Shown one piece after another: positions 1-64,000 of a DNA stretch of 64,000 bases; position 1 is the stretch's first letter, and each line of letters opens with the position of its first letter. The stretch lies in assembly GCF_001485575.1 (NCBI RefSeq), contig NZ_BCNB01000006.1:1550001-1614000 (forward strand). The letters run 5' to 3'. This DNA comes from Haloarcula sp. CBA1127 (GTDB lineage: Archaea; Halobacteriota; Halobacteria; Halobacteriales; Haloarculaceae). The position numbers and the translations under genes are program-made. The notes under the pieces are model-generated. The model made no database searches and had not been told where the DNA came from. It was given only the letters and a program-made list of their open reading frames with translations.

Positions 1-360
1 ATGTCGACGATCGGTACCTTCCAGAGCCACATCGAGAACATGTTCCACGGCGTGACCGAGGGCTGGGAGTACGGTATGGAGGTCTTTTACTCTCACTTCC
101 CGATGCAGGTCGACGTCGAGGGTGACGAAGTCGTCATCGAGAACTTCCTGGGCGAGAAGGCCCCCCGCCGCACGACGATCCACGGCGACACGGACGTCGA
201 AATCGACGGCGAGGAGCTGACCATCAGCGGTCCCGACATCGAGGCCGTCGGCCAGACCGCCGCGGACATCGAACAGCTCACGCGCATCAACGACAAGGAC
301 GTGCGTGTGTTCCAGGACGGGGTGTACATCACCCGCAAACCAAACCGAGGTGACGCCTGA
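1..360 (+). CDS. rpl6: Ribosomal protein uL6 (L6), 3' part; gene begins before the window
   Basis: This is the C-terminal two thirds of large-subunit ribosomal protein uL6, which sits near the factor-binding site and sarcin-ricin loop. The methionine at base 1 is internal, because archaeal uL6 is about 178 residues and only 119 are present. The segment carries the second L6 fold, with the [20 protein letters not shown] stretch typical of the family, and ends in a short basic-acidic tail. Its stop overlaps the start of the eL32 gene by one base, so it belongs to the spc-type ribosomal operon. Identity is certain; only the 5' end is missing. Confidence 0.97.
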
Positions 361-1085
361 TGGCGGACAATGAGGAAGACGTCGAAGCAGAGGAAGAGTA
401 CACCGAACTGACCGACATCAGCGGTGTCGGCCCATCCAAAGCGGAGTCACTTCGTGAGGCCGGCTTCGAGTCGGTCGAAGACGTTCGCGGTGCCGATCAA
501 GACGCGCTCGCCGATGTCAGCGGTATCGGGAACGCGCTGGCGGCCCGAATCAAGGCCGACGTCGGTGGACTCGAAGTCGAGTCCGAGACCGAAGCCGAAG
601 TCGAAGAGGAAGGCGGCGAGGAAGCGCCCGACGAGGACGTGGAGACGGAACTCCAGGCCCGCGGGCTCACCGAGAAGACGCCGGACCTCTCCGACGAGGA
701 CGCGCGGCTACTGACCCAGCGACACCGGGTCGGCAAGCCGCAGTTCAACCGTCAGGACCACCACAAGAAAAAGCGCGTCTCGACCTCGTGGCGCAAGCCC
801 CGCGGCCAGCTCTCGAAGCAGCGCCGCGGTATCAAGGGCAAGGGCGACACGGTCGAGGCAGGCTTCCGCTCGCCGACCGCGGTTCGCGGCAAGCATCCGT
901 CCGGCTTCGAGGAGGTTCGCGTGCACAACGTGGATGACCTCGAAGGCGTTGACGGCGACACAGAGGCTGTCCGGATCGCCTCGAAGGTCGGTGCTCGCAA
1001 GCGCGAGCGAATCGAAGGGGAAGCCGAGGACGCGGGTATCCGCGTGCTCAACCCCACCTACGTCGAAGTCGAGGTGAGTGAGTGA
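360..1085 (+). CDS. rpl32e: Ribosomal protein eL32 with N-terminal helix-hairpin-helix extension
   Basis: Large-subunit protein eL32, 241 residues, much longer than the roughly 130-residue core. The eL32 domain lies in the C-terminal half, around residues 115-235, with [19 protein letters not shown] and the conserved WRKPRGQ region. Residues about 14-65 contain two helix-hairpin-helix-like segments ([12 protein letters not shown] and [12 protein letters not shown]), followed by a very acidic Glu-rich linker. This extension is a known feature of haloarchaeal eL32. The ATG overlaps the uL6 stop by one base, and the gene's own stop overlaps the eL19 start, indicating translational coupling. Confidence 0.97.
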
Positions 1086-1534
1086 TGACTGATCTCTCTG
1101 CACAGAAGCGACTCGCGGCTGACGTCCTCGACGTCGGGAAGAACCGCGTCTGGTTCAACCCCGAGCGACAGGGCGACATCGCCGACGCGATCACCCGCGA
1201 GGACGTTCGCGAACTGGTCGATGAGGGCGCCATTCAGGCGAAAGACAAGAAAGGCAACTCCCGTGGACGCGCCCGGGAGCGCCAGAAGAAGCGTGCATAC
1301 GGCCACCAGAAGGGAGCCGGTTCCCGGAAAGGGAAGGCAGGCGCACGGCAGAACTCCAAGGAGGACTGGGAGTCACGCATCCGCGCACAGCGGACGAAGC
1401 TGCGCGAACTGCGTGACGAGGGAACGCTTTCGAGTTCGCAGTACCGCGACCTGTACGACAAGGCCGGCGGTGGCGAGTTCGATAGCGTTGCCGATCTCGA
1501 ACGTTACATCGACGCAAACCACGGTGACGCATAA
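1085..1534 (+). CDS. rpl19e: Ribosomal protein eL19
   Basis: Large-subunit protein eL19, 149 residues, all-helical, with the family signature LSAQKRLAADVL followed by GKNRVWFNPE. The basic middle segment (residues about 55-95, rich in RGRARERQKKR) is the rRNA-binding extension. I chose the ATG at 1085 rather than the GTG at 1082 because it forms the usual TGATG coupling with the eL32 stop and gives the canonical MTDLSAQKR start. It lies within the ribosomal operon between eL32 and uL18. Confidence 0.97.
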   Translation: MTDLSAQKRLAADVLDVGKNRVWFNPERQGDIADAITREDVRELVDEGAIQAKDKKGNSRGRARERQKKRAYGHQKGAGSRKGKAGARQNSKEDWESRIRAQRTKLRELRDEGTLSSSQYRDLYDKAGGGEFDSVADLERYIDANHGDA

Positions 1535-2097
1535 TGGCGACAGGACCACGATATAAAGTACCGATGCGGCGACGCCGCGAGGCCAGAACCGATTACCATC
1601 AGCGGTTGCGCCTGTTGAAATCCGGTAAGCCACGTCTCGTTGCTCGAAAGAGCAATAAACACGTCAGGGCGCAGCTGGTGACGCTTGGCCCCAACGGCGA
1701 TGACACTCTCGCGTCCGCTCACTCGAGCGACCTCGCCGAGTACGGCTGGGAGGCCCCGACGGGCAACATGCCCTCGGCGTACCTCACCGGTCTGCTCGCC
1801 GGGCTTCGCGCGCAGGAAGCGGGCATCGAGGAGGCAGTGCTTGACATCGGACTCAACAGCCCGACCCCCGGAAGCAAAGTATTCGCAATACAGGAAGGCG
1901 CAATCGACGCCGGCCTGGACATTCCGCACAACGACGACGTACTCGCCGACTGGCAGCGCACGCGCGGTGCCCACATCGCCGAGTACGACGAGCAGCTCGA
2001 GGAGCCGCTGTACAGCGGCGACTTCGACGCTGCAGACCTCCCGGAGCACTTCGACGAGCTCCGAGAGACCCTACTGGACGGTGACATCGAACTATGA
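1534..2097 (+). CDS. rpl18: Ribosomal protein uL18
   Basis: uL18, 187 residues, binds 5S rRNA in the central protuberance. It begins with the archaeal [20 protein letters not shown] motif, and the core contains [24 protein letters not shown], as expected for the 5S-binding surface. The C-terminal acidic extension (about residues 130-187) is typical of archaeal and eukaryotic forms. The start overlaps the eL19 stop by one base and the end overlaps the uS5 start by four bases, so it is co-transcribed with both. Confidence 0.97.
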
Positions 2098-2732
2098 GTG
2101 CTAACAACGGATGGGAGCCACGGACACGCCTCGGCAAGCAGGTTGTCGAGGGCGAAATCGACTCCATGCAGGAGGCGCTGAACTCCGGACTCCCGCTGAA
2201 AGAATCGGAAGTCGTCGACCAGCTCGTTCCCGATCTGGAAGACGAAGTGCTGGACATCAACATGGTCCAGCGGATGACAGACTCCGGCCGCCGCGTGAAG
2301 TTCCGCTGCGTGGTCGCCGTTGGCAACCGCGACGGCCTCATCGGCTACGCCGAAGGGCGTGACGACCAGGTCGGCGGTGCTATCCAGAAAGCCATCGACA
2401 TCGCGAAGCTGAACATCATCGATGTCTCCCGCGGCTGCGGGTCCTGGGAGTGTGGCTGTGGCCGTCCGCACACGGTCGCGCTGCGCACCGAGGGCAAGGC
2501 CGGGAGTGTCGAGGTCGAGCTGCAGCCGGCCCCGCGAGGGCTGGGCCTCGCGGGCGGAGAGACCGTCCGCAAGGTGCTCGAACTCGCCGGTATCGAGGAT
2601 ATCTGGACACGCAGCAGCGGGAACACGCGCACCACGGTCAACTTCGCAAAGGCGACGTTCAACGCCCTGCAGAACACGGCCGAGGCGCGCGTCCCCGAAC
2701 GAACCTTCGAGAAGCGAGAGGTGATCGAGTGA
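2094..2732 (+). CDS. rps5: Ribosomal protein uS5
   Basis: Small-subunit protein uS5, 212 residues, involved in decoding fidelity. The double-stranded-RNA-binding-like S5 domain spans roughly residues 55-120, with [20 protein letters not shown] and the downstream [18 protein letters not shown] cysteine-containing segment [13 protein letters not shown] near residues 115-128 is characteristic of archaeal S5. The C-terminal S5 fold follows, with [15 protein letters not shown] overlap with uL18 and a one-base overlap with uL30 place it firmly in the operon. Confidence 0.97.
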
Positions 2733-3196
2733 TGCACGCGCTCGTCCAGCTCCGTGGCGAAGTCAACATGCACACCGACATCCAGGACACGCTGGAGATG
2801 CTCAACATCCACCACGTGAACCACTGCACGCTCGTCCCTGAGACGGACGCCTACCGCGGCATGGTGGCGAAGGTCAACGACTTCGTCGCCTTCGGCGAGC
2901 CGAGCCAGGAGACGCTGGAGACGGTCCTGGCGACGCGCGCCGAGCCAGTTGAGGGCGACGCCGACGTGGACGACGAGTGGGTCGCCGAGAACACGGATTA
3001 CGACGACATCTCCGGGCTCGCGTTCGCACTCCTCTCCGAGGAGACGACGCTGCGCGAACAGGGCCTCTCCCCGACACTCCGTCTGCACCCGCCCCGGGGC
3101 GGCCACGACGGCGTCAAACACCCCGTCAAGGAGGGCGGGCAGCTCGGGAAACACGACACCGAGGGAATCGACGAACTCCTGGAGGCGATGCGATAA
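2732..3196 (+). CDS. rpl30: Ribosomal protein uL30
   Basis: uL30, 154 residues, the long archaeal form (bacterial homologues are about 60). The ferredoxin-like L30 core is at the N-terminus ([20 protein letters not shown]), with HHVNHCTLVPETDAYRGMV. The C-terminal extension contains LRLHPPRGGHDGVKHPVKEGGQLGKH, a conserved archaeal feature. I chose the ATG at 2732 because the uS5 stop overlaps it (TGATG) and it gives the canonical N-terminus. The stop overlaps the uL15 start. Confidence 0.97.
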   Translation: MHALVQLRGEVNMHTDIQDTLEMLNIHHVNHCTLVPETDAYRGMVAKVNDFVAFGEPSQETLETVLATRAEPVEGDADVDDEWVAENTDYDDISGLAFALLSEETTLREQGLSPTLRLHPPRGGHDGVKHPVKEGGQLGKHDTEGIDELLEAMR

Positions 3197-3693
3197 TGAC
3201 GAGTAAAAAGAAACGACAGCGCGGCTCACGCACGCACGGCGGCGGCTCACACAAGAACCGACGTGGTGCTGGCCACCGCGGTGGTCGCGGTGACGCAGGC
3301 CGTGACAAGCACGAGTTCCACAATCACGAGCCGCTCGGCAAGAGCGGTTTCAAGCGCCCGCAGAAGGTTCAGGAAGAGGCCGCAACCATCGACGTTCGCG
3401 AGATCGACGAGAACGTCACGCTGTTGGCCGCCGATGATGTCGCCGAAGTCGAAGACGGTGGCTTCCGCGTCGATGTCCGTGATGTGGTCGAAGAGGCCGA
3501 CGACGCCGATTACGTGAAGGTACTCGGTGCCGGCCAGGTTCGCCACGAACTCACGCTCGTCGCTGACGACTTCTCCGAGGGCGCTCGCGAGAAGGTTGAA
3601 GCCGCAGGCGGGAGCGTCGAACTGACCGACCTCGGCGAGGAGCGCCAGGCCGAGGCCGAAGAAACCGAAGACGCGGACGCGGACGAGGAATAA
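3196..3693 (+). CDS. rpl15: Ribosomal protein uL15
   Basis: uL15, 165 residues, with the expected basic Gly/Arg/His-rich N-terminus (TSKKKRQRGSRTHGGGSHKNRRGAG) that threads through 23S rRNA, then the globular domain (HNHEPLGKSGFKRPQ) and a very acidic haloarchaeal C-terminus. The ATG at 3196 overlaps the uL30 stop by one base, and in-frame codons upstream of it belong to another gene. It is followed after 6 bases by secY, the classic order at the end of the spc operon. Confidence 0.97.
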   Translation: MTSKKKRQRGSRTHGGGSHKNRRGAGHRGGRGDAGRDKHEFHNHEPLGKSGFKRPQKVQEEAATIDVREIDENVTLLAADDVAEVEDGGFRVDVRDVVEEADDADYVKVLGAGQVRHELTLVADDFSEGAREKVEAAGGSVELTDLGEERQAEAEETEDADADEE

Positions 3694-3699
3694 CGAACG

Positions 3700-5163
3700 A
3701 TGAGCTGGAAGGACACCGCCGAACCACTGCTTGTCCGGATGCCCGCAGTCCAGCGGCCGGAAGGACACGTCCCGTTCAAGCGCAAGCTCACTTGGACAGG
3801 GGGCGTACTCCTGCTGTATTTCTTCCTGACGAACGTGAAGCTGTTCGGGCTGGACATCGACGCCAGCCAGCAGGTATTCGGGCGCTTCTCGTCGATTCTG
3901 GCCTCCGGCCAGGGGAGCATCATGCAGCTGGGTATCGGTCCGATCGTCACGGCGTCCATCGTGTTACAGCTCCTCGGTGGGGCGGACCTGCTCGGGCTGA
4001 ACACCCAAGACGACCCGCGTGACCAGATCCTGTATCAGGGGCTCCAGAAGCTGCTGGTACTCGTGATGATCTGTCTCACCGGGCTTCCGATGGTGTTTGC
4101 CGGCGGCTTCCTCCCGGCTGACACGGCGGTCGCGAACTCACTGGGTATCGGCACGACCGGTGTCCAGTGGCTCATCTTCGGCCAGATGTTCGTGGGCGGT
4201 GTCCTCATCCTGTTCATGGACGAGGTCATCTCCAAATGGGGCGTCGGCTCCGGTATCGGCCTGTTCATTGTCGCCGGCGTGAGCCAGCGGCTCATCGGTG
4301 GCATCCTGACGACGCCGTTTATCGGCAACAACGAAGGGATCATCTACACCTGGTACCTGTTCATCACCGGTGAGCGCGGCACCGGGCCAGTGCTGGCTGC
4401 TGATGGCCTCCAGACCGTGTTGCTGCAGGGCGAACTGCTGGGACTGTTCACGACGGTCCTCATCTTCGCAGTGGTCGTCTACGCCGAATCGGTCCGCGTG
4501 GAGATCCCGCTGTCGAACGCCCGCGTGAAAGGAGCCCGTGGCCGCTTCCCGGTCAAGCTTATCTACGCGAGCGTCCTGCCGATGATCCTCGTCCGGGCGC
4601 TGCAGGCGAACATCCAGTTCCTGGGCCGTATCCTGAACGCCCAACTGGGCTCGATGCCGTCGTTCCTCGGCACGTACGCCAACGGCCAGCCGACCGGCGG
4701 CCTGTTCTACTTCCTCGCCCCCATCCAGAGCCGTGGCGACTGGATGTGGTGGCTCGAAGGGACCGCCCAGCCGGTCTGGCAGATCCTGACCCGCGTCGGA
4801 ATCGACCTGTTCGTCATGCTAGTCGGCGGCGCAGTCTTCGCCGTCTTCTGGGTCGAAACCACCGACATGGGCCCGGAAGCGACGGCCAAGCAGATCCACA
4901 ACTCCGGGATGCAGATCCCCGGCTTCCGACAGAACGTCGGCGTCATCGAGAAGGTCCTTGAGCGGTATATCCCGCAAGTGACTGTCATCGGCGGCGCCTT
5001 GGTTGGGCTGCTAGCCGTGATGGCCAACATGCTGGGTACCATCGGCGGCGTCTCCGGTACCGGGCTGCTACTGACGGTCTCCATCACGTACAAGCTGTAC
5101 GAGGAGATCGCCGAAGAGCAGCTCATGGAGATGCATCCGATGATGCGCCAGATGTTCGGATAG
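3700..5163 (+). CDS. secY: Preprotein translocase subunit SecY
   Basis: Channel-forming subunit of the Sec translocase in the cytoplasmic membrane, 487 residues, with about ten hydrophobic segments. The N-terminal region (MSWKDTAEPLLVRMPAVQRPEGHVPFKRKLTWTG) resembles archaeal SecY, including the first transmembrane helix and the plug region GIGPIVTASIVLQLLGG. The cytoplasmic loop YAESVRVEIPLSNARVKG, which contacts the ribosome, is present, as is the conserved C-terminal segment with EEIAEEQLMEMHPMMRQMFG. It starts 6 bases after uL15 and ends the ribosomal operon. Adenylate kinase, which follows secY in many archaea, does not follow here. Confidence 0.97.
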   Translation: MSWKDTAEPLLVRMPAVQRPEGHVPFKRKLTWTGGVLLLYFFLTNVKLFGLDIDASQQVFGRFSSILASGQGSIMQLGIGPIVTASIVLQLLGGADLLGLNTQDDPRDQILYQGLQKLLVLVMICLTGLPMVFAGGFLPADTAVANSLGIGTTGVQWLIFGQMFVGGVLILFMDEVISKWGVGSGIGLFIVAGVSQRLIGGILTTPFIGNNEGIIYTWYLFITGERGTGPVLAADGLQTVLLQGELLGLFTTVLIFAVVVYAESVRVEIPLSNARVKGARGRFPVKLIYASVLPMILVRALQANIQFLGRILNAQLGSMPSFLGTYANGQPTGGLFYFLAPIQSRGDWMWWLEGTAQPVWQILTRVGIDLFVMLVGGAVFAVFWVETTDMGPEATAKQIHNSGMQIPGFRQNVGVIEKVLERYIPQVTVIGGALVGLLAVMANMLGTIGGVSGTGLLLTVSITYKLYEEIAEEQLMEMHPMMRQMFG

Positions 5164-5711
5164 GATCCCCAAATATCTATACTTCTTTAAGTTCGCTGCG
5201 TCTCTTGAGCGGCTGTTTTGGCTTCATTCTTCCCGTTCAGAGAAGTAATCTTAGATGAGTAGCACACGTGATGCCATTGATGTCGCTCGTCGCCGAAATG
5301 GTGGTTTGGCGCATATAGACGCTGTGCTCATCGACTGTAACTCACTGTCGGCCCTCAATCAGTCCGCGGGCTCTCATCCCCAGCCATTAATAAAGTGGTT
5401 GGTTCATATGTTCAGGAATTTCGCGCTACAGGTAGCGGTACCCGCTCGGCAGGAGGCGATTGAATTGAGGAGAGGCAGGGGTGCTGATAACCGATGACAA
5501 CGAAAAGGAGTATGTCGGACGACCTCCACGATCCTTCGAGCTCACAGTGAGTTTATTACGCATAATCGAGTTCGCTTACAAGAGCGTGATGCAGATATTC
5601 AGCTCGTCGTTTCTTAAATCAACACTTCCGTAATTAACCGAATGCGTGACGGCCACATAATGAATTAAAATGTTAGTTAATACTCCAAGTTATCAGTTGA
5701 CTTATCGACCT
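5164..5711. other. Gene-poor junction between secY and the glycan island
   Basis: About 550 bases with lower GC than the ribosomal operon and no convincing gene. An 80-residue open frame (5255-5497, plus strand) lacks haloarchaeal acidity and recognisable motifs, and I regard it as chance. The stretch probably holds the secY terminator and the left boundary of the inserted polysaccharide region. Confidence 0.5.
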
Positions 5712-5977
5712 CTATGGACTAGGTGCTTCAACAATGGCGATTCTGATGTAGCTCTTGAAGTGGTGCATGCTTTTGTGTCTCCCGATCTCATATTCGCCGG
5801 CAAAGGACTCGCTGTTGACGGATTTGAGCAGCGAGTGCCACTCGGGACAAGTTGGCCGGGGTTGAAGTACTCAGCGTCCACTGCGTCTGAAAACGGCTTG
5901 ACTGATTCTTCCAGAACCATTAGTTCATGACCGCTGTCTTCAGCCTGGTTTGAATACTTGAATACCACAAGCGAGGG
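5712..5977 (-). pseudogene. 3' remnant of a gene of unknown function, with one frameshift
   Basis: Minus-strand remnant of about 88 codons. Reading from 5977, the first frame runs through YSNQAEDSGHELMVLEESV and DAEYFNPGQLVPSGT near 5848. The open frame then becomes unnatural, while the next frame continues plausibly with LLKSVNSESFAGEYEIGRHK and IRIAIVEAPSP before a stop at 5712-5714. A single-base indel therefore splits it. No intact 5' part lies upstream, so it is a truncated leftover at the island edge. Function is not recognised. Confidence 0.5.
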
Positions 5978-6029
5978 GTGTAATTAATGATTGCAACACG
6001 CTATGACAAAGAGCGTTCACTTAGCTCAG

Positions 6030-7235
6030 TCACTCCGCATCGGCGTGCCTATCGAGGAGGGTCGAGACGCGATCTCGCAACTCAGAGCCGATTTGGGCCC
6101 ATGTGTACCGCTGCTCAACCAGCGTTCTGGCGGCGGTACCGATAGCACGGCGTTTATCCGCGTCGGAAAGTAGCTGATCGATAGCGTTGGCGAATTCCGT
6201 CGCGGTGTCTGAAATGACGATATGCTTCCCGTCCAACGCGTTGATTCCTTCCCTTGCGAGTGGGGTAGCGACGACAGGTCGTCCCAGCGCCATCGCCTCA
6301 AGGACTTTGTTCTGGAGCCCGGACCCGTGTCGCATCGGCGCGACGACGATGTCAGCGCGATCAAGATACTCTGCAGGGTCGTCCACGAACCCTGTTACCG
6401 TCACGCCCGGCCGTGCGTCTGTTGAGGCGACCCGGTCGCTTGGATCCGTTCCAACGACTTGGAACTCGGCAGTTGGGTACCTGGACCGAATAATCGGAAA
6501 AACTTCTTCTATAAAGTACAACGCGGCGTCTTCGTTCGGGAAGTAATCCATCTTCCCGAGAAAGACGATCCTTGGATCGTTGGGTGCAGTCCTGAATTCG
6601 TTGGACCCTCGTCCGACGAGATCTGGCTTCACGCCGTTCGGGAGGACAGAGAGCGACGGAAAAGACTGCCGACCGGTGACAAAGTTGCGGTCGGCCTCCG
6701 TGATAATGAACGAGTGGTCAAAGCAATCTGCGACGGACCGCTCGTACTTCCTGAGTCGCCGCCATTCGACCGGATAGATCGCGCGCCAAAGTCCAGTCGC
6801 GTCCTTCGAGGCTTCGCGATAGGTCCGAGATATCGCGTCTACGAGGTCCGCAGTCACTGGAGGCGACCGGCCCCGCGCGTACTCGGTCGTCCGAACGTGG
6901 TTACAGTGGAGCAAATCAAACCTGTGCGCGTGATCGTCGAGCCAGGCATCGACCTCGTCAAATCGATAATAATGCGTTTGAAGCGGCTTCGAAGAGGCGA
7001 GCCCCGGTAGCGTGTTGAGGTAGAATTTGTAGTTGGGATAAGCAAAGACGTGGATGGCATCAAACTCCGCTCTGAGCGCCTCGACAGCCGATTTGTCGAT
7101 CGGCTCTTGATCGATGACGAGTAATTCGACATCGTGCTCCCGGGCGAGTTCGCGGGCCGTGTAAAACATCCGGAGCTTCGCACCCCCAGTGAGCGGATAC
7201 GGAAGCCGAGAACAAAGTACCAGAATACGAGTCAA
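6030..7235 (-). CDS. Glycosyltransferase, GT4-like (family 1)
   Basis: Predicted GT-B-fold glycosyltransferase, 401 residues, transferring a nucleotide-activated sugar to a surface or lipid-linked glycan on the cytoplasmic face. The N-terminal acceptor domain begins MTRILVLCSRLPYPLTGGAK with the glycine-rich GG loop. The C-terminal Rossmann domain shows VLPNGV near residue 205, FLGKMDYFPNEDA near 230, and the donor-binding segment APMRHGSGLQNKVLEAMALG near 310, where the E-x7-E motif appears as KVLEAMALG. It is transcribed leftward, divergently from the next glycosyltransferase. Sugar specificity cannot be read from sequence. Confidence 0.88.
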   Translation of the reverse strand: MTRILVLCSRLPYPLTGGAKLRMFYTARELAREHDVELLVIDQEPIDKSAVEALRAEFDAIHVFAYPNYKFYLNTLPGLASSKPLQTHYYRFDEVDAWLDDHAHRFDLLHCNHVRTTEYARGRSPPVTADLVDAISRTYREASKDATGLWRAIYPVEWRRLRKYERSVADCFDHSFIITEADRNFVTGRQSFPSLSVLPNGVKPDLVGRGSNEFRTAPNDPRIVFLGKMDYFPNEDAALYFIEEVFPIIRSRYPTAEFQVVGTDPSDRVASTDARPGVTVTGFVDDPAEYLDRADIVVAPMRHGSGLQNKVLEAMALGRPVVATPLAREGINALDGKHIVISDTATEFANAIDQLLSDADKRRAIGTAARTLVEQRYTWAQIGSELRDRVSTLLDRHADAE

Positions 7236-7434
7236 GGTGGGAGAGGCTTTGCTGGAGCGGATTATGAGATTTGTGATAGCGATTTCTGTACTGGACCTCC
7301 CTCGCGACCCCTAAACGGCTGATTGTCGGGCTCCGGTTCGAAATCCGGGGATAACACCCTTTACTGTAAACTCCAGTGAAAGGAACCAGTATCGCATGGA
7401 CAGACATATATTTCCAAAACATCGAATCACCGAT

Positions 7435-8586
7435 ATGCAACTCGCTGTATTTGCTGAGGACTTCTATCCCGCGATCAACGGGGGTGCGTTATTACAGTGG
7501 CGAATCTGCCAGATCGCCGCCCAAGACGGGCACGACGTCACAGTGTTCACGGCGAAGACGAGCGAAACGCAATGTTTAAGTCAGGTTGATGGAGTGAAGA
7601 TCCATCGACCGATGCGTGCGAAGCCAGCATCAGCGGAAGGGTATGAACCGCACGCGGTGTTGTACCGGATCGCGTTTTCGCTGTACACGTTCTTTTATGC
7701 GTACCGCTGGTTCAGTCGAAATGACGTCGACGGGATATACGCGAGTTCCCTCTCCTTACATTGGGTCGCGAAGGTACTCTCGCGGTTCCAAGACGTTCCG
7801 GTCGTGAATTTCGTCGGTGGAACGCCGTCCGCGAGGTCCGAGTTCCAGTGGACGCCGAAATTTTTTCTTGAGCGTCTCAACTTCCGGTTCTGGCTGGGGG
7901 ACTTCGTCTACTGTCAGGCCTCCCGCGTTGCGAACGTCATCCGAACAGCGGGAAACAACGTCGAAACGACACCCGGTATCGTGAATGCGGAAGCAATCCG
8001 CGTGGCTGACGAGTCGAGTGACAGAGCAGCATTCCGACGCGAATGGGGATTCGACAGCGACGACATCGTTCTCAGTTTCGTAGGCAGGCTCGTCCCTCTA
8101 AAGAATCCCGACACGGCCCTTGATATCGTCGCCGCTCTCCCCGATCGATACAAACTTGTGGTCGTCGGCGACGGACCGATGTTCGATCAGCTCGAGAATA
8201 CGGTCAAACAGCGTGGGCTTTCCGACCGCGTTCGCTTTACCGGGGTGTTGGAGCACGGTCTGGCACTCGAAACTGTCGCAGCGACGGATGCCGTACTGCT
8301 CACGTCTGATTTCGAATCACACCCGACAGTTGTGTACGAAGGCCTCACGCTGGGAAAGCATGTGTTCGCGACGCCGGTCGGGACGGTTCCAGAAACTGAC
8401 TACCCACGCCTTCACGCAGGAACGGTCGACGAACTCCCTGAAATGATTCGAGAAACGGAGTGGAAGCCACTCGAAACGTACGATGAGGAGGCCCTCACAA
8501 AGTATTCTATCGAGTCATCGACGAGAGCGATACTGGAGACCATGGAATCGCTGCGGACGACGCAACGGAGTAGCGAGGTGGCGTGA
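7435..8586 (+). CDS. Glycosyltransferase, GT4-like
   Basis: GT-B glycosyltransferase, 383 residues from the ATG at 7435 (MQLAVFAEDFYPAINGG, the canonical GT4 start). An upstream in-frame ATG at 7396 would add 13 residues with no homology-like features. The nucleotide-sugar domain has SFVGRLVPLKNPDTALD near residue 220, VVVGDGP, and the donor motif FESHPTVVYEGLTLGKHVFA near 295-315. The stop overlaps the GTG start of the downstream polysaccharide deacetylase (GTGA), so the two are translationally coupled and probably act on the same glycan. Confidence 0.88.
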   Translation: MQLAVFAEDFYPAINGGALLQWRICQIAAQDGHDVTVFTAKTSETQCLSQVDGVKIHRPMRAKPASAEGYEPHAVLYRIAFSLYTFFYAYRWFSRNDVDGIYASSLSLHWVAKVLSRFQDVPVVNFVGGTPSARSEFQWTPKFFLERLNFRFWLGDFVYCQASRVANVIRTAGNNVETTPGIVNAEAIRVADESSDRAAFRREWGFDSDDIVLSFVGRLVPLKNPDTALDIVAALPDRYKLVVVGDGPMFDQLENTVKQRGLSDRVRFTGVLEHGLALETVAATDAVLLTSDFESHPTVVYEGLTLGKHVFATPVGTVPETDYPRLHAGTVDELPEMIRETEWKPLETYDEEALTKYSIESSTRAILETMESLRTTQRSSEVA

Positions 8587-9530
8587 GATTGACGGGAAGC
8601 GTCGTTATCAGCCTCGAAGTGGAACTCGGATGGGCAAAACATGACCTCAACGAGTATGACCACCTCAGTGAAGACCGACGCACCGAAACAAGGACCCTGA
8701 GTGATCTCTTGGACTGGTGTGAATCTGCCGAGGTCCCCATTACGTTTGATATCGTCGGACATCTTTTGCTTGATGCGTGCGATGGCAACCATGAGGGGCG
8801 TCCTGGTGACGAGTGGTTCGAAGCTGATCCGGGGACGGACGTGGAATCCAACCCTCTCTTCTATGCACCGGACATGATCGATGCAATCTGTTCGAGCCCG
8901 GTTCCTCACGACGTGTGCACGCACACATTTTCGCACACGCCGTGTGGAGAGGTGACATCGGAAACGGTCGACTGGGAACTGCAACGGGCCCAAGACGCCC
9001 ACGACGAGTTCGGTATCCCGTGGTCGCGGGCGTTCGTCCCGCCGCGTCACAGTTCAGCACCGGTGGGTGTGCTCAAACGGAACGGTATTGACACGGTTCG
9101 TGCTCCCGAACCGTGTCGGCTAATCCAGATGAATACAGGACAGCGGCTGTATCACAACGCTTTATCCCCTTACCAGCCGAGCGACGGACGCGTCTGTGAT
9201 GGGACTGCCGTCACACCGAGCACGCCGTACATTTCGCTCGGGTGTCCAAACCTGCCAATGGGGCAGCTCGATCCGCACCCCGTGTTCAGGCCGATCCCGG
9301 TCTCACTGCGAAAACGGTGGCACCTCAGACGGCTCTGCCGCGGCGTCGACAGGGCAATCCGGTCGGACGCCACGCTGCACGTCTGGTCTCACCTCTGGGA
9401 CCTCTCTAACGTACACCAGCGGGACATCGTTGAGCAATTTATCGCCTATGTTGGTGCACGGCAGGAGCAGGGTGAAATCGATGTGCTGACCATGGCCGAC
9501 TTCGGTCGAGCGATCAGGCAAACGAACTGA
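8583..9530 (+). CDS. Polysaccharide deacetylase (NodB-like) family protein
   Basis: Predicted carbohydrate esterase-4-like deacetylase, 315 residues. The start is a GTG at 8583 overlapping the upstream glycosyltransferase stop; the sequence opens with LTGSVVISLEVELGW. Family motif 2 is seen as HTFSH near residue 118, with two metal-ligand histidines, and C-terminal HVWSHLWDL fits the motif with the catalytic His. At motif 1 the usual Asp appears as Glu (SLEVE), whereas the paralogue at 15259-16164 keeps SLDTE. The gene is coupled to the GT upstream and converges with a GT downstream, overlapping it by 17 bases. Confidence 0.8.
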   Translation: MRLTGSVVISLEVELGWAKHDLNEYDHLSEDRRTETRTLSDLLDWCESAEVPITFDIVGHLLLDACDGNHEGRPGDEWFEADPGTDVESNPLFYAPDMIDAICSSPVPHDVCTHTFSHTPCGEVTSETVDWELQRAQDAHDEFGIPWSRAFVPPRHSSAPVGVLKRNGIDTVRAPEPCRLIQMNTGQRLYHNALSPYQPSDGRVCDGTAVTPSTPYISLGCPNLPMGQLDPHPVFRPIPVSLRKRWHLRRLCRGVDRAIRSDATLHVWSHLWDLSNVHQRDIVEQFIAYVGARQEQGEIDVLTMADFGRAIRQTN

Positions 9531-10566
9531 AGAAGTCAACGTATCTCTGACACAACACATCAGTTGAGAACTTTTCGACATCATCAACGGGGAGTGACTC
9601 GAATTGCGAAACTAAATCGAGAAACTCGTTCGCCGTCGTGAACGTGTTCTCGGTAACTGATGCCACATCACCGACGTCTCGAGCAACGACCGGTGTGCCC
9701 GAAGCGAGCGACTCAAGGAGGACTCTGGGGAGGCCCTCGGTAAGAGATGGGTGGATCAGTACATTAGCGAATGCCAAATATTTCGGGACCGCTGCTGGAG
9801 CAATTGGGCCTGTGAAAGAAACCCGATGCTCCAGCGTTGGCGGGACATCAATTGAATCTCGCTTGCTACCGATAAACACTACGTGCAGGTCCGGTCGGCG
9901 AGTAAGCAGGCGCGGGAGGGTCGCTTCGATAAACTTGGCCCCTTTCAAATCGGTTATTCTGCCGATTGATACGGCGATAGGTCCCTCGACACCGTACGGC
10001 GACTCCGTCCCGACGTTGGAAAACCTGTCCAGATTTACCGGCGTCGGGAGTTCGACGATCTCGCGTTCGTTCGGTCCGAGAAAAAGGGACGTCAGACGAT
10101 TAGTCCCAGTCGGGCCCAGGGTAACGTACTTCGTAGAGAGGGCGATGGGGAGACGTCCGAGCACGTTGTTAACGATGAAGAACTTGGTCGACTGTACGCC
10201 GGATGCGACTCGGTATTCAAAGAACCTGTCGCCGCTGTAGCGGTACGCGAAGGGAACGTCGTACATGTTGGCGAGTGTCGCCCCGATAGTCCCGTGAACG
10301 GGCGGCTGTACGACGTGTGTCAGTACATTCGGGTCGTGCGTACGGAGATAGGAGTGAAGGGCTCGAACCCCGCCGATTCGGGTCGAATCGTACGCTGTCC
10401 CGTAGACCGAGAACAGTTCGCGGACATCAGCATCGAGATCGTCGACCGCGGTGCCGACGAGGTGGAGGTCTAGATCGTCGTGCATCATCAGACCGATATT
10501 CTTTGTCGTCAAGCCGACATTAAATGCGGTTGCAGATCCGATGTAGAAACAGGCGGTCGTTGACAT
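9514..10566 (-). CDS. Glycosyltransferase, GT4-like
   Basis: GT-B-type glycosyltransferase, 350 residues. The Rossmann-like donor domain shows AVSIGRITDLKGAKFIEATL near residue 195 and the donor-site signature HPSLTEGLPRVLLESLASG near 280, followed by TPVVARDVGDV. The N-terminal half is less typical. Its 3' end overlaps the convergent deacetylase gene by 17 bases, so the two genes form an antisense pair at their ends. Acceptor and donor are unknown; the neighbourhood points to surface glycan assembly. Confidence 0.85.
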   Translation of the reverse strand: MSTTACFYIGSATAFNVGLTTKNIGLMMHDDLDLHLVGTAVDDLDADVRELFSVYGTAYDSTRIGGVRALHSYLRTHDPNVLTHVVQPPVHGTIGATLANMYDVPFAYRYSGDRFFEYRVASGVQSTKFFIVNNVLGRLPIALSTKYVTLGPTGTNRLTSLFLGPNEREIVELPTPVNLDRFSNVGTESPYGVEGPIAVSIGRITDLKGAKFIEATLPRLLTRRPDLHVVFIGSKRDSIDVPPTLEHRVSFTGPIAPAAVPKYLAFANVLIHPSLTEGLPRVLLESLASGTPVVARDVGDVASVTENTFTTANEFLDLVSQFESLPVDDVEKFSTDVLCQRYVDFFSSFA

Positions 10567-10915
10567 GATGCAGTATCGTCGGTCTAGGAATTAAATAATG
10601 GTTGATCTCACTGCTGGCGTATGAGAACGCGGGGCCCTCACTAATCAGTCAACAGTGAACACACAATGATGACAGCAGGCAGAGCTGGCGGGCGTGGGAT
10701 TGAATTTCTAACCGTTTCAGCTGTTTCGAGAATTAGCTGAATAGTGCAACAAGCGGAGAGCGAACAATCCAAACCGTCGTCAGATCGGGAAGTTGGAGTC
10801 AATGGTTCTGTTCAGTTCAGCACCTCTGCTGGAGTTTTACCGTTGAGCACCTGAATCGACCGTTGTTTATCAATAACGTAACATATTTCTTCGACGGCAT
10901 CAATCAGTTACGATA
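10567..10915. other. AT-richer intergenic region
   Basis: About 350 bases without a supported gene, between a leftward glycosyltransferase and a rightward methyltransferase. It must hold both promoters. The run AATAACGTAACATATTTC at about 10871-10888 is a candidate TATA region for the methyltransferase. I see no repeats or RNA genes. Confidence 0.4.
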
Positions 10916-11776
10916 ATGAATGGTAGCTTAAGTGACGAAGATTTGAATATATCTCATCTCTCTAAGACAGAACTGTCTAAAAACGAAGAGGCGACGTGGG
11001 AATCTGCTGATAAAGAAGACCTAGAAACAATCAAACAGTGGGTTGACAAGAACAAATCTTACCGCACCCTGGAATATTTTGAACACTGGGTTGGCCCAAT
11101 TGAAGGCGATATTCTCGAACTTGGCGCTGGACATTGTTGGCTATCTGGTCACCTATCTCAAATGGATAAAGTAGACCGTGTCTGTGCCGTCGAACTATCT
11201 GAAAATTGGTTACGTTCTGTGGCACCACCAGTACTTGAGTACGTCAACGCAGATATTGATGTGATCGATTTTTATGTCGGCGATTTTTTGAATTTAGAGG
11301 GATTTGGAGCCAACGAATTTGATATAGTGGTGTTTGATTCAGCATTTCATCACACTTACCATCCAATTGAGTTGCTCCACGAGGTATCGCGTGTTGTGAA
11401 AGATGATGGTTATGTCTTGCTTCAACGCGAACCGACGCTTTACCCCCTCCTGAGTCCGAACCGATTACTAGGGCCGTGGTCAATCACGCTGGATAACAAC
11501 ATTCCTCGCGAGGAACGGCAGGCAGAGACGCCGGAACAAAACGAATTGATCTATTCTGTGAAAGAATACGAATTATTTGCGCATATGGCGGGTCTCGAAT
11601 TAGAGATATATCCTCAACTCCATGATTCAGCATCCCTCAGATCTTTTCGCCGTCCACTCGTTGAGTATTTAGGGAAACAGTCGCAGGAAATTAAAAAATT
11701 GGTTGGTTTGCGTATGCATACCCGTTGGTTCATAGTACTCCAATCAAAAGATCTGCCGCTGGACGACCGCGTTTAG
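10916..11776 (+). CDS. Class I SAM-dependent methyltransferase, low-GC
   Basis: Predicted methyltransferase of 286 residues. Motif I is DILELGAGHCWLSGHLS near residue 64, the acidic residue at the end of strand 2 is in CAVELSENW, and FDIVVFDSAFHH marks motif IV. VKDDGYVLLQREP resembles the post-motif strand of small-molecule and glycan methyltransferases. It is markedly AT-richer than its neighbours (many AAA, ATT, TTA codons), suggesting recent acquisition. In a glycan island it probably caps or decorates a sugar, but the substrate cannot be inferred. Confidence 0.75.
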   Translation: MNGSLSDEDLNISHLSKTELSKNEEATWESADKEDLETIKQWVDKNKSYRTLEYFEHWVGPIEGDILELGAGHCWLSGHLSQMDKVDRVCAVELSENWLRSVAPPVLEYVNADIDVIDFYVGDFLNLEGFGANEFDIVVFDSAFHHTYHPIELLHEVSRVVKDDGYVLLQREPTLYPLLSPNRLLGPWSITLDNNIPREERQAETPEQNELIYSVKEYELFAHMAGLELEIYPQLHDSASLRSFRRPLVEYLGKQSQEIKKLVGLRMHTRWFIVLQSKDLPLDDRV

Positions 11777-12185
11777 TTAAGCACATTAAGCCATTTTCCA
11801 GATCCGTGCAGGCAGATTTCGACTATTCCGCTCTCAGCTTGAGTGAAATCATTTGAGAGGAAAAGTGGTTGTCGTTTTACTTACCGATAAACACATTTAA
11901 TGTAATTCCGAGTTCTATATATCTATGCCGAAACAGGAGACTCATCTATCCAGTTGGTCTCACCTCATCAAGACGTTGGTCGGTTTCGCATCAAAACTAT
12001 TCTTCGATTGCGCGCAAAGACCACTTTTGAGGCACTTTACCCTCGATTTCATATGAATTATATATAGTCTTATTTGACATTTCTACAGAACCCAACAAAT
12101 GATACAGCTATCAAACAGTCCGATTTGTCAGTGATATCAAAACGTTCATGTGACCCTCTGACTCAAGAAAAATAAGACCATCACG
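11777..12185. other. AT-rich intergenic region with one tiny open frame
   Basis: About 400 bases of low GC. The only coding-like element is a 43-codon frame at 11925-12056 beginning MPKQETHLSSWSHLIKTLVG and ending RHFTLDFI. It reads like the amino end of a longer protein cut off by a stop, possibly a transposase remnant, but I cannot identify it. The 3' part should contain the promoter of the membrane protein that follows. Confidence 0.35.
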
Positions 12186-13487
12186 ATGGAAGCGTCGAAG
12201 AAGACTGACTTATTTACTGAAGATTTCGACACAGTAGATATTCTGGTGCTGTGTATGGTTTTCTTTCTCCCATTCGCCGGGTACGCAATTCCGACTGGTA
12301 TAGTATTTGTCAGCCCCACAAACCTTCTTATCCTGACGGCGACCACAGTCCTCACGATTCGACAACTACTGCGGGCGGAAATTTCGTGGTTCTCGTTGCT
12401 TTACTTGGTGATCATCCTATTTGTTACATTTCTACTGTATAATCTTCTCGCGCAAGCCATCAGCGGTGGCTCATATCGCCGGATCATAACACAGGTGGGG
12501 TACCTCATGCTGGTTGTCTCGCTGCTCCTGTACGTCGACTCCTGGAAGCGGTTGCATACTGTTCTATCGGCAGTTTTTCTCTCTAGTCTGGCCATTAGTG
12601 TTATTGGCATCGTGAGTTCGCTTACGGGGGTTTTCTTCGGTGGCGAGTTCCTGCCGTCGCGGTCGATTGCTTCCTACATTATCCCGTTTACTCGTACTTC
12701 GGGGATAGAGTTGTCACACGGTGAGATTGGAATGTTCACCCTCGGTTCGTTACCGTACGTTGTGTTCAGATCGAAGCGAAGCGGGCAGTATCTCCCTTTC
12801 GTGGGTGTAGCAGTGATTCTCTTTTACATCGTGTTTATTTTGCAGTCCCGTAGTACGTGGGGAGCCCTGTTAGCGATGGTGTATGTGGTATTCTACCTGT
12901 ATCCAGTGAGAAACCGGTCAGTTCGAACACCGGTAGCGCTGCTTCGACTTGCTGGAATCGTCTTGCTTCCGCTGGCCATTGTCTTCGTCTTTCACCTATT
13001 TACCGGCCTTGAGAGTGGGGGTGGATCGCTCGCTCACCGCCTCAGCCAGCTCAAAGTCTCGTATAGGCTGATATCAGAAAACATCTTAACTGGGGTCGGA
13101 TGGGGAAATATTCGGCAACACTTCTTCCGGAATCGTCTCCCACATAATGCATTCCTTATAATTGGGGTTGGTGCGGGGATCCCGGCGATTGCATTTGTTA
13201 TCGGTGTTATTACTACCACCTGCGGATTCCTTGTAAGATTGATATCGGGCTCGAAGTTAATCGAACACAGGCTGCTCGCGCTCGCGCTTCTAACTTCGAT
13301 GACAGCCGTCGTCGTCGAAGCGAACTTCCTCGTTGGGTTTGGGAAGGCTGGATGGATGTGGGTTGGGATCGCTTTGGCATTTATTGACTTGCAGCAGCGG
13401 GCCAGTGTAACCGCTCCGCAGTATCAATCTGACGACCAAAGACACGGTAGACGGAGCGAAGGGGACGATCAAAACAATATTTATTAG
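12186..13487 (+). CDS. O-antigen ligase / polymerase-like membrane protein
   Basis: Polytopic membrane protein, 433 residues, with roughly ten to twelve hydrophobic segments from about residue 18 to 400. The central region has QSRSTWGALLAMVYVVFYL and the C-terminal half has ILTGVGWGNIRQHFFRNRLPHNAFLIIGVGAG. A conserved GxGxGN followed by an HN pair in an extracellular loop is typical of the Wzy_C / O-antigen ligase superfamily. It would polymerise or transfer lipid-linked glycans on the outer face of the membrane. The hydrophilic C-terminal 35 residues are probably cytoplasmic. Confidence 0.72.
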   Translation: MEASKKTDLFTEDFDTVDILVLCMVFFLPFAGYAIPTGIVFVSPTNLLILTATTVLTIRQLLRAEISWFSLLYLVIILFVTFLLYNLLAQAISGGSYRRIITQVGYLMLVVSLLLYVDSWKRLHTVLSAVFLSSLAISVIGIVSSLTGVFFGGEFLPSRSIASYIIPFTRTSGIELSHGEIGMFTLGSLPYVVFRSKRSGQYLPFVGVAVILFYIVFILQSRSTWGALLAMVYVVFYLYPVRNRSVRTPVALLRLAGIVLLPLAIVFVFHLFTGLESGGGSLAHRLSQLKVSYRLISENILTGVGWGNIRQHFFRNRLPHNAFLIIGVGAGIPAIAFVIGVITTTCGFLVRLISGSKLIEHRLLALALLTSMTAVVVEANFLVGFGKAGWMWVGIALAFIDLQQRASVTAPQYQSDDQRHGRRSEGDDQNNIY

Positions 13488-13508
13488 CAGCGGAGATATT
13501 GCACGAGT

Positions 13509-13691
13509 ATGGAGATTGATCTCGATTCGGATCTTAGGGAGAAACTTTCCGCGCGTGCCGAAAGATACGGGTTCGACTCCGGCGAAGAATACGCTTCCAC
13601 AATTCTCCATATCGTCATCAGCGAGTTGGAGGGTACTGAAGCCGAGGATGACGATCTCGAGGACAGGCTGGAAGATCTTGGATACCTCTAG
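13509..13691 (+). CDS. Small protein with ribbon-helix-helix-like sequence and LEDLGYL tail
   Basis: A 60-residue acidic protein. Its first 40 residues (MEIDLDSDLREKLSARAERYG and EEYASTILHIVISE) resemble a CopG/ribbon-helix-helix pattern: a short strand followed by two helices. The last nine residues, DRLEDLGYL, match the C-terminal motif common in sulfatase-like and phosphodiesterase-like proteins; the broken sulfatase at 17500-18869 ends with LEALGYQM. It lies 22 bases after the O-antigen-ligase-like gene and overlaps by four bases, tail to tail, the phosphodiesterase-like gene. Role unknown; it may partner the AP-superfamily enzyme. Confidence 0.65.
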   Translation: MEIDLDSDLREKLSARAERYGFDSGEEYASTILHIVISELEGTEAEDDDLEDRLEDLGYL

Positions 13692-15226
13692 TAGTCGTCA
13701 AGCGAGCGAGCGATTCGTCGAATTCGCCGGATTTCTGCATCACGTTCATTTGAGTCACGATACTCGATAGGGGTGTCTGCGATGGGGCTGTCTGCAGCGA
13801 ACACATCAGACCTAACCGTTCCGTCCATCGCCGTCGGGATATCCTTTCCATATAGATGTAACAGCGTCGGTGCAAGGTCGAGAATCGACATCGGGTCCAC
13901 AGCTTCCGAGGTGAAATCGGGACCACACGCTGCGAACAGGCCGCGGCGTTTGTTCTCTGCGCGCCATCCCTCATTTTCCGGATCGGTAAATATATTGTCG
14001 TTACCGATCCCACCGCGGATATGAACGCCTTCACGCTGGTCGATGATGATATCTGGCGCTTCGTTCTCATACAGCCCTGAGTAGTACTCCTCTTTGACCA
14101 GAACATCGTTACACACCTTTTCGCCGTTCGGGCCACGCACGGCAGTGAGTTGTTCGACGATATGCGACCGAACACGATCGTACTCCGATGTCGACGGGTC
14201 CAGCAAGAGATAGACGGGCCCTTGTCCACTCGCTAAGGCGACGCTTTCGTCCCAGTCCACCCGGTCGGTCTTTGCACCCTTGTGGACTTCGCCCTGCTCG
14301 TCCGGAACTTTTCGTTTGAGCCGCTCCGGAGCGAGTTTGAACGCGAGATTCCGAAGCCCGAGCGCGTCGACGAACTGCTCGACCCGGTTTGTCGTCAACC
14401 CAAGCCGATACATGAAATCGGAGACATCTCGCTTAAGCGTGAGGAACCCCTCCTGTTCAAGCCAGGCGTTAATGTTGAATACTGTCTCGATCTCCGTCGA
14501 TCCGTGGTCGCTCATCAGAACCACGTTCCGGTCTCCTGAGCGGAGGTCGCCGATGTGCGCGTCGATTGCCCGCCAGGCCTCCAGAGTCGTCTCGTCGTCC
14601 CACAGAAAGTGGTGGAGCGTGTTGATGTAGAACGTCGTCACCTGCAGGAAATCGAGATCGCGTGTTTCGAGAAGGTGTTTTGCAACCTTGAACCGGCTGT
14701 CGATGCGATCGAGAATCTCGTCAACGGTAGCATCCGGCTTCGTCTCCATTCGATTCTTGGTGGTGACGGTGTAGTCGAATTTGTCCACAAGCTCCGCTTC
14801 TAGGGGCTCCGGTGTCGAGAAGCCGGTGTTCTCGCCGTCCGGCGCACCTGCCACCACGCACGCATTGTCGACGGACTTCGGTGGGTACGTTGTTGGGACG
14901 TTGACGACGCCAACCGACGCGTCCTCCGCGATGCGTTCCCAGTACTCGGTCTGCTCGTTCTTGCGATGGGACGGGTAGTAGACGCGTCGGTTGTCGGTGT
15001 CGATGTTCTCCCACCAGAAGATCCCGAACTTACCTGGGTTCTTCCCGGTGAGATACGCCTTCCAATTCGGGGATGTGACCGGCGGGAGAACGGAGCACAG
15101 GTCTGCAGCGGTACCGTCGTCGATAATGGAAGCGATGTTGGGAAGTTTACCATCTTCGATCCACGGACGGAGCAGCTCGAAGTGCGCACCGTCGAGACCG
15201 ATGACGACTGTCTGTCGCTGGCTCAT
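13688..15226 (-). CDS. Alkaline-phosphatase-superfamily phosphodiesterase / nucleotide pyrophosphatase-like
   Basis: 512 residues from the ATG at 15226, which gives MSQRQTVVIGLDGAHFELLR; an in-frame start ten codons further upstream adds nothing conserved. The family metal ligand is in GLDG, and the catalytic Thr is likely in PPVTSPNWKAYLTGKNPGK. Later come DHGSTEIE and a C-terminal metal site near HLYGKDIPTAMDG. Such enzymes hydrolyse or transfer phosphoesters and occur repeatedly in haloarchaeal glycan clusters, where transfer of phospho-groups to polysaccharide is plausible. It follows a deacetylase and a glycosyltransferase on the same strand. Confidence 0.82.
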   Translation of the reverse strand: MSQRQTVVIGLDGAHFELLRPWIEDGKLPNIASIIDDGTAADLCSVLPPVTSPNWKAYLTGKNPGKFGIFWWENIDTDNRRVYYPSHRKNEQTEYWERIAEDASVGVVNVPTTYPPKSVDNACVVAGAPDGENTGFSTPEPLEAELVDKFDYTVTTKNRMETKPDATVDEILDRIDSRFKVAKHLLETRDLDFLQVTTFYINTLHHFLWDDETTLEAWRAIDAHIGDLRSGDRNVVLMSDHGSTEIETVFNINAWLEQEGFLTLKRDVSDFMYRLGLTTNRVEQFVDALGLRNLAFKLAPERLKRKVPDEQGEVHKGAKTDRVDWDESVALASGQGPVYLLLDPSTSEYDRVRSHIVEQLTAVRGPNGEKVCNDVLVKEEYYSGLYENEAPDIIIDQREGVHIRGGIGNDNIFTDPENEGWRAENKRRGLFAACGPDFTSEAVDPMSILDLAPTLLHLYGKDIPTAMDGTVRSDVFAADSPIADTPIEYRDSNERDAEIRRIRRIARSLDDY

Positions 15227-15258
15227 TACCGTGAATTCTTGAGAGGGGATTATCAACC

Positions 15259-16164
15259 CTACGACCGATCTGCGTGCACGGCGACGGCGTCAGCCATCGG
15301 ACGGACGGGGACATCGATACGCTCCGCGTACTCCAGAACACGGCGCAGGTCTTCGAGTAGTGTGGGCGTGAAGTTATGCGGATGTGCCCAGAGGTGGATC
15401 ACCTCGTCCCGGTCGTGGGCGCGTTCGAGCCCGCGGAGTGTCCGGGCGAGCCGGATGGGAGAATCCTCGAGAGGTCCCGGCGAGACATACGGGAAATACT
15501 GGGAAGCGGGAAGTTCCCATAACCCGGACGGATCCCGGACGGGCTGGACGGTCGGTGCCGGTCGTCTGGTGAGGTAGCGAGCGAAACGCCGGTAGCGCCC
15601 TGCAATCGCTTCGTCTCGCAGCCGACGTTCCGGGGACAGTCCGCGGAAGGCAGTGAAACCGGCGTCGGCCACGGTCCCGAGCATATCGATCTGGTTCTGC
15701 GGGAACACGAGCGAGCGGAGGTCAACGCCGAACGACGATGCAAGTTCGCGGCATCGCTCTAGTTCTGTTTCGAGCACCGCCTCGGTGCACCCACGCTGGT
15801 GACAGAGGACGTGTGAAAACGTGTGGGACCCGATCTCGTGATCGACTGGGGCGGAAACGATATTCTCGACAATGTCGCGTCCGTACCGCAGGGGATCGGC
15901 GGACTGTGACGTTCCCGGATCGGTGTCGAACCAGTCTCTTCGAGGCGGCTCGATATCCGCGTGCCGTCCGTCGCAGGCGTCTAGGAACAGGTGCCCGACG
16001 ACTGCCCACGTCACCGGTGCATCGAAGGCGTCGAACAGGTCAAGTAGTGTATCGATGTTCGATCGTTCCTCCCGTCCGGCGGTGGAAAACTCCTTCTCAG
16101 CATCGATGCCGTGGAACCCCCACTGGAGTTCAGTGTCCAGTGAGATGACCAGTGAACCCGACAT
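15259..16164 (-). CDS. Polysaccharide deacetylase (NodB-like) family protein
   Basis: 301 residues, paralogous to the product of 8583-9530: both have VGHL(L/F)LDACDG and a HTFSH motif. Here motif 1 is SLDTELQW with an intact Asp, motif 2 is GSHTFSH near residue 118, and HLWAHPHNF near residue 250 fits the C-terminal His motif. It would remove N-acetyl groups from a glycan or glycolipid. The start lies one base after the stop of the upstream (frameshifted) glycosyltransferase, suggesting a GT-deacetylase-phosphodiesterase operon reading leftward. Confidence 0.83.
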   Translation of the reverse strand: MSGSLVISLDTELQWGFHGIDAEKEFSTAGREERSNIDTLLDLFDAFDAPVTWAVVGHLFLDACDGRHADIEPPRRDWFDTDPGTSQSADPLRYGRDIVENIVSAPVDHEIGSHTFSHVLCHQRGCTEAVLETELERCRELASSFGVDLRSLVFPQNQIDMLGTVADAGFTAFRGLSPERRLRDEAIAGRYRRFARYLTRRPAPTVQPVRDPSGLWELPASQYFPYVSPGPLEDSPIRLARTLRGLERAHDRDEVIHLWAHPHNFTPTLLEDLRRVLEYAERIDVPVRPMADAVAVHADRS

Positions 16165-17336
16165 TCAAACCAGTTCCTCCACAGCTTCGACGACGCTCGT
16201 TTTGAATCGGTCTGGCCCGTAGTTCTCGTTCGGGTCGGGCAACGACGAGCGGAGGGATGCCTGAACGTCGGGGTTTTCAAGGATGGCTTCGGCAAGCGTT
16301 ACGGCATCCTCGAGGGAGTCGTAAACCAGTGCGTCTTCGCCACCCAGAATCTCGGCAGGTCCCGCCCCCGACGGAACAAACGGAATCATGCCTGCGCCGA
16401 CCATTTCGACGACGCTCATGCCGAACGGTTCTCGCTCCTTCCCGTGAATACCGTACCGATGGGTCGTCAGAAGTTCGACAAGCGTCGCTCGCTTTACCTC
16501 GCCCTCGAGGCTGACGAAGTCCCGTTCAGCCGCCGCGTCACAGACACTGTCGGCGTACGAGGAATCGCCGACTGTCCCGATGACGTGTAAGTGGGTGTCG
16601 AATCCGCGGTCGCGGAGTTCAGACACGATTTTGATGGTCCGAAGCGTCCGTTTCGATGGGCAGACGCGGCCGATTGTTACGAAACCGTTCTCTCTCGGCG
16701 GTCCCACTGAACGGGATCGAACTCGGAGAGAGTGACGGGTGGGTACACCGTCCGAATATCGACGTCGGGACCGTAGAACTCTCTGGTAAGCGATCGGGTC
16801 CAGTCAGAGTTCGTCAGCAACACGTCGTTACGAACGGAAAGCGGGTCGTGTCCGGCAAGAGTGGTACAGATCTGATTGTAGATGCGCCTGACGCTACTCG
16901 GCTCACTCTGGTTCGGATGCGATACCTGACGACCCGCGGCGAGCAACGCTAACCGTGGCGTGTGAACGTACTGGAGCGTCGGCTGCGGGAGCGAAACGTC
17001 GTCGCGGACGCTCACAAGGAGGTCGTACTCCGGTGCAATGGCACGGACGCGACGGATGAACAGGGACTTCGTCACTAGGTCGAAGTTATTTCCGCTCACG
17101 GTCCCGAGTAGATTTGTGACGCGACCTGGAACGGTCGCGTCGACGTCTATTTCCCGGTAGTTGAGGGTAAACTCGGTCCCGACCAGTTCCGTACTCAGCT
17201 CCCGTGTTCGAGGAGGAGTTGCAGTGATCAGCTCCACGTCGTGTTCGGTACGGAGGGCATCAACGATGGTAAGACAGACTGCTTCCGCACCACCGAAGGC
17301 AGTGAGACGAGGATAGATAACGCCGATAGAAGCCAT
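16165..17336 (-). pseudogene. Glycosyltransferase (GT4-like), frameshifted at a (GA)4 tract
   Basis: Two adjoining minus-strand frames form one GT4 glycosyltransferase of about 389 residues. The 5' part (16677-17336) gives MASIGVIYPRLTAFGGAEAV through PVQWDRRE. The 3' part (16165-16707) resumes as RENGFVTIGRVCPSKRT and carries the donor motif HGKEREPFGMSVVEMVGAG. The switch is at a (TC)4 run on the plus strand, 16689-16696; removing one dinucleotide restores a single open frame of exactly 390 codons. It may be inactive, phase-variable or a sequence error. Downstream genes are closely spaced and look intact. Confidence 0.82.
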
Positions 17337-17499
17337 ACGTGAGCGATTCGTAGGCTAGCGGCTATTGTGAATCTACTGGTCCGACGGACGTAGAGTCGGC
17401 GTAGCATCGGTGAACAGTGACGGACACAGGCCGGCGCTGGAGCGTGACTCGCCCAAACGATTCGGTTAAGTGAGTTTGTGAAAGTTATCAGAGCAAGCA

Positions 17500-18869
17500 A
17501 TGGACGTCATTCTGTCCGTCGTCGATTCGTTGCGGGCGGATCACGTCTCCGCCTACGGATACGATCGCGCCACGACTCCGAACCTTGATAATCTCGCCGA
17601 AGAAGGGCGGCTGTTTACTCAGTGTTTCAGCCCGTCCACGTGGACTCGTCCGGTCGCTTCGTCTCTTTTGACGGGCCGTTATCCGCCGGCACACGGTGTC
17701 GAAACACGTTCTGACAGCATACCGGAGGGGTGTGCTTTCGGAAGCGTTCGCCTCAGCTGGCTTCAAGACGCTCTGCGTCACCTCGATGGGCAACGTCTCG
17801 TCCGCGACAGGCTTCGACCGCGGGTTCGACGACGTAATCGAGGTGTACAAACACCCCGAAGTACTCGAGCGACGGACCACGACGACGGCTGACCGTGAAC
17901 TTCTCGACACCGACCAGGATATATTCGCGTATCCGAGGACCTGAACAGTTATCTCTTCGAATGGTTCGGAGAACACGAGCACGAGGATACGTTCGTCCTC
18001 ATATGGTCGATCGACCCTCACTCCCCTACGACCCACCGGACGGGTTCTCGCAGTTCTCCGGGGAGTTCGACGGCGACGATTCGTTCGGCAGGGATCAGGA
18101 CACCGTGAACCAGGCGACTACGCCCCGTGAGTTTCGACGGCTGGAAAATCTCTACGACGATTGCATCAACTATTGGGACGACATGCTGGGGGAGTTACGC
18201 TCCTACCTGCAATCGAACCGACGGGCCGACGATTCTATCGTCGCGGTCGTCGGTGACCACGGCGAGGCGTTCGGTGAACGCGTACTGTTCCGGAATCCGG
18301 CGCGAGGACACAACACTATCCCGCATGACGAACAGACCCACGTTCCGTTCGTTCTCAAAACCCCGTCAACGGATGGTGGTGTTCACGACGAGATCGTGTC
18401 GCTGATCGACGTTCCATATACGCTTCTTCGAGCAGCAGACGCCGATCCCGAATTCCTCAGCGGACAAGGATCGGTTGTTTGGGAGCCGGGAGTCGTGTCT
18501 GGACACGAGTTCGTGTTCAGTAGAACCCAGAGTCGACGGCGCGGGCCAGCTTTCACCAGCGTCCGTTCTACGGACAGGAAGCTCATTTCTGTCGATCCCC
18601 CAGACTGGTCCTTCGAGAACCTCAAAAACCATCTGCGAGAGATGGTCGGATATAGACTCCTTGTTGACGATGAGATGCTCTATCACGTCGACAAAGACCC
18701 ACGCGAGACGGAGAACAGGATCAATGAGGACACCGAAATTGCCAGCGAATTGCGGGGAGAACTCGACTTATCGTACGAGGAGTGCCGCCAGTTGCGGTCC
18801 GACCAGTCGAACGAGTTCCAGAACGGAGTAGAAACGGAACAGCTAGAGGCGCTTGGATACCAGATGTGA
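17500..18869 (+). pseudogene. Sulfatase-like AP-superfamily gene with three frameshifts
   Basis: The pieces spell one sulfatase-like protein of about 456 residues. The first frame (17500 to about 17728) has MDVILSVVDSLRADHVSAYG and the active-site-like FSPSTWTRPVASSLLTG. The second (to 17930) has SEAFASAGFKTLCVTSMGNV. The third (17935-18025) reads EDLNSYLFEWFGEHEHEDTF. The fourth reads YDPPDGFSQF to the C-terminus, with VVGDHGEAFGER and terminal LEALGYQM. One extra base at the G-run 17727-17730, one missing near 17931-17934 and one missing at the C-run 18023-18026 explain it. The nucleophile position shows Ser/Thr rather than the CxPxR of classical sulfatases, so phosphotransfer is possible. 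Confidence 0.82.
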
Positions 18870-18879
18870 GAGGCGGTGC

Positions 18880-20460
18880 CTACCGTAGCACCGGTTCGTC
18901 GGCGAGGATTTTCCGAACAATGAAATCGAAGTTCTCGTTCCCTGGCTTGACCTCATCATGTTCCACTTTGAAATACTCGTTGTCGCCTGCGGACCGCGTC
19001 CTGAAGAACGGAAAGTCGATGTGCTTCCGTTCGAAGTAGACGTGTACGTACCGCTTCGCGCGTGCAACCATTTCTTCACCCATCTCCAGATTGCGAATGT
19101 CGCGTAGCAATCCGAAGTACTCGGCCTCCGTTTCCGGATCGAACGTGAAACCGAGATCGCGGTAATGGGTGTCCCCGGCGACGATAGTTGGGACACCTTC
19201 GTACGCCATCTCAAGGCCAACGGTAGAGTTGTATACGACCCCTGCGTCCAGATCACGAATGAGTGCGTACGTATCGATGTCGGTATCCGGTGATAAGATT
19301 TCGAGATTGTCGGGGAGTGGGTCGTGGCCGTCACGGATCCGTCCTTCAACTGACTCGTCTGTACCGAACTTCGCCTCGGCGGGGTGGGTCTTCAAGACGA
19401 ACTGCACGTCATCGACACTCGACACGTGTTCGACTGTGTCATCTATCCAATCGAGTACGTCGGGGAAAACGAGTTCCTCGACTTCGAGAGAGGCGTCCCA
19501 GATCAGGTTCGTGAATATGCCGACCGTACAGTCAGCAGACGAGTCGAACGAGTTGTTGGTTCGAGCGGAGTAGTTGATCCTGACGTCAGAGCCTTCGGTT
19601 CTGGCAGCCATGATTTCTTCGACGCGGCGCTCCTCGCTAGCAGAGAGGGGTTCCGCTAACTCCGTCTGGAGCGTATCATGATCAGTAAAAAATGGTAATG
19701 AGGAGCGGTTTCCTGCGTCACCGAACAGGATAGTCCCCTCGCGGCGACCGACATCGTGACTGTACGACGTTACGCCGTGTTTCTGGGCGACTGCGAGATG
19801 GATCCCGCCGTGAACGTAGCGGTCGTCGTGTGCGAGAACAGCGTCGAACGGGTATTGCTCGAACAGCGCCTCGCACATGTCAACAAGGATAACCGCACTT
19901 CGGAGGAACCTGAGGTACGTTTCACGATGGTAGCTGTCCTCGAAGTCGACCGAGTGTCGCAAGAGGAAACGGCGAGTGGATGACATCGCGTAATCAGCGA
20001 CGGAAATTCCGCGATAAGTTTGGAGCGTTGTATCTACCTCCGGTGGACTGTACGTTTCACTGAGCAGCGACTCGATGGGGATGCCCTCGAGTCCGAACGC
20101 TGAAAGGAGTGACTGACCGGCGTAGTTACACACGTCACAGACCGCCTTCCCATCCTTCTCGCATGTCTTCCGTTGACAAAGATCGAGATCGGCGTGGCAA
20201 AGAGGAATAATCGGAGTGTAGCCCCGCGTCCGAAAGGCGTGTGCGAGAATACAGTATCGGAAGGAATTCAGCCCATCTTGCCCGCGCGTGAGGGGAATGA
20301 GGACGTACCCCTCATCTGTAGGCTCCGAATACGACTTTATACTTTCGTCCGTCAGATCCGCAAAGTCGTACTTCTGAGTAAAGTGATTCTCTAGCCGGAT
20401 TGCGGCCGATCCGAGACCGGCCCTAGAGAGAGTCTGATAGATCTGCCACTTCGAGAGCAT
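18880..20460 (-). CDS. Capsule-polysaccharide-biosynthesis-like protein with a cysteine cluster
   Basis: 526 residues from the ATG at 20460 (MLSKWQIYQTLSRAGLG). Longer in-frame extensions would run into the ABC transporter gene and are rejected. The C-terminal half resembles CDP-glycerol/Kdo-type capsule transferases: FVLKTHPAEAKF, then DAGVVYNSTVGLEMAYEGVP, followed by ...VAGDTHYRDLGFTFDP. Residues about 95-111 hold four cysteines spaced C-x4-C-x7-C-x2-C, which could bind a metal or cluster. It is convergent with the broken sulfatase gene and lies downstream of the ABC exporter. Donor sugar unknown. Confidence 0.68.
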   Translation of the reverse strand: MLSKWQIYQTLSRAGLGSAAIRLENHFTQKYDFADLTDESIKSYSEPTDEGYVLIPLTRGQDGLNSFRYCILAHAFRTRGYTPIIPLCHADLDLCQRKTCEKDGKAVCDVCNYAGQSLLSAFGLEGIPIESLLSETYSPPEVDTTLQTYRGISVADYAMSSTRRFLLRHSVDFEDSYHRETYLRFLRSAVILVDMCEALFEQYPFDAVLAHDDRYVHGGIHLAVAQKHGVTSYSHDVGRREGTILFGDAGNRSSLPFFTDHDTLQTELAEPLSASEERRVEEIMAARTEGSDVRINYSARTNNSFDSSADCTVGIFTNLIWDASLEVEELVFPDVLDWIDDTVEHVSSVDDVQFVLKTHPAEAKFGTDESVEGRIRDGHDPLPDNLEILSPDTDIDTYALIRDLDAGVVYNSTVGLEMAYEGVPTIVAGDTHYRDLGFTFDPETEAEYFGLLRDIRNLEMGEEMVARAKRYVHVYFERKHIDFPFFRTRSAGDNEYFKVEHDEVKPGNENFDFIVRKILADEPVLR

Positions 20461-20530
20461 AGGGATGCTCAAGTCGGTGGAATTTAAAAACGCTTGGAAT
20501 AACGCCAGTGCGGTTTCTTGACGAGGTGAA

Positions 20531-22321
20531 TCAGGGCGACCGGATTTGCGTTCGATACATCGAGGCGTACATTCCATCCTGCTCAAGTAACTCGTCGTGG
20601 GGGCCCACTTCCCGGACCCCGCCATCGTCTACAACGTAAATCCGGTCCGCATCCGTGATCGTCGAGAGACGGTGCGCGATGACGACGAGCATGACGTCAT
20701 CGCGACGCTCGATGCGTTCGTGTATTTCCTCTTCGAGGTGCGAGTCCAGATCACTCGTCGCCTCGTCGAGAACCAGAATTTCCGCGTCCTTGAGCACGGC
20801 TCTCGCGATGGAAATTCGCTGTCGCTGGCCACCCGAGAGTCGGACCCCGTCGTCACCGAGCACGGTGTCGAATCCGTTCGGTAGTTCGTCGAGGAACTCC
20901 GTCACCTGCGCCGCTCGACAGGCCGCTTCGACCTCCTCCTTGGTCGCATCCCTGTCAGCGACGGTCACATTTTTCCAGAGCGTATCGTTGAAAATGTACG
21001 GTTGCTGGCGGACAACCGAGAGCCGCTGGCGCCACTCGTCAAGTTTGTAGGTCTCGATTGGTACGTCGTTGGCCGTGATGGTCCCTGTGTCGGGGTCGTA
21101 GAAACGAGCGAGAAGCGAGACGATGGTCGACTTCCCGGCCCCGGAGCCACCGGCGAACGCGACGAATTCGCCTTGCTCGATCGCGAAGGAAATATCGTCC
21201 AGTACGGTTTCATCTTGATATGCAAAGGTGACATCGCGGAAGGAAACGCTTTCGAGCTGATCGGGGCATGGGTCCCCGTCGGAACCCGGTTCCTTCCGGT
21301 CCGCTAGTTCGTCGACGAACGTCTGGGTCCGAATGAGGTGTGGCAGGTGTCCTTCGATCTGGTAGAACTGGTTGTTGATTGTACTAACTCGGGGTGCGAG
21401 TCGGAAGACTGCGAACAAGAGCAGTCCCAGTCCACCGAACGAAAGAGTAGAATACTCGAGGAACGCGTACAGCGAAGCGAAGATTGTGACGGCTATGGTG
21501 AACTGATAGAAGTGATCGATCGCAGACCGGTTCCGATATAGTTGGATCGTCGAATCGGTATACTTCTGAACCGATTCAAGGAAGTCGTCCATTAGTTCGT
21601 CCGAGAGCGCAAAGAGTTTCACGTCGCGGATGCCCTGCGTCCCGGCCTGAACGACCGTCTGTATCTCGTGATTCGCGTCGGCGACCCGATCACCGACGGA
21701 GTAGCCGGACTCGACCATTTTCCGCGCGAAATAGAAGAGGCCACCGAGGAAAACGGCTGCCACGATCAGGAACTTCGGTGCCAAATAGACCACTATCGCC
21801 ACGTAAATCAAACTCATAAACGCTTGTTTGAGGATCTCGACGAGCCACTGGATCATTTGACCAGCATACTCGGCTTGCGTCACTATCGTATTGAGGATGT
21901 CGTCGGAACCCTTTTCATCGAAGTACGCAATCTCGGTATCGAGTGCCCGGTTGAAGGCCGTTGTCTGCAGGTGACGGACGTAATCTGTTCGGAGATAGGC
22001 CTTCAACCAGTCGACGACAAAACTGGACCCGTACCGAACACCCATGACGGTGATAACACCGACGATGATGTACTCGAGTGAGAACGGAATTCCTAGAACG
22101 TCGTAGAGCGTAACGAACGCCTCAACGAATTGGCTCTGGTCGGACGAAGACGTTTGCCCTCGGGTGACCTCAATGATGGGAAGAATGAAACTGAGACCGA
22201 TACCCTCCAGCACGGCGGCTACCAGACTCATCCCAAGAATGGCGAGTGTCGTCAGCGGCCGATGACGAGCGACGTGTTCGAGCGCAGCTAGCTTCTCCCG
22301 CTGCGAGGCTTCGTTGTTCAT
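20531..22321 (-). CDS. ABC exporter, MsbA/PglK-type (candidate lipid-linked glycan flippase)
   Basis: 596 residues from the ATG at 22321 (MNNEASQREKLAALEHVAR); the 15-codon upstream extension is not typical. The N-terminal half carries about six hydrophobic segments. The C-terminal nucleotide-binding domain has Walker A GGSGAGKST near residue 390, signature LSGGQRQRISIARA near 493, Walker B ILVLDEATSDLDSH and switch VIAHRLSTI. A fused TMD-NBD half-transporter inside a glycan island suggests flipping of lipid-linked saccharides. It precedes the capsule-like gene on the same strand and diverges from the nonulosonate operon. Confidence 0.88.
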   Translation of the reverse strand: MNNEASQREKLAALEHVARHRPLTTLAILGMSLVAAVLEGIGLSFILPIIEVTRGQTSSSDQSQFVEAFVTLYDVLGIPFSLEYIIVGVITVMGVRYGSSFVVDWLKAYLRTDYVRHLQTTAFNRALDTEIAYFDEKGSDDILNTIVTQAEYAGQMIQWLVEILKQAFMSLIYVAIVVYLAPKFLIVAAVFLGGLFYFARKMVESGYSVGDRVADANHEIQTVVQAGTQGIRDVKLFALSDELMDDFLESVQKYTDSTIQLYRNRSAIDHFYQFTIAVTIFASLYAFLEYSTLSFGGLGLLLFAVFRLAPRVSTINNQFYQIEGHLPHLIRTQTFVDELADRKEPGSDGDPCPDQLESVSFRDVTFAYQDETVLDDISFAIEQGEFVAFAGGSGAGKSTIVSLLARFYDPDTGTITANDVPIETYKLDEWRQRLSVVRQQPYIFNDTLWKNVTVADRDATKEEVEAACRAAQVTEFLDELPNGFDTVLGDDGVRLSGGQRQRISIARAVLKDAEILVLDEATSDLDSHLEEEIHERIERRDDVMLVVIAHRLSTITDADRIYVVDDGGVREVGPHDELLEQDGMYASMYRTQIRSP

Positions 22322-22646
22322 TTGTTTAGGAAAGCAGAGTTCAATCGGCGGTGGACCCTCTACCAATAAAAACGATCCGATCCGCTAGCCGTCGCCCCCG
22401 GGATATGGCATCTTGCCGTGGGTATAGTCCGCAAGCACGTCGGCAGACACGATCATAGCCAGGTGTGGTACGTGATTCGATCGGAATCGAATGTGTTTGG
22501 CCGCGATTGTCCCATTCTACCAGCGCTGGCGCCGCCTCGTTCGATCACAGATCTACCAACGCTCACCCACGACCGGGGAAGCATGGGGGAGACAGTGGTC
22601 GCCATACGTCGATATATTCTTATCCGATGGTGAGTTGTACTCATTC

Positions 22647-23675
22647 ATGACTGCAGACACTGGTTTGGAACCCCACTGCAAAGTTATCGCGGAGGCGGGT
22701 GTGAACCACAACGGCGATATCGAGATAGCGAAAGACCTTGTGGACGCAGCCGCTTCCGCCGGTGCTGACGCGGTCAAATTTCAGACCTTCCAGCCGAAAG
22801 AAGTCGCGACAGCTCAGACGGAGCAGGCCGACTATCAGAAGGAACGGGATGCCAGCACAAACCAGTACGAAATGCTGGACAACGTAAAACTGCGAGAAGA
22901 AGATCACGACGTCCTGATGGAATATTGCCAGGAAGTTGGGATCGAATTCATGTCTACGCCGTACGACCCGGAGAGCGTAGAAATTCTTGAATCCACCGGC
23001 GTTGATCGGTATAAAGTCGCCTCGGCCGACATCGTGAATAAACCCCTCTTGAGCGCGATCGCAGAAACAGGAAAGCCCGTCATCCTCTCCACGGGGATGG
23101 CAAACCTTGGTGAAATTGAACGCGCAGTCGAGTTCCTCCGGTCTCGAAATTGCGAGGACGTCACTCTCTTGCACTGCGTTTCATCGTATCCAGCTAAGGC
23201 CACCCAGCTCAATATGCGATTTATCGAGACTCTCGCAACGGCGTTCCCCGGGCAGGTCGGGTTTTCGGACCATACGAGGGGGGTCGTGGCTCCAGTCTTG
23301 GCGATGGGATACGGAGCCTCTGTGATTGAAAAGCACTTCACTCTAGACCGGGGGATGGAGGGGCCGGACCACTACGCGTCGTTAGAACCCGATGAACTCT
23401 CGCAGATGGTGGACAACGTGCGATTCGCAGAGAAGGCGATCGGAAGTACTCGTCGGTTGATCTCCACAGTGGAACGGAACAACAAACACTCCATGCGCCG
23501 GAGCTTACACGCCAGTCGCGATATCGAATCTGGTGCGGCTATCTCTCCCGACGACTTGTTGATCGTCCGCCCAGACGAAGGAATAGATCCGTGGAATTAC
23601 GACGATGTCGTCGGTAAGTCTACCACGCAGGAGATCCCCAAGCATGCACCGGTTACGTGGGACCACATCGCATGA
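22647..23675 (+). CDS. NeuB-family nonulosonate synthase (legionaminate/sialate synthase-like)
   Basis: 342 residues from the ATG at 22647. An upstream in-frame extension of 52 codons to 22491 is rejected because it lacks the NeuB start. It condenses a six-carbon N-acyl sugar with phosphoenolpyruvate to give a nine-carbon nonulosonic acid. The TIM barrel shows KVIAEAGVNHNGDIEIAKDL, AVKFQTFQ, MSTPYDPES, VILSTGMANLGEI, GFSDHTRG and IEKHFTLDR. A SAF antifreeze-like domain follows (RRSLHASRDIESGAAISPDD). It starts the nonulosonate module and overlaps the next gene by ATGA. Confidence 0.9.
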   Translation: MTADTGLEPHCKVIAEAGVNHNGDIEIAKDLVDAAASAGADAVKFQTFQPKEVATAQTEQADYQKERDASTNQYEMLDNVKLREEDHDVLMEYCQEVGIEFMSTPYDPESVEILESTGVDRYKVASADIVNKPLLSAIAETGKPVILSTGMANLGEIERAVEFLRSRNCEDVTLLHCVSSYPAKATQLNMRFIETLATAFPGQVGFSDHTRGVVAPVLAMGYGASVIEKHFTLDRGMEGPDHYASLEPDELSQMVDNVRFAEKAIGSTRRLISTVERNNKHSMRRSLHASRDIESGAAISPDDLLIVRPDEGIDPWNYDDVVGKSTTQEIPKHAPVTWDHIA

Positions 23676-24508
23676 TATGTGCATCAACGCAATGTCTTCC
23701 AGACACCGGGATGGAGGAGACACTAATGGCGTACTCTCGGGCCGACATCGAAAACGTCGAACTCGGCTACTGCAGCGAAAAGGATGTAGATGTCTCGGCG
23801 CTAGTTGAGGAGTATTCGTTCAATTTCGTTGCCCACAATTACTTTCTCCCCGTTCAGGACGAGTTCATCCTGAACCTCGCATCGCCGGACGAGTCCCTGC
23901 GACGACAAAGCGTCGACTACGTCAAGGACGCGATCACCTTCTGCGAGAAGCACGATATACCGCGGTACACGTTCCACGGCGGGTTCAGAGTCGACCCGGA
24001 TCTGTCCCTGACATTCCCTAAGCAGTCGCCACCCGACTACGAAACGTGCTTCGAACGGTTTCTTTCGTCACTGCGGTCTGTAATTGACCATGCGACGTCG
24101 ACCGACGTGTCGATCTCGATCGAGAACAACGTCGTCACCACGGAGAACGTGGTCGGAGGAGACCCCCTCCTCATGTTTTGTCGACCTGACGAGTTCAGTC
24201 GTTTATTCGAGGAGGTAGACCCATCTGACTGCGGCGTTTTACTCGACACTGGCCATCTGAACGTGTCCTCACAGACCTTTGATTACCATAAGTCAAGAGT
24301 CGTACAAGAAGTAGCAGACTATCTCGATTGTCTCCATCTGCATACAAATAACGGACGCGTTGACCAACACGACGCGGTCAATCCAACCGACGACGACATA
24401 CCCGTGTCGTCGATGTCAGGGCTGACTCGGGTAGTCGAATCACATCACGGGAACGCAAGAGACTTAAAACAACTGTTGGTACGCTTAGGCGCTAAGAGTG
24501 AACGGTGA
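23672..24508 (+). CDS. TIM-barrel sugar isomerase/epimerase-like (AP-endonuclease-2 fold) protein
   Basis: 278 residues starting at the ATG that overlaps the synthase stop. The xylose-isomerase-like / endonuclease IV-like fold is suggested by VELGYCSEKDVDV, YTFHGGFRVDPDL, SISIENNVV, CGVLLDTGHLNV and CLHLHTNNGRVDQHDA, in which His, Glu and Asp residues would ligate a metal. It is sandwiched between the nonulosonate synthase and a formyltransferase with overlapping starts and stops, so it probably acts on the same sugar. No hydrolysing 2-epimerase gene is visible in the window, and this protein could supply a missing isomerisation, but that is speculation. Confidence 0.7.
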   Translation: MICASTQCLPDTGMEETLMAYSRADIENVELGYCSEKDVDVSALVEEYSFNFVAHNYFLPVQDEFILNLASPDESLRRQSVDYVKDAITFCEKHDIPRYTFHGGFRVDPDLSLTFPKQSPPDYETCFERFLSSLRSVIDHATSTDVSISIENNVVTTENVVGGDPLLMFCRPDEFSRLFEEVDPSDCGVLLDTGHLNVSSQTFDYHKSRVVQEVADYLDCLHLHTNNGRVDQHDAVNPTDDDIPVSSMSGLTRVVESHHGNARDLKQLLVRLGAKSER

Positions 24509-25287
24509 TGATTGACACGAAAATTCTGTTGGCGACGTTCTATCGGTCTGGGATTCTAGCGATCAGGCAGTTGTTGAATAGTGGCTTCGAAAAAGAGCAA
24601 CTTCGCGTCCTGACCTACGATATTGAGCGGAACGAAGAACTACTGGAGTTTCTCGAAAAGAAGGATATATCGTATAAGACCGACGACATTTCCGACCCCG
24701 ATACAGAGTCGTGGATCGAGGCCTTCAACCCAGACCTCATCTTTTCCCTCTACTATCGAGATAAGATTCCGAGCCGTATTCTCGATATTCCACAGTACGG
24801 TGGTGTGAATCTCCACCCATCGTTGCTCCCGCAGTACGCCGGTGTGCTGTCGGTGCCGTGGGCGATGGTCGAAGGTGAATCGCGTACCGGCTACACGTAC
24901 CACTACATGACAGACGAAATTGACACTGGGCCGATACTCAAGCAGGAAGAGGTCTCCATCGGGCCTACCGATACCGCTTATTCGCTCTACCACCGACTCA
25001 TCCACGCCGGAATGAGCAACTTCCTGCCAGTACTCGAATTAATCGTGGAAGAAGAGTACAGCGGCCGACCACAGACGGGGGTCGGCACGTATCACGGGCG
25101 AGGCGACCTTCCAAACGACGGAGTTATTAACCATCAGTGGTCTGACGATGAAATCGATCGATTCATCCGGGCGATGTACTACCCACCGTTTCGACCCGCA
25201 GTAGCCGAATTCGGCGGTCAGGAATTCGAAATAACGTCGATGGCGGAGTACCGTCGTCTCCGACGTCGACACGGTATCAAGCAATGA
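24508..25287 (+). CDS. Sugar N-formyltransferase-like (formyl_trans_N family)
   Basis: 259 residues, starting at the ATG that forms TGATG with the previous stop; a GTG one codon upstream is an alternative. The formyltransferase core has the catalytic Asn-His in GGVNLHPSLLPQYAG (about residues 95-110) and the Asp in MTDEIDTGPILKQEE, as in 10-formyl-THF-dependent sugar and Met-tRNA formyltransferases. It is shorter than methionyl-tRNA formyltransferase and sits between NeuB-like and NeuA-like genes. An amino sugar of the nonulosonate pathway is therefore the likely acceptor, giving an N-formyl nonulosonate. Confidence 0.82.
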   Translation: MIDTKILLATFYRSGILAIRQLLNSGFEKEQLRVLTYDIERNEELLEFLEKKDISYKTDDISDPDTESWIEAFNPDLIFSLYYRDKIPSRILDIPQYGGVNLHPSLLPQYAGVLSVPWAMVEGESRTGYTYHYMTDEIDTGPILKQEEVSIGPTDTAYSLYHRLIHAGMSNFLPVLELIVEEEYSGRPQTGVGTYHGRGDLPNDGVINHQWSDDEIDRFIRAMYYPPFRPAVAEFGGQEFEITSMAEYRRLRRRHGIKQ

Positions 25288-25988
25288 CGTGTGACGTATT
25301 CGCCGTAATTCCGGCGCGTGGGGGGTCAAAGCGGATACCGAAAAAGAACATCAAGGAAGTGGCTGGAAAACCCCTCATCGCCCACACGGTGGAGCAGGCG
25401 AACGAAGCGACAACGATAGACAGAGTGATTGTCTCGACTGACGACGAGGAGATAGCCTCAGTAGCACGCGAGTACGGCGGGGAAATCCCTTTTATAAGGC
25501 CGGCCAGACTAGCAACGGATGAGACACCGGGGCCACCGGTCATCCAACACGCGCTCGACTGGATCGAAAAACAACAGGAACCGCCGACCGTGGTTGTAAA
25601 GTTGCAAGCTACTTCTCCACTCCGTCGAGTAGATGACATCGACCAGGCAGTACGGAAGCTGCAAAACGACGAGGCTGCGAAGTCGGTCATCTCCGTGACT
25701 GAGTTTGAGCAACCACCATTCTGGGCAGTGGAACCTGACGATGACGGGTACCTGCATACGTACTTCGATAGGGACGTCCTTTGGACTGACGACATTCCAC
25801 GTAGCCAGGACCTTCCAGCTTTGCGCTGCCCGAACGGGGCCATCTTTGCCGCGCGGAGGAACGCTTTTATTGAACACGAATCATTCTATACCGATGCCAC
25901 GGTCCCATTCGAAATGCCAAGAGACCGATCAATTGATATTGACGAACCGATAGACCTAGAGATAGTCAGGACTCTTGCAGAGAAATGA
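25284..25988 (+). CDS. CMP-nonulosonate cytidylyltransferase (NeuA/LegF-like)
   Basis: 234 residues. It activates a nonulosonic acid to its CMP derivative, using CTP. The N-terminal nucleotide-binding loop IPARGGSKRIPKKNI (residues about 8-22) is diagnostic; VIVSTDDEEIASVA, LQATSPLR and a C-terminal DIDEPIDLEI follow as in other family members. The ATG overlaps the formyltransferase stop by four bases. With the synthase and formyltransferase it forms a coupled four-gene operon. Confidence 0.9.
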   Translation: MTCDVFAVIPARGGSKRIPKKNIKEVAGKPLIAHTVEQANEATTIDRVIVSTDDEEIASVAREYGGEIPFIRPARLATDETPGPPVIQHALDWIEKQQEPPTVVVKLQATSPLRRVDDIDQAVRKLQNDEAAKSVISVTEFEQPPFWAVEPDDDGYLHTYFDRDVLWTDDIPRSQDLPALRCPNGAIFAARRNAFIEHESFYTDATVPFEMPRDRSIDIDEPIDLEIVRTLAEK

Positions 25989-26043
25989 AATGCAACGCGT
26001 ATAGTTTAAGAATGTACGATCACTGGCACGCTACTACTTATAC

Positions 26044-27126
26044 ATGATTCCGCTTGCAGAACCGACATTTGGGGACGCGGAGCGTTCCCGAGTGGTTGAC
26101 GCACTCGAACGCGGGTGGATTTCCCCGAAGGGCGAGTACGTCACGGAGTTCGAAGATGTATTCGGGGATTGGGTCGGGACCGAACACGCTTTCGCTACCT
26201 CGACCGGAACCGCTGCACTCCACCTTTCACTCCTGGCTGCCGGGATCGGCGAGGGAGACGAGGTAATCGTCCCGGACCTGACGTGGATCGCCTGTGCGAA
26301 CGTGGTGTCCTACGTCGGTGCAACGCCGGTGTTCGCGGATGTCGACCCGGACACATACACACTTGACCCCGCTAGCGTCCGTGAGCGTCTCACCGAAGAC
26401 ACCAAGGCGGTGATGCCGGTCCATCTCTACGGACAGCCCTGCGAGATGACGCCGATTCAACGGCTCGCAGACGAGCATGACCTCTTGGTCCTCGAGGACG
26501 CTGCCGAGGCACACGGCGCGACGTATCGTGGTCGACGTGTGGGGAGCGTCGGCGACGTCGGCTGTTTCAGCTTTTACGGGAATAAGATCCTCACCACCGG
26601 TCAGGGTGGGATGATAACGACGGACGACGACGAACTTGCAGAGCGAATACGCCTGCTCCGGCGGGACGGTATGTCGAGAGACAAGAAATACTACCACTTG
26701 GAGATCGGGTACAACTATCGACTGACGAACATACAGGCCGCGATCGGCGTTGGGCAGGTTGAGCGTGCCGACGCGATCCTTGAGAACAAACGCCGCGTTG
26801 CCGAGACATATCGCCGCGAGTTGACGACGCAGGACGTTCGCTTCCAGGCGACACCCGACTGGGGAGAGTCAGCCCACTGGATGGTCTCCCCGGTGTTTCG
26901 AACGACCGGACAGTTCGAGCGGGTGCGGAACGCACTCGCTGCTGCCGACGTAGAGACGCGGCCATTTTTCTACCCACTTCACGAGCAACCGCCCTACGCC
27001 GGGAGTGGAAGCGATTGCCCCGTGACGGAACGACTCCACGAGCGTGGGATGAATCTGCCGTCCGCTCCGAATCTTAATGATCAGATTATAATCGAGATAT
27101 GTGACGTTATCCGCGATGCCCTCTGA
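26044..27126 (+). CDS. PLP-dependent sugar aminotransferase (DegT/DnrJ/EryC1/StrS; LegC/PseC-like)
   Basis: 360 residues. It transaminates a 4-keto nucleotide sugar to the 4-amino sugar. The family start IPLAEPTFGDAERSRVVDAL, the cofactor region EHAFATSTGTAALHLSLLAAG, VLEDAAEAHGA, and the PLP-binding lysine in CFSFYGNKILTTGQGGMI are present. YNYRLTNIQAAIGVGQ and a C-terminal RGMNLPSAPNL complete it. It follows the cytidylyltransferase by 55 bases with its own probable TATA-like AT stretch before the ATG, and precedes the 4,6-dehydratase-like gene. Confidence 0.9.
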   Translation: MIPLAEPTFGDAERSRVVDALERGWISPKGEYVTEFEDVFGDWVGTEHAFATSTGTAALHLSLLAAGIGEGDEVIVPDLTWIACANVVSYVGATPVFADVDPDTYTLDPASVRERLTEDTKAVMPVHLYGQPCEMTPIQRLADEHDLLVLEDAAEAHGATYRGRRVGSVGDVGCFSFYGNKILTTGQGGMITTDDDELAERIRLLRRDGMSRDKKYYHLEIGYNYRLTNIQAAIGVGQVERADAILENKRRVAETYRRELTTQDVRFQATPDWGESAHWMVSPVFRTTGQFERVRNALAAADVETRPFFYPLHEQPPYAGSGSDCPVTERLHERGMNLPSAPNLNDQIIIEICDVIRDAL

Positions 27127-27176
27127 TCTCGGCATCGAGGCGAGAAGGTTATAATCCCCGAAAAAAACTACCCTGT

Positions 27177-28208
27177 ATGGTTACCGAACTCCAGAACGAG
27201 CGGGTGCTGGTTACTGGGGGCGCCGGCTTCATTGGTTCCGCTCTCGTCAAGCGACTGCTCGAGAACGACAACCACGTCACCGTCTTGGACAACTTCGTGA
27301 CGGGCGCTCTAGATAACTTACAAAATATCGTCAACCGAATCGAAGGAGAACGAGCCGACTTGGCGGACCACATCGACCTCGTCAGTGGCGACATCCTGCG
27401 GTCGGATCTGGCCGATTTGCTGGAGTCGAACGAGATCGACTACGTGTTCCACCTCGCTGCAGAACCATACATCCCGAGTTGCTATGACCGACCCACAGAC
27501 TTCTTTTCGGTCAACGCGAACGGGACGCTCAAACTGCTGCTCGCGTGCCGGGACGCTGGCGTTGAGCGCATCCTTACCTACTCGTCGTCGGAAGTGTACG
27601 GGACTGCACAGGAAGTCCCGATGAGCGAGTCCCACCGTACGTATCCGCAGTCAACCTATGCAGTCAGTAAACTCGCGGCCGACCGCCTCTGCTTTACGCT
27701 CTTCCATGAACAGGACGTCCCGGTCGTCATCCTCCGTCAGTTTAATTGCTACGGACCGCGCGAAACTCATCCCTACATAGTTCCCGAATTGATCGCACAG
27801 CTATCGACGGATAATCAGCTGTCGCTGGGGAACATCGAGGCGAGTCGTGACCTCACGTACGTCGAAGACGCAGTCCGCGGCGCCTCGAAGCTCATCAACT
27901 GTCCCGACGCGGAAGGAGAAGTCGTGAATCTCGGCTTCGGTGAGGACTACACTGTCGAGGAGCTTGCGCACATAATCGCAGAAGAAATGGGGCACGCCGA
28001 AGTGAGCATCGAGGTCGAACAGTCGCGGTTCCGACCGCTGGATGTCCAGCAGCTTCACTGTGATTATTCTAAGGCATCGAACCTGATCGATTACGAACCA
28101 CAGGTTGACATTCGTGAGGGGATACGGCGAACCATCGATTGGTACCGGGAAAACGGTGAATGGGTGTGGGAGCGGTCCCTGAAAGATCAGCTCTGGCCCG
28201 AAAACTAA
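27177..28208 (+). CDS. NAD-dependent nucleotide-sugar dehydratase/epimerase (SDR; LegB-like)
   Basis: 343 residues, extended short-chain dehydrogenase. The N-terminal Rossmann motif VTGGAGFIGSALVKRLLE, FHLAAEPYIPSC, YSSSEVYGTAQEVPMSES and the catalytic YAVSK are visible; the C-terminal substrate domain has PRETHPYIVPELIAQL. Together with the aminotransferase it would produce the 4-keto then 4-amino sugar precursor, as LegB and LegC do in legionaminate synthesis. Pure epimerase activity is an alternative. It is the last intact gene of the island; only decayed sequence follows. Confidence 0.87.
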   Translation: MVTELQNERVLVTGGAGFIGSALVKRLLENDNHVTVLDNFVTGALDNLQNIVNRIEGERADLADHIDLVSGDILRSDLADLLESNEIDYVFHLAAEPYIPSCYDRPTDFFSVNANGTLKLLLACRDAGVERILTYSSSEVYGTAQEVPMSESHRTYPQSTYAVSKLAADRLCFTLFHEQDVPVVILRQFNCYGPRETHPYIVPELIAQLSTDNQLSLGNIEASRDLTYVEDAVRGASKLINCPDAEGEVVNLGFGEDYTVEELAHIIAEEMGHAEVSIEVEQSRFRPLDVQQLHCDYSKASNLIDYEPQVDIREGIRRTIDWYRENGEWVWERSLKDQLWPEN

Positions 28209-28777
28209 CCCGTTTGACTCGTTCCGATTGTTGAGTCGGTATTCGGTGAAAGTATACCAGCACCAACTGAGACCTGTTCTGTGGTGACGACTGTGTGCTA
28301 TATCGGGACGAGAGACGAGCAACAAACGGTGGGGACGCGTGCCCAAACCGGCCGGCTGTGCGCACTTCCGGCGGACGCGGACCACTGTGCGTTTTCAGGA
28401 AGTGTAGATGTAAACCACTCGCCACAGCAGGATCATAACCACGAGTTTGTAGTTGACCCCCGTTTTACCGTCTCACTGACTAAGTCTCGGATCCTGATTT
28501 GTCGGGTTCCAGAGGGTTGAGGTCTATCTCGAACAGTTGCTCGTGGATAGTCGCCGACAATCTTGGAATGTTGCGAGAACACGCCTCACGCAGATTGTCG
28601 GAACTGAGTGACAGGGGTACGTGAGTAAACTCGAGGATGGCCAGTACGGACTCAGTGAGACCGGGCAATCGTTCCTGACCGACCACTCATATTCCCAGTG
28701 AGCAACGACGCGACAGTCTCACAGACAGCTCCACACCTGCTAAGTGCAAACCGACACGGTCTGTATAAACTTTCTCA
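28209..28777. other. Degenerate, gene-poor region at the right edge of the island
   Basis: About 570 bases with no intact gene. A minus-strand 68-codon frame (28480-28686) reads LTESVLAILEFTHVPLSLSS and HEQLFEIDLNPLEPDKSGSE. It looks protein-like and may be the start of a lost gene, possibly mobile-element derived, but I cannot name it. Confidence 0.35.
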
Positions 28778-29890
28778 GTGCTCACCGACACCGTTCTGCC
28801 ACGCCAACGCAGTCACCTGCTCACGGCCGACTGGCGGCCAGTGACAGCCATCCACGACAACCGCAGAGTCCACACACGCCGCGGGCCCACCGATGTAGTC
28901 GTCGAGAGTCCATTGCCATACACCGAGCGGTTACCCCCACCTTTGCCTACGACACCGACTGACATGCGCTCACCTGCACCAAGTGTGACGCACTCTACGA
29001 TTCGGCGCGGGCGGACATGTTGGATGTGGTTGAGTGTCACGACACGCTGGCAGCGATCGACCGCGCTAACATTCCGGTCTGTGACGTGGATGTCGCACGG
29101 TCCACGGCTGAGCGTGAGCAGACCGAGTATTCCCACCAGCAATTGCTGTCCCTGCAGGCCGTATACGACGCGTGGTCAATGAAGTATGAGTCCACGATGT
29201 ACGATATTGTGTATGACTCGGTGATCCGGCTCCGGGAGTATTTCGGTATTAGCGATACAGGCGTCAACGAGTTGCTTGACCGCGGCTTGACCAAACGTGA
29301 CGGATAAAGCCCACTTGCTCTATACTGTCACCAGTGTCGGTCAGTCGCTGTTGAATGAGTCGTACTGCGTCGGCGTCGATTACGGACACGGCGTGGGTAA
29401 CCTAGAAGAGACCAGCGAGCACCACATGCGGGTCGAGACGTTGGCCCGGTATTTAGAACACGCTTACGTTGACGACGCCGAGTCACCGGTCGTCGAGGTG
29501 TCCCGCTACTACGAACCCGGCCAAGGGAATCACCACATCCCCCGGCCGAGACGACCATGGGCGGAACGGACGATCCGGAGCAGGCTGTAACCGGACCGAC
29601 CAGCGTCGATCCAATGACATCGGATCGACGCCGAGGGTGAGATCGTCATCGTCGTGGAAGCCGAGCATCTGAACAGCGATGTCGCCGAGGCAGTCGTCGC
29701 AGATTTCGATAAGATGGCTGCCTGTGACCCCGCGGAGGCAATCTGGGTTGTCCCGTCACATTCTGCTGCGACTCGTGTTGTCGAGGCACTGACCGATCCT
29801 CCTGAAGGCACCCTTCGGGTCAAGAGGACGTAATCCCAGAACACCCCAAGCATTGACGGACCGGGCTCTCACAGACAATGATATTCAGCA
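28778..29890 (+). pseudogene. Multiply broken gene of a plasmid-associated haloarchaeal protein family
   Basis: Fragments in changing frames make one decayed protein. From 28778: RSHLLTADWRPVTAIHDNRR. After a shift near 28935: TFAYDTD, an in-frame TGA, then HALTCTKCDALYDSARADML with a CxxC zinc pair, continuing through DAWSMKYESTMYDIVYDSVI. A shift near 29300 gives DKAHLLYTVTSVGQSLLNES and EHAYVDDAESPVVEV. After a scrambled patch (29520-29630) comes EGEIVIVVEAEHLNSDVAEA and AACDPAEAIWVVPSHSAATR, then a stop where the homologue I remember continues. I recognise this pattern from hypothetical proteins on haloarchaeal plasmids and integrated elements. Function unknown. Confidence 0.65.
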
Positions 29891-30470
29891 CACTTCGGGA
29901 TCGACTGCTCGAGCGGTCACACTCCGAATCACCGTCATCATAACCGTAAAGCTGCAATTCTCGGCCATTTATTTATTTCACACTCCACGGCTCCTCTGGA
30001 ACAAAGAGAGTGATCTCGAAAGTGTGAGTGAAGTGCTCCGGCTTCGCTAATTGAGAGACATTCCATCGCAAGAGTGGGTAGTCGGACGTGCCAGTCGCAC
30101 GAATGGGCCAAGCGCGCACATAGCTGTGCTTGCTAGTTAGGGGACAATCAGCAGTATTATCAATAAATTGCACTCCAGAGTTACCAGACTATCATTTGAT
30201 GAAGTATCCATATATCCAAGTACACGTGTATTAGCGGTCGTTTTTCGAAGTGAGAAAAGCGAATAGATAGATGAAATCGTTCATACTATCACGGATTCGG
30301 TGAGAGAAGAACTGTGAACGGTGGAAAGCGCACATTGATCGTTATTTCTGGCTGCACCCGCGACAAAACTCAGCATAGACTCATTCAAGATTGTTTGAAA
30401 CTGCGAGCTTCCCACCACGAAGAGAGTATTGGCAAGTCACAGGAGTTTCTAAAGAGAATATTCTGGAACG
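29891..30470. other. Intergenic region, no gene seen
   Basis: About 580 bases, AT-richer than average. Short open frames on both strands lack acidic composition and motifs. It probably contains remnants of the decayed element on its left and the terminator of the leftward operon on its right. Confidence 0.4.
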
Positions 30471-30920
30471 TCAGGCCGAGCCATCCTCGGCAGATTCTGA
30501 CTCGCCATTGTCAGTACGCCTTTGTTCCGTCGGCTCTGGTGGTGTCAAGAGAGCGGCTGCGAGTTCGTAGCCACGCGTCTCCGAGAGCGGGTCGAACACA
30601 TCCGCTGCAAGCCGTTCGAACGCGGTTTTCGCGGCCGACCCCACGGTCGAGTGTCGCCATGCGTCTTCGATATGTGGGATGAGCCTGTCCAACAGTGTAA
30701 TAAAGGGCCCAACAGCGTACGTCTCACGAAGGTCGATGACGATAATCTCGGGCTCAGGTTCCGTCGTGAGCCAGCGGTAGCAATACGACTTCTGAACGAA
30801 CTCGCTTGCACGAGCACCGATCACTCGCCCGACATCGACGACCTTTGACCCGTCGGTGATCGCGCTAACTTTTTCCCCGACAGCTCCAATAGGGTTCAGC
30901 GACCCGGATTCCTCGGACAT
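30471..30920 (-). CDS. Conserved haloarchaeal hypothetical protein
   Basis: 149 residues. The central block SYCYRWLTTEPEPEIIVIDLRETYAVGPFITLLDRLIPHI is distinctive and suggests a strand followed by an amphipathic or membrane-facing helix. The C-terminus is acidic and low-complexity. It lies 49 bases downstream of the DUF4330 gene on the same strand, so the two are probably co-transcribed and might act together at the cell surface. No enzymatic motif is seen and I do not assign a function. Confidence 0.7.
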   Translation of the reverse strand: MSEESGSLNPIGAVGEKVSAITDGSKVVDVGRVIGARASEFVQKSYCYRWLTTEPEPEIIVIDLRETYAVGPFITLLDRLIPHIEDAWRHSTVGSAAKTAFERLAADVFDPLSETRGYELAAALLTPPEPTEQRRTDNGESESAEDGSA

Positions 30921-30969
30921 CCGATTATATACTGGTTCGAGCGATCCAAGATATCGTTTGTGATGTGGG

Positions 30970-32385
30970 TCAGAGACCGATACTCACGACCGTCGCTTCG
31001 ATAGTGATCGTCCCGAGGTTGATGACGACTGTCGAGCCCTGCTGCACGGGCTCGCTTTTGAACTGCACACCGCTTGTCGTTTCACGGACCCGGAGTTCAG
31101 TCGTGATGGTGACATCGCGCAGATACGGGTGATCGACGACGTTTACCGTGCCGTTGTCGCCCGTCGTAATGATGATAGATGGTTCAGTGCTGACGCGACT
31201 CACGCGGGCGACCGTCGTCCCACCACTGGTTTCGGTCATGCCGGGCCTAATTTCGTCGGCCATGTCCGCGCGAATATCTGTCATCCGCAGCGTTACTGTC
31301 CGATTAGTGAGTGTCCCACGTGGTTCGAGTGCGCCGACGCGGTCGATGGTGCCGGAGAGTTCGTAGCTCTCGGTCGAGACGGTGATGTTGTTTCCACGCT
31401 GGACGGTGGTGCTGCCGAACTGTTGCTGACCGCCGTTTTCGAGGGTCGCCAGCGAGAGACCGACGAATATGCGTTTGCGGTCGGGGTTCTGTGTCGCGTA
31501 CGTCGTGACCGTTCGTACTTCGGCTGCCTCGTACCCGGCAACGGTGGCGATGTCGCCGGCAGCGAGACGATTAGCCGTTTCGGCGTCAACAGTCGTCTTG
31601 AGCAGCACGTCGGCAGTCGCCGATCGGAGACCGCTGCCGACTTGTTCAATACGGCCATTGAGCGTGTAGTCCTCGGCCGGGAGCGTGACTGTCTGCCCGC
31701 GCCGGACCTGTGTCCCGCCGAACCGATGGTCAGATTGCTGAGTGTGGGTGTCGAGTTCAGCTTCGACAAAGACGGTCTGTTCAGTCGTGTTTTCACCTGA
31801 GTATGCAGCCACGTCTTCGATGGTCGCAACAGTGCGGCCAGCGAGTCGGATCTCATCACCGGGGGTGACGTCTCGCGCTTCGGCGGTGGCCATGGTGTCT
31901 CTGAGAACTACCGTCGTGTCTTCCTGAGTGAAACTGTTGTCACCACCCACTGCACGAATCTGACCGTCTACTTCGTATCGACTCGTCGCGATGGTTAGCG
32001 GTCGCCCGAGGCGCGGGGGCGCATTTGCATATGTGAGACTGTTCCCGTTAGGCGGTCCCTGAAGCGTAGCGCGTAAGATGACACGTGTCTGGTTGCCCTG
32101 CGGTGTCAGGTGGACGTCCGTAATCGTGATCTCTGAATTACCGTTTGGACTGTACGTATCTCCTTCGGTGATTTCTGTGACGATGTATTCAGGTTGTGTC
32201 CCGAGATCGAGGGTGACGTTGGTAGTGTTCGGAGCAGGTGGCTCTGGCTCCGGTTGGAGGACAAGTGCGGCGCCTGCCACAACGACCGCAATGACGAGCA
32301 GGGCGGCCAGTGCATCAACGACGTTGACGAGGCCGAAGAGGTTTCCATCCTCGTCGAGGAGGGCCGACGAACGACTATCTGCCAT
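30970..32385 (-). CDS. DUF4330 family membrane-anchored protein
   Basis: 471 residues. A short cytoplasmic start (MADSRSSALLDEDGNLFGLV) is followed by a single transmembrane helix VDALAALLVIAVVVAGAALV at about residues 23-42, characteristic of DUF4330. The large extracellular part contains repeated beta-rich units: a motif of the type YELSGTIDRVG / YTLNGRIEQVG / YEVDGQIRAVGG followed by TVxLRxT occurs at least three times. These look like internal duplications. Its role is unknown; a cell-surface assembly or export-accessory role is likely. Divergent upstream sequence carries its promoter. Confidence 0.78.
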   Translation of the reverse strand: MADSRSSALLDEDGNLFGLVNVVDALAALLVIAVVVAGAALVLQPEPEPPAPNTTNVTLDLGTQPEYIVTEITEGDTYSPNGNSEITITDVHLTPQGNQTRVILRATLQGPPNGNSLTYANAPPRLGRPLTIATSRYEVDGQIRAVGGDNSFTQEDTTVVLRDTMATAEARDVTPGDEIRLAGRTVATIEDVAAYSGENTTEQTVFVEAELDTHTQQSDHRFGGTQVRRGQTVTLPAEDYTLNGRIEQVGSGLRSATADVLLKTTVDAETANRLAAGDIATVAGYEAAEVRTVTTYATQNPDRKRIFVGLSLATLENGGQQQFGSTTVQRGNNITVSTESYELSGTIDRVGALEPRGTLTNRTVTLRMTDIRADMADEIRPGMTETSGGTTVARVSRVSTEPSIIITTGDNGTVNVVDHPYLRDVTITTELRVRETTSGVQFKSEPVQQGSTVVINLGTITIEATVVSIGL

Positions 32386-32607
32386 ACTGTAGGCATTTTT
32401 TCGGAGTGGTTTGGCTGTTTCGTTGTACTACTATGACTGTGCTCCTCTCAATTTCCACTTCTCTAAGTAATTACAGTCCGTCAGTAAAGATACTGCTCTG
32501 ACTGATCCCCCATCTCCCGGGCCGAGTGTAGTTAGCCGTCACAATCATTCAGGTCTCGCTCCAACCGAACTATGGATACCCCACAACGAGTAAAATCTCA
32601 ATCGGTT

Positions 32608-32721
32608 CTATGACTCGTACGACTCTAAGCTCGTCCCACAGTCCGGACACTCACCGTCAGTGATCGTTACCTGCGCGTCACATGCAGGGCAGTAGTCGCG
32701 GTAACACGCTGGGTCGCCCAT
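32608..32721 (-). CDS. Micro zinc-ribbon protein (37 residues)
   Basis: A 37-residue frame on the minus strand starting at 32721: MGDPACYRDYCPACDAQVTI followed by TDGECPDCGTSLES. It has two CPxC-type knuckles (CPAC and CPDC) spaced like a rubredoxin-type zinc ribbon. Such one-domain zinc-finger microproteins are common and conserved in haloarchaea. Acidic composition and the paired motif make chance unlikely. It stands alone between the DUF4330 promoter region and a long gene-free stretch. Function unknown; RNA, DNA or protein binding are all possible. Confidence 0.7.
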   Translation of the reverse strand: MGDPACYRDYCPACDAQVTITDGECPDCGTSLESYES

Positions 32722-33471
32722 AATTGTCTATACACTCCAATGGATTGAGAAGGTTACCCAGGTTGGGCCAGTCAGCGCGGCGAAGTTGCAAGTATAGCAA
32801 CCGGCAACCAACTGCTCGCCTGCACCGACCTCTCCGTTTCGTGTGACTTGCAAGGTTGGAATAGACCAGTTGAGACCGACAAACCGACCGAACACAGTCC
32901 TTTGTCAATCTGCGGGTGTCCAACCCACGCCAACACCACTGGAATAAGGTGAATGACCGCTGTCGTACCTGACTAGATGGTTGACGACCCAGCCGGCGTA
33001 TGCCGTATCTGACCGACCAATATGGCTTATTTCGTGGGACAGAGACTTACTCGAAGCCAATCCGGAACCACTGTGAAATGGGAATTGCTTTACCTAGTTT
33101 GATAGGTCTGGCAAGTACAATGTTCCAACCTTAGTTGCTGTCTTGCGATTGGATCTAACCTTCGAAAGAGTTGTGGTTATATGATATTTCGTCAAAGCAA
33201 TCCCTGTTTCCCATGGAGCGCCACGCTTGCTCACATTCTGCGTTGGCTCCGTCCGCCTGCCCGTTCGCCGTACTTGTCGGTGGGCATCTAGGGAAACTTG
33301 GCGACGCTTGATCGTCTTCTACCGGAGGGACCACCCGAGTGGTCCCAGCGAAACCTGCTATTGGAAGATACTGTTCTGTCTCGACAGGTGGGCAAACACC
33401 GGATCCCACAGAGTGGCTATTAGTATAGCCTCTCGATTTTCAGACACTATCTGTATAGTGATAATGTCCTT
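32722..33471. other. Long gene-free interval upstream of the HTH_10 regulator
   Basis: About 750 bases with no supported gene. Frames on both strands (for example minus 33155-33409) have unremarkable composition. The segment presumably holds the regulator's promoter and perhaps decayed sequence; I see no repeats or RNA genes. Confidence 0.4.
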
Positions 33472-33495
33472 GTGCCCGATTCGATTGGTGTCAAC

Positions 33496-34254
33496 ATGCG
33501 CAACACCGGCGACCAGGGGTCGGCAACTGAGGCAAACCAGCCAGTCGATGGTGCTGGATACGGGCCGGCAAGCCCATCAGAGACGGATGGGACACCACGG
33601 GAGAAAAGCCTCGGTGTCGATCTGTGTTTGAGTCATCCGGAGCTGGTTCTGACGGAGGCAGTCGAGAGCAGTCCGGACATAACAGTCCGTCCGGAACAGA
33701 TGGTTGACGACGGGACGTCGAGTTTTCTGGTGATAGAGGCCGTCGGTGAGAGTCTTGACCAGTTCGAAACAGAACTGAAGGGGGATAGCACGGTATGCGA
33801 GCCCGTCGTGTTAGACTGGACGGAGACGAACCGCGTCTATCGGGTCGAGGTGGCCGACAGCGCCGTCCGACTCACGCCCTCGCTCGTCCGCGCCGGTGGA
33901 CGGGTGCTCGACATCGAAGGGGCGGGTGGACAGTGGCAGGTACAGGCGCAGTTTCGGTCGCGAGCAGCACTGTCGCAGTTCCGATCTGAGTGTTCTGAAC
34001 GGAATATCACGTTTAGACTTGATCGACTGTACTGGACCTCTGGGGAGGTAAACGCCGGCGTATGCGGACTGACCGCAGACCAGCAAGTCGCGCTTGAGAC
34101 GGCACACAGAGAGGGGTACTTCGACGTGCCCCGTGGCATCTCACAGGCTGAGCTGGCGGACAAACTCGACATTTCGCCATCGGCGATGTCACAGCGGATT
34201 CGGCGGGGGATGGATCAGGTCGTTGGGTCGGAGCTCGGATTATCCGATGAGTAA
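33496..34254 (+). CDS. HTH_10 (bacterio-opsin-activator-like) transcription regulator
   Basis: 252 residues from the ATG at 33496; a GTG at 33472 in frame is an alternative start. The C-terminal helix-turn-helix, LTADQQVALETAHREGYFDVPRGISQAELADKL followed by ISPSAMSQRIRRGMDQVV, is the HTH_10 domain of the Bat family. The N-terminal 180 residues resemble the Bat-type beta-rich sensory region without a recognisable PAS or GAF domain. It lies immediately upstream of a membrane-anchored winged-helix protein on the same strand, and could respond to or control the same surface signal. Confidence 0.8.
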   Translation: MRNTGDQGSATEANQPVDGAGYGPASPSETDGTPREKSLGVDLCLSHPELVLTEAVESSPDITVRPEQMVDDGTSSFLVIEAVGESLDQFETELKGDSTVCEPVVLDWTETNRVYRVEVADSAVRLTPSLVRAGGRVLDIEGAGGQWQVQAQFRSRAALSQFRSECSERNITFRLDRLYWTSGEVNAGVCGLTADQQVALETAHREGYFDVPRGISQAELADKLDISPSAMSQRIRRGMDQVVGSELGLSDE

Positions 34255-34362
34255 GTAGTTGGGACGTGCCGACAATTGTCGTTGAATTATCAAGTGTGCC
34301 TAGAAGTGACAAGGGGACTATGTGCCAAAAAGGATATTGTCCCGCTGTGACACTCGTACTGT

Positions 34363-36066
34363 ATGAGACACCAGATCGTGAGCGGGATCTGCGCTTTACT
34401 CCTCCTCTTGACAGTCGCGTCTGTCTCCGTAGGTGTCGCTACCGCAGCGGACGCCGGGCAGGATACTGAATACACAGCGACGGGCAACGAAACAGCGCCG
34501 GCCATACAGTCGACCGAGCCCACACACGCTGCTGCGGACGGGCCGAACGGAACCGCGTTCGTCTGGGAACGGATAGACGGCGAGCGGCTCAGCGGGTATC
34601 GGATCGCAGTGACCGTTAGTTCGCCGCAGGAAAACCTCTCAGTCTGTGCGCGTGCGAACGGATCGTCGGCCTGTACGTCGGTCGGCCCGAACGGAACCGC
34701 AGCCTTCACAACTCCCGGAACGGCGGGACTCGATGATCTCTCTATCTCGCTCTACAACACGAGCTCTAACACCACGCTAGATCGGCAGTCGGTGTCTCTA
34801 CAGCCGATTCAGCGTGCCGGTGATATTGACGACGACGGACTCAACAACAGCAACGAGGTCTCTCAGGGGACAAATCTCACTGATGCTGACACTGACGGCG
34901 ACGGGCTGACAGACGGTGCGGAGGTCCACCAGCACGGGACGGACCCAACGGCCGCAGACACCGATGAAGACGGTGTCGCCGACAGGACTGAGATTCAACA
35001 GGGTACCGACCCGCGACAGGGTGACACGGATGGCGACGGGCTGTCGGACGAACGCGAACTGTCACTTGGGACAAATCCGACCGTCGCCGATACTGACGGC
35101 GATGGGCTGTCCGACCAGCGAGAGGCGTCTGGCGAGACCGATCCGACCGACGCAGACACGGACGACGACGGCATCCTCGACGGTCGGGAACTGGAGGTCG
35201 GCACGGACCCGGTACAGGCTGACACTGACTCCGACGAGGTCGCCGATGGGCGGGAGCTGGCAATAGGCACGGACCCGACAGTTGCCGACACTGACGGAGA
35301 TGGGGTAACAGACGGGACAGAACTCGAAGCGGGCACCGCGCCCACCAAGAGCGATACGGACAGTGACGGCCTCGACGACGGAAAGGAACTGGCGGCTGGC
35401 ACGTCCCCGACCACCGCTGATACGGACAGCGATGGTCTCAGCGACGGGCGCGAGGTTTCGGACCTCGGAACGGACCCGCTTGCGACCGATTCGGACGGTG
35501 ACTTCTTGACCGACCGCCAGGAAGTCGCCTGGGGAACGAACCCGAACAGCGTGCTGACGCCGGCCTGGGTGACGAGTTCGCTTCTTGGGTTCCTCATCGG
35601 AATCGGGCTGACAGTCGTAGCGATCAGGCGTGGCTGGGTCACGGAGCTTACCGTGGCGGCCAGACTGTACATCTATCGCCGCCTCGAACTGGACCGAGAG
35701 ATAATCGAGGTCAACCGTGAAATCGAGGCGACGGACAGGGTGGCCGAAGCTGACCGTACAGATATCGACGCGGACACCGCGGCTGAAGCCTTCGAGCAAG
35801 CCGACCGGAAACTCACGCCTGACGCACGGCTCGTGAAACTGATGCTGCAGGTCGAGAACGGCCGTATGCACCAGACCGACATCGTTGAGGCGACGGACTG
35901 GTCGAAAGCGAAGGTCAGCCGCCTTCTTTCGCGGATGGTCGACGACGACGAAGTCGTGAAAATCCGTCTCGGCCGGGAGAACCTCATCTGTCTGGAGCGG
36001 GCAAAACCCGCAGCCGCGAACTCGCCACACGCAGGTGATATCAAGCCACCGACGCCCGGCGGATAA
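34363..36066 (+). CDS. Secreted-domain calcium-binding repeat protein with transmembrane helix and cytoplasmic winged-helix
   Basis: 567 residues. A signal-like N-terminus (IVSGICALLLLLTVASVSVG) leads to an extracellular region of about 120 residues, then 11 tandem thrombospondin-type-3 / EF-hand-like repeats of the form DTDGDGLSDGxEixxGTDPT at about residues 153-394. A single hydrophobic segment LLGFLIGIGLTVVAI follows near 405-425. The cytoplasmic tail has a winged-helix (LVKLMLQVENGRMHQTDIVEATDWSKAKVSRLLSRMVDDDEV, residues about 484-530). The layout predicts a one-component membrane regulator sensing Ca2+ or surface state. The repeats have low-complexity DNA. Confidence 0.85.
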   Translation: MRHQIVSGICALLLLLTVASVSVGVATAADAGQDTEYTATGNETAPAIQSTEPTHAAADGPNGTAFVWERIDGERLSGYRIAVTVSSPQENLSVCARANGSSACTSVGPNGTAAFTTPGTAGLDDLSISLYNTSSNTTLDRQSVSLQPIQRAGDIDDDGLNNSNEVSQGTNLTDADTDGDGLTDGAEVHQHGTDPTAADTDEDGVADRTEIQQGTDPRQGDTDGDGLSDERELSLGTNPTVADTDGDGLSDQREASGETDPTDADTDDDGILDGRELEVGTDPVQADTDSDEVADGRELAIGTDPTVADTDGDGVTDGTELEAGTAPTKSDTDSDGLDDGKELAAGTSPTTADTDSDGLSDGREVSDLGTDPLATDSDGDFLTDRQEVAWGTNPNSVLTPAWVTSSLLGFLIGIGLTVVAIRRGWVTELTVAARLYIYRRLELDREIIEVNREIEATDRVAEADRTDIDADTAAEAFEQADRKLTPDARLVKLMLQVENGRMHQTDIVEATDWSKAKVSRLLSRMVDDDEVVKIRLGRENLICLERAKPAAANSPHAGDIKPPTPGG

Positions 36067-36549
36067 ACCGGCTTACGGCCCGGATAGCCGAGTCGATAGT
36101 GGCATCACTGTTCACTACCGACGTTTTTCGGGTGTGTCTCCGCCAAGTGCAACTGTTCGCCACGGTCACAACAGTCGTAACTGAAGCCACAGCTATAGTC
36201 GGCAGACACAGTAAACGATAATTTCGGCCCTCTGGCTCCTCTATGACCAACAAGCAGCAGAATTAGTCCGAGATACAACGCCTTCCGCAACTGTGAATAT
36301 GTGTATTTGTAGACAGTATTTACCGTCGTAGTGGTGAAACAATTTAGTATGCTGTGTGAAACAGCCGTGGAACAGAGTTCTTGACCCAAAATCCCAGAAA
36401 ATAGGTGTAGGACCTTCAGAACGCTGTTTTATCGCGTACTGTCCCCGGATAAATCGGCCATTATCGACCCGTTAAATCGGCGAAACAGTCGCAATCGGCG
36501 GAACAGTCGACCCGGTATATATCGGTTGCTGGAAAAGGAACGAGCGAAC
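36067..36549. other. Intergenic region with promoter of the DUF7344 gene
   Basis: About 480 bases without a gene. The run CCCGGTATATATCGG at 36510-36524, centred about 30 bases before the ATG at 36550, is a good haloarchaeal TATA element and suggests a short or absent leader. Upstream, related short blocks (AAATCGGC and GGCGAAACAGTCG / GGCGGAACAGTCG) occur around 36464-36512 and could be regulator sites. Confidence 0.5.
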
Positions 36550-37263
36550 ATGTCTATAGCTGAAACGACTTCCGAACCCACGACAACTGAGGCCGAGGAG
36601 TCCGCGACAGAGGAGTCGGCGTCTGCGGAGTCCACATCGGACGACGAACTCACCCGCGACGACCTCTTCCACGTCCTACAGTGTCGTCGCCGCCGTCTGG
36701 TCCTCAAGTACCTCCACGAACACCCCGGCGACGAGCCGGCCGATATGAGCGACATCGCAGAACACATCGCGGCGCTGGAACACGACACGACGGTCGATTC
36801 GCTCCGCTCGAAACAGCGCCAGCGCGTCTACATCGCGCTGTACCAGTCTCACCTCCCGAAGATGGACGACGCAGGCGTCATCAACTACAATCAGGACCGC
36901 GGACTCGTCGAAGCGACCGCACTCGCGGACTCCTTCGACGGGTATCTCGACGAGGAACCATCGCTCCTGTCGACGCCGGCTGCTGAATCGACGCCGCCGA
37001 CAGAGTCTCTCACCGATCATGACCGGACAGACACCCACACGTCGGCCGATGAGCGGTGGTCAGGTCGGTATCTCGGGACCGCGTGTGCCACACTGATTAC
37101 GGTCGGTGGACTCACACTTAGCGGGGTCACAGTGCCGGGCGTCGCCGTCGCGCTCGTCGTGAGCGTGGTGTTTGTAGCACTGGCGGTGAGTCATCGGCTC
37201 TCACTGTCGGCACCCCAGCCACTTACTGACCGCCTACGGGCCGCTCTCGATACGGACAAGTAA
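36550..37263 (+). CDS. DUF7344-type winged-helix protein with two C-terminal membrane segments
   Basis: 237 residues from the ATG at 36550; an upstream in-frame ATG at 36526 overlaps the TATA region and is rejected. After a Glu/Ser/Thr-rich acidic start comes the winged-helix-like domain typical of DUF7344: LTRDDLFHVLQCRRRRLVLKYL, then DLRSKQRQRVYIALYQSHLPK-like and KMDDAGVINYNQDRGLVEATAL. A linker is followed by two hydrophobic stretches (TACATLITVGGLTL and VAVALVVSVVFVALAV). It is a probable membrane-tethered transcription regulator, the third regulator in this neighbourhood. Confidence 0.8.
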   Translation: MSIAETTSEPTTTEAEESATEESASAESTSDDELTRDDLFHVLQCRRRRLVLKYLHEHPGDEPADMSDIAEHIAALEHDTTVDSLRSKQRQRVYIALYQSHLPKMDDAGVINYNQDRGLVEATALADSFDGYLDEEPSLLSTPAAESTPPTESLTDHDRTDTHTSADERWSGRYLGTACATLITVGGLTLSGVTVPGVAVALVVSVVFVALAVSHRLSLSAPQPLTDRLRAALDTDK

Positions 37264-37655
37264 GCTACGGACTGGACAGATGCGTGCACACAGCGGTACA
37301 TCCGGCGGGAGATAGTGCTTGCTGCCGACAGTCGTATCTAGTGCAGTCCATCGTCTTGTACTCGCGTCCACAGCCACGTCTACAAATAGTCACTAAGTTG
37401 CCAGCGTGACGGTGAGCGGCAGTCACGCCGACTGGCGACGGGAGAGTAGTCACCTGCTACTAAGCGAGCTGCCCGCTAAGCGTCCGCGACGCGTTGGTCA
37501 GAACCTTAGACAAGATTGTGTAGCTATCGCGTCACAGTCGCTGCGGTCGGTTCGACGAACAGACGGGCGCGAGCGACAGAAATGCGCGTCTACCGGGTAG
37601 ATAGCAGGCGTAAAGAAGCATATAATCAAACGATGGGGAGACAGATGAAGTGTGT
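37264..37655. other. Intergenic region, no gene supported
   Basis: About 390 bases. A minus-strand frame with five cysteines (37265-37453) has no conserved spacing and basic composition, so I do not call it. TATAATCAAACG at 37620-37631 may be the TATA element for the small frame at 37656. Confidence 0.4.
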
Positions 37656-37784
37656 ATGACCGACTACGCCAGTATGCGAAAGGCGATCGAAGAGACGAAA
37701 GAGTCGTTCGATTCAGTCGAACGGTTCCAACGTCGGTCAGCCCTCTGCCCCTGGTTAGACGTGCCGCTCCGAGATGAGCCGTAA
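37656..37784 (+). CDS. Possible 42-residue protein, unknown
   Basis: Open frame MTDYASMRKAIEETKESFDS through CPWLDVPLRDEP. It has an acidic, helix-prone composition normal for haloarchaea and a TATA-like TATAATC about 35 bases upstream. The sequence is not recognised and could be a remnant; another short frame overlaps its end from 37775. It precedes trkA by 160 bases on the same strand. Confidence 0.35.
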   Translation: MTDYASMRKAIEETKESFDSVERFQRRSALCPWLDVPLRDEP

Positions 37785-37943
37785 GCGGCTTGAAGACTAC
37801 ATCGTCACCGATGAATCAGCACTCGTTCATCGCCGGGTTCGATAGCCCGGCCGCCCCCATGGGGTTGGCCCGCCGGCCGGATGAAAATACACTTCACCCA
37901 CCGGTGGAAAGCTGATGCACATGTATCAGGCGGAGGCGCAGCC

Positions 37944-39275
37944 GTGTATATCGTAATCGTCGGCGCGGGCGAGGTCGGTTCGAACATCGCCGAAAGCCTC
38001 GCGGAAAGCCACGAAGTCGCCGTCGTAGATATCGATCCTGACCGTGTGGAGAGCCTGATGTACGAGGCCGATGTGCTCGGTGTCGAAGGGGATGGTGCGG
38101 AACTCGACACGCTCTCGGAGGCCGGTATCGAGAAAGCCGACGTACTCATCGCCAGCACCGACGATGACGAGACGAATATCGTCACCTGTGGGACGGCGAT
38201 AACGGCCGCTGACCCGTTCACTATTTCCCGCGTCAAGAGCGCGAAGTTCCTCCGGACCTGGGAGAAATCCGGGGGCGCTTTCGGCGTCGACCACATGGTT
38301 GCGACAAACCTGCTTACTGCGGAGAATATCGCCCGAGTAATCGGGCTTCCAGGCTCGCGGGACGTGGAAACATTCGTCGACGGACAGGTCCAGATGGGTG
38401 AGTTCGAGGTGCGTGAATCCAGTCCGATTGCGGACCAGACCGTTGCGGAGGCCGACCGCTACGAGTCACTAACCTTCGCTGCCGTGTTGCGCGGTGACGA
38501 AGTCATTATCCCACGCGGCGAGACCGTTATCAGGGAAGGTGACGACATCATCGTCATCGGTAGTTGCGAAAGCGTTCGTCTGTTTGCAACTGAAATCGCA
38601 CCGGAGTCAAAGACGACGCAGAATGTCCTCATCGTCGGCGGAAGCGACGTCGGCTATCACACCGCACGACTGCTTCAGGATCGCGGTATCAAGCCACGGC
38701 TCATCGAGCAAGACCACGACAGGGCGCGCGAACTCGCGGAGGACCTGCAGGGAACAACCGTACTGGAAAGTGATGCAACGGATAGCGAATTCCTCGAACG
38801 GGAACACGTCTCAGACGCCGACGCCGTGGTTGCGACACTCGATAGCGACGAAAAGAACCTCTTGGTGACACTGCTGGCCAAGCGGCTCGGTGCGGAGCGA
38901 ACCGTCGCCGTCGTCAACTCCGGCGAGTACGTCGACCTGTTTGAGGCCGTCGGCGTCGACGTGGCGGTCAATCCCCGCGAGACGACCGCCGAAGAGATCA
39001 CGCGGTTCACCCGAGAGTACGACGCGACAAAGGTGGCTATCATCGAATCCGACCGCGCCGAGGTACTGGAAATCGAGATAGCCGCCGACAGCGTCCTCGC
39101 TGGGCGACCGATCCAGGAGTCGGTACAGGAACTGCCGACCGGCGTGGTCATCGGGGCCATCAGCCGCGACGGCGAACTGGTCATCCCCCGTGGTGATACC
39201 GTCATCGAACCCGGCGATCACGTCGTGGTGTTCGTCGACGCTGACTGCCTGGAAGCGGTCAACGACAAATTGTAG
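37944..39275 (+). CDS. trkA: Trk K+ transport regulatory NAD-binding subunit TrkA
   Basis: 443 residues from the GTG at 37944, preceded by GGAGG at 37932-37936. An upstream ATG at 37881 would give a 21-residue non-homologous extension. It gates Trk/Ktr potassium uptake by binding NAD(H) or nucleotides. It has two tandem RCK units, each a Rossmann domain (YIVIVGAGEVGSNIAESLAE near residue 1 and NVLIVGGSDVGYHTARLL near 225) followed by a TrkA-C domain (GDEVIIPRGETVIREGDDIIVIG and RDGELVIPRGDTVIEPGDHVVVF). No trkH is adjacent, so its channel partner lies elsewhere. Confidence 0.94.
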   Translation: MYIVIVGAGEVGSNIAESLAESHEVAVVDIDPDRVESLMYEADVLGVEGDGAELDTLSEAGIEKADVLIASTDDDETNIVTCGTAITAADPFTISRVKSAKFLRTWEKSGGAFGVDHMVATNLLTAENIARVIGLPGSRDVETFVDGQVQMGEFEVRESSPIADQTVAEADRYESLTFAAVLRGDEVIIPRGETVIREGDDIIVIGSCESVRLFATEIAPESKTTQNVLIVGGSDVGYHTARLLQDRGIKPRLIEQDHDRARELAEDLQGTTVLESDATDSEFLEREHVSDADAVVATLDSDEKNLLVTLLAKRLGAERTVAVVNSGEYVDLFEAVGVDVAVNPRETTAEEITRFTREYDATKVAIIESDRAEVLEIEIAADSVLAGRPIQESVQELPTGVVIGAISRDGELVIPRGDTVIEPGDHVVVFVDADCLEAVNDKL

Positions 39276-39332
39276 CCGTGCCGAGGGGGGCGCTCCCAAG
39301 GGATTAAGCCTGTCTCCCGCCTCAGCCAGTGT

Positions 39333-39644
39333 ATGGCTCCCGTTGCGGACCGTATCGTGCTCTCGTTTGCCCCCAGCGCCGCCGATGGGGACCCGTGGTC
39401 TGGCGTCGATACCGAGTGGATAGTCGACGAACTGCGCGGGGACATCTATCAACAGTACCTCCGACGCGCCCACGGCGGCCCGGTGGCCGTCGGCGAGGAG
39501 TGGGACGAGTTCGTGAGCTGTGGCTGTGCAACGCCACAGGACGTGGTGTTGCGTGTCGAACGCATTGAGGGCGGAACAGCACTCGGCGACACGACAACGC
39601 TGGACGTTCATCCCCGTGACGACGCCGAGGCAGTGTCACAGTAG
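39333..39644 (+). CDS. Conserved hypothetical protein, 103 residues
   Basis: Short acidic protein MAPVADRIVLSFAPSAADGD with a GCATPQDVVLRVERI block near residues 66-80. No domain is recognised. A TATA-like GATTAAGCC around 39302-39310 lies about 25-30 bases before the ATG, consistent with leaderless transcription common in haloarchaea. Neighbours are trkA upstream and phoU downstream on the same strand; a functional link cannot be shown. Confidence 0.65.
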   Translation: MAPVADRIVLSFAPSAADGDPWSGVDTEWIVDELRGDIYQQYLRRAHGGPVAVGEEWDEFVSCGCATPQDVVLRVERIEGGTALGDTTTLDVHPRDDAEAVSQ

Positions 39645-39769
39645 TCGGTTTTCGCTGTCGGGTATGCCTGTCCCTGCATAGCACGTCCGCCGCACCGCGA
39701 CGCCGGCCGGTATCGGGAGATATTGGGAGAAGGGAAAGGCTGATGCATACCACTAGCACATTCCGGACT

Positions 39770-40450
39770 ATGCCACGCGATTCCTATCAGGAGGGACTGA
39801 ACTCGCTCCGCGAGGACGTCCTCTATATGTCAGAGATCGTCCTCGAACGGCTCCGGCTTGGTCTGGACGCGCTCGAACAGAAAGACGAAGAGATGGCCCG
39901 AGAGGTCATCGAGGGCGACCACGAAATCAATCAGCTGTATCTCGACCTCGAACAGGACTGTATCGACCTGCTGGCGCTGCAACAGCCGGTCGCGTCCGAC
40001 CTCCGCTTTATCGCTGCGTCGTTCAAGATCATCACCGACCTCGAACGCATCGGTGACCTCGCCACGAACCTCGGCGAGTACTCGCTCACTGCTGAACGCG
40101 ATGTGTACCCCGAAGTCGACATTCAGGATGTCGCCGACGTGACCATCGAGATGGTCGAAAACGCCATGGAAGCCTACCGCGACCAGGACGCCGACCAGTG
40201 CTATACCATCGCCGACATCGACGACGAGGTCGACGAACGGTGTGAGGCGGCCTCCGAGATGGTCGTTCGTGACCTCATCGAGCGCGAAATCGACGCCGAC
40301 TCCAGCGAAGCCGAAATCGAGCAACTGATGGCTGACGTGTCCCGGCTCCTGCTGACGATTCGTGACATCGAGCGCGTCGGGGACCACGCGGTCAACATCG
40401 CCGCGCGGACGCTGTACATGGTCGAGAACGACGACGACCTCATCTACTGA
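39770..40450 (+). CDS. phoU: PhoU family phosphate-signalling protein
   Basis: 226 residues from the ATG at 39770 (MPRDSYQEGLNSLREDVLYM); an in-frame ATG nine codons upstream is less conserved. All-helical, two PhoU three-helix repeats: helix pair around residues 15-95 with VIEGDHEINQLYLDLEQDCI, DLRFIAASFKIITDLERIGD, and the second around 115-210 ending LLLTIRDIERVGDHAVNIAA. The conserved E/D-x3-E/D-x2-D metal-site patterns are visible. PhoU represses the phosphate regulon or transporter. A second, different PhoU lies with pst at about 59 kb. Confidence 0.92.
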   Translation: MPRDSYQEGLNSLREDVLYMSEIVLERLRLGLDALEQKDEEMAREVIEGDHEINQLYLDLEQDCIDLLALQQPVASDLRFIAASFKIITDLERIGDLATNLGEYSLTAERDVYPEVDIQDVADVTIEMVENAMEAYRDQDADQCYTIADIDDEVDERCEAASEMVVRDLIEREIDADSSEAEIEQLMADVSRLLLTIRDIERVGDHAVNIAARTLYMVENDDDLIY

Positions 40451-40451
40451 A

Positions 40452-40595
40452 CCTTTTTCATCGTCGGGTCGCCGAAGGCGACCGCTCTCTGCACACGGGC
40501 GCGAAGCGCCCGTTCGCATGGTCAGCGGGACCGAAGGTCCCGCTCGACTCGAAAAACGTTCATGAAAAAGGCCGAGCACGGCACGCCGTGCTCGG
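40452..40595 (+). repeat. Structured RNA-like element: three GAA-loop hairpins within a 10-bp stem, plus an 11-bp hairpin
   Basis: Just after phoU, CCTTTTTCAT (40452-40461) is perfectly complementary to ATGAAAAAGG (40562-40571). Between them lie three perfect hairpins, each with the loop GAA: 7-bp stem at 40467-40483, 7-bp stem at 40496-40512 and 8-bp stem at 40525-40543. A fourth inverted repeat with 11-bp arms and a two-base centre occupies 40572-40595. Stems differ in sequence while the GAA loop is constant. It could be a transcript terminator/processing region, a small RNA or a mobile-element scar. Confidence 0.6.
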
Positions 40596-40793
40596 TGAAA
40601 CCGCGCTCGCTCCGCTCGCGCGGTATGCATCACTGGAACTACAGCAGCACGAAACCGCGACAGCCACACGCCTCCCCAACCGACTGCGTTGCTCGGCTCG
40701 CTTTGCTCGCCTGTGCGACTCGTCCCTCGCGCTTGCGACGCGGCCGTCGCCGCGACGGCGCGCGCCCGAGACTGCTGTCGAGATCAGAGCGAC

Positions 40794-41543
40794 CTACTGC
40801 GGCGTTTCGGGCGTGTCGTCGCCCACCAGTCCCGAGTCAGTGATGCGGAACTGAGCCGTATCGCCGGCCGGTTTGGCGCGGTGTTTCTCCAGCGTGGCGC
40901 GTCGGTTGCCGCCACGGAACCGGTCCAGACGGACGATAGCGCCCGACCAGTGGTTCAGGGTGTGGCCACCAAGCGCCGTCGAGCGGTCGCTGTCCGGGTC
41001 GGTGAACACCTGATTCGTGTACAGGACGGCGATGTCGTGTTTGCGGGCCAGCGAGAGCAGGTGGGTAATCTGGCGGGCCACGTCCCGTAGCGTCTCGCCA
41101 CCGTCCTCGTCATCCCGGCGGAGCCGGTAGAACCCGGTCGCGCTGTCCAGCACGATAAGTTCGACCTCGGCGGCGAACTCGGCGGCGTCCTGCACGGCCT
41201 CGGCCTGCTCGTCGTAGTCCAGCGCCTCCGTGATGATGAGCCGGCCGGCGAGGTCATCCACAGTCTGAGCCGTCCCGCGTGCGCGGCCGCTGGCGACCTG
41301 CTCCATCCGGTCAGCCGAGAGCCCTTCGGTGTCGATGTACAGTGCCGCGTCGCCAGCGGCGGCGACTTCCATCACCGCCGAGAGGGCGAAATTTGTCTTG
41401 CCGGCCGCTGGCGGGCCGTACACCTGCGTGACCGCACCGCGCTCCAGCCCACCACCCAAGAGTTCGTCAATCGCGTCACACCCGGTCGGGACGTACTCGC
41501 TCACGGGCAGTGGTTGGGCAGGTTCGGATAAAAACGCTCGCAA
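40794..41543 (-). CDS. radB: DNA repair and recombination protein RadB
   Basis: Archaeal RecA/RadA paralogue, 249 residues at the longest start; a GTG 13 codons in (VSEYVPTGCDAIDELLGGGL) is a plausible alternative and matches typical RadB length. Walker A GPPAAGKTNF is near residue 43-52, and Walker B is VELIVLDSATG near 130. It lacks the N-terminal HhH domain of RadA, as expected for RadB. It modulates RadA filament formation in recombination. The downstream 3' flank contains GC-rich simple motifs. Confidence 0.93.
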   Translation of the reverse strand: MRAFLSEPAQPLPVSEYVPTGCDAIDELLGGGLERGAVTQVYGPPAAGKTNFALSAVMEVAAAGDAALYIDTEGLSADRMEQVASGRARGTAQTVDDLAGRLIITEALDYDEQAEAVQDAAEFAAEVELIVLDSATGFYRLRRDDEDGGETLRDVARQITHLLSLARKHDIAVLYTNQVFTDPDSDRSTALGGHTLNHWSGAIVRLDRFRGGNRRATLEKHRAKPAGDTAQFRITDSGLVGDDTPETPQ

Positions 41544-41546
41544 CTC

Positions 41547-42385
41547 TCAGTCCCGGCGGGGGAGAAAGCGGTCAATAGTTTCGCTCACAGCGTCGGGGTC
41601 ATCCAGTTGCTCACGCGCGAACCGCATATCGAGGTCCCAGTGCCGGTGAAGCACAATCCCCTCGTCGGTAGTGCTGTAGCCATTGAATGAGTCCCATGTG
41701 GCGACTGTCTTACCGAATGGGATCGATCGTTCGATGCCGGCCCCACTGAGGGTGTAGGTACGTGCCTGGGTTCTATTAAACGGCATCGTCGCAACCGGGA
41801 GCAGGAACTGACCGACCGACCAGAGCCACGTGCTGTGTTCGGTCAGGAATACGACACCAAAACTCGCACAGCCAACGAGGAATACCGGAAGCATCGTCAG
41901 GACCAGCCGGTTCCGAGCGCGGTCGGGCCAGCCGGCGGTAAACGATTCGTACTCGGTTACGTCGGCTAGAACTACATCGGTGTAGCGCGAGCGTGCAATG
42001 AAGCTCATCGCCAGACCAGGGACGACCGCAGCGAGCATTCCGAAGAAAAATCCAACGAGCGCCAGAGCACCGTATTCCGGCGCAAAAAAGAGTGTGGCAA
42101 TCGCGTAGCTAGCCGCAAAAAGTAGCGGGAGCCAGCGGGCCTGTGATCCCCCAGCGCAACCGCGAGACCGGGCCGTCGCCACGTCGCGAGCCACCCGAGG
42201 CCGGTGACGACTGCAACAGTCAGGAGCGCGACGATGTAGAGGGCAGCGTCGGCATCGACGCCACCCCAGACCGCAGTCGCCGTGACCGTCGGCGCGACGG
42301 CCAGCAGCGCAACGAACAGGCCAAGCACAAACGCAAACATACCGTCAGTGCTTCGGTCAGCCCGCTTGGCGGCGATTGTTGACAT
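41547..42385 (-). pseudogene. Polytopic membrane protein, split by a one-base indel in a G-run
   Basis: Two minus-strand frames form one protein of about 279 residues. The 5' frame (from 42385) gives MSTIAAKRADRSTDGMFAFV with membrane helices LGLFVALLAVAPTVTA and ALYIVALLTVAVVTGLGWLA. It reaches RRPGLAVALG, after which the other frame continues SQARWLPLLFAASYAIATLF with several more helices and a soluble end around FNRTQARTYTLSGAGIERSI. The shift lies at 42148-42152, five C on the plus strand; adding one base restores a continuous frame. No function is recognised. It is just upstream of radB on the same strand. Confidence 0.75.
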
Positions 42386-42561
42386 ATCTCAGAAATGACT
42401 ACGGTAAAATAAAAAATGGTCGACCTGTCTGCCTGTGGCGGGCCGGCATATCCAACGAGTACCGCCGTGACGGCGTCGGCAGACCGACCATAGATAGCGG
42501 AGTCGGGACGGTCATCCTGACACGCCAGCACGCGTAAGTGAGTTGCGGAGTAATTACGGTC

Positions 42562-43329
42562 GTGATTGTCGTCGCCACCGAAGACTTCGAAGTGTACCAT
42601 GGAGTCGTCAACGAGCTACGCGACCGTGGCGTGGCGTTCACGACTATCGAACCGGGCGACGAATGGCCCGAGGAGGCGGCTGTCGCGGTCATCGCGGCGG
42701 GGGAGTCGGTCGAAATCCCCGACGGTATCGACCTCGTGCAGGCGGACCCGGACACACCGCGTCGCGCCGTCGAAGCTGTTATCTCGACGCTCCGGGGTGG
42801 CGACGGTCGCACCGTCATCGGTATCGACCCCGGCGAACGGCCGGGTGTCGCGATTCTCCACGGCGACATGGTCGTTGCAGCGTTTCAGGTGCCCGCGGCG
42901 GACATCACCGAAATCGTCCGCGAGGAAGTCGAAGACGCGGTCGACCCGGTCGTTCGCATCGGCGACGGCGCGCGGCTCGTCGGCGCGCGCATCATCGACG
43001 AGATCCAGTCCGTGCCGGTCGAGCTGGTCGACGAAACAGGAACGACGCCGTACCTCGGCTCCGGGGCACGCGGGATGGGCGACGTGCTGGCCGCGGTCAA
43101 CATTGCCCGCCTCGACGGCGAGGAAATCGAAAGCCGGACCATTGAGCCCACGCCCGGCGAACTCCAGAAAATCAAGGACCGCTCGCGGGAGGCAAGCGAT
43201 ACAAATCGGGCGATCAGCGAGGACCTCGCCCGGCGGGTCGCGACCGGCGCGCTCACCGTCGAGGAGGCGCTAGCTGAACATGACAGCGACAGTCCGACCG
43301 CCGACGAGAGCGAACCCGACAACGGATAG
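42562..43329 (+). CDS. Conserved haloarchaeal protein with an RNase H/RuvC-like motif
   Basis: 255 residues from the GTG at 42562 (VIVVATEDFEVYHGVVNELR). An in-frame GTG at 42538 is possible but gives an unusual leader. The N-terminal 75 residues look like a small alpha/beta domain; the central part has VIGIDPGERPGVAILHGDMV (about residues 93-112), which matches the first strand and catalytic-Asp motif of RuvC/RNase H-like folds. The C-terminus is acidic with a helical IKDRSREASDTNRAISEDLA. A nuclease or nucleic-acid-binding role is possible but not shown. Confidence 0.72.
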   Translation: MIVVATEDFEVYHGVVNELRDRGVAFTTIEPGDEWPEEAAVAVIAAGESVEIPDGIDLVQADPDTPRRAVEAVISTLRGGDGRTVIGIDPGERPGVAILHGDMVVAAFQVPAADITEIVREEVEDAVDPVVRIGDGARLVGARIIDEIQSVPVELVDETGTTPYLGSGARGMGDVLAAVNIARLDGEEIESRTIEPTPGELQKIKDRSREASDTNRAISEDLARRVATGALTVEEALAEHDSDSPTADESEPDNG

Positions 43330-43331
43330 CG

Positions 43332-44653
43332 CTACTCTCGGACCATCCGCTCGGCCCGCTGCATCACCTCGCGGACGGGGAGTCCGGTCGCGTCCGCGAC
43401 GGCCGCGGCGTTGTCGTACTCCGCGCTCACGTCGAACACCGTGCCGTCGGTGTCGCTTGCGACTTTGACCGTGACCTCGAACTGTTCGCCGTCGACAGAG
43501 AGTACAACCGTCTCGTACTCCCGGTCGGCGACCCAGCGGTGGCCGGCCCCGGATTCGCGCACGCCGAGCGTCCCGGTCGCTTCGGCGAGACGGCGCGCGA
43601 CCCGCTCGGCGTCTTCCGGTCTGCAGATGACCTTGATGATGTGGCCGGGCCGTGATTTCTTCATCGTCGTCGGCACTATCGACACATCACGTGCGCCGAC
43701 ATCCGGGAGCGAGCGCTGGAGGTCGCCAAGCACCTCTGGCGGAGCGTCGTCGACGTTCGTTTCGAGCACCGTGATTTCGTCGCGGCGGAGTCGTCCCGCG
43801 CTGTCGCCGACCATCGCCCGCAAGACGTTGGGGCGGTCGTCGAGGTCCCATCCGCCAGCGCCGTACCCCGACGCGTCGATGTCGAGCGGCGGGAGCGACT
43901 CGGTCCCGTCAGCGATATGGGCGAGAATCGCCGCGCCGGTCGGCGTCAGGAGCTCCCTGTCGATGGGGCCACCCTGCAGCGACCAGTCGGCTTGCTCCGC
44001 AATTTCGACCACCGCGGGAGTCGGAACCGGGTAGGTGCCGTGGCTCATCTCCACGGTGCCGCCCCCGTCGCCAGCGGCGTTGTTACGACCTGCTCGACGT
44101 CGAGATCATCCAGCAGGAGGCAGGCCCCGACGATGTCGGCGATGGCGTCGTCCGCCCCGACCTCGTGGAAGTGTGTGTCGTCGAGGTCCGTCCCGTGAAC
44201 TGAGGCCTCGGCCTCGCCGAGTATCTCGAAGATTGCCAGCGCATCCGCCCTGACAGCCCCCGGCAAGTCCATCCCCTCAACGAGTTCGACGACCTCGGCG
44301 TACGTTCTGCTTGGGCCGTGACCCTCTGCGTGGGTGTGGTCGTGGTCGCCGTGGGTATGAGAGTGTGCGTCGTCCCCAGTGTGGCCGTGTTCATCGTCGT
44401 GAGAATGGGAATGCGAGTGGTCGTTGTGAGTGTGGTCGTGGGAATCGTCGCCATCACAGGCGGTGTCGGATAACAGCACTTCGACGCGCGTTGCAGCAAT
44501 CCCGCAGCGGTCACCCTCGGAGACAGCGTACTCGATATCCAGTGTGTCCTCAACCACCGACAGGGCGTCGCGGTCGGCTCCGGCAGCCAGCAGCGCCCCC
44601 AGAAGCATATCACCGGCCGCGCCCATCCGGCCGTCGAAAGCGAGTGTTCGCAT
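43332..44653 (-). CDS. larC: LarC-like nickel-pincer cofactor synthesis protein with in-gene frameshift
   Basis: LarC inserts nickel into the pincer cofactor of lactate racemase-type enzymes, using CTP. The N-terminal part (start ATG 44653, MRTLAFDGRMGAAGDMLLGA) includes a His/Asp-rich insertion (HDHTHNDHSHSHSHDDEHGH) likely to bind nickel, and ends in VVTTPLATG. The C-terminal part continues in another frame from GGTVEMSHGTYPVPTPAVVE to VMQRAERMVRE at 43332. The switch falls at five C on the plus strand (44062-44066); one added base makes a single frame of 441 codons. In Lactobacillus larC a programmed frameshift is known, so slippage is possible, as is a sequence error. Confidence 0.85.
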
Positions 44654-44699
44654 ACCCGGAGGGTCAGGCCGCGCCAGTAAAAGCCCTCTTGCTACGTCC

Positions 44700-45116
44700 T
44701 CAAGTCCGGCGGACGATGTGGATATCGTAGTCTTCGCCGTCTGTGACTTCGCCGATAGGGACGACGATGTCCTCAGTGTCGTCGCTGCCGAGGAACACGA
44801 CGCTGGCGTCGACATCGCGGGCGGTCTGTCTGATCGTCGTCGACAGTTCGCTGGTGGAGTGAGCGCTTACGTCGTCGTAGCGGAGTTCAGAGTCGTCGGT
44901 CGCCTCCTCGATCTTGCGCCGGAGGTCGTCAGCGGCGGTTTCGGCGGCGAAGTCCTCGGTCGGGTCGACGCGACGGCGGCGCTCGGCGTAGTCGGCCCCG
45001 GTCGGGATGAACGCGACGGCGACGACGTCCTCGTCGAGGGCCGCGGCGTAGGAAACGGCACGGTCGAGCGCGGCGTCTGCGAGCGGTGACCCGTCGAAGG
45101 GAACGAGAAATACCAT
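44700..45116 (-). CDS. Universal stress protein (UspA family)
   Basis: 138 residues from the ATG at 45116 (MVFLVPFDGSPLADAALDRA); the longer frame upstream is not conserved. The alpha/beta Usp fold is suggested by the first-strand Asp in VPFDGS, by AVAFIPTGADYAERRRRVDP, and by VDASVVFLGSDDTEDIVVPI where the usual ATP-binding G-x2-G-x9-G(S/T) is only partly matched. It may therefore be a non-ATP-binding Usp. It precedes larC on the same strand with 46 bases between them. Confidence 0.82.
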   Translation of the reverse strand: MVFLVPFDGSPLADAALDRAVSYAAALDEDVVAVAFIPTGADYAERRRRVDPTEDFAAETAADDLRRKIEEATDDSELRYDDVSAHSTSELSTTIRQTARDVDASVVFLGSDDTEDIVVPIGEVTDGEDYDIHIVRRT

Positions 45117-45316
45117 ATCGGCGCTATCGCGTCCAGCCTTATGAAACGCGGCGATGGCGGCAGCCTGTGTTACCGCCACTCAAGCCGGAGGGTATTTGCC
45201 ACTTCTGTGCGGTATGCTATTAGGTATCATATAAACCCGTCGCCCTGCGTCTTGGCCGCCGGTAGCATAAAGCATATCTCCGGGGCTACCCGAGTTCGTT
45301 GTAAGCAGGCTCTACT

Positions 45317-47542
45317 ATGAACGAAGTCCAATTGGAAGTGGCGAAAGCGTACCCGAACGATTCGGGGCGCGGTATCGCCAGACTCGACCCCGATACGTTG
45401 CTGCACCTCAAGCTCTCTCCCGGCGACATCATCGAGATCGAAGGGAGCGATACGACCGCGGCCAAGGTGTGGCGGGCTGACCGGCAGGACTGGAACACTG
45501 ACACCGTCCGCATCGACGGCTTCACGCGCCAGAACGCCGACGTGGGCATCGGCGAGCGCGTCACCATCCGGAAGGCCGAGGCCGAGAAGGCCGACAAGCT
45601 CGTCCTCGCGCCGCCCGAAGAAGCGTCGGTCCAGTTTGGTTCCGACGCCGCCGGCATGGTTAAGCGGCAGATATTGAAACGGCCGGTCGTCGAGCGCGAC
45701 ATCGTCCCGGTGATGTCATCGACGAATCATCCGTTCATGCGTTCGCCCGGGCAGGCCATCCCGCTCATCGCCGTCGAGACAGAGCCCGAGGGCGTCTGTC
45801 TCATCACCGAGGACACCGAGGTGGAACTCCGCGAGGAACCGATCTCCGGCTTCGAGAAGACCGGCGGCGGCATCACCTACGAGGACATCGGCGGGCTGCA
45901 AAACGAGATCCAGCGGGTGCGAGAGATGGTCGAGTTGCCGATGAAACACCCTCAGATCTTCAAGAAGCTCGGCATCGAGCCGCCACAGGGGGTCCTGCTC
46001 CACGGCCCGCCCGGCACCGGGAAGACGCTGCTTGCGAAGGCTGTCGCCAACGAGACCTCTGCTAGTTTCTTCTCTATTGCCGGCCCCGAGATCATCTCGA
46101 AGTACTACGGTGAGTCCGAACAGCAGTTACGCGAGATCTTCGAGGACGCGAGCGAGGAATCGCCCTCGATCATCTTCATCGACGAGCTGGATTCCATCGC
46201 GCCCAAGCGCGAGGACGTAACCGGTGAGGTCGAGCGCCGTGTCGTCGCCCAGCTACTGACAATGATGGACGGCCTCGAATCACGAGGGCAGGTCATCGTC
46301 ATCGCCGCGACGAATCGCGTCGACAGTGTCGACCCAGCGCTGCGCCGTCCCGGCCGCTTCGACCGCGAGATCGAGATCGGCGTGCCGGACGAGGTCGGTC
46401 GCGAGGAAATCCTCCAGATCCACACCCGCGGTATGCCGCTGTCCGACGACGTGAACCTCGCGAAGCTGGCGACGGACACGCATGGCTTCGTCGGGGCCGA
46501 CATCGAGAGTCTTACGAAGGAGGCCGCGATGAAGGCGCTCCGCCGCTACCTCCCCGAGATCGATCTGGACGAGGAGGACATTCCGCCGAGCCTCATCGAC
46601 CGGATGATTATCAAGCGGGACGACTTCAAGGGCGCACTCAACGAGGTGAGTCCATCGGCGATGCGGGAGGTGCTGGTCGAACTCCCGAAGATGTCCTGGG
46701 ACAACGTTGGCGGGCTCAGCGGGCCCAAAGAGCAGGTTCAGGAGGCCGTCGAGTGGCCGATGAACTCCCCGGAGAAGTTCGAACGCATGGGCGTGACGCC
46801 GCCGTCCGGAGTGCTGCTGTACGGCCCACCCGGCACCGGCAAGACGCTCATGGCGAAAGCCGTCGCCAACGAGACCGACGCGAACTTCATCTCGGTCCGT
46901 GGCCCACAGCTGCTCTCGAAGTGGGTCGGCGAGAGCGAGAAGGCCATCCGACAGACGTTCCGGAAGGCCCGCCAGGTGGCTCCGACCATCATCTTCTTCG
47001 ACGAACTCGACTCGCTGGCACCGGGTCGGGGCGGCGAGATGGGGTCGAACGTCTCCGAGCGCGTCGTCAATCAGCTCCTGACCGAACTTGACGGGCTGGA
47101 AGAGATGGAAGACGTGATGGTCATCGGCGCGACCAACCGGCCGGATATGATCGACCCGGCGCTGATCCGTTCGGGTCGATTCGACCGGCTGGTGATGATC
47201 GGCGAGCCCGACGTCGAGGGCCGCGAGCAGATCCTGAAGATCCACACGGACGACACGCCGCTGTCGCCCGACGTGAGCCTGCGCGAACTGGCCGAAGTCA
47301 GCGATGGGTTCGTCGGCTCGGACCTCGAATCCATCGCCCGGGAAGCTGCCATTGAGGCACTCCGTGAGGACGACGACGCGGCGGAAGTCGAGATGCGCCA
47401 CTTCCGGCAGGCGATGGATAGCGTGCGCCCGACGATCACCGACGACATCCGCGAGTACTACGAGCAGATGGAAGAGGAGTTCAGGGGCGGCTCCAGCCCG
47501 CAGCGGCAGGCCGGGAGCGGCGGCCGGATCGGCTTCCAGTAA
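45317..47542 (+). CDS. cdc48: Cdc48/VAT-type AAA+ ATPase
   Basis: 741 residues, hexameric unfoldase that feeds substrates to the proteasome. The N-terminal double-psi barrel domain (residues about 1-180) begins [20 protein letters not shown]. The D1 ATPase has Walker [15 protein letters not shown] near 230 and Walker [16 protein letters not shown]2 has [14 protein letters not shown] near 502, [15 protein letters not shown] and second region of homology [20 protein letters not shown]. The C-terminus is acidic, with no clear HbYX motif. Promoter-like CATAAAGCATATC lies about 45 bases upstream. Confidence 0.97.
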
Positions 47543-47727
47543 CTCTGACTCTCTCGGTCCTGCTCCTCGCTGCGATTCGAGCACGGTTTTTCGGTTTTGC
47601 TGTCCCGATCAGCAATGCCCTTCCGCCAGCTGCACAATACCTGTGGATAATTATTAGATAAACTATAAAACCGGTGCTTGTTTCTCCTTTCGAAGCCCCC
47701 TTTCGGGTCCCAGGTGTATAGGGGGTG

Positions 47728-48741
47728 ATGTCGAACACTAACCGCGTTTACCGGCTAGCGAAGCGCCCCGAAGGGACCCCCGACCACGACACGTTCGAGC
47801 TTTCCGAGGAAGAAATCCCTGAACCGGGGCCCGGCGAGGTGCTCATCAAGACGCTGTACCTCTCTGTCGACCCGTATATGCGCGACCGAATGCGCGACAG
47901 CGAATCGTATGAAGAGCCGTGGGACGTAGGCGACCCGCTCAAGGGTGCCGTCGTCGGTGAGGTCGTCGAATCCAACGGCGCACGCTTCGATGAAGGTGAC
48001 GTCGTCACTGGTGAGCTAGAGTGGGCGGAGTACGCCACGGCACCCGGACCGGTACTCACAGAAGTCAACCCCGAACTCGCACCGATTTCGACGGCGCTCG
48101 GCGTTCTGGGGATGCCGGGCCTGACAGCGTACTTCGGCACGCGTGAAGTCGCACAGCCGTCCGCCGGGGATACGTTCGTTGTCACCGGAGCCGCCGGGGC
48201 CGTCGGCTCCGTTGCGGGCCAGCTCGCCAAGCTGCAGGGCGCACGCGTCGTCGGCTTTGCCGGCTCCGACGAGAAAGTCTCGTTCCTCGAAGATGATCTG
48301 GGCTTCGACGTGGGCATCAACTACAAGACGACCGACGACTACCGGGCCGCACTGGACGAGGCCGCACCGGACGGCGTCGACGCCTACTTCGACAACGTCG
48401 GCGGACCGATTACCGACGCGGTGTTCACGCGACTCAACACCGACGCCCGCGTCGCCGTCTGCGGGCAGATCTCGCTGTACAACAGCGAGGAGATACCGAT
48501 GGGGCCGCGCAAGCTGACACAGGTCATCCAGTCCCGTGCGACCATCGAAGGCCTCCTCGTCTCCGACTTCGAGCCGCGGTTCGAGGAAGGGACGAAGCAG
48601 CTCGGTCAGTGGGTCGCTTCTGGCGACATCTCCTATCGAGAGACCGTCACCGAAGGCATCGAGAACGCGCCCGACGCGTTCCTCGGGCTGTTCGAAGGTG
48701 AGAACATCGGCAAGCAGCTCGTGCAGGTCGCCGAGCGATAG
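47728..48741 (+). CDS. NADP-dependent medium-chain oxidoreductase (zinc-independent, PTGR/CurA-like)
   Basis: 337 residues from the ATG at 47728; a GTG one codon earlier is equivalent. The N-terminal catalytic domain has FELSEEEIPEPGPGEVLIKT and LYLSVDPYMRDRM, diagnostic of the leukotriene B4 12-hydroxydehydrogenase / CurA branch. The Rossmann domain carries VVTGAAGAVGSVAGQLAKLQ near residue 150 and YFDNVGGPITDAV. It reduces alpha,beta-unsaturated ketones with NADPH. It lacks the structural and catalytic zinc cysteines of alcohol dehydrogenases. It is probably a single-gene unit. Confidence 0.9.
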   Translation: MSNTNRVYRLAKRPEGTPDHDTFELSEEEIPEPGPGEVLIKTLYLSVDPYMRDRMRDSESYEEPWDVGDPLKGAVVGEVVESNGARFDEGDVVTGELEWAEYATAPGPVLTEVNPELAPISTALGVLGMPGLTAYFGTREVAQPSAGDTFVVTGAAGAVGSVAGQLAKLQGARVVGFAGSDEKVSFLEDDLGFDVGINYKTTDDYRAALDEAAPDGVDAYFDNVGGPITDAVFTRLNTDARVAVCGQISLYNSEEIPMGPRKLTQVIQSRATIEGLLVSDFEPRFEEGTKQLGQWVASGDISYRETVTEGIENAPDAFLGLFEGENIGKQLVQVAER

Positions 48742-48758
48742 AAAAAGCGACTATCCGG

Positions 48759-49901
48759 TTATAGTTCGCCGAGTTTGCGGAGGAGCTGGCCGCGGTACTC
48801 CTCGTCGGCCTGGACGCCTTTCAGTTCGAGGACGTTACGCTCTAGCTTGTCGAGCGCGACGTTGAACGCGGTTTCAGCGCCGTAGCCTTCGCCTGAGCCG
48901 GCCGCCTGGCCCTTGTTGGTCCGCAGTCGGATCTGACACTGGATGAGCGGCGTGCCACGGAGCTTCTCCTTGTGCTCGTGGAACCGGACGTGGGCGTGCT
49001 GGACCTGCATCGCCCCGTACTTGTCCGCGACCGCCTCGATGTCGGCACGGATATCCGCACGGGAGATAGTGTCCAGCAGCTTGATGTTCGTAATCTGGAC
49101 GTCCATGTGTTCTTCTTCGGTGTAGGTCAGCGCACGGAGCACGTCGGTCTTCGTGAGGATGCCGGCGACATGGGTGTCGTCGTCTTCCGGCGTGACGACG
49201 AGCCCGGCGAAGTCGTTTTCGAGCATCCGCGCGACGGCGTCCTCGACGGAGTCGCCGAGTTTCGCCGTCTCTACCGGACTGCTCATCACGTCGTAGACGG
49301 GCATATCGAGCACGCGCTCAATCTCGCCGGAGCGGTCGCCCCGCGTCGTCTTGTTCATGTCTCGGACGACGACATCGACAATATCGTGGCGCGTGACCAT
49401 CCCGGTCAGGCCATCGTCGTCACCGAGCACCGGAAGCCGGGAGATACCGTGCTTCCGGAGGAGGTTCACGACTTGCCCGACGTTGGTGTCCTCGGACACC
49501 GTGATGACGTCTCGCGTGTAGATATCCTCGACGCTCAGCGCGTCGAGGTTGTCGAGAACCGCGTCGAGGATATCGTCCTCGGTGACGATACCCCAGAGCT
49601 CGCCCGCCTCGAACACCGGCGCGAGCTTGACTCCACCCTCGACCAGGACGCGCGCGACTTCGCGTACGTCATCGGTGCGCTCGACCTTCGGTGCCGAGCG
49701 CGTCATCGCCCCCGCTTTCGCGTTGTCCTCGACATGGGACTGGACCAGCTGTTTCTGCGTGATCACGCCAGTGTAGTCATCGTCTTCCGTGACGATGATA
49801 CCCTTGGGATTCTCGCGTTCGAAGATAGACCGGACTTTCCCCAAGCGCTTGTTGGCGTCAACCTCGACAAATTCTCTGGTGGCGATATCAGCAATATCCA
49901 T
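48759..49901 (-). CDS. Four-CBS-domain protein with an HPF-like C-terminal domain
   Basis: 380 residues. Four CBS motifs occupy residues about 1-280 (for example FVEVDANKRLGKVRSIFERE, WGIVTEDDILDAVL, SRLPVLGDDDGLTGMVTRHD, GILTKTDVLRALT), arranged as two Bateman modules that could bind adenine nucleotides. The C-terminal 100 residues, starting VQITNIKLLDTISRADIRAD and including HVRFHEHKEKLRGTPLIQCQ and TAFNVALDKLERNVLELKG, resemble the beta-alpha-beta-beta-beta-alpha fold of ribosome hibernation/interface proteins. This suggests nucleotide-controlled ribosome silencing. The domain assignment is from pattern only. Confidence 0.82.
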   Translation of the reverse strand: MDIADIATREFVEVDANKRLGKVRSIFERENPKGIIVTEDDDYTGVITQKQLVQSHVEDNAKAGAMTRSAPKVERTDDVREVARVLVEGGVKLAPVFEAGELWGIVTEDDILDAVLDNLDALSVEDIYTRDVITVSEDTNVGQVVNLLRKHGISRLPVLGDDDGLTGMVTRHDIVDVVVRDMNKTTRGDRSGEIERVLDMPVYDVMSSPVETAKLGDSVEDAVARMLENDFAGLVVTPEDDDTHVAGILTKTDVLRALTYTEEEHMDVQITNIKLLDTISRADIRADIEAVADKYGAMQVQHAHVRFHEHKEKLRGTPLIQCQIRLRTNKGQAAGSGEGYGAETAFNVALDKLERNVLELKGVQADEEYRGQLLRKLGEL

Positions 49902-50009
49902 AGTTCTTCACAATTCGTAGATTCGACGTGTGGGGTTATCAAGGTTGGTTTAGTCCCCGGAAACCGAGAGACGAACTAAGCTTTAGGCCGTTGGATCTAA
50001 GGTGGCTGT

Positions 50010-50329
50010 ATGCTACCTGACATCGGTGTCTTCGGCCCCTACACGTATCTGGTCACAGAGGTTGTCTGGGGACTGTTGCGCTCGCGTTGCTCTGGCGTGC
50101 CAACGCCCTCCGGATGGCGGCCAAGACCATCGTCGTGCTCTATCCGATCGCCTACGTCTGGGATTGGTACACGCTGACCGTCGGTGTCTTCGCAATCAAA
50201 CTCCGAACCGGTGTCGACTTGCTCGGGATTCCCATCGAAGAGCATATCTTCATGATTGTCGTTCCCGCGCTCATCCTCGGTATCCACGAGAACCTCCACG
50301 GTCTTTCGTCCGGGTCGAACAGCGAATAG
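50010..50329 (+). pseudogene. Lycopene-cyclase-domain membrane protein, one-base frameshift
   Basis: Single lycopene-cyclase-type domain of about 106 residues when one frame change is allowed. The first frame from the ATG at 50010 reads MLPDIGVFGPYTYLVTEVVW, and the other continues GTVALALLWRANALRMAAKT. The diagnostic PIEE motif occurs in GVDLLGIPIEEHIFMIVVPA, and YVWDWYTLTVGVF fits the preceding helices. The shift is at four G, 50068-50071; a fifth G would close the frame. Full-length carotenoid cyclases of this type have two such domains, so even intact this is a one-domain protein. Confidence 0.72.
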
Positions 50330-50510
50330 TTAGAAATCAGACATTGGTTTCAGCTGTTAACCGCTCCCGAGCCAGCGTTACAACTGGAAGGAAACCTATT
50401 CACTGGAATTGCTGATTTCACGCTCTGCAGGCCCTGCTGACTCTATCTGTACTATGCAGGCATCTCTCACAGTATCTATATGTGTCAGCCGGGAGTGTCG
50501 TCCGATAGCT

Positions 50511-51002
50511 ATGAGTGATACTACGCCGACACCTCACATCGAGCTGTATGTCCGGTCGATGCTGCCCGATGGCGCACACGAACGGCAGGAAGCTGTCATC
50601 GACCGTCTCCAGACACTCGACGAGAACGACCACATCGACGAGTTCAACGTTATCGTCTGGGGCAAACAGATCGCGCCGCAGTCGGCCGCCGCACGGACGG
50701 AAGAAGGCAAGTACATTCTGAACCGTGTCGCCGAGTTCAAGCAGTGGGCACTGAGCAACAACGTCTCGCTCGAATCGTTCTATCAGGACACGACCGTGGA
50801 TTCAGAAGTGGCGGCGTCGGCGTACGACGCCATGTCGCTGCCCATCATGGGGCTGGCTGAGTACGACGGCAGCGAACTCGTCCATGTCGCACCGTGTACG
50901 AAAGACGACGTCGTCCATACGATCATGGACCGTCTCGAACGTCTCGAAGCGGGCCAGCCACCCGCTCTCGATCAGGAGCGCGGCGGCGTGAGCGTTGTCT
51001 AA
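50511..51002 (+). CDS. Conserved haloarchaeal protein of unknown function
   Basis: 163 residues from the ATG at 50511 (MSDTTPTPHIELYVRSMLPD), preceded by a region unlike coding sequence. It is an acidic alpha/beta-looking protein: LYVRSMLPDGAHERQEAVID, IDEFNVIVWGKQIAP, VAEFKQWALSNNVSLESFYQ, MSLPIMGLAEYDGSELVHVA. It ends with a helical VVHTIMDRLERLEAG. The IxEFxVxVWGKxI stretch seems to be a family hallmark, but I cannot name the family. It converges with the helix-turn-helix gene 51016-51369. Confidence 0.7.
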   Translation: MSDTTPTPHIELYVRSMLPDGAHERQEAVIDRLQTLDENDHIDEFNVIVWGKQIAPQSAAARTEEGKYILNRVAEFKQWALSNNVSLESFYQDTTVDSEVAASAYDAMSLPIMGLAEYDGSELVHVAPCTKDDVVHTIMDRLERLEAGQPPALDQERGGVSVV

Positions 51003-51015
51003 CGAGTGGGACCCG

Positions 51016-51369
51016 TTACGAGGACCAGACCGCGTCGACGTACGGTTTGAACTCGTCTGTCGCTGACAGCACTTCAAGCACTTCTTCTGGATCTCCGGCC
51101 AGCTTGTATCCCGGCCGTCCTTTCCCCGTCGATGACTCCGTCTGTTCGGTGCGCAACAGCCCCTTGTCGGCGAGTCGGCCCAGCGCCGAGATGACCTTCT
51201 GGCGCTCGACGCCGCCGAACGGCTGTCGGTCGACATCCGCGAGATGTGCTTTCGCCGTCTGGGTCACATGATAGGAGTGGACTGGCGTTTCACCGGCCGT
51301 TTCGAGTTCTGCAACCGCAAGGAGCACGAACTGTTCGAACGCGTCCGCCGACTGGACCTGATCTCTCAT
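51016..51369 (-). CDS. Winged-helix transcription regulator, Orc1/Cdc6-C-terminal-like or MarR-like
   Basis: 117 residues from the ATG at 51369 (MRDQVQSADAFEQFVLLAVA); the longer frame upstream runs into the tRNA gene and is rejected. The pattern FEQFVLLAVAELETAGETPV, then HVTQTAKAHLADVD, then VERQKVISALGRLADKGLLR and a wing TESSTGKGRPGYKL is a winged helix. It could bind DNA as a small repressor. The overall plan resembles the C-terminal domain of archaeal Orc1/Cdc6 as well as MarR/PadR proteins; I cannot decide between them. Confidence 0.7.
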   Translation of the reverse strand: MRDQVQSADAFEQFVLLAVAELETAGETPVHSYHVTQTAKAHLADVDRQPFGGVERQKVISALGRLADKGLLRTEQTESSTGKGRPGYKLAGDPEEVLEVLSATDEFKPYVDAVWSS

Positions 51370-51513
51370 ATAGATGACTCTAACGCGGTTGGGGCAAGAA
51401 ACTATGGGATGGCCCTGTCGGAGCGTCGAGATCTGCGCCCTTGCACACGACTCTGGCTTAATCCACAGGTCGCTGCCGACTCGCTTCGCTCGGGAGGGAG
51501 GGACAGTAGAAAT

Positions 51514-51587
51514 GGGTTCGGGCGGATTTGAACCGCCGGCCTCCTCCATGTCAAGGAGGTGTCATAACCGACCTAGACCACGAACCC
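51514..51587 (-). tRNA. tRNA-Val (anticodon GAC)
   Basis: A 74-base cloverleaf on the minus strand. Acceptor stem GGGTTCG pairs with CGAACCC. The anticodon stem CCTCC/GGAGG encloses the loop TTGACAT, giving anticodon GAC for valine. The T arm is GGCGG TTCAAAT CCGCC. No CCA is encoded and no intron is seen. The D arm reads GTCT AGGTCGGTTAT GAC. Confidence 0.95.
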
Positions 51588-51716
51588 TCACTGCGAGGTA
51601 CACCACATTGTTTCCGGTGGGTATAATTGAAGGTTTCGAATTCCGTATCGCCACGTTGTCTGTTGATTGCCCACACATATACGTCAGCGAGCAGGGGTCC
51701 CGATAGGCTTAAGTCA

Positions 51717-51734
51717 ATGTACGGATTTGTACAT
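51717..51734 (+). promoter_or_regulatory. Inverted repeat ATGTAC-N6-GTACAT, candidate trp operator
   Basis: A perfect 6-bp inverted repeat with a 6-base spacer lies 32 bases upstream of the trpD ATG, just after an AT-rich TTAAGT element. The half-site overlaps the TGTACA motif reported for the TrpY tryptophan repressor of Methanothermobacter. Placement between the likely TATA element and the start codon suits an operator controlling the whole trpDFEG operon. Confidence 0.5.
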
Positions 51735-51765
51735 CATAACACGAAAAAGTCCATTGGTGAATACA

Positions 51766-52761
51766 ATGAAAGAGTATATTGAGCGCGTCACTGACGGTGA
51801 CGACCTGACACAGGAGGAAGCTCGAGCCGTTGCGACGACTGTTTTCGAGGATGCAACCGAGGCACAGATCGGTGCGCTCCTGACGGCACTGCGGGCGAAG
51901 GGGGAGACAGAGGCTGAGATCGCCGGCTTTGCCGAGGGGATGCGCGACGCCGCACGGACCATCCGGCCCGACCGCGAGGGGCTTGTCGACACCTGTGGAA
52001 CCGGCGGGGACGACTACGACACGATCAACGTCTCGACGACGAGCGCCATCGTCGCGGCTGGAGCCGGCGTCCCCATCGCCAAACACGGCAACTACTCTGT
52101 CTCTTCATCTTCGGGGAGCGCCGACGTGCTCGAAGAAGTCGGCGTCGACATCGAGGCCGAACCGCCGGACGTCGAGGAGACTATCGAACGAGACGGTATC
52201 GGCTTCATGCTCGCACCCGTGTTCCACCCGGCGATGAAGGCCGTCATCGGCCCGCGACAGGAACTCGGGATGCGGACTGTCTTCAATATTCTTGGCCCGT
52301 TGACGAACCCTGCCGACGCGGATGCACAGGTGCTGGGCGTCTACGATCCGGACCTCGTGCCCGTGATGGCAGAGGCGCTGGCTCGACTGGATGTCGAGCG
52401 CGCGCTGGTCGTCCACGGCGACGGCCTCGACGAGATCGCCATCCACGGCGAGACGGTTGTCGCAGAAGTCACCGGCGACCGGATCGAGGAGTACACCATC
52501 ACCCCGGAGGATATGGGTCTGGAAACACGTGATATCGAGGCCATATCCGGGGGGTCGCCCGAAGAGAATGCCGCCGACCTTCGCGGCATCGTCACGGGCG
52601 AAATCACCGGTGCAAAGCGGGACATCATTCTCGCGAACGCCGGCGCGGCCATCTACGTCGCCGGCGTCGCCGACACGCACGAAGCGGGAGTCGAACAGGC
52701 CCGACAGGCCATCGAGTCGGGCGCGGCAGCCGACAAACTCGACGACCTGATCGGGGCATGA
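51766..52761 (+). CDS. trpD: Anthranilate phosphoribosyltransferase TrpD
   Basis: 331 residues from the ATG at 51766 (MKEYIERVTDGDDLTQEEAR); an upstream in-frame ATG crosses the promoter. It transfers phosphoribosyl from PRPP to anthranilate. The PRPP loop DTCGTGGDDYDTINVSTTSA (about residues 78-97), KHGNYSVSSSSGSADVLEEV, FMLAPVFHPAMKAVIGPRQE and RTVFNILGPLTNPA are all intact. It is the first gene of a tightly coupled trpDFEG operon, with ATGA overlap to trpF. Confidence 0.95.
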   Translation: MKEYIERVTDGDDLTQEEARAVATTVFEDATEAQIGALLTALRAKGETEAEIAGFAEGMRDAARTIRPDREGLVDTCGTGGDDYDTINVSTTSAIVAAGAGVPIAKHGNYSVSSSSGSADVLEEVGVDIEAEPPDVEETIERDGIGFMLAPVFHPAMKAVIGPRQELGMRTVFNILGPLTNPADADAQVLGVYDPDLVPVMAEALARLDVERALVVHGDGLDEIAIHGETVVAEVTGDRIEEYTITPEDMGLETRDIEAISGGSPEENAADLRGIVTGEITGAKRDIILANAGAAIYVAGVADTHEAGVEQARQAIESGAAADKLDDLIGA

Positions 52762-53402
52762 CGCGCGTGAAGATCTGCGGCGTGACGGACACCGAGGACC
52801 GCGATGCCGTCGTTACAGCTGGTGCTGACGCGGTCGGTATCATCCACGGTGTTCCGGTCGACACACCGCGGGAGGTCGACGAGGGAACGGCTGAAACGAT
52901 CGCCGATGGCGTCCCGCCGTTCGTGACGAGCGTGCTGGTGATGATGCCGACGACGGTGCAAGAGGCCGTCAGACGTATCGACAGGATCGAGCCCGACGCG
53001 GTGCAGGTCCACGACGGGCTCTCGCCGGCGGAACTCGGGGCTCTCGATAGCCGTATCTCACGGGACATCGTCGCTGTAGTCGAGGCAAGCGCGTCAGCCA
53101 TCGAGGACTACGCAACCCACGCCGACGCCCTGCTTATCGATTCGGTCGACGCCGACGGCGGTGGCGGCACGGGCGAGACACACGACTGGGAGCGCACGCG
53201 TGACCTCGTCGACTCGCTTGACGTGCCCGTCGTGCTGGCCGGCGGACTGACTCCCGAGAACGTGGCCGAGGCCGTCGAGACAGTCGAGCCGTTTGCCGTC
53301 GACGTGGCGAGCGGCGTGGAGTCTGCCGGCGGCACGAAAGACCACGACGGAGTTAGACGGTTCGTCCGGAACGCAAAGCGCGCGTCGGAGGGCACAGTAT
53401 GA
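52758..53402 (+). CDS. trpF: Phosphoribosylanthranilate isomerase TrpF
   Basis: 214 residues, TIM-barrel enzyme. The N-terminal motif TRVKICGVTDTEDRDAVV contains the catalytic-base Cys of KICG; DAVQVHDGLSPAEL and LLIDSVDADGGGGTGETHDW contain the catalytic Asp region; VVLAGGLTPENVAEAV and DVASGVESAGGTKDHDGVRR bind phosphate. The start overlaps the trpD stop (ATGA) and the stop overlaps the trpE start, confirming the operon. Confidence 0.95.
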   Translation: MTRVKICGVTDTEDRDAVVTAGADAVGIIHGVPVDTPREVDEGTAETIADGVPPFVTSVLVMMPTTVQEAVRRIDRIEPDAVQVHDGLSPAELGALDSRISRDIVAVVEASASAIEDYATHADALLIDSVDADGGGGTGETHDWERTRDLVDSLDVPVVLAGGLTPENVAEAVETVEPFAVDVASGVESAGGTKDHDGVRRFVRNAKRASEGTV

Positions 53403-55036
53403 CCCTCGATATCTCCCGCGAGGAGTTCGTCGAACACGCCAAGGCCGACCGCCCGGTCGTCGTCCGCACCGCTGCGGAACTTGACGTAGACGTGGAGCCA
53501 CTGACCGCGTACGCGGCTCTGACCGGTCGCACGAGCGACGTGGCCGCCAACGACTACACGTTCCTGCTCGAAAGTGCCGAAAAGGTCGCCTCCAGCGACC
53601 CTGACGGCGCGTTCGCGCCGGAGACCGACGACCGCCACGCCCGCTTCTCTTTCGTCGGCTACGACCCGCGCGCCGTCGTCACCGTGACCGGTGACGAGAG
53701 CGAGGTCGAGGCGTTCGATGACCGCTACGCCGACCTCGTGACGACCGACGGCGGCGACGTGGTTGATGACCTCCGGGCGGCGATGCCCGATGTGGCGCTG
53801 CGGAACTTCCCGGCGATGGACCGCCAGCACCTCGAAGGCGGCCTCGTTGGCTTCCTCTCGTATGACGCCGTCTACGACCTCTGGCTCGACGAGGTTGGCT
53901 TAGACCGCCCGGATTCGCGGTTCCCCGACGCGCAGTTCGTCCTCACCACGTCGACCGTCCGCTTCGACCACGTCGAGGACACTGTCTCGCTCGTGTTCAC
54001 GCCAGTTGTCAGGCAAGGCGAGGACGCCGGCGAGCGATACGACGAACTGGTCGCCGAAGCTGAACGGGTCGAGGCCGTGCTTACGGACCTGTCACCGCTT
54101 GAGACCGGTGGCTTCCGGCGTGAGGACGAAGTCGCCGGCCCCAGAGATGAGTACGAGGACGCCGTCGAACGCGCAAAGGAGTACGTCCTCTCGGGCGACA
54201 TCTATCAGGGCGTCATCTCCCGAACGCGAGAGCTGTACGGTGACGTCGACCCGCTGGGCTTCTACGAAGCGCTCCGGGCGGTGAACCCCTCGCCGTACAT
54301 GTACCTGCTGGGCTACGACGACCTGACTATCGTCGGCGCGAGCCCGGAGACACTCGTCTCCGTCGCTGGCGACCACGTCGTCTCGAACCCCATCGCAGGG
54401 ACGTGCCCGCGCGGGAACTCTCCTGTCGAGGACCGACGCCTCGCCGGCGAGATGCTCGCCGACGGGAAGGAGCGAGCCGAACACACCATGCTGGTCGATC
54501 TGGCGCGCAACGACGTGCGCCGCGTCGCCGAGGCCGGTAGCGTCCGGGTCCCCGAGTTCATGAACGTCCTCAAGTACAGCCACGTCCAGCACATCGAATC
54601 CACCGTGACGGGGCGGCTCGCCGAAGACAAGGACGCCTTCGACGCCGCCCGCGCGACGTTCCCGGCAGGGACCCTCTCCGGTGCACCGAAGATCCGCGCC
54701 ATGGAGATCATCGACGAACTCGAACGGTCGCCGCGTGGCCCCTACGGCGGCGGCGTCGGCTACTTCGACTGGGACGGCGACACCGACTTCGCCATCGTCA
54801 TCCGCTCGGCGACGGTCGAGGACGAGGGCGACCGGGACCGCATCACCGTCCAGGCCGGGGCCGGCATCGTCGCGGATTCGGACCCCGAAAGCGAGTACGT
54901 CGAGACCGAGCAGAAGATGGACGGCGTGTTGACCGCGCTTGAGGAAATCGAAGGGGAACCGGTCGACGCGGCTGGGAGTGCTGACGACGCTGAGGCTGCG
55001 ACCGGAGCCAACGACCCCGAGGGGGTGACCCGATGA
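53399..55036 (+). CDS. trpE: Anthranilate synthase component I TrpE
   Basis: 545 residues; makes anthranilate from chorismate with ammonia from TrpG. The chorismate-binding domain covers about residues 240-510, with EDAVERAKEYVLSGDIYQGV, NPSPYMYLLGYDDLTIVGAS, PIAGTCPRGNSP, EHTMLVDLARNDVRRVAEAG, FPAGTLSGAPKIRAMEIIDE and GAGIVADSDPESEY. The N-terminal 230 residues hold the first TrpE lobe; a possible feedback site could not be confirmed. The C-terminal 25 residues are an acidic low-complexity tail. Coupled at both ends by ATGA overlaps. Confidence 0.95.
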   Translation: MTLDISREEFVEHAKADRPVVVRTAAELDVDVEPLTAYAALTGRTSDVAANDYTFLLESAEKVASSDPDGAFAPETDDRHARFSFVGYDPRAVVTVTGDESEVEAFDDRYADLVTTDGGDVVDDLRAAMPDVALRNFPAMDRQHLEGGLVGFLSYDAVYDLWLDEVGLDRPDSRFPDAQFVLTTSTVRFDHVEDTVSLVFTPVVRQGEDAGERYDELVAEAERVEAVLTDLSPLETGGFRREDEVAGPRDEYEDAVERAKEYVLSGDIYQGVISRTRELYGDVDPLGFYEALRAVNPSPYMYLLGYDDLTIVGASPETLVSVAGDHVVSNPIAGTCPRGNSPVEDRRLAGEMLADGKERAEHTMLVDLARNDVRRVAEAGSVRVPEFMNVLKYSHVQHIESTVTGRLAEDKDAFDAARATFPAGTLSGAPKIRAMEIIDELERSPRGPYGGGVGYFDWDGDTDFAIVIRSATVEDEGDRDRITVQAGAGIVADSDPESEYVETEQKMDGVLTALEEIEGEPVDAAGSADDAEAATGANDPEGVTR

Positions 55037-55656
55037 GCGCGTCACAGCCCGCCGGCGAGAACGCCGTCAGGGACGACCTCCGCGTGCTGTTCGTGGATAA
55101 CTTCGACTCGTTTACGTACAACCTCGTCGAGTACGTCTCCGAACACGCCGAGACTGAAGTGGTCCGGAACACCGCGACGCTCGAAGACGTCGAAGCGTTC
55201 GACCCCGACGCAATCATCCTCTCGCCGGGTCCGGGCCACCCGAAGAACGAACGGGACGTCGGCGTCACGCTCGACGTCCTCCGGGAGGTCAGCCCCGACG
55301 TGCCGACGCTGGGCGTCTGTCTCGGCCTCGAATCGGCGGTGTACGCCTACGGCGGTACCATCGGTCGTGCCCCGGAGCCGGTTCACGGGAAGGCGTTCCC
55401 CATCAACCACGACGAGAAGGGCGTTTTTGTGGGGCTGGAACAGGGGTTTCAGGGCGGACGCTACCACTCGCTCATCGCCGACGACGTTCCCGAGGAGTTC
55501 GTCGTCAGCGCGACGACGGAGACCGAGGACGGCACGGAACTGGTGATGGGTGTCCGCCACCGCGAGCACCCCATCGAAGCCGTCCAGTTCCATCCCGAGT
55601 CAGTCCTGACCGCGGTTGGCCACGACGTGATCCGAAACTTCCTCGCCGGACTCTAG
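55033..55656 (+). CDS. trpG: Anthranilate synthase component II TrpG (glutamine amidotransferase)
   Basis: 207 residues. It hydrolyses glutamine and channels ammonia to TrpE. The class I amidotransferase domain has VDNFDSFTYNLVEYV, LSPGPGHPKNERD, nucleophile Cys in LGVCLGLESAVYAYGG, and the His-Glu pair in VQFHPESVLT. The residue after CLG is Leu-Glu rather than the common His-Gln, which I believe is usual in haloarchaeal TrpG. The start overlaps the trpE stop. The gene ends the operon and converges with a small membrane protein. Confidence 0.94.
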   Translation: MSASQPAGENAVRDDLRVLFVDNFDSFTYNLVEYVSEHAETEVVRNTATLEDVEAFDPDAIILSPGPGHPKNERDVGVTLDVLREVSPDVPTLGVCLGLESAVYAYGGTIGRAPEPVHGKAFPINHDEKGVFVGLEQGFQGGRYHSLIADDVPEEFVVSATTETEDGTELVMGVRHREHPIEAVQFHPESVLTAVGHDVIRNFLAGL

Positions 55657-55841
55657 ATGACTTGAAAGCCCAGTATTCCGAGTATCCAGAGGACGGCGAC
55701 GGCGATGATAGCGATAATGACGAGCCGCCACGCCACCTTCATGACGAGCCGACCGACCAGTAGTACAACGGCGATAGCCAGCAAGCCGACGAGTATTGCT
55801 GGCAGTGATGGAAGCGATCCGAGCTGGAGGAGTGGCAACAT
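55653..55841 (-). CDS. Small two-helix membrane protein
   Basis: 62 residues from the ATG at 55841 (MLPLLQLGSLPSLPAILVGL); a start seven codons further up is an alternative. It is almost entirely hydrophobic, with two predicted transmembrane helices (LVGLLAIAVVLLVGRLV and WRLVIIAIIAVAVLWILGIL). Its end overlaps the trpG stop by four bases on the opposite strand. Function unknown. Confidence 0.65.
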   Translation of the reverse strand: MLPLLQLGSLPSLPAILVGLLAIAVVLLVGRLVMKVAWRLVIIAIIAVAVLWILGILGFQVI

Positions 55842-55973
55842 AGTATAGAGAGGAATGGCCACGGGGAAATACTTCGTGGCCAGCCAGGCGAGACTGTCCT
55901 GGCGTGGGGTTGCCGAACCGCTCCCGGCTCACGCCGCCAAAGATTCAAACAGTCAGGTATGCTACCTGATACC

Positions 55974-56174
55974 ATGAGCGTAGCCGGACTGTGTGAAATC
56001 TGTGAGCGCCCCGACGTCGATCACACCTGCGACAGGTGCGGTCGACTTGTCTGTGACCGCCACTGGGACGAGGACATTGGGATGTGCGTCGAGTGCGGTG
56101 GGGAGGTCGGCCAGCCGGGCGACCGGACGTCGCCAGAGAATATGCCCGATGGCGTGGACACGTACCGATTCTGA
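55974..56174 (+). CDS. Small zinc-finger (HIT/B-box-like) protein
   Basis: 66 residues from the ATG at 55974 (an ATG five codons upstream is also in frame). It has seven cysteines and two histidines arranged as GLCEICERPDVDHTCDRCGR, LVCDRHWDEDIGMCVECGG, which suits two zinc sites of a HIT or B-box-type finger. Its tail is hydrophilic. It is convergent with pyrF, whose stop follows immediately. Probably a protein-protein or nucleic-acid interaction module. Confidence 0.78.
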   Translation: MSVAGLCEICERPDVDHTCDRCGRLVCDRHWDEDIGMCVECGGEVGQPGDRTSPENMPDGVDTYRF

Positions 56175-56175
56175 G

Positions 56176-57009
56176 TCAGCGGAACTGGTTCAATCGCTGC
56201 TTGAGCTGTTTGGCCGACTGTCCGGCGGCCTTGAAAAACGCGTCGCCGGAGTCGTCCCGCCGCGTATCGGCGTCCTCGCCGGCGAAGATGATACCCCGAG
56301 AGGAGTTGACGAGGCCGACGCCGTCGGCGAGACCGTGCTCGACGGCGGCCTCGGCGTCGCCGCCCTGTGCGCCGACGCCGGGGACGAGAAACGGGATGTC
56401 CGGAACCAGTTCGCGGATCTCTTCGAGTTCGTCGGGGTTTGTCGCACCGACGACGAGGCCGACATTGCCGTTCTGATTCCAGAGGTCCGCGAGGTGAACC
56501 ACGCGCTCGTATAGTTTCTCGCCGGAGGCTAGTTCGAGGTCCTGGAGATCCTCACCGCCGGGGTTTGACGTGCGCCCGAGGACGAACACACCCCTGTCCG
56601 CGCGCTGGAGGAACGGCTCCAGCGAGTCCCGGCCGAGGAACGGGTTGACCGTGATAGCGTCGGCCGCAGGCCCGTCCTCGTCGTCGAGAATCTGGGCGTA
56701 CTGCCGCGCCGTGTTGCCGATGTCGCCCCGCTTGGCGTCCAGCAGGACGGGCACGTCCTTCCCGTGTGCGTAGGCGATTGTCTCCTCGAGGGCACGCCAG
56801 CCGTCGGAATCCTCGTAGAAGGCCGCGTTCGGCTTGTAGCAGGCGGCGTGTTCGTGGGTCGCATCGATGATACGGCGATTGAACTGCCAGCGCGGGAGGT
56901 CGGCGTCCAGCACGCTGTCGGGGAGGCGGGCAGGGTCCGGGTCGAGGCCGACCGACACCACGCTGTCGGCGGTCGCGATGCGGTCCGCGAGACGGTCGAA
57001 GAAGTGCAT
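56176..57009 (-). CDS. pyrF: Orotidine 5'-phosphate decarboxylase PyrF (type 2)
   Basis: 277 residues, last step of UMP synthesis. The N-terminal VVSVGLDPDPARLPDSVL and the catalytic block VPVLLDAKRGDIGNTARQYA (Lys and Asp of the DAKRGDI signature, about residues 90-105) identify it as the longer type-2 subfamily. Later come VNPFLGRDSLEPFLQ, VVGATNPDELEEIRELVPDI and FLVPGVGAQGGDAEAA. It is convergent with the zinc-finger gene and reads leftward alone. Confidence 0.94.
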   Translation of the reverse strand: MHFFDRLADRIATADSVVSVGLDPDPARLPDSVLDADLPRWQFNRRIIDATHEHAACYKPNAAFYEDSDGWRALEETIAYAHGKDVPVLLDAKRGDIGNTARQYAQILDDEDGPAADAITVNPFLGRDSLEPFLQRADRGVFVLGRTSNPGGEDLQDLELASGEKLYERVVHLADLWNQNGNVGLVVGATNPDELEEIRELVPDIPFLVPGVGAQGGDAEAAVEHGLADGVGLVNSSRGIIFAGEDADTRRDDSGDAFFKAAGQSAKQLKQRLNQFR

Positions 57010-57130
57010 AGATACCGCGGCGGCTGGCAGCGATACAAGCGTTTCCTTCTCACGTCGTGCCTGCTTCGGTGGAATCAGATTTGATATTTTCTCCCCCTGT
57101 CTATTTCACACCGTAGGTAGAAGCCCGCTC

Positions 57131-57613
57131 ATGGACCGTTTCATGGATGTCGGCCACGTGGCCGAGACCCTCCCAGACCTGAGCGAAGCCCTGGACGACC
57201 CGCGGCTGCGGCAGTTCGGACTCGTCGGCGGTGTCCTGCTCGTGGCCGTCGGCGCGTTTTTGTCGCTCGCGCCCGCGTCCGGACCGTGGCTGTTCTGGTC
57301 GTACGCTGTCGCGGCAACGCTGGTGTTCATTGGCGTCCCGCTGCTGTGTCTCGGCCTCGCCGCTCCCGACCCGGAGCCCGGGTCGCCGTTCCATCTCGGC
57401 ATCGAACTGACGACGACACAGCGCCGGGCCGTCGCGCTGGGCTCGCTCTGTATCACTGCGACGCCGATCGTCATCGCCGTCGGAACGCCGCTCGGCCTCC
57501 CGACGCTGGTGCTTGCTATCGCTGCCGCGACAGCGGTACTCGGTTCCGTGCTCGTCCTCACCGGCTTCGTGGCGTGGACGTCCGCGGCTATCGCCGAACC
57601 GAGCCGTCACTGA
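57131..57613 (+). CDS. Four-helix membrane protein, unknown
   Basis: 160 residues from the ATG at 57131 (MDRFMDVGHVAETLPDLSEA); the longer frame to the left overlaps pyrF's 5' region. After a 30-residue hydrophilic start it has about four transmembrane segments arranged in two pairs (GLVGGVLLVAVGAFLSLA, SYAVAATLVFIGVPLLCLGL, then ALGSLCITATPIVIAVGTPL and AAATAVLGSVLVLTGFV). Divergent from pyrF. No domain recognised. Confidence 0.75.
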   Translation: MDRFMDVGHVAETLPDLSEALDDPRLRQFGLVGGVLLVAVGAFLSLAPASGPWLFWSYAVAATLVFIGVPLLCLGLAAPDPEPGSPFHLGIELTTTQRRAVALGSLCITATPIVIAVGTPLGLPTLVLAIAAATAVLGSVLVLTGFVAWTSAAIAEPSRH

Positions 57614-57666
57614 TTCTATGTAGTTCAGCCAGAGTGCGATCGTTTCCTCACCTGGAAAAAGCCGTG

Positions 57667-58011
57667 CTACCCCGAGAGAGTCTCCTCCAGCACGTCAACC
57701 GCGGCTTTCACCGCCGCGCCGCTGTGAACGACAACAGTTGCCCCGTTGGTCGTGATATCGTCACGCTCCGGTACGGTTGCGGGCTCCTCGTTCAGGAGCA
57801 GGCGGGCCGTTTCCGGTGTCACCTCGACGACTGCCACTTCAGTGTCGTCAGCCGTCACGCGGTAGGCGAAGGCACCCGCTGGTGTCGGTTCCACATCCCT
57901 GTCAGCATCGACGACAGAAACATCTGAGAGCGGCCCGCGCTGGAGGCCGGTCAGTTCCGAGGCGAGCAACTGCCCGATCCGTCGACCGTCAGAAATGCTG
58001 TCTTTGACCAT
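57667..58011 (-). CDS. Conserved haloarchaeal hypothetical protein
   Basis: 114 residues. VKDSISDGRRIGQLLASELT opens the protein, and the middle has FAYRVTADDTEVAVVEVTPE, typical of a small beta-rich domain. No motif is recognised. The start overlaps the DUF2240 stop by one base, so the two genes are coupled and probably act in one process near ribosomal or RNA functions, given eS8 next door on the opposite strand. Confidence 0.75.
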   Translation of the reverse strand: MVKDSISDGRRIGQLLASELTGLQRGPLSDVSVVDADRDVEPTPAGAFAYRVTADDTEVAVVEVTPETARLLLNEEPATVPERDDITTNGATVVVHSGAAVKAAVDVLEETLSG

Positions 58012-58451
58012 TAGAGCTCCTCCCGGACATCCGCGGCAATGGCTTCGACATCGACGCCCTCGCTGCGCGCGTACACCACGGCCGCGGCCTCCAGTGTCAC
58101 GCCGATATCGGACTGGAGCGCGTTGATACCGGCGACAGCGGTCTGTTTCTCGATGCCGGCCTCGACGACGGCGTCGAGTACCCGCTCGAACGTCGACCGC
58201 GACTGCAGGATTTCCTCACCCGGCGTGAACCCATCCGGAATATCGGTGTGGGTGCCGTCGAAGGCCACGACGAGGTCGTCGTCGTCCCGTTCGACCAGTC
58301 CCTCGCTTGCGGCCACGTCGACCAGCGTCTTGGCCTGGTCGGGCGAGAACCAGTTCCGGTCCAGCGAGAGTGCAACGACGAACTCACTTTCGGCCATCCG
58401 GTCGGTTCCACGCTGGCGGAACGGTGCGGCGACGGCCGTCTTCAGACTCAT
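58011..58451 (-). CDS. DUF2240 family protein
   Basis: 146 residues; MSLKTAVAAPFRQRGTDRMA, then FVVALSLDRNWFSPDQAKTL and FTPGEEILQSRSTFERVLDA, matches archaeal DUF2240. The N-terminal half looks like a winged-helix-type module (helical, with GLVERDDDDLVVAF as a wing). A nucleic-acid role is possible but unproven. It is transcribed leftward with the 114-residue gene, divergent from eS8. Confidence 0.8.
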   Translation of the reverse strand: MSLKTAVAAPFRQRGTDRMAESEFVVALSLDRNWFSPDQAKTLVDVAASEGLVERDDDDLVVAFDGTHTDIPDGFTPGEEILQSRSTFERVLDAVVEAGIEKQTAVAGINALQSDIGVTLEAAAVVYARSEGVDVEAIAADVREEL

Positions 58452-58541
58452 CGTCAGAGCAACCGGTCGGCGCGGGGGTAACGATTACGATGGCGAGTCG
58501 GCATCGAACGGTTCAAGTAGCCGCTGGGTCTTCCTTCCCGT

Positions 58542-58913
58542 ATGAAAGACCAGGGACGCTCCCCTCGCAAGCGGACAGGCGGCCGCCGACGACCGAACCA
58601 CAAGAAGAAGAAACACGAACTCGGCAAGGATACCGTCGAGACGCAGGTCGGCGAGCAGCGACTGAAAACTGTCGACTCCCGCGGCAACACCCAGAAGGTC
58701 CGTGCGGTCAAGACCGACGTTGCAAGCATCGCCGACGGTGCGGAGACCATTGAAGCGACCATCGAGAACGTCGTCGAGAACCCGTCGAACCCGAACTACG
58801 CCCGGCGAAACATCATCACGAAAGGCGCAATCCTCGAAACCTCCGAGGGACAGGCCCGCGTGACCTCCCGCCCCGGGCAGCACGGTCAGGTCAACGCCGT
58901 GCTGGTCGAGTAA
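58542..58913 (+). CDS. rps8e: Ribosomal protein eS8
   Basis: Small-subunit protein eS8, 123 residues, archaeal length. The basic start MKDQGRSPRKRTGGRRRPNH is followed by KKKHELGKDTVETQVGEQRL, and by NPSNPNYARRNIITKGAILE and RVTSRPGQHGQVNAVLVE, all family hallmarks. It is a stand-alone gene with its own short upstream region. Confidence 0.96.
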   Translation: MKDQGRSPRKRTGGRRRPNHKKKKHELGKDTVETQVGEQRLKTVDSRGNTQKVRAVKTDVASIADGAETIEATIENVVENPSNPNYARRNIITKGAILETSEGQARVTSRPGQHGQVNAVLVE

Positions 58914-58968
58914 TCCGGTACACAATCAGCTTTTTCAGCTGTTCACGAATTCGGAGCGACAGCGTCAG

Positions 58969-59967
58969 CTATGGCCGCGGGGCTGCCTTCTGGAGCGCGC
59001 TCTCGGCGATGTTGCCGCCGTAGTCGGCGGTCCGGGACAGCGAGTCGACCACGCGGCCAAGCAACTGTGCGCTCTGTGGGTCTAGCTCTCTGACTTTGCC
59101 GTCGACCTCACGGGCAGTTTCGTCGACTTCGGGGATGCGGGAACGGGCCTCGTTTGCCAGTTCGACGGCCTCGTCGTTGTCGTCAGCTAACAGCGCATCC
59201 ATTGCGTTTTCGGGGACGGCAATGGCCTCGGTTTCTAGCTGGTCGAGAAGGTCAGCAGTTTCACCGGTGATTTCGTCGATCTCCTGTGAGAGGCCGGCGA
59301 TCTTGGTTGCGTGGTCGGCGATACGTTCTAGCTGGCGGGCACTGGACTGGTAATCGAACACCGTCTCGCGTGGGAAGCCGATCTCGTTGGCAGCCGTCGG
59401 ATTGCGAAGGACGGTTCGGAACACTCGGGAGACCATGTACCAGAGGCGGTCCACGTCGTCGTCGCGCTGTATCACGTCTTCTGCGAGGTCGTTGTCGTCC
59501 TCGATGAGCGCCTCAACAGCGTCGGAGAGCATCGTCAGCGAGACCAGCCGCATACGTGTAATGGCGTTGAGAACAGAGAGTTCCGAGGAGTCGAGCAAGT
59601 CCTGCAGAACGACCCGGTCGGCCGTCTCCTCGATCATCTCTAGGCCGACCAGTCCCTGTGTTGCATCGCGGATGATACGCCGCTGTTCGGCCGTTATCCG
59701 AGCGGCTTCCAGTCGGATGATGTCGAAGCCGCTGACGTACATCGTCATCACCGCCCGCGTGAGTTCGTGCCTGTTCTCGAGGCCAGTCACGTCGAGCGTT
59801 CCCTCGACGTGGTCGTCGCCGTGCTGTGGCGAGACCAGTAGCAGGTCGTCTTCGGCGTAAAACTCGACGATACTTCCGCTCTCGACGCCATTCTCTGTCG
59901 CCCACTCCTTCGGTAACGAGACAGTGTACGTGGATCCGCCCGTCAACTGTACTTTGCGTGTCTCCAT
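58969..59967 (-). CDS. PhoU-domain phosphate regulator with AbrB-like N-terminal domain
   Basis: 332 residues from the ATG at 59967 (METRKVQLTGGSTYTVSLPK); the 18-codon extension upstream lies in promoter-like AT-rich DNA. The N-terminal 50 residues are a SpoVT/AbrB swapped-hairpin DNA-binding domain (GGSTYTVSLPKEWATENGVE). Two PhoU-like helical regions follow, with RQLERIADHATKIAGLSQEI, NAMDALLADDNDEAVELANE and DSLSRTADYGGNIAESAL. The fusion suggests direct transcriptional control of the divergent pst operon according to phosphate. TATA-like TTTATAAAT lies 20-30 bases upstream of the start, suggesting leaderless mRNA. Confidence 0.9.
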   Translation of the reverse strand: METRKVQLTGGSTYTVSLPKEWATENGVESGSIVEFYAEDDLLLVSPQHGDDHVEGTLDVTGLENRHELTRAVMTMYVSGFDIIRLEAARITAEQRRIIRDATQGLVGLEMIEETADRVVLQDLLDSSELSVLNAITRMRLVSLTMLSDAVEALIEDDNDLAEDVIQRDDDVDRLWYMVSRVFRTVLRNPTAANEIGFPRETVFDYQSSARQLERIADHATKIAGLSQEIDEITGETADLLDQLETEAIAVPENAMDALLADDNDEAVELANEARSRIPEVDETAREVDGKVRELDPQSAQLLGRVVDSLSRTADYGGNIAESALQKAAPRP

Positions 59968-60021
59968 AGTACTCTGAATACGCGCTGCGGATTTATAAAA
60001 TATACTGTGACTATATATCAA

Positions 60022-60278
60022 CGGTCGAAACTCTGACTTGCGCTGTCATGGAATCACGACACATGATGTGGGCACTCAGCCAAGTGGTCCGCTAGCAACA
60101 GTACACCCAATGAATTGTTACCATTATCGGGTCGAAATCGGCTTCAGACACCTGTTACGCCGTCTTTGGCGTGTAACACGGTAGCGACACATAATAATAT
60201 ATAGCAGTATATAGCGTTTATATCTGGATATAGGGCTAATAGTAGGGTACTTATCCGCTCTGTAACTTCCATCAGGTG
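60022..60278. promoter_or_regulatory. Divergent phoU/pst regulatory region
   Basis: About 260 bases between the AbrB-PhoU gene and pstS. It is strongly AT-rich toward pstS: AATAATATATAGCAGTATATAGCGTTTATATC (60193-60224, read as short pieces) contains two copies of TATATAGC ten bases apart, plus TTTATATC. These are candidate TATA elements and operator half-sites for phosphate-controlled transcription. No reading frame or RNA gene is visible. Confidence 0.6.
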
Positions 60279-61286
60279 ATGACAGATTCACCGAGCGGTG
60301 GTCTCTCTCGCCGTCGTTTTTTAACAAGTTCTGGTGCAATCGGGACACTGGCGCTGGCTGGTTGTGTCCAGAATACGAGCCGTGGCGACGGCAGTGGCTC
60401 CGATGGCAGTGGGTCTGACGGGAACTCCGACGGGCTTTCGGGGCAGGTCATTATCAAGGGCAGCAGTACCGTGTTCCCCATCTCCGATGCGATGGCTGAG
60501 GAGTTCATGGAAGAACACGGAAACGTCAACGTGACCGTCGACTCCACAGGGAGCGGGGGCGGCTTCGAAAACTGGTTCTGTCCCGGCGACTCCGATATCA
60601 ACGGGGCTTCCCGTCCCATCAGCGACGCCGAGATCGAGCAGTGCTCGGGCAACGACGTCGAGCCTGTCGAGTTCGAGATCGCAGGCGATGCCCTGACCGT
60701 CGCGGTCAACAACGACGCCGACTGGGTCGACTGCATAACCTTCGACGAGCTGCGCCAGATCTGGAGCGACGAAGCAGGAGTCACGAACTGGTCGGACGTG
60801 CGCGACGAGTGGCCCGATATGGAAATCGAACGCTACGGCCCGGCGTCGACGTCCGGGACGTTCGACTACTTCAACGAGAACGTCGTCGGTGAAGACACTG
60901 AACACACGACCGAGTACCAGCCGACCGAGGAGGACGAAACTATCGTCAAAGGGATCCGTGACAACGAGGGTGGGATGGGATATTTCGGCTTCGCCTACTA
61001 CAACTCCAACTCCGAGGCGGTGAAAGCCGTCGAAGTCAAGGCCGAGGAAGACGGCGAATGTACACCTCCGAGCCTGGCAAACGCCAAGGACGGTTCCTAT
61101 CCGCTGGCCCGACCGCTGTTCATCTACGCGGCCGAGTCAGCGCTTCAGCGAGAGGAAGTGTACGAGTTCATCGAGTTCTACCTCGAGCAGGCCGAAACCG
61201 ATATCGTCCAAGATATCGGGTACGTGCCGTCGAGCGCCGAGCAGCGCGACGAGAACCTCGAAAAGCTGGACGAGGTCGCTGGCTAA
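60279..61286 (+). CDS. pstS: Phosphate ABC transporter substrate-binding protein PstS
   Basis: 335 residues from the ATG at 60279 (a GTG one codon earlier is equivalent). The start has a Tat signal with lipobox: GGLSRRRFLTSSGAIG and LALAGCVQ, so it is exported folded and lipid-anchored. The phosphate-binding loops are IIKGSSTVFPISDAMAEEFM and TVDSTGSGGGFENWF, with DINGASRPI and SGTFDYFNENVVG later, all PstS features. It heads the pstSCA operon, divergent from the AbrB-PhoU gene. Confidence 0.94.
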   Translation: MTDSPSGGLSRRRFLTSSGAIGTLALAGCVQNTSRGDGSGSDGSGSDGNSDGLSGQVIIKGSSTVFPISDAMAEEFMEEHGNVNVTVDSTGSGGGFENWFCPGDSDINGASRPISDAEIEQCSGNDVEPVEFEIAGDALTVAVNNDADWVDCITFDELRQIWSDEAGVTNWSDVRDEWPDMEIERYGPASTSGTFDYFNENVVGEDTEHTTEYQPTEEDETIVKGIRDNEGGMGYFGFAYYNSNSEAVKAVEVKAEEDGECTPPSLANAKDGSYPLARPLFIYAAESALQREEVYEFIEFYLEQAETDIVQDIGYVPSSAEQRDENLEKLDEVAG

Positions 61287-61337
61287 CACAGTATAGAATC
61301 GGCTTACTCACATGGATACATTATTGGAGACAACACA

Positions 61338-62270
61338 ATGAGCACCGAGACGCCCGGGCCGGATATTACCTCCAGACCGAGCGGACGCGCAGCACGCGAG
61401 CGTATGTACCGATATGTCTTGCTCCTGTGTGCTGCCGCGTCGATTCTCGTCACCGTCAGCATCGTCGTGTTGCTCGCACGCGACGCGATTACGTTCTTTA
61501 CGCTGGTGAACCCAGTCGACTTCTTCACCGGAACAGAGTTCCTCATCAGTCGGAACGTCTACGGGTTGCTCCCGTTGTTGAGCGGCACGCTGTTGGTCAC
61601 GGTGATCTCCGCCGTCATCGCACTCCCGACGGGCGTCGCGGCCGCGATCTACCTCAGCGAGTACGCTAGCGACCAGATGCGCTCAGTGCTGAAACCGGGT
61701 CTGGAAATTCTGGCCGGTATCCCGACAGTCGTCTACGGTATCTTCGCGCTCGTGTATGTGACACCGTTCCTCCAGACCATCGGGCTCCCGGTCAACACGT
61801 TCAATATCCTCAGCGCTTCCATCATGGTCGGTATCATGATTATCCCGATGGTCTCCAGTCTGAGCGAGGACGCGATGAGTTCTGTCCCGGACTCGCTACG
61901 ACAGGCCGGCTACGGGATGGGTGCGACGAAGTTCGAGGTGACTACCGGCGTCGTCGTCCCCGCGGCGGCCTCGGGCATCTTCTCCTCGTTCATTCTCGCC
62001 CTGTCGCGGGCTATCGGCGAGACGATGATTGTCGTCGTCGCGGCCGGCAGTCGACCACGGATGCTGAACTTCTCGGACCCGCTCGCGAACCTCTTCCAGG
62101 GGTACCAGCCGATGACGGCGGCGATGGTTCAGATCAACAGCGCCGACAGCGTCAGTCAACTGGGCTTTACCAGTCTCTTCGCTATCGGCCTGACGCTGTT
62201 CGTCATCACGTTCCTGTTGAACCTGCTGAGCAACCGAATCGCGGCGCGCTACCGGGAGGAGTACGAATGA
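61338..62270 (+). CDS. pstC: Phosphate ABC transporter permease PstC
   Basis: 310 residues. Six transmembrane segments are expected; the binding-protein-dependent permease domain has the EAA-like loop SSVPDSLRQAGYGMGATKFE and SRAIGETMIVVVAAGSRPRM. FTGTEFLISRNVYGLLPLLS is typical of PstC. It follows pstS by 51 bases and precedes pstA by 19 bases. Confidence 0.92.
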   Translation: MSTETPGPDITSRPSGRAARERMYRYVLLLCAAASILVTVSIVVLLARDAITFFTLVNPVDFFTGTEFLISRNVYGLLPLLSGTLLVTVISAVIALPTGVAAAIYLSEYASDQMRSVLKPGLEILAGIPTVVYGIFALVYVTPFLQTIGLPVNTFNILSASIMVGIMIIPMVSSLSEDAMSSVPDSLRQAGYGMGATKFEVTTGVVVPAAASGIFSSFILALSRAIGETMIVVVAAGSRPRMLNFSDPLANLFQGYQPMTAAMVQINSADSVSQLGFTSLFAIGLTLFVITFLLNLLSNRIAARYREEYE

Positions 62271-62289
62271 ACACTGGGGGACTGAACTG

Positions 62290-63990
62290 ATGGCAACACG
62301 AGAACCTGAAACGGGCTGGCACGGGGAGAACAGCGACGTCAACCATCTGCGGGGGCGTGCCTTCGAGGCGACCTGTCTCGCGGCGACCGCGTTCGGACTC
62401 GTCTCAGTCCTGCTCCTCCTGCTGTTCGTCGCCAACGACGCGTTCCGGCCCTTCTCGGCCGACGCAGGGTGGCTGGCGACCTACGCCGCTACGGTGCTGG
62501 TGCCGCTGGCCGCACTGGCTGTTTATTACTATCGTCTCGACGAACCGGCCGGCGAGGTCGCCTACGTCACCAGCGGGCTCCCGGTCGTCGGACTGCTGCT
62601 CACAGGCGGGTTTGCGGTGCTGTTCATCGAACTACTCTCCGTGCTTGAGTGGTTCGCACTGCTCATCTCGCTGGTCGTGGCCGGCGGCCTGATCGTCGCA
62701 CACGGCCGACTGCGACCGAAGGCTGCGCTCGAACGCCTCGCCGTGGTGCTCCTCGCCCCGATTATCACGGTGTTCGGGCTGCCACCCACCAGATTTAATT
62801 GGTTCGTCACCGACGCCGCCGCGGCGCTCGGCCTCGATTTCGGGCTGTACTATCGGGTAATAAGCCTCCGAGAAGCGATCCTGATGCTCCCGTTCGTGCC
62901 CACAGACTGGGTCATGCTACTCCTGACGCTCGTGCTCCCGATCGCCGGTGCCGCAGGCTGGTTCGTCGAACAGCGACGCGAGTCGCGGCGTGACGGCCTG
63001 GCCGTCGTCGGGATGACGACGATAGTTGCGGTACTGGGCGTCGTCGCCGGCCCGCTACTTGGGATCGGGACTGACGTGTGGCTGCTCATAGTCACGTTCG
63101 CCGTACTCCCGCTGGGTGTCTACGTCGAAGGCGTGGTCCGTCGTGGCGAGGGCGTCCGCGGCCTCGCCTTCCCGGTCGTCGCCGTGCTGGGCGTGGTCGT
63201 CGGCGGCGTCGTCACCGGCGCACTTGGGTTCGCCGGACCGGACCCCTGGCTCGACTGGGGGTTCCTGACGAGCGCGACCTCCCGGACCGCCGCTGATGCC
63301 GGTATCTACCCTGCGATGGTCGGCTCAGTGATGATGATTATCGTGATCGTGCTCACTACCTTCCCGGTCGGCGTCGGAGCGGCGATCTATCTTGAGGAGT
63401 ACGCCCCCTCGCAGGGATGGATGGGCAAGTTCGTCACGCTCATCGAGATCAACATCGGGAACCTCGCCGGTGTCCCATCGGTCGTGTACGGCCTGCTCGG
63501 ACTGGCGCTTTTCATCCGGGTGCTCCAGTGGCCCCAGGGGTCCATTATCGTCGCCGGCCTCGCCGTCGGCCTGCTGATACTCCCGATCGTAATCATCTCC
63601 GCCCAGGAGGCGATCCGATCCGTTCCCGACTCGTTCCGGCAGGCGTCCTACGGAATGGGAGCGACCCGCTGGCAGACGATCCGTCAGGTCGTCCTCCCTG
63701 AGGCGCTGCCCGGCATTCTGACCGGAACGATACTGGCGCTGGGTCGGGCTATCGGCGAGACGGCCCCACTGCTGATGATTGGGGCGGCGGCGTCGGTCCG
63801 GCTCGCGCCGAACAGCTTCTTCGACGTAGCGAGTATGATGCCCCGCCAGATCTTCTCGTGGTCGTCGGAGCTGGACCCGGCGTTCCGCCACGGCGTGCTG
63901 GCGGCCGGCGTGATTACACTGCTTGCGGTGTTGCTGGTGATGAATGCGACAGCGATTGTCATCCGGAACCGGTATCAGCGAACAGGATAA
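62290..63990 (+). CDS. pstA: Phosphate ABC transporter permease PstA with long N-terminal membrane extension
   Basis: 566 residues, about twice the usual PstA size. The C-terminal half (from about residue 330) is the typical permease: PAMVGSVMMIIVIVLTTFPV, AAIYLEEYAPSQGWMGKFVT, GVPSVVYGLLGLALFI, and the EAA loop RSVPDSFRQASYGMGATRWQ with GRAIGETAPLLMIGAAAS. The N-terminal 300 residues contain about eight further hydrophobic segments (such as FGLVSVLLLLLFVAND and LPVVGLLLTGGFAVLF) without a known domain. Its pstB partner presumably follows outside the window. Confidence 0.92.
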   Translation: MATREPETGWHGENSDVNHLRGRAFEATCLAATAFGLVSVLLLLLFVANDAFRPFSADAGWLATYAATVLVPLAALAVYYYRLDEPAGEVAYVTSGLPVVGLLLTGGFAVLFIELLSVLEWFALLISLVVAGGLIVAHGRLRPKAALERLAVVLLAPIITVFGLPPTRFNWFVTDAAAALGLDFGLYYRVISLREAILMLPFVPTDWVMLLLTLVLPIAGAAGWFVEQRRESRRDGLAVVGMTTIVAVLGVVAGPLLGIGTDVWLLIVTFAVLPLGVYVEGVVRRGEGVRGLAFPVVAVLGVVVGGVVTGALGFAGPDPWLDWGFLTSATSRTAADAGIYPAMVGSVMMIIVIVLTTFPVGVGAAIYLEEYAPSQGWMGKFVTLIEINIGNLAGVPSVVYGLLGLALFIRVLQWPQGSIIVAGLAVGLLILPIVIISAQEAIRSVPDSFRQASYGMGATRWQTIRQVVLPEALPGILTGTILALGRAIGETAPLLMIGAAASVRLAPNSFFDVASMMPRQIFSWSSELDPAFRHGVLAAGVITLLAVLLVMNATAIVIRNRYQRTG

Positions 63991-64000
63991 TTCATGACAG

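Follow-up and report, generated by a model that had tools for sequence, protein, structure and literature searches.

The window (64,000 nucleotides of Haloarcula sp. CBA1127) carries a six-gene nonulosonate locus with an unusual feature, the lack of a LegG/NeuC or PseG homologue for release of the sugar from its nucleotide. Judging from the gene families, we favor, by a modest margin of belief, the reading that a metal-dependent TIM barrel takes the place of LegG at this locus, which would make the pathway a third class of nonulosonate synthesis with a CMP-activated, formylated legionaminic-type surface sugar as its product. With a little less confidence, we suggest that the barrel may be an NDP-sugar-releasing enzyme not described before, which has the endonuclease IV (Endo IV)/epimerase fold and replaces LegG, NeuC, or PseG in a class spanning archaea and bacteria.

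Organization of the six-gene locus

All six open reading frames were found on the plus strand between positions 22647 and 28208, in the order NeuB-family synthase, TIM-barrel protein, WbkC-like formyltransferase, CMP-sugar synthetase, LegC-like aminotransferase, and LegB-like dehydratase (Table 1), as a preliminary description of this DNA had stated. Genes 1 to 4 are joined by 4-base stop/start overlaps at three junctions (ATGA, GTGA, and ATGA), in keeping with the coupling of four genes proposed there; genes 5 and 6 are preceded by gaps of 55 and 50 bp, do not overlap, and are still adjacent. In Pfam and TIGRFAM profile searches, the family matches of all six proteins were far above chance, and each gene was under purifying selection (dN/dS, 0.04 to 0.15) relative to the orthologous six-gene cluster of a congeneric genome (L033). 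The preliminary description named the TIM barrel but did not discuss it, and it overlooked the absence of an NDP-sugar-releasing step.

Table 1. Features of the locus and its neighbor
Position	Strand	Predicted product	Profiles and remarks
20531..22366	-	ABC exporter, MsbA/PglK type, possible glycolipid flippase; neighbor outside the pathway	ABC_tran/ABC_membrane; conserved in L033
22647..23675	+	NeuB/LegI-type nonulosonate synthase, SAF domain	TIGR03569, PF03102, PF08666
23672..24508	+	Metal-dependent TIM barrel (AP_endonuc_2; Endo IV/D-tagatose 3-epimerase superfamily), proposed LegG replacement	PF01261; ATGA overlap with neuB
24505..25287	+	WbkC-like sugar N-formyltransferase; alternative start ATG 24508	PF00551; 5vys
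25284..25988	+	CMP-nonulosonate synthetase, PseF/LegF-like	PF02348; TIGR03584; ATGA overlap
26044..27126	+	LegC-like DegT-family PLP aminotransferase	TIGR04181; LegC tree
27177..28208	+	LegB-like SDR NDP-sugar 4,6-dehydratase	TIGR04180

The gene families bear out a nonulosonate module. The synthase, which a whole-genome search identified as the sole NeuB of the genome, exceeded the cut-off of the NeuB_NnaB model (408.5 versus 399.65 bits; PF03102, 4e-97) and fell short of that of PseI (318.9 versus 340.25 bits). The CMP-sugar synthetase matched CTP_transf_3 above the cut-off (1e-27) and scored below the cut-off of the PseF model (181 versus 205.7 bits). Both a NeuB-family synthase and a CMP-sugar synthetase, as needed for CMP-legionaminic acid (CMP-Leg), are thus present. 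The pairing of a LegB-like dehydratase with a LegC-like aminotransferase, made earlier from the sequence, held up at the level of best models, with scores below the curated cut-offs for both LegC (358 versus 420 bits; DegT_DnrJ_EryC1, 1e-121) and LegB (243 versus 475 bits; Epimerase/GDP_Man_Dehyd, about 1e-64); the LegB orthologue in the archaeal locus L035 reached 581 bits with the LegB model. The pseudaminic pathway shares the six-step logic, and its synthase and CMP-synthetase are of related families, but the window NeuB passes the NeuB_NnaB and not the PseI cut-off and lies in a clade apart from haloarchaeal PseG-type NeuB. Pseudaminic acid was rejected as the product on that PseI score and on the absence of PseG from the genome.

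Absence of NeuC/LegG and PseG

NeuC and PseG scoring over the cut-off were absent from all four haloarchaeal genomes that encode the TIM barrel, the window's own included, so that this genome has no hydrolysing 2-epimerase LegG/NeuC above the cut-off, as required in the CMP-Leg pathway. Among 72 other haloarchaeal NeuB neighborhoods, 54 contained NeuC (28) or PseG (26), none contained both, and 18 contained neither, and absence alone is therefore no proof of replacement. Three TIM-barrel neighborhoods beyond those 72, and that of Azospirillum, contained the barrel and neither NeuC nor PseG. When the 38 haloarchaeal loci with NeuB, LegB, and LegC were considered, 30 had NeuC or PseG, 3 had the TIM barrel alone, and 5 had none of these (Fisher P = 0.0066); in three of the last five, the locus reaches or nearly reaches the edge of its contig.

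The only Epimerase_2 protein of the window's genome is WecB-like and is encoded on another contig, and WecB-like Epimerase_2 proteins occur in three of the four TIM-barrel haloarchaeal genomes. It is conceivable, and in our estimate unlikely, that this epimerase and an unspecific hydrolase release the sugar in trans while the barrel modifies something else, e.g., by epimerising the nonulosonate or a precursor; the barrel fold is indeed characteristic of sugar epimerases, D-tagatose 3-epimerase among them. However, Halorubrum sp. SD626R (94% complete) has no Epimerase_2 whatsoever, and the window genome's WecB-like gene adjoins its usual partner, a UDP-ManNAc-dehydrogenase-like gene. Moreover, the barrel was never found with NeuC or PseG at a locus, which is expected of a substitute and not required of a tailoring enzyme.

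The TIM barrel retains most ligands of the Endo IV metal site

The barrel is a member of the AP_endonuc_2 superfamily (1.4e-24; 87.6 bits versus a gathering cut-off of 31.1). Foldseek searches with an AlphaFold2 model (pLDDT, 80.9) returned Endo IV (1qtw; E, 7e-11) as the best match and MJ1311 (3wqo) with a TM score of 0.71, and hhalign aligned the barrel with Escherichia coli Endo IV (E, 3e-8). Eight of the nine Endo IV metal ligands are kept (equivalents of H109, E145, D179, H182, H216, D229, H231, and E261), and only H69 is missing. A DNA-repair Endo IV was rejected on the score for TIGR00587 (30.6 bits versus a cut-off of 129.65), the absence of H69, and the operon context. Although the fold and most metal ligands are shared with Endo IV, D-tagatose 3-epimerase, and MJ1311, the barrel differs from these in its own subfamily motifs (HNYFxP..LNLAS, ENNV, LLDxGHLxV, and NNGxxDQH), in its linkage to nonulosonate genes, and in that the Endo IV H69 is not conserved. 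In two other genomes of the same phylum (G459 and G488), a related barrel adjoins GalU, UDP-glucose dehydrogenase, and an SDR gene without nonulosonate (NulO) genes, and the wider barrel family is therefore not nonulosonate specific.

An obvious enzyme can be assigned to five of the six legionaminic steps. Sugar release is the one step without such an enzyme and the one function that remains for the barrel, which probably frees the sugar from its nucleotide. In the proposed pathway, LegB would dehydrate an NDP-HexNAc, with GDP as the suspected carrier, and LegC would then aminate it; the WbkC-like enzyme would formylate the 4-amine, standing in for the acetyltransferase LegH; the metalloenzyme would release the sugar, with or without the C2 inversion of LegG; the NeuB-family enzyme would convert the free hexose and PEP to a 5-acetamido-7-formamido sugar; and the CMP-synthetase would activate the latter. 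Hydrolysis and epimerisation are indistinguishable for the barrel, as its fold spans phosphoesterases and sugar epimerases, and we know of no precedent for C2 inversion on such a substrate by this fold.

A refinement that overlaps with our preferred reading, and that we regard as doubtful, is that the barrel is a hydrolase only, without C2 inversion, giving another stereoisomer or starting from NDP-ManNAc made by WecB. Metal ligands of the Endo IV type suggest a phosphoester reaction, and the distribution of WecB-like proteins would fit. SpsG of Bacillus subtilis is of a different family from the window's barrel. The B. subtilis sps pathway is likewise a six-enzyme legionaminic route, departs from that of Campylobacter, and requires SpsG (PMC7439481), also in favor of hydrolysis alone. 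Against it stand the lack of Epimerase_2 in Halorubrum sp. SD626R and the position of the barrel-associated LegC nearest NeuC-type LegC (86/77), which suggests the usual gluco-configured intermediate.

Distribution and co-inheritance of the barrel

The TIM barrel accompanies neuB, the CMP-synthetase gene, and legC in four haloarchaeal genomes and on one Azospirillum plasmid, a small sample that amounts to three independent lineages of archaea and a single plasmid from a bacterium. The genes common to three divergent archaeal loci are only those for NeuB, the barrel, CMP-synthetase, LegC, and LegB. In a neuB/HisF/HisH cluster on the plasmid of Azospirillum sp. TSA2s, the barrel gene is flanked by those for CMP-synthetase and LegC, and no Epimerase_2 is encoded on that plasmid. 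LegC proteins of four TIM-barrel loci, the bacterial one included, formed one clade (100/99; in 100% of bootstrap trees), the moderately supported neighbor of which is the NeuC-type LegC mentioned above. Haloarchaeal TIM-type NeuB proteins also formed their own clade (100/97), with which the placement of the Azospirillum NeuB was not firm; NeuB and LegC of haloarchaeal NeuC-type loci fell in clades separate from the TIM-type ones. The barrel is thus co-inherited with NeuB and LegC.

In profile scans, genome contigs yielded a single genuine locus (Halorubrum SD626R), along with distant barrels unaccompanied by nonulosonate genes; plasmids yielded the Azospirillum cluster, and viral contigs and phages yielded no TIM barrel; rescanning the plasmids with the Azospirillum protein yielded no further plasmid. 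Searches of the open-access literature turned up no description of a barrel of this kind acting in the synthesis of nonulosonates, which is weak evidence of novelty.

Predicted position of the formyl group

The formyltransferase matched Formyl_trans_N (4e-26), and the Asn-His-Asp residues noted in the preliminary description are N102, H104, and D140 (NLHP...DTG), aligned with the WbkC motif. The best solved relative is the WbkC-type GDP-4-amino-4,6-dideoxymannose (GDP-perosamine) formyltransferase (5vys; E, 1e-53), which has the same motif and length; the window gene differs in lying within a nonulosonate operon and in that its substrate is predicted. In this pathway, N7 derives from the hexose 4-amine and N5 from the 2-acetamido group. 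Since the closest relative acts on the 4-amine, and since two more distant archaeal loci (L034 and L035) carry a NeuD/PglD-type acetyltransferase in the formyltransferase's stead with the rest of the set kept, N7 is the better guess for the formyl position than N5. The headline of the preliminary description, a module with a dedicated formyltransferase, stands as to the module and to the formyltransferase as a cassette member; its link to 5-N-formyl-legionaminic acid is not supported, as 7-N-formyl is the likelier product, and formyltransferases near neuB are common in haloarchaea (relatives near 23 of the 72 other loci).

The relation to GDP-perosamine formyltransferase would also suit an enzyme serving an N-formylperosamine- or viosamine-like hexose, with NeuB and CMP genes that act separately and no nonulosonate pathway. 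We give this hardly any credence: pathway genes overlap the formyltransferase gene on both sides, L034 and L035 exchange only this enzyme, and the dehydratase scored 88 bits with GDP-mannose dehydratase (Gmd) versus 243 with LegB. GDP-N-formylperosamine was rejected as a product on this absence of Gmd, the WbkC-like enzyme being present.

Halorubrum sp. PV6 makes legionaminic acid by a LegB-LegC-LegH-LegG-LegI-LegF pathway, and a formyltransferase gene was already proposed in its leg cluster (PMC6137143). The window locus resembles it in NeuB, CMP-synthetase, LegB, LegC, a formyltransferase gene, and a setting of haloarchaeal surface glycosylation. It is nonetheless improbable that the window enzyme yields 5-N-formyl-legionaminic acid, the single formylated nonulosonate on record for haloarchaeal glycoproteins (VP4 of HRPV-1 and the PV6 S-layer). 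The published PV6 set, with formyl reported at N5, includes LegG (NeuC) together with a homologue of NeuD, and a TIM barrel is not among its listed members (PMC6137143), whereas neither NeuC nor NeuD accompanies the formyltransferase in L033 or among the window's six open reading frames. The window enzyme is WbkC-like and distant from formyltransferases of other haloarchaeal NeuB loci (50 to 88 bits, versus 571 for its orthologue). Formylation of N5 would, in addition, need prior deacetylation of the 2-acetamido group, and the six-gene set has no deacetylase.

Implications

The locus predicts 7-N-formyl, and not 5-N-formyl, on haloarchaeal surface glycans. NeuC/LegG and PseG serve as product markers in nonulosonate clusters, and a class with neither would look incomplete; the paired LegC clade offers a marker for finding this class elsewhere. 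If the barrel performs the release, the step at which an NDP-sugar becomes committed to serving as NeuB substrate would be carried out here by a non-homologous enzyme.

A conserved six-gene nonulosonate cluster

The positions of six ORFs in a preliminary description were borne out; all lie on the + strand, each with strong family matches, and their assignment to a nonulosonate module is firm; the ORFs very probably constitute nonulosonate biosynthesis genes, with activities predicted from sequence. Neighboring genes overlap by 4 bases at three junctions (NeuB/TIM barrel, TIM barrel/formyltransferase, and formyltransferase/CMP-synthetase), and gaps of 55 and 50 bp precede LegC and LegB. The congeneric locus L033 (genome G083) has the identical gene set and order, and its proteins are 95 to 96% identical to those of the window. 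This conserved order and dN/dS values of 0.04 to 0.15 between the two clusters indicate that the six ORFs are genes under purifying selection. The genome contains one NeuB copy.

The cluster sits within a surface-glycan island, preceded by a ribosomal-protein/secY-like gene block identified from translations. The gene for a GT4-type glycosyltransferase is broken into a pair of ORFs that overlap, through a frameshift or assembly error; its L033 orthologue is intact. A shortened sulfatase-family ORF with an odd N-terminus is probably a second frameshift. The ~2.2 kb past the cluster contains no convincing gene, versus only ~0.2 kb from the dehydratase to the next ORF in L033, and is possibly a decayed insertion.

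Coordinates of features in the window and in comparison loci
Feature	Locus	Position	Detail
Glycosyltransferases, methyltransferase, O-antigen-ligase-like protein, polysaccharide deacetylase, sulfatase-family proteins, MsbA/PglK-type exporter	window	~6 to 22.4 kb	island members
GT4-type glycosyltransferase	window	16165-17336 (-)	ORFs 16165-16707 and 16677-17336
Orthologue of the above	L033	2479-3648	single ORF, 389 aa
Sulfatase-family ORF	window	17488-18869 (+)	324 aa
Counterpart of the above	L033	3814-5196	460 aa
Nonulosonate cluster	window	22647-28208 (+)	six genes
Region past cluster	window	28209-30470
LegC-family aminotransferase	L180 (Azospirillum)	10711-12198	beside TIM barrel
Related barrel	L202	9017-9973	neighbors GalU, UDP-glucose dehydrogenase, SDR
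Related barrel	L203	9187-10110	neighbors GalU, UDP-glucose dehydrogenase, SDR

Formyltransferase and formyl position

By far the closest solved relative of the formyltransferase was GDP-4-amino-4,6-dideoxymannose formyltransferase 5vys (E = 1e-53; next-best solved family, ArnA, E = 1e-25), with which the previously noted Asn-His-Asp residues align (N102, H104, and D140). In nonulosonate pathways, N7 derives from the 4-amine of the hexose and N5 from its 2-acetamido group, so that one would expect a 7-N-formyl product, whereas the HRPV-1 sugar carries its formyl group at N5. Of the proposed tie to 5-N-formyl-legionaminic acid, the formyl modification is plausible, but the 5-N position is probably wrong, given the 4-amino formyltransferase as closest relative. 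Such a modification is not new in kind: an earlier study put forward HrrPV6_1050, a formyltransferase encoded in the leg cluster of Halorubrum PV6, as the modifier (PMC6137143). Of 72 other haloarchaeal NeuB loci, 23 have a homologue within ~9 to 10 kb; these score just 50 to 88 bits against the window protein. At the haloarchaeal loci L034 and L035, no formyltransferase was found and a NeuD-family acetyltransferase is present, that of L034 exceeding the TIGR03570 cut-off.

A TIM barrel as a proposed replacement for LegG and PseG

The pseudaminic pathway uses PseG. In the published legionaminic pathway, LegG is required between acylation and condensation (PMC6137143). The window cluster encodes neither. 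The only Epimerase_2 protein of the genome is encoded on a different contig, next to a UDP-ManNAc-dehydrogenase-like gene (the WecB arrangement), and PseG was not found in the genome. Among 391 haloarchaeal genomes, 77 have NeuB, 28 have NeuC above the cut-off, and 4 have a close relative of the TIM barrel (175 bits in the fourth genome, 34 for the next match). These four had no NeuC above the cut-off and no PseG; one of them, Halorubrum sp. SD626R, had no Epimerase_2 of any kind in its genome.

We surveyed 72 NeuB neighborhoods (~9 kb each side) besides the three TIM loci L033 to L035. NeuC was present in 28, PseG in 26, and neither in 18; none had both, and none had the barrel. L033 to L035 and the Azospirillum locus have the barrel and lack NeuC and PseG. 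Among loci with NeuB, LegB, and LegC, absence of NeuC/PseG was associated with the barrel (Fisher P = 0.0066, uncorrected for shared ancestry). NeuB, TIM, CMP-synthetase, LegC, and LegB are the only genes common to the three divergent archaeal TIM loci.

Haloarchaeal loci L157, L158, L160, and L162 to L166 carry NeuB and CMP-synthetase without NeuC, PseG, or the barrel; their NeuBs form two deep clades, and these loci may represent another nonulosonate route. In L130, L139, L140, and L151, NeuB lies within open frames of ~630 to 680 aa, possibly fusions with a second domain; these NeuBs form their own deep clade, with neither NeuC nor PseG nearby.

In Azospirillum, the barrel gene is plasmid-borne and flanked by genes for a CMP-nonulosonate synthetase and a LegC-type aminotransferase; neuB, HisF/HisH, and N-acetyl sugar amidotransferase genes are close by. 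The NeuB synthase exceeds the NeuB_NnaB cut-off, and Epimerase_2 was not found on that plasmid. The four TIM-type LegC proteins, including the bacterial one, formed one clade (100/99, all bootstrap trees) neighboring the NeuC-type clade. The NeuB tree set the haloarchaeal TIM type apart as a clade (100/97) from the NeuC and PseG types and gave the Azospirillum NeuB no firm placement. The Azospirillum aminotransferase has an N-terminal extension of ~115 aa.

The AlphaFold2 model of the barrel (mean pLDDT, 80.9) matched Endo IV, D-tagatose 3-epimerases, and MJ1311. When aligned by profile with Endo IV of E. coli, the barrel has conserved residues at 8 of 9 metal ligand positions (H69 excepted); in the Azospirillum barrel, the H231 equivalent is changed as well. 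The predicted site would suit metal-dependent hydrolysis of a phosphoester or pyrophosphate. The E-D-H-E residues within it also make up the epimerase site, so that sequence cannot decide between the two chemistries. A related barrel without the ENNV motif occurs in G459 and G488, two further genomes of the phylum; its neighbors indicate that the wider family is not confined to nonulosonate synthesis, and these loci would form a separate sugar pathway.

We lean toward the reading that the TIM-barrel metalloprotein, by its predicted activity, replaces the NDP-sugar release step. The notable feature of the cluster is that it belongs to a third nonulosonate class, free of LegG and PseG, with this metalloprotein proposed for the vacant role.
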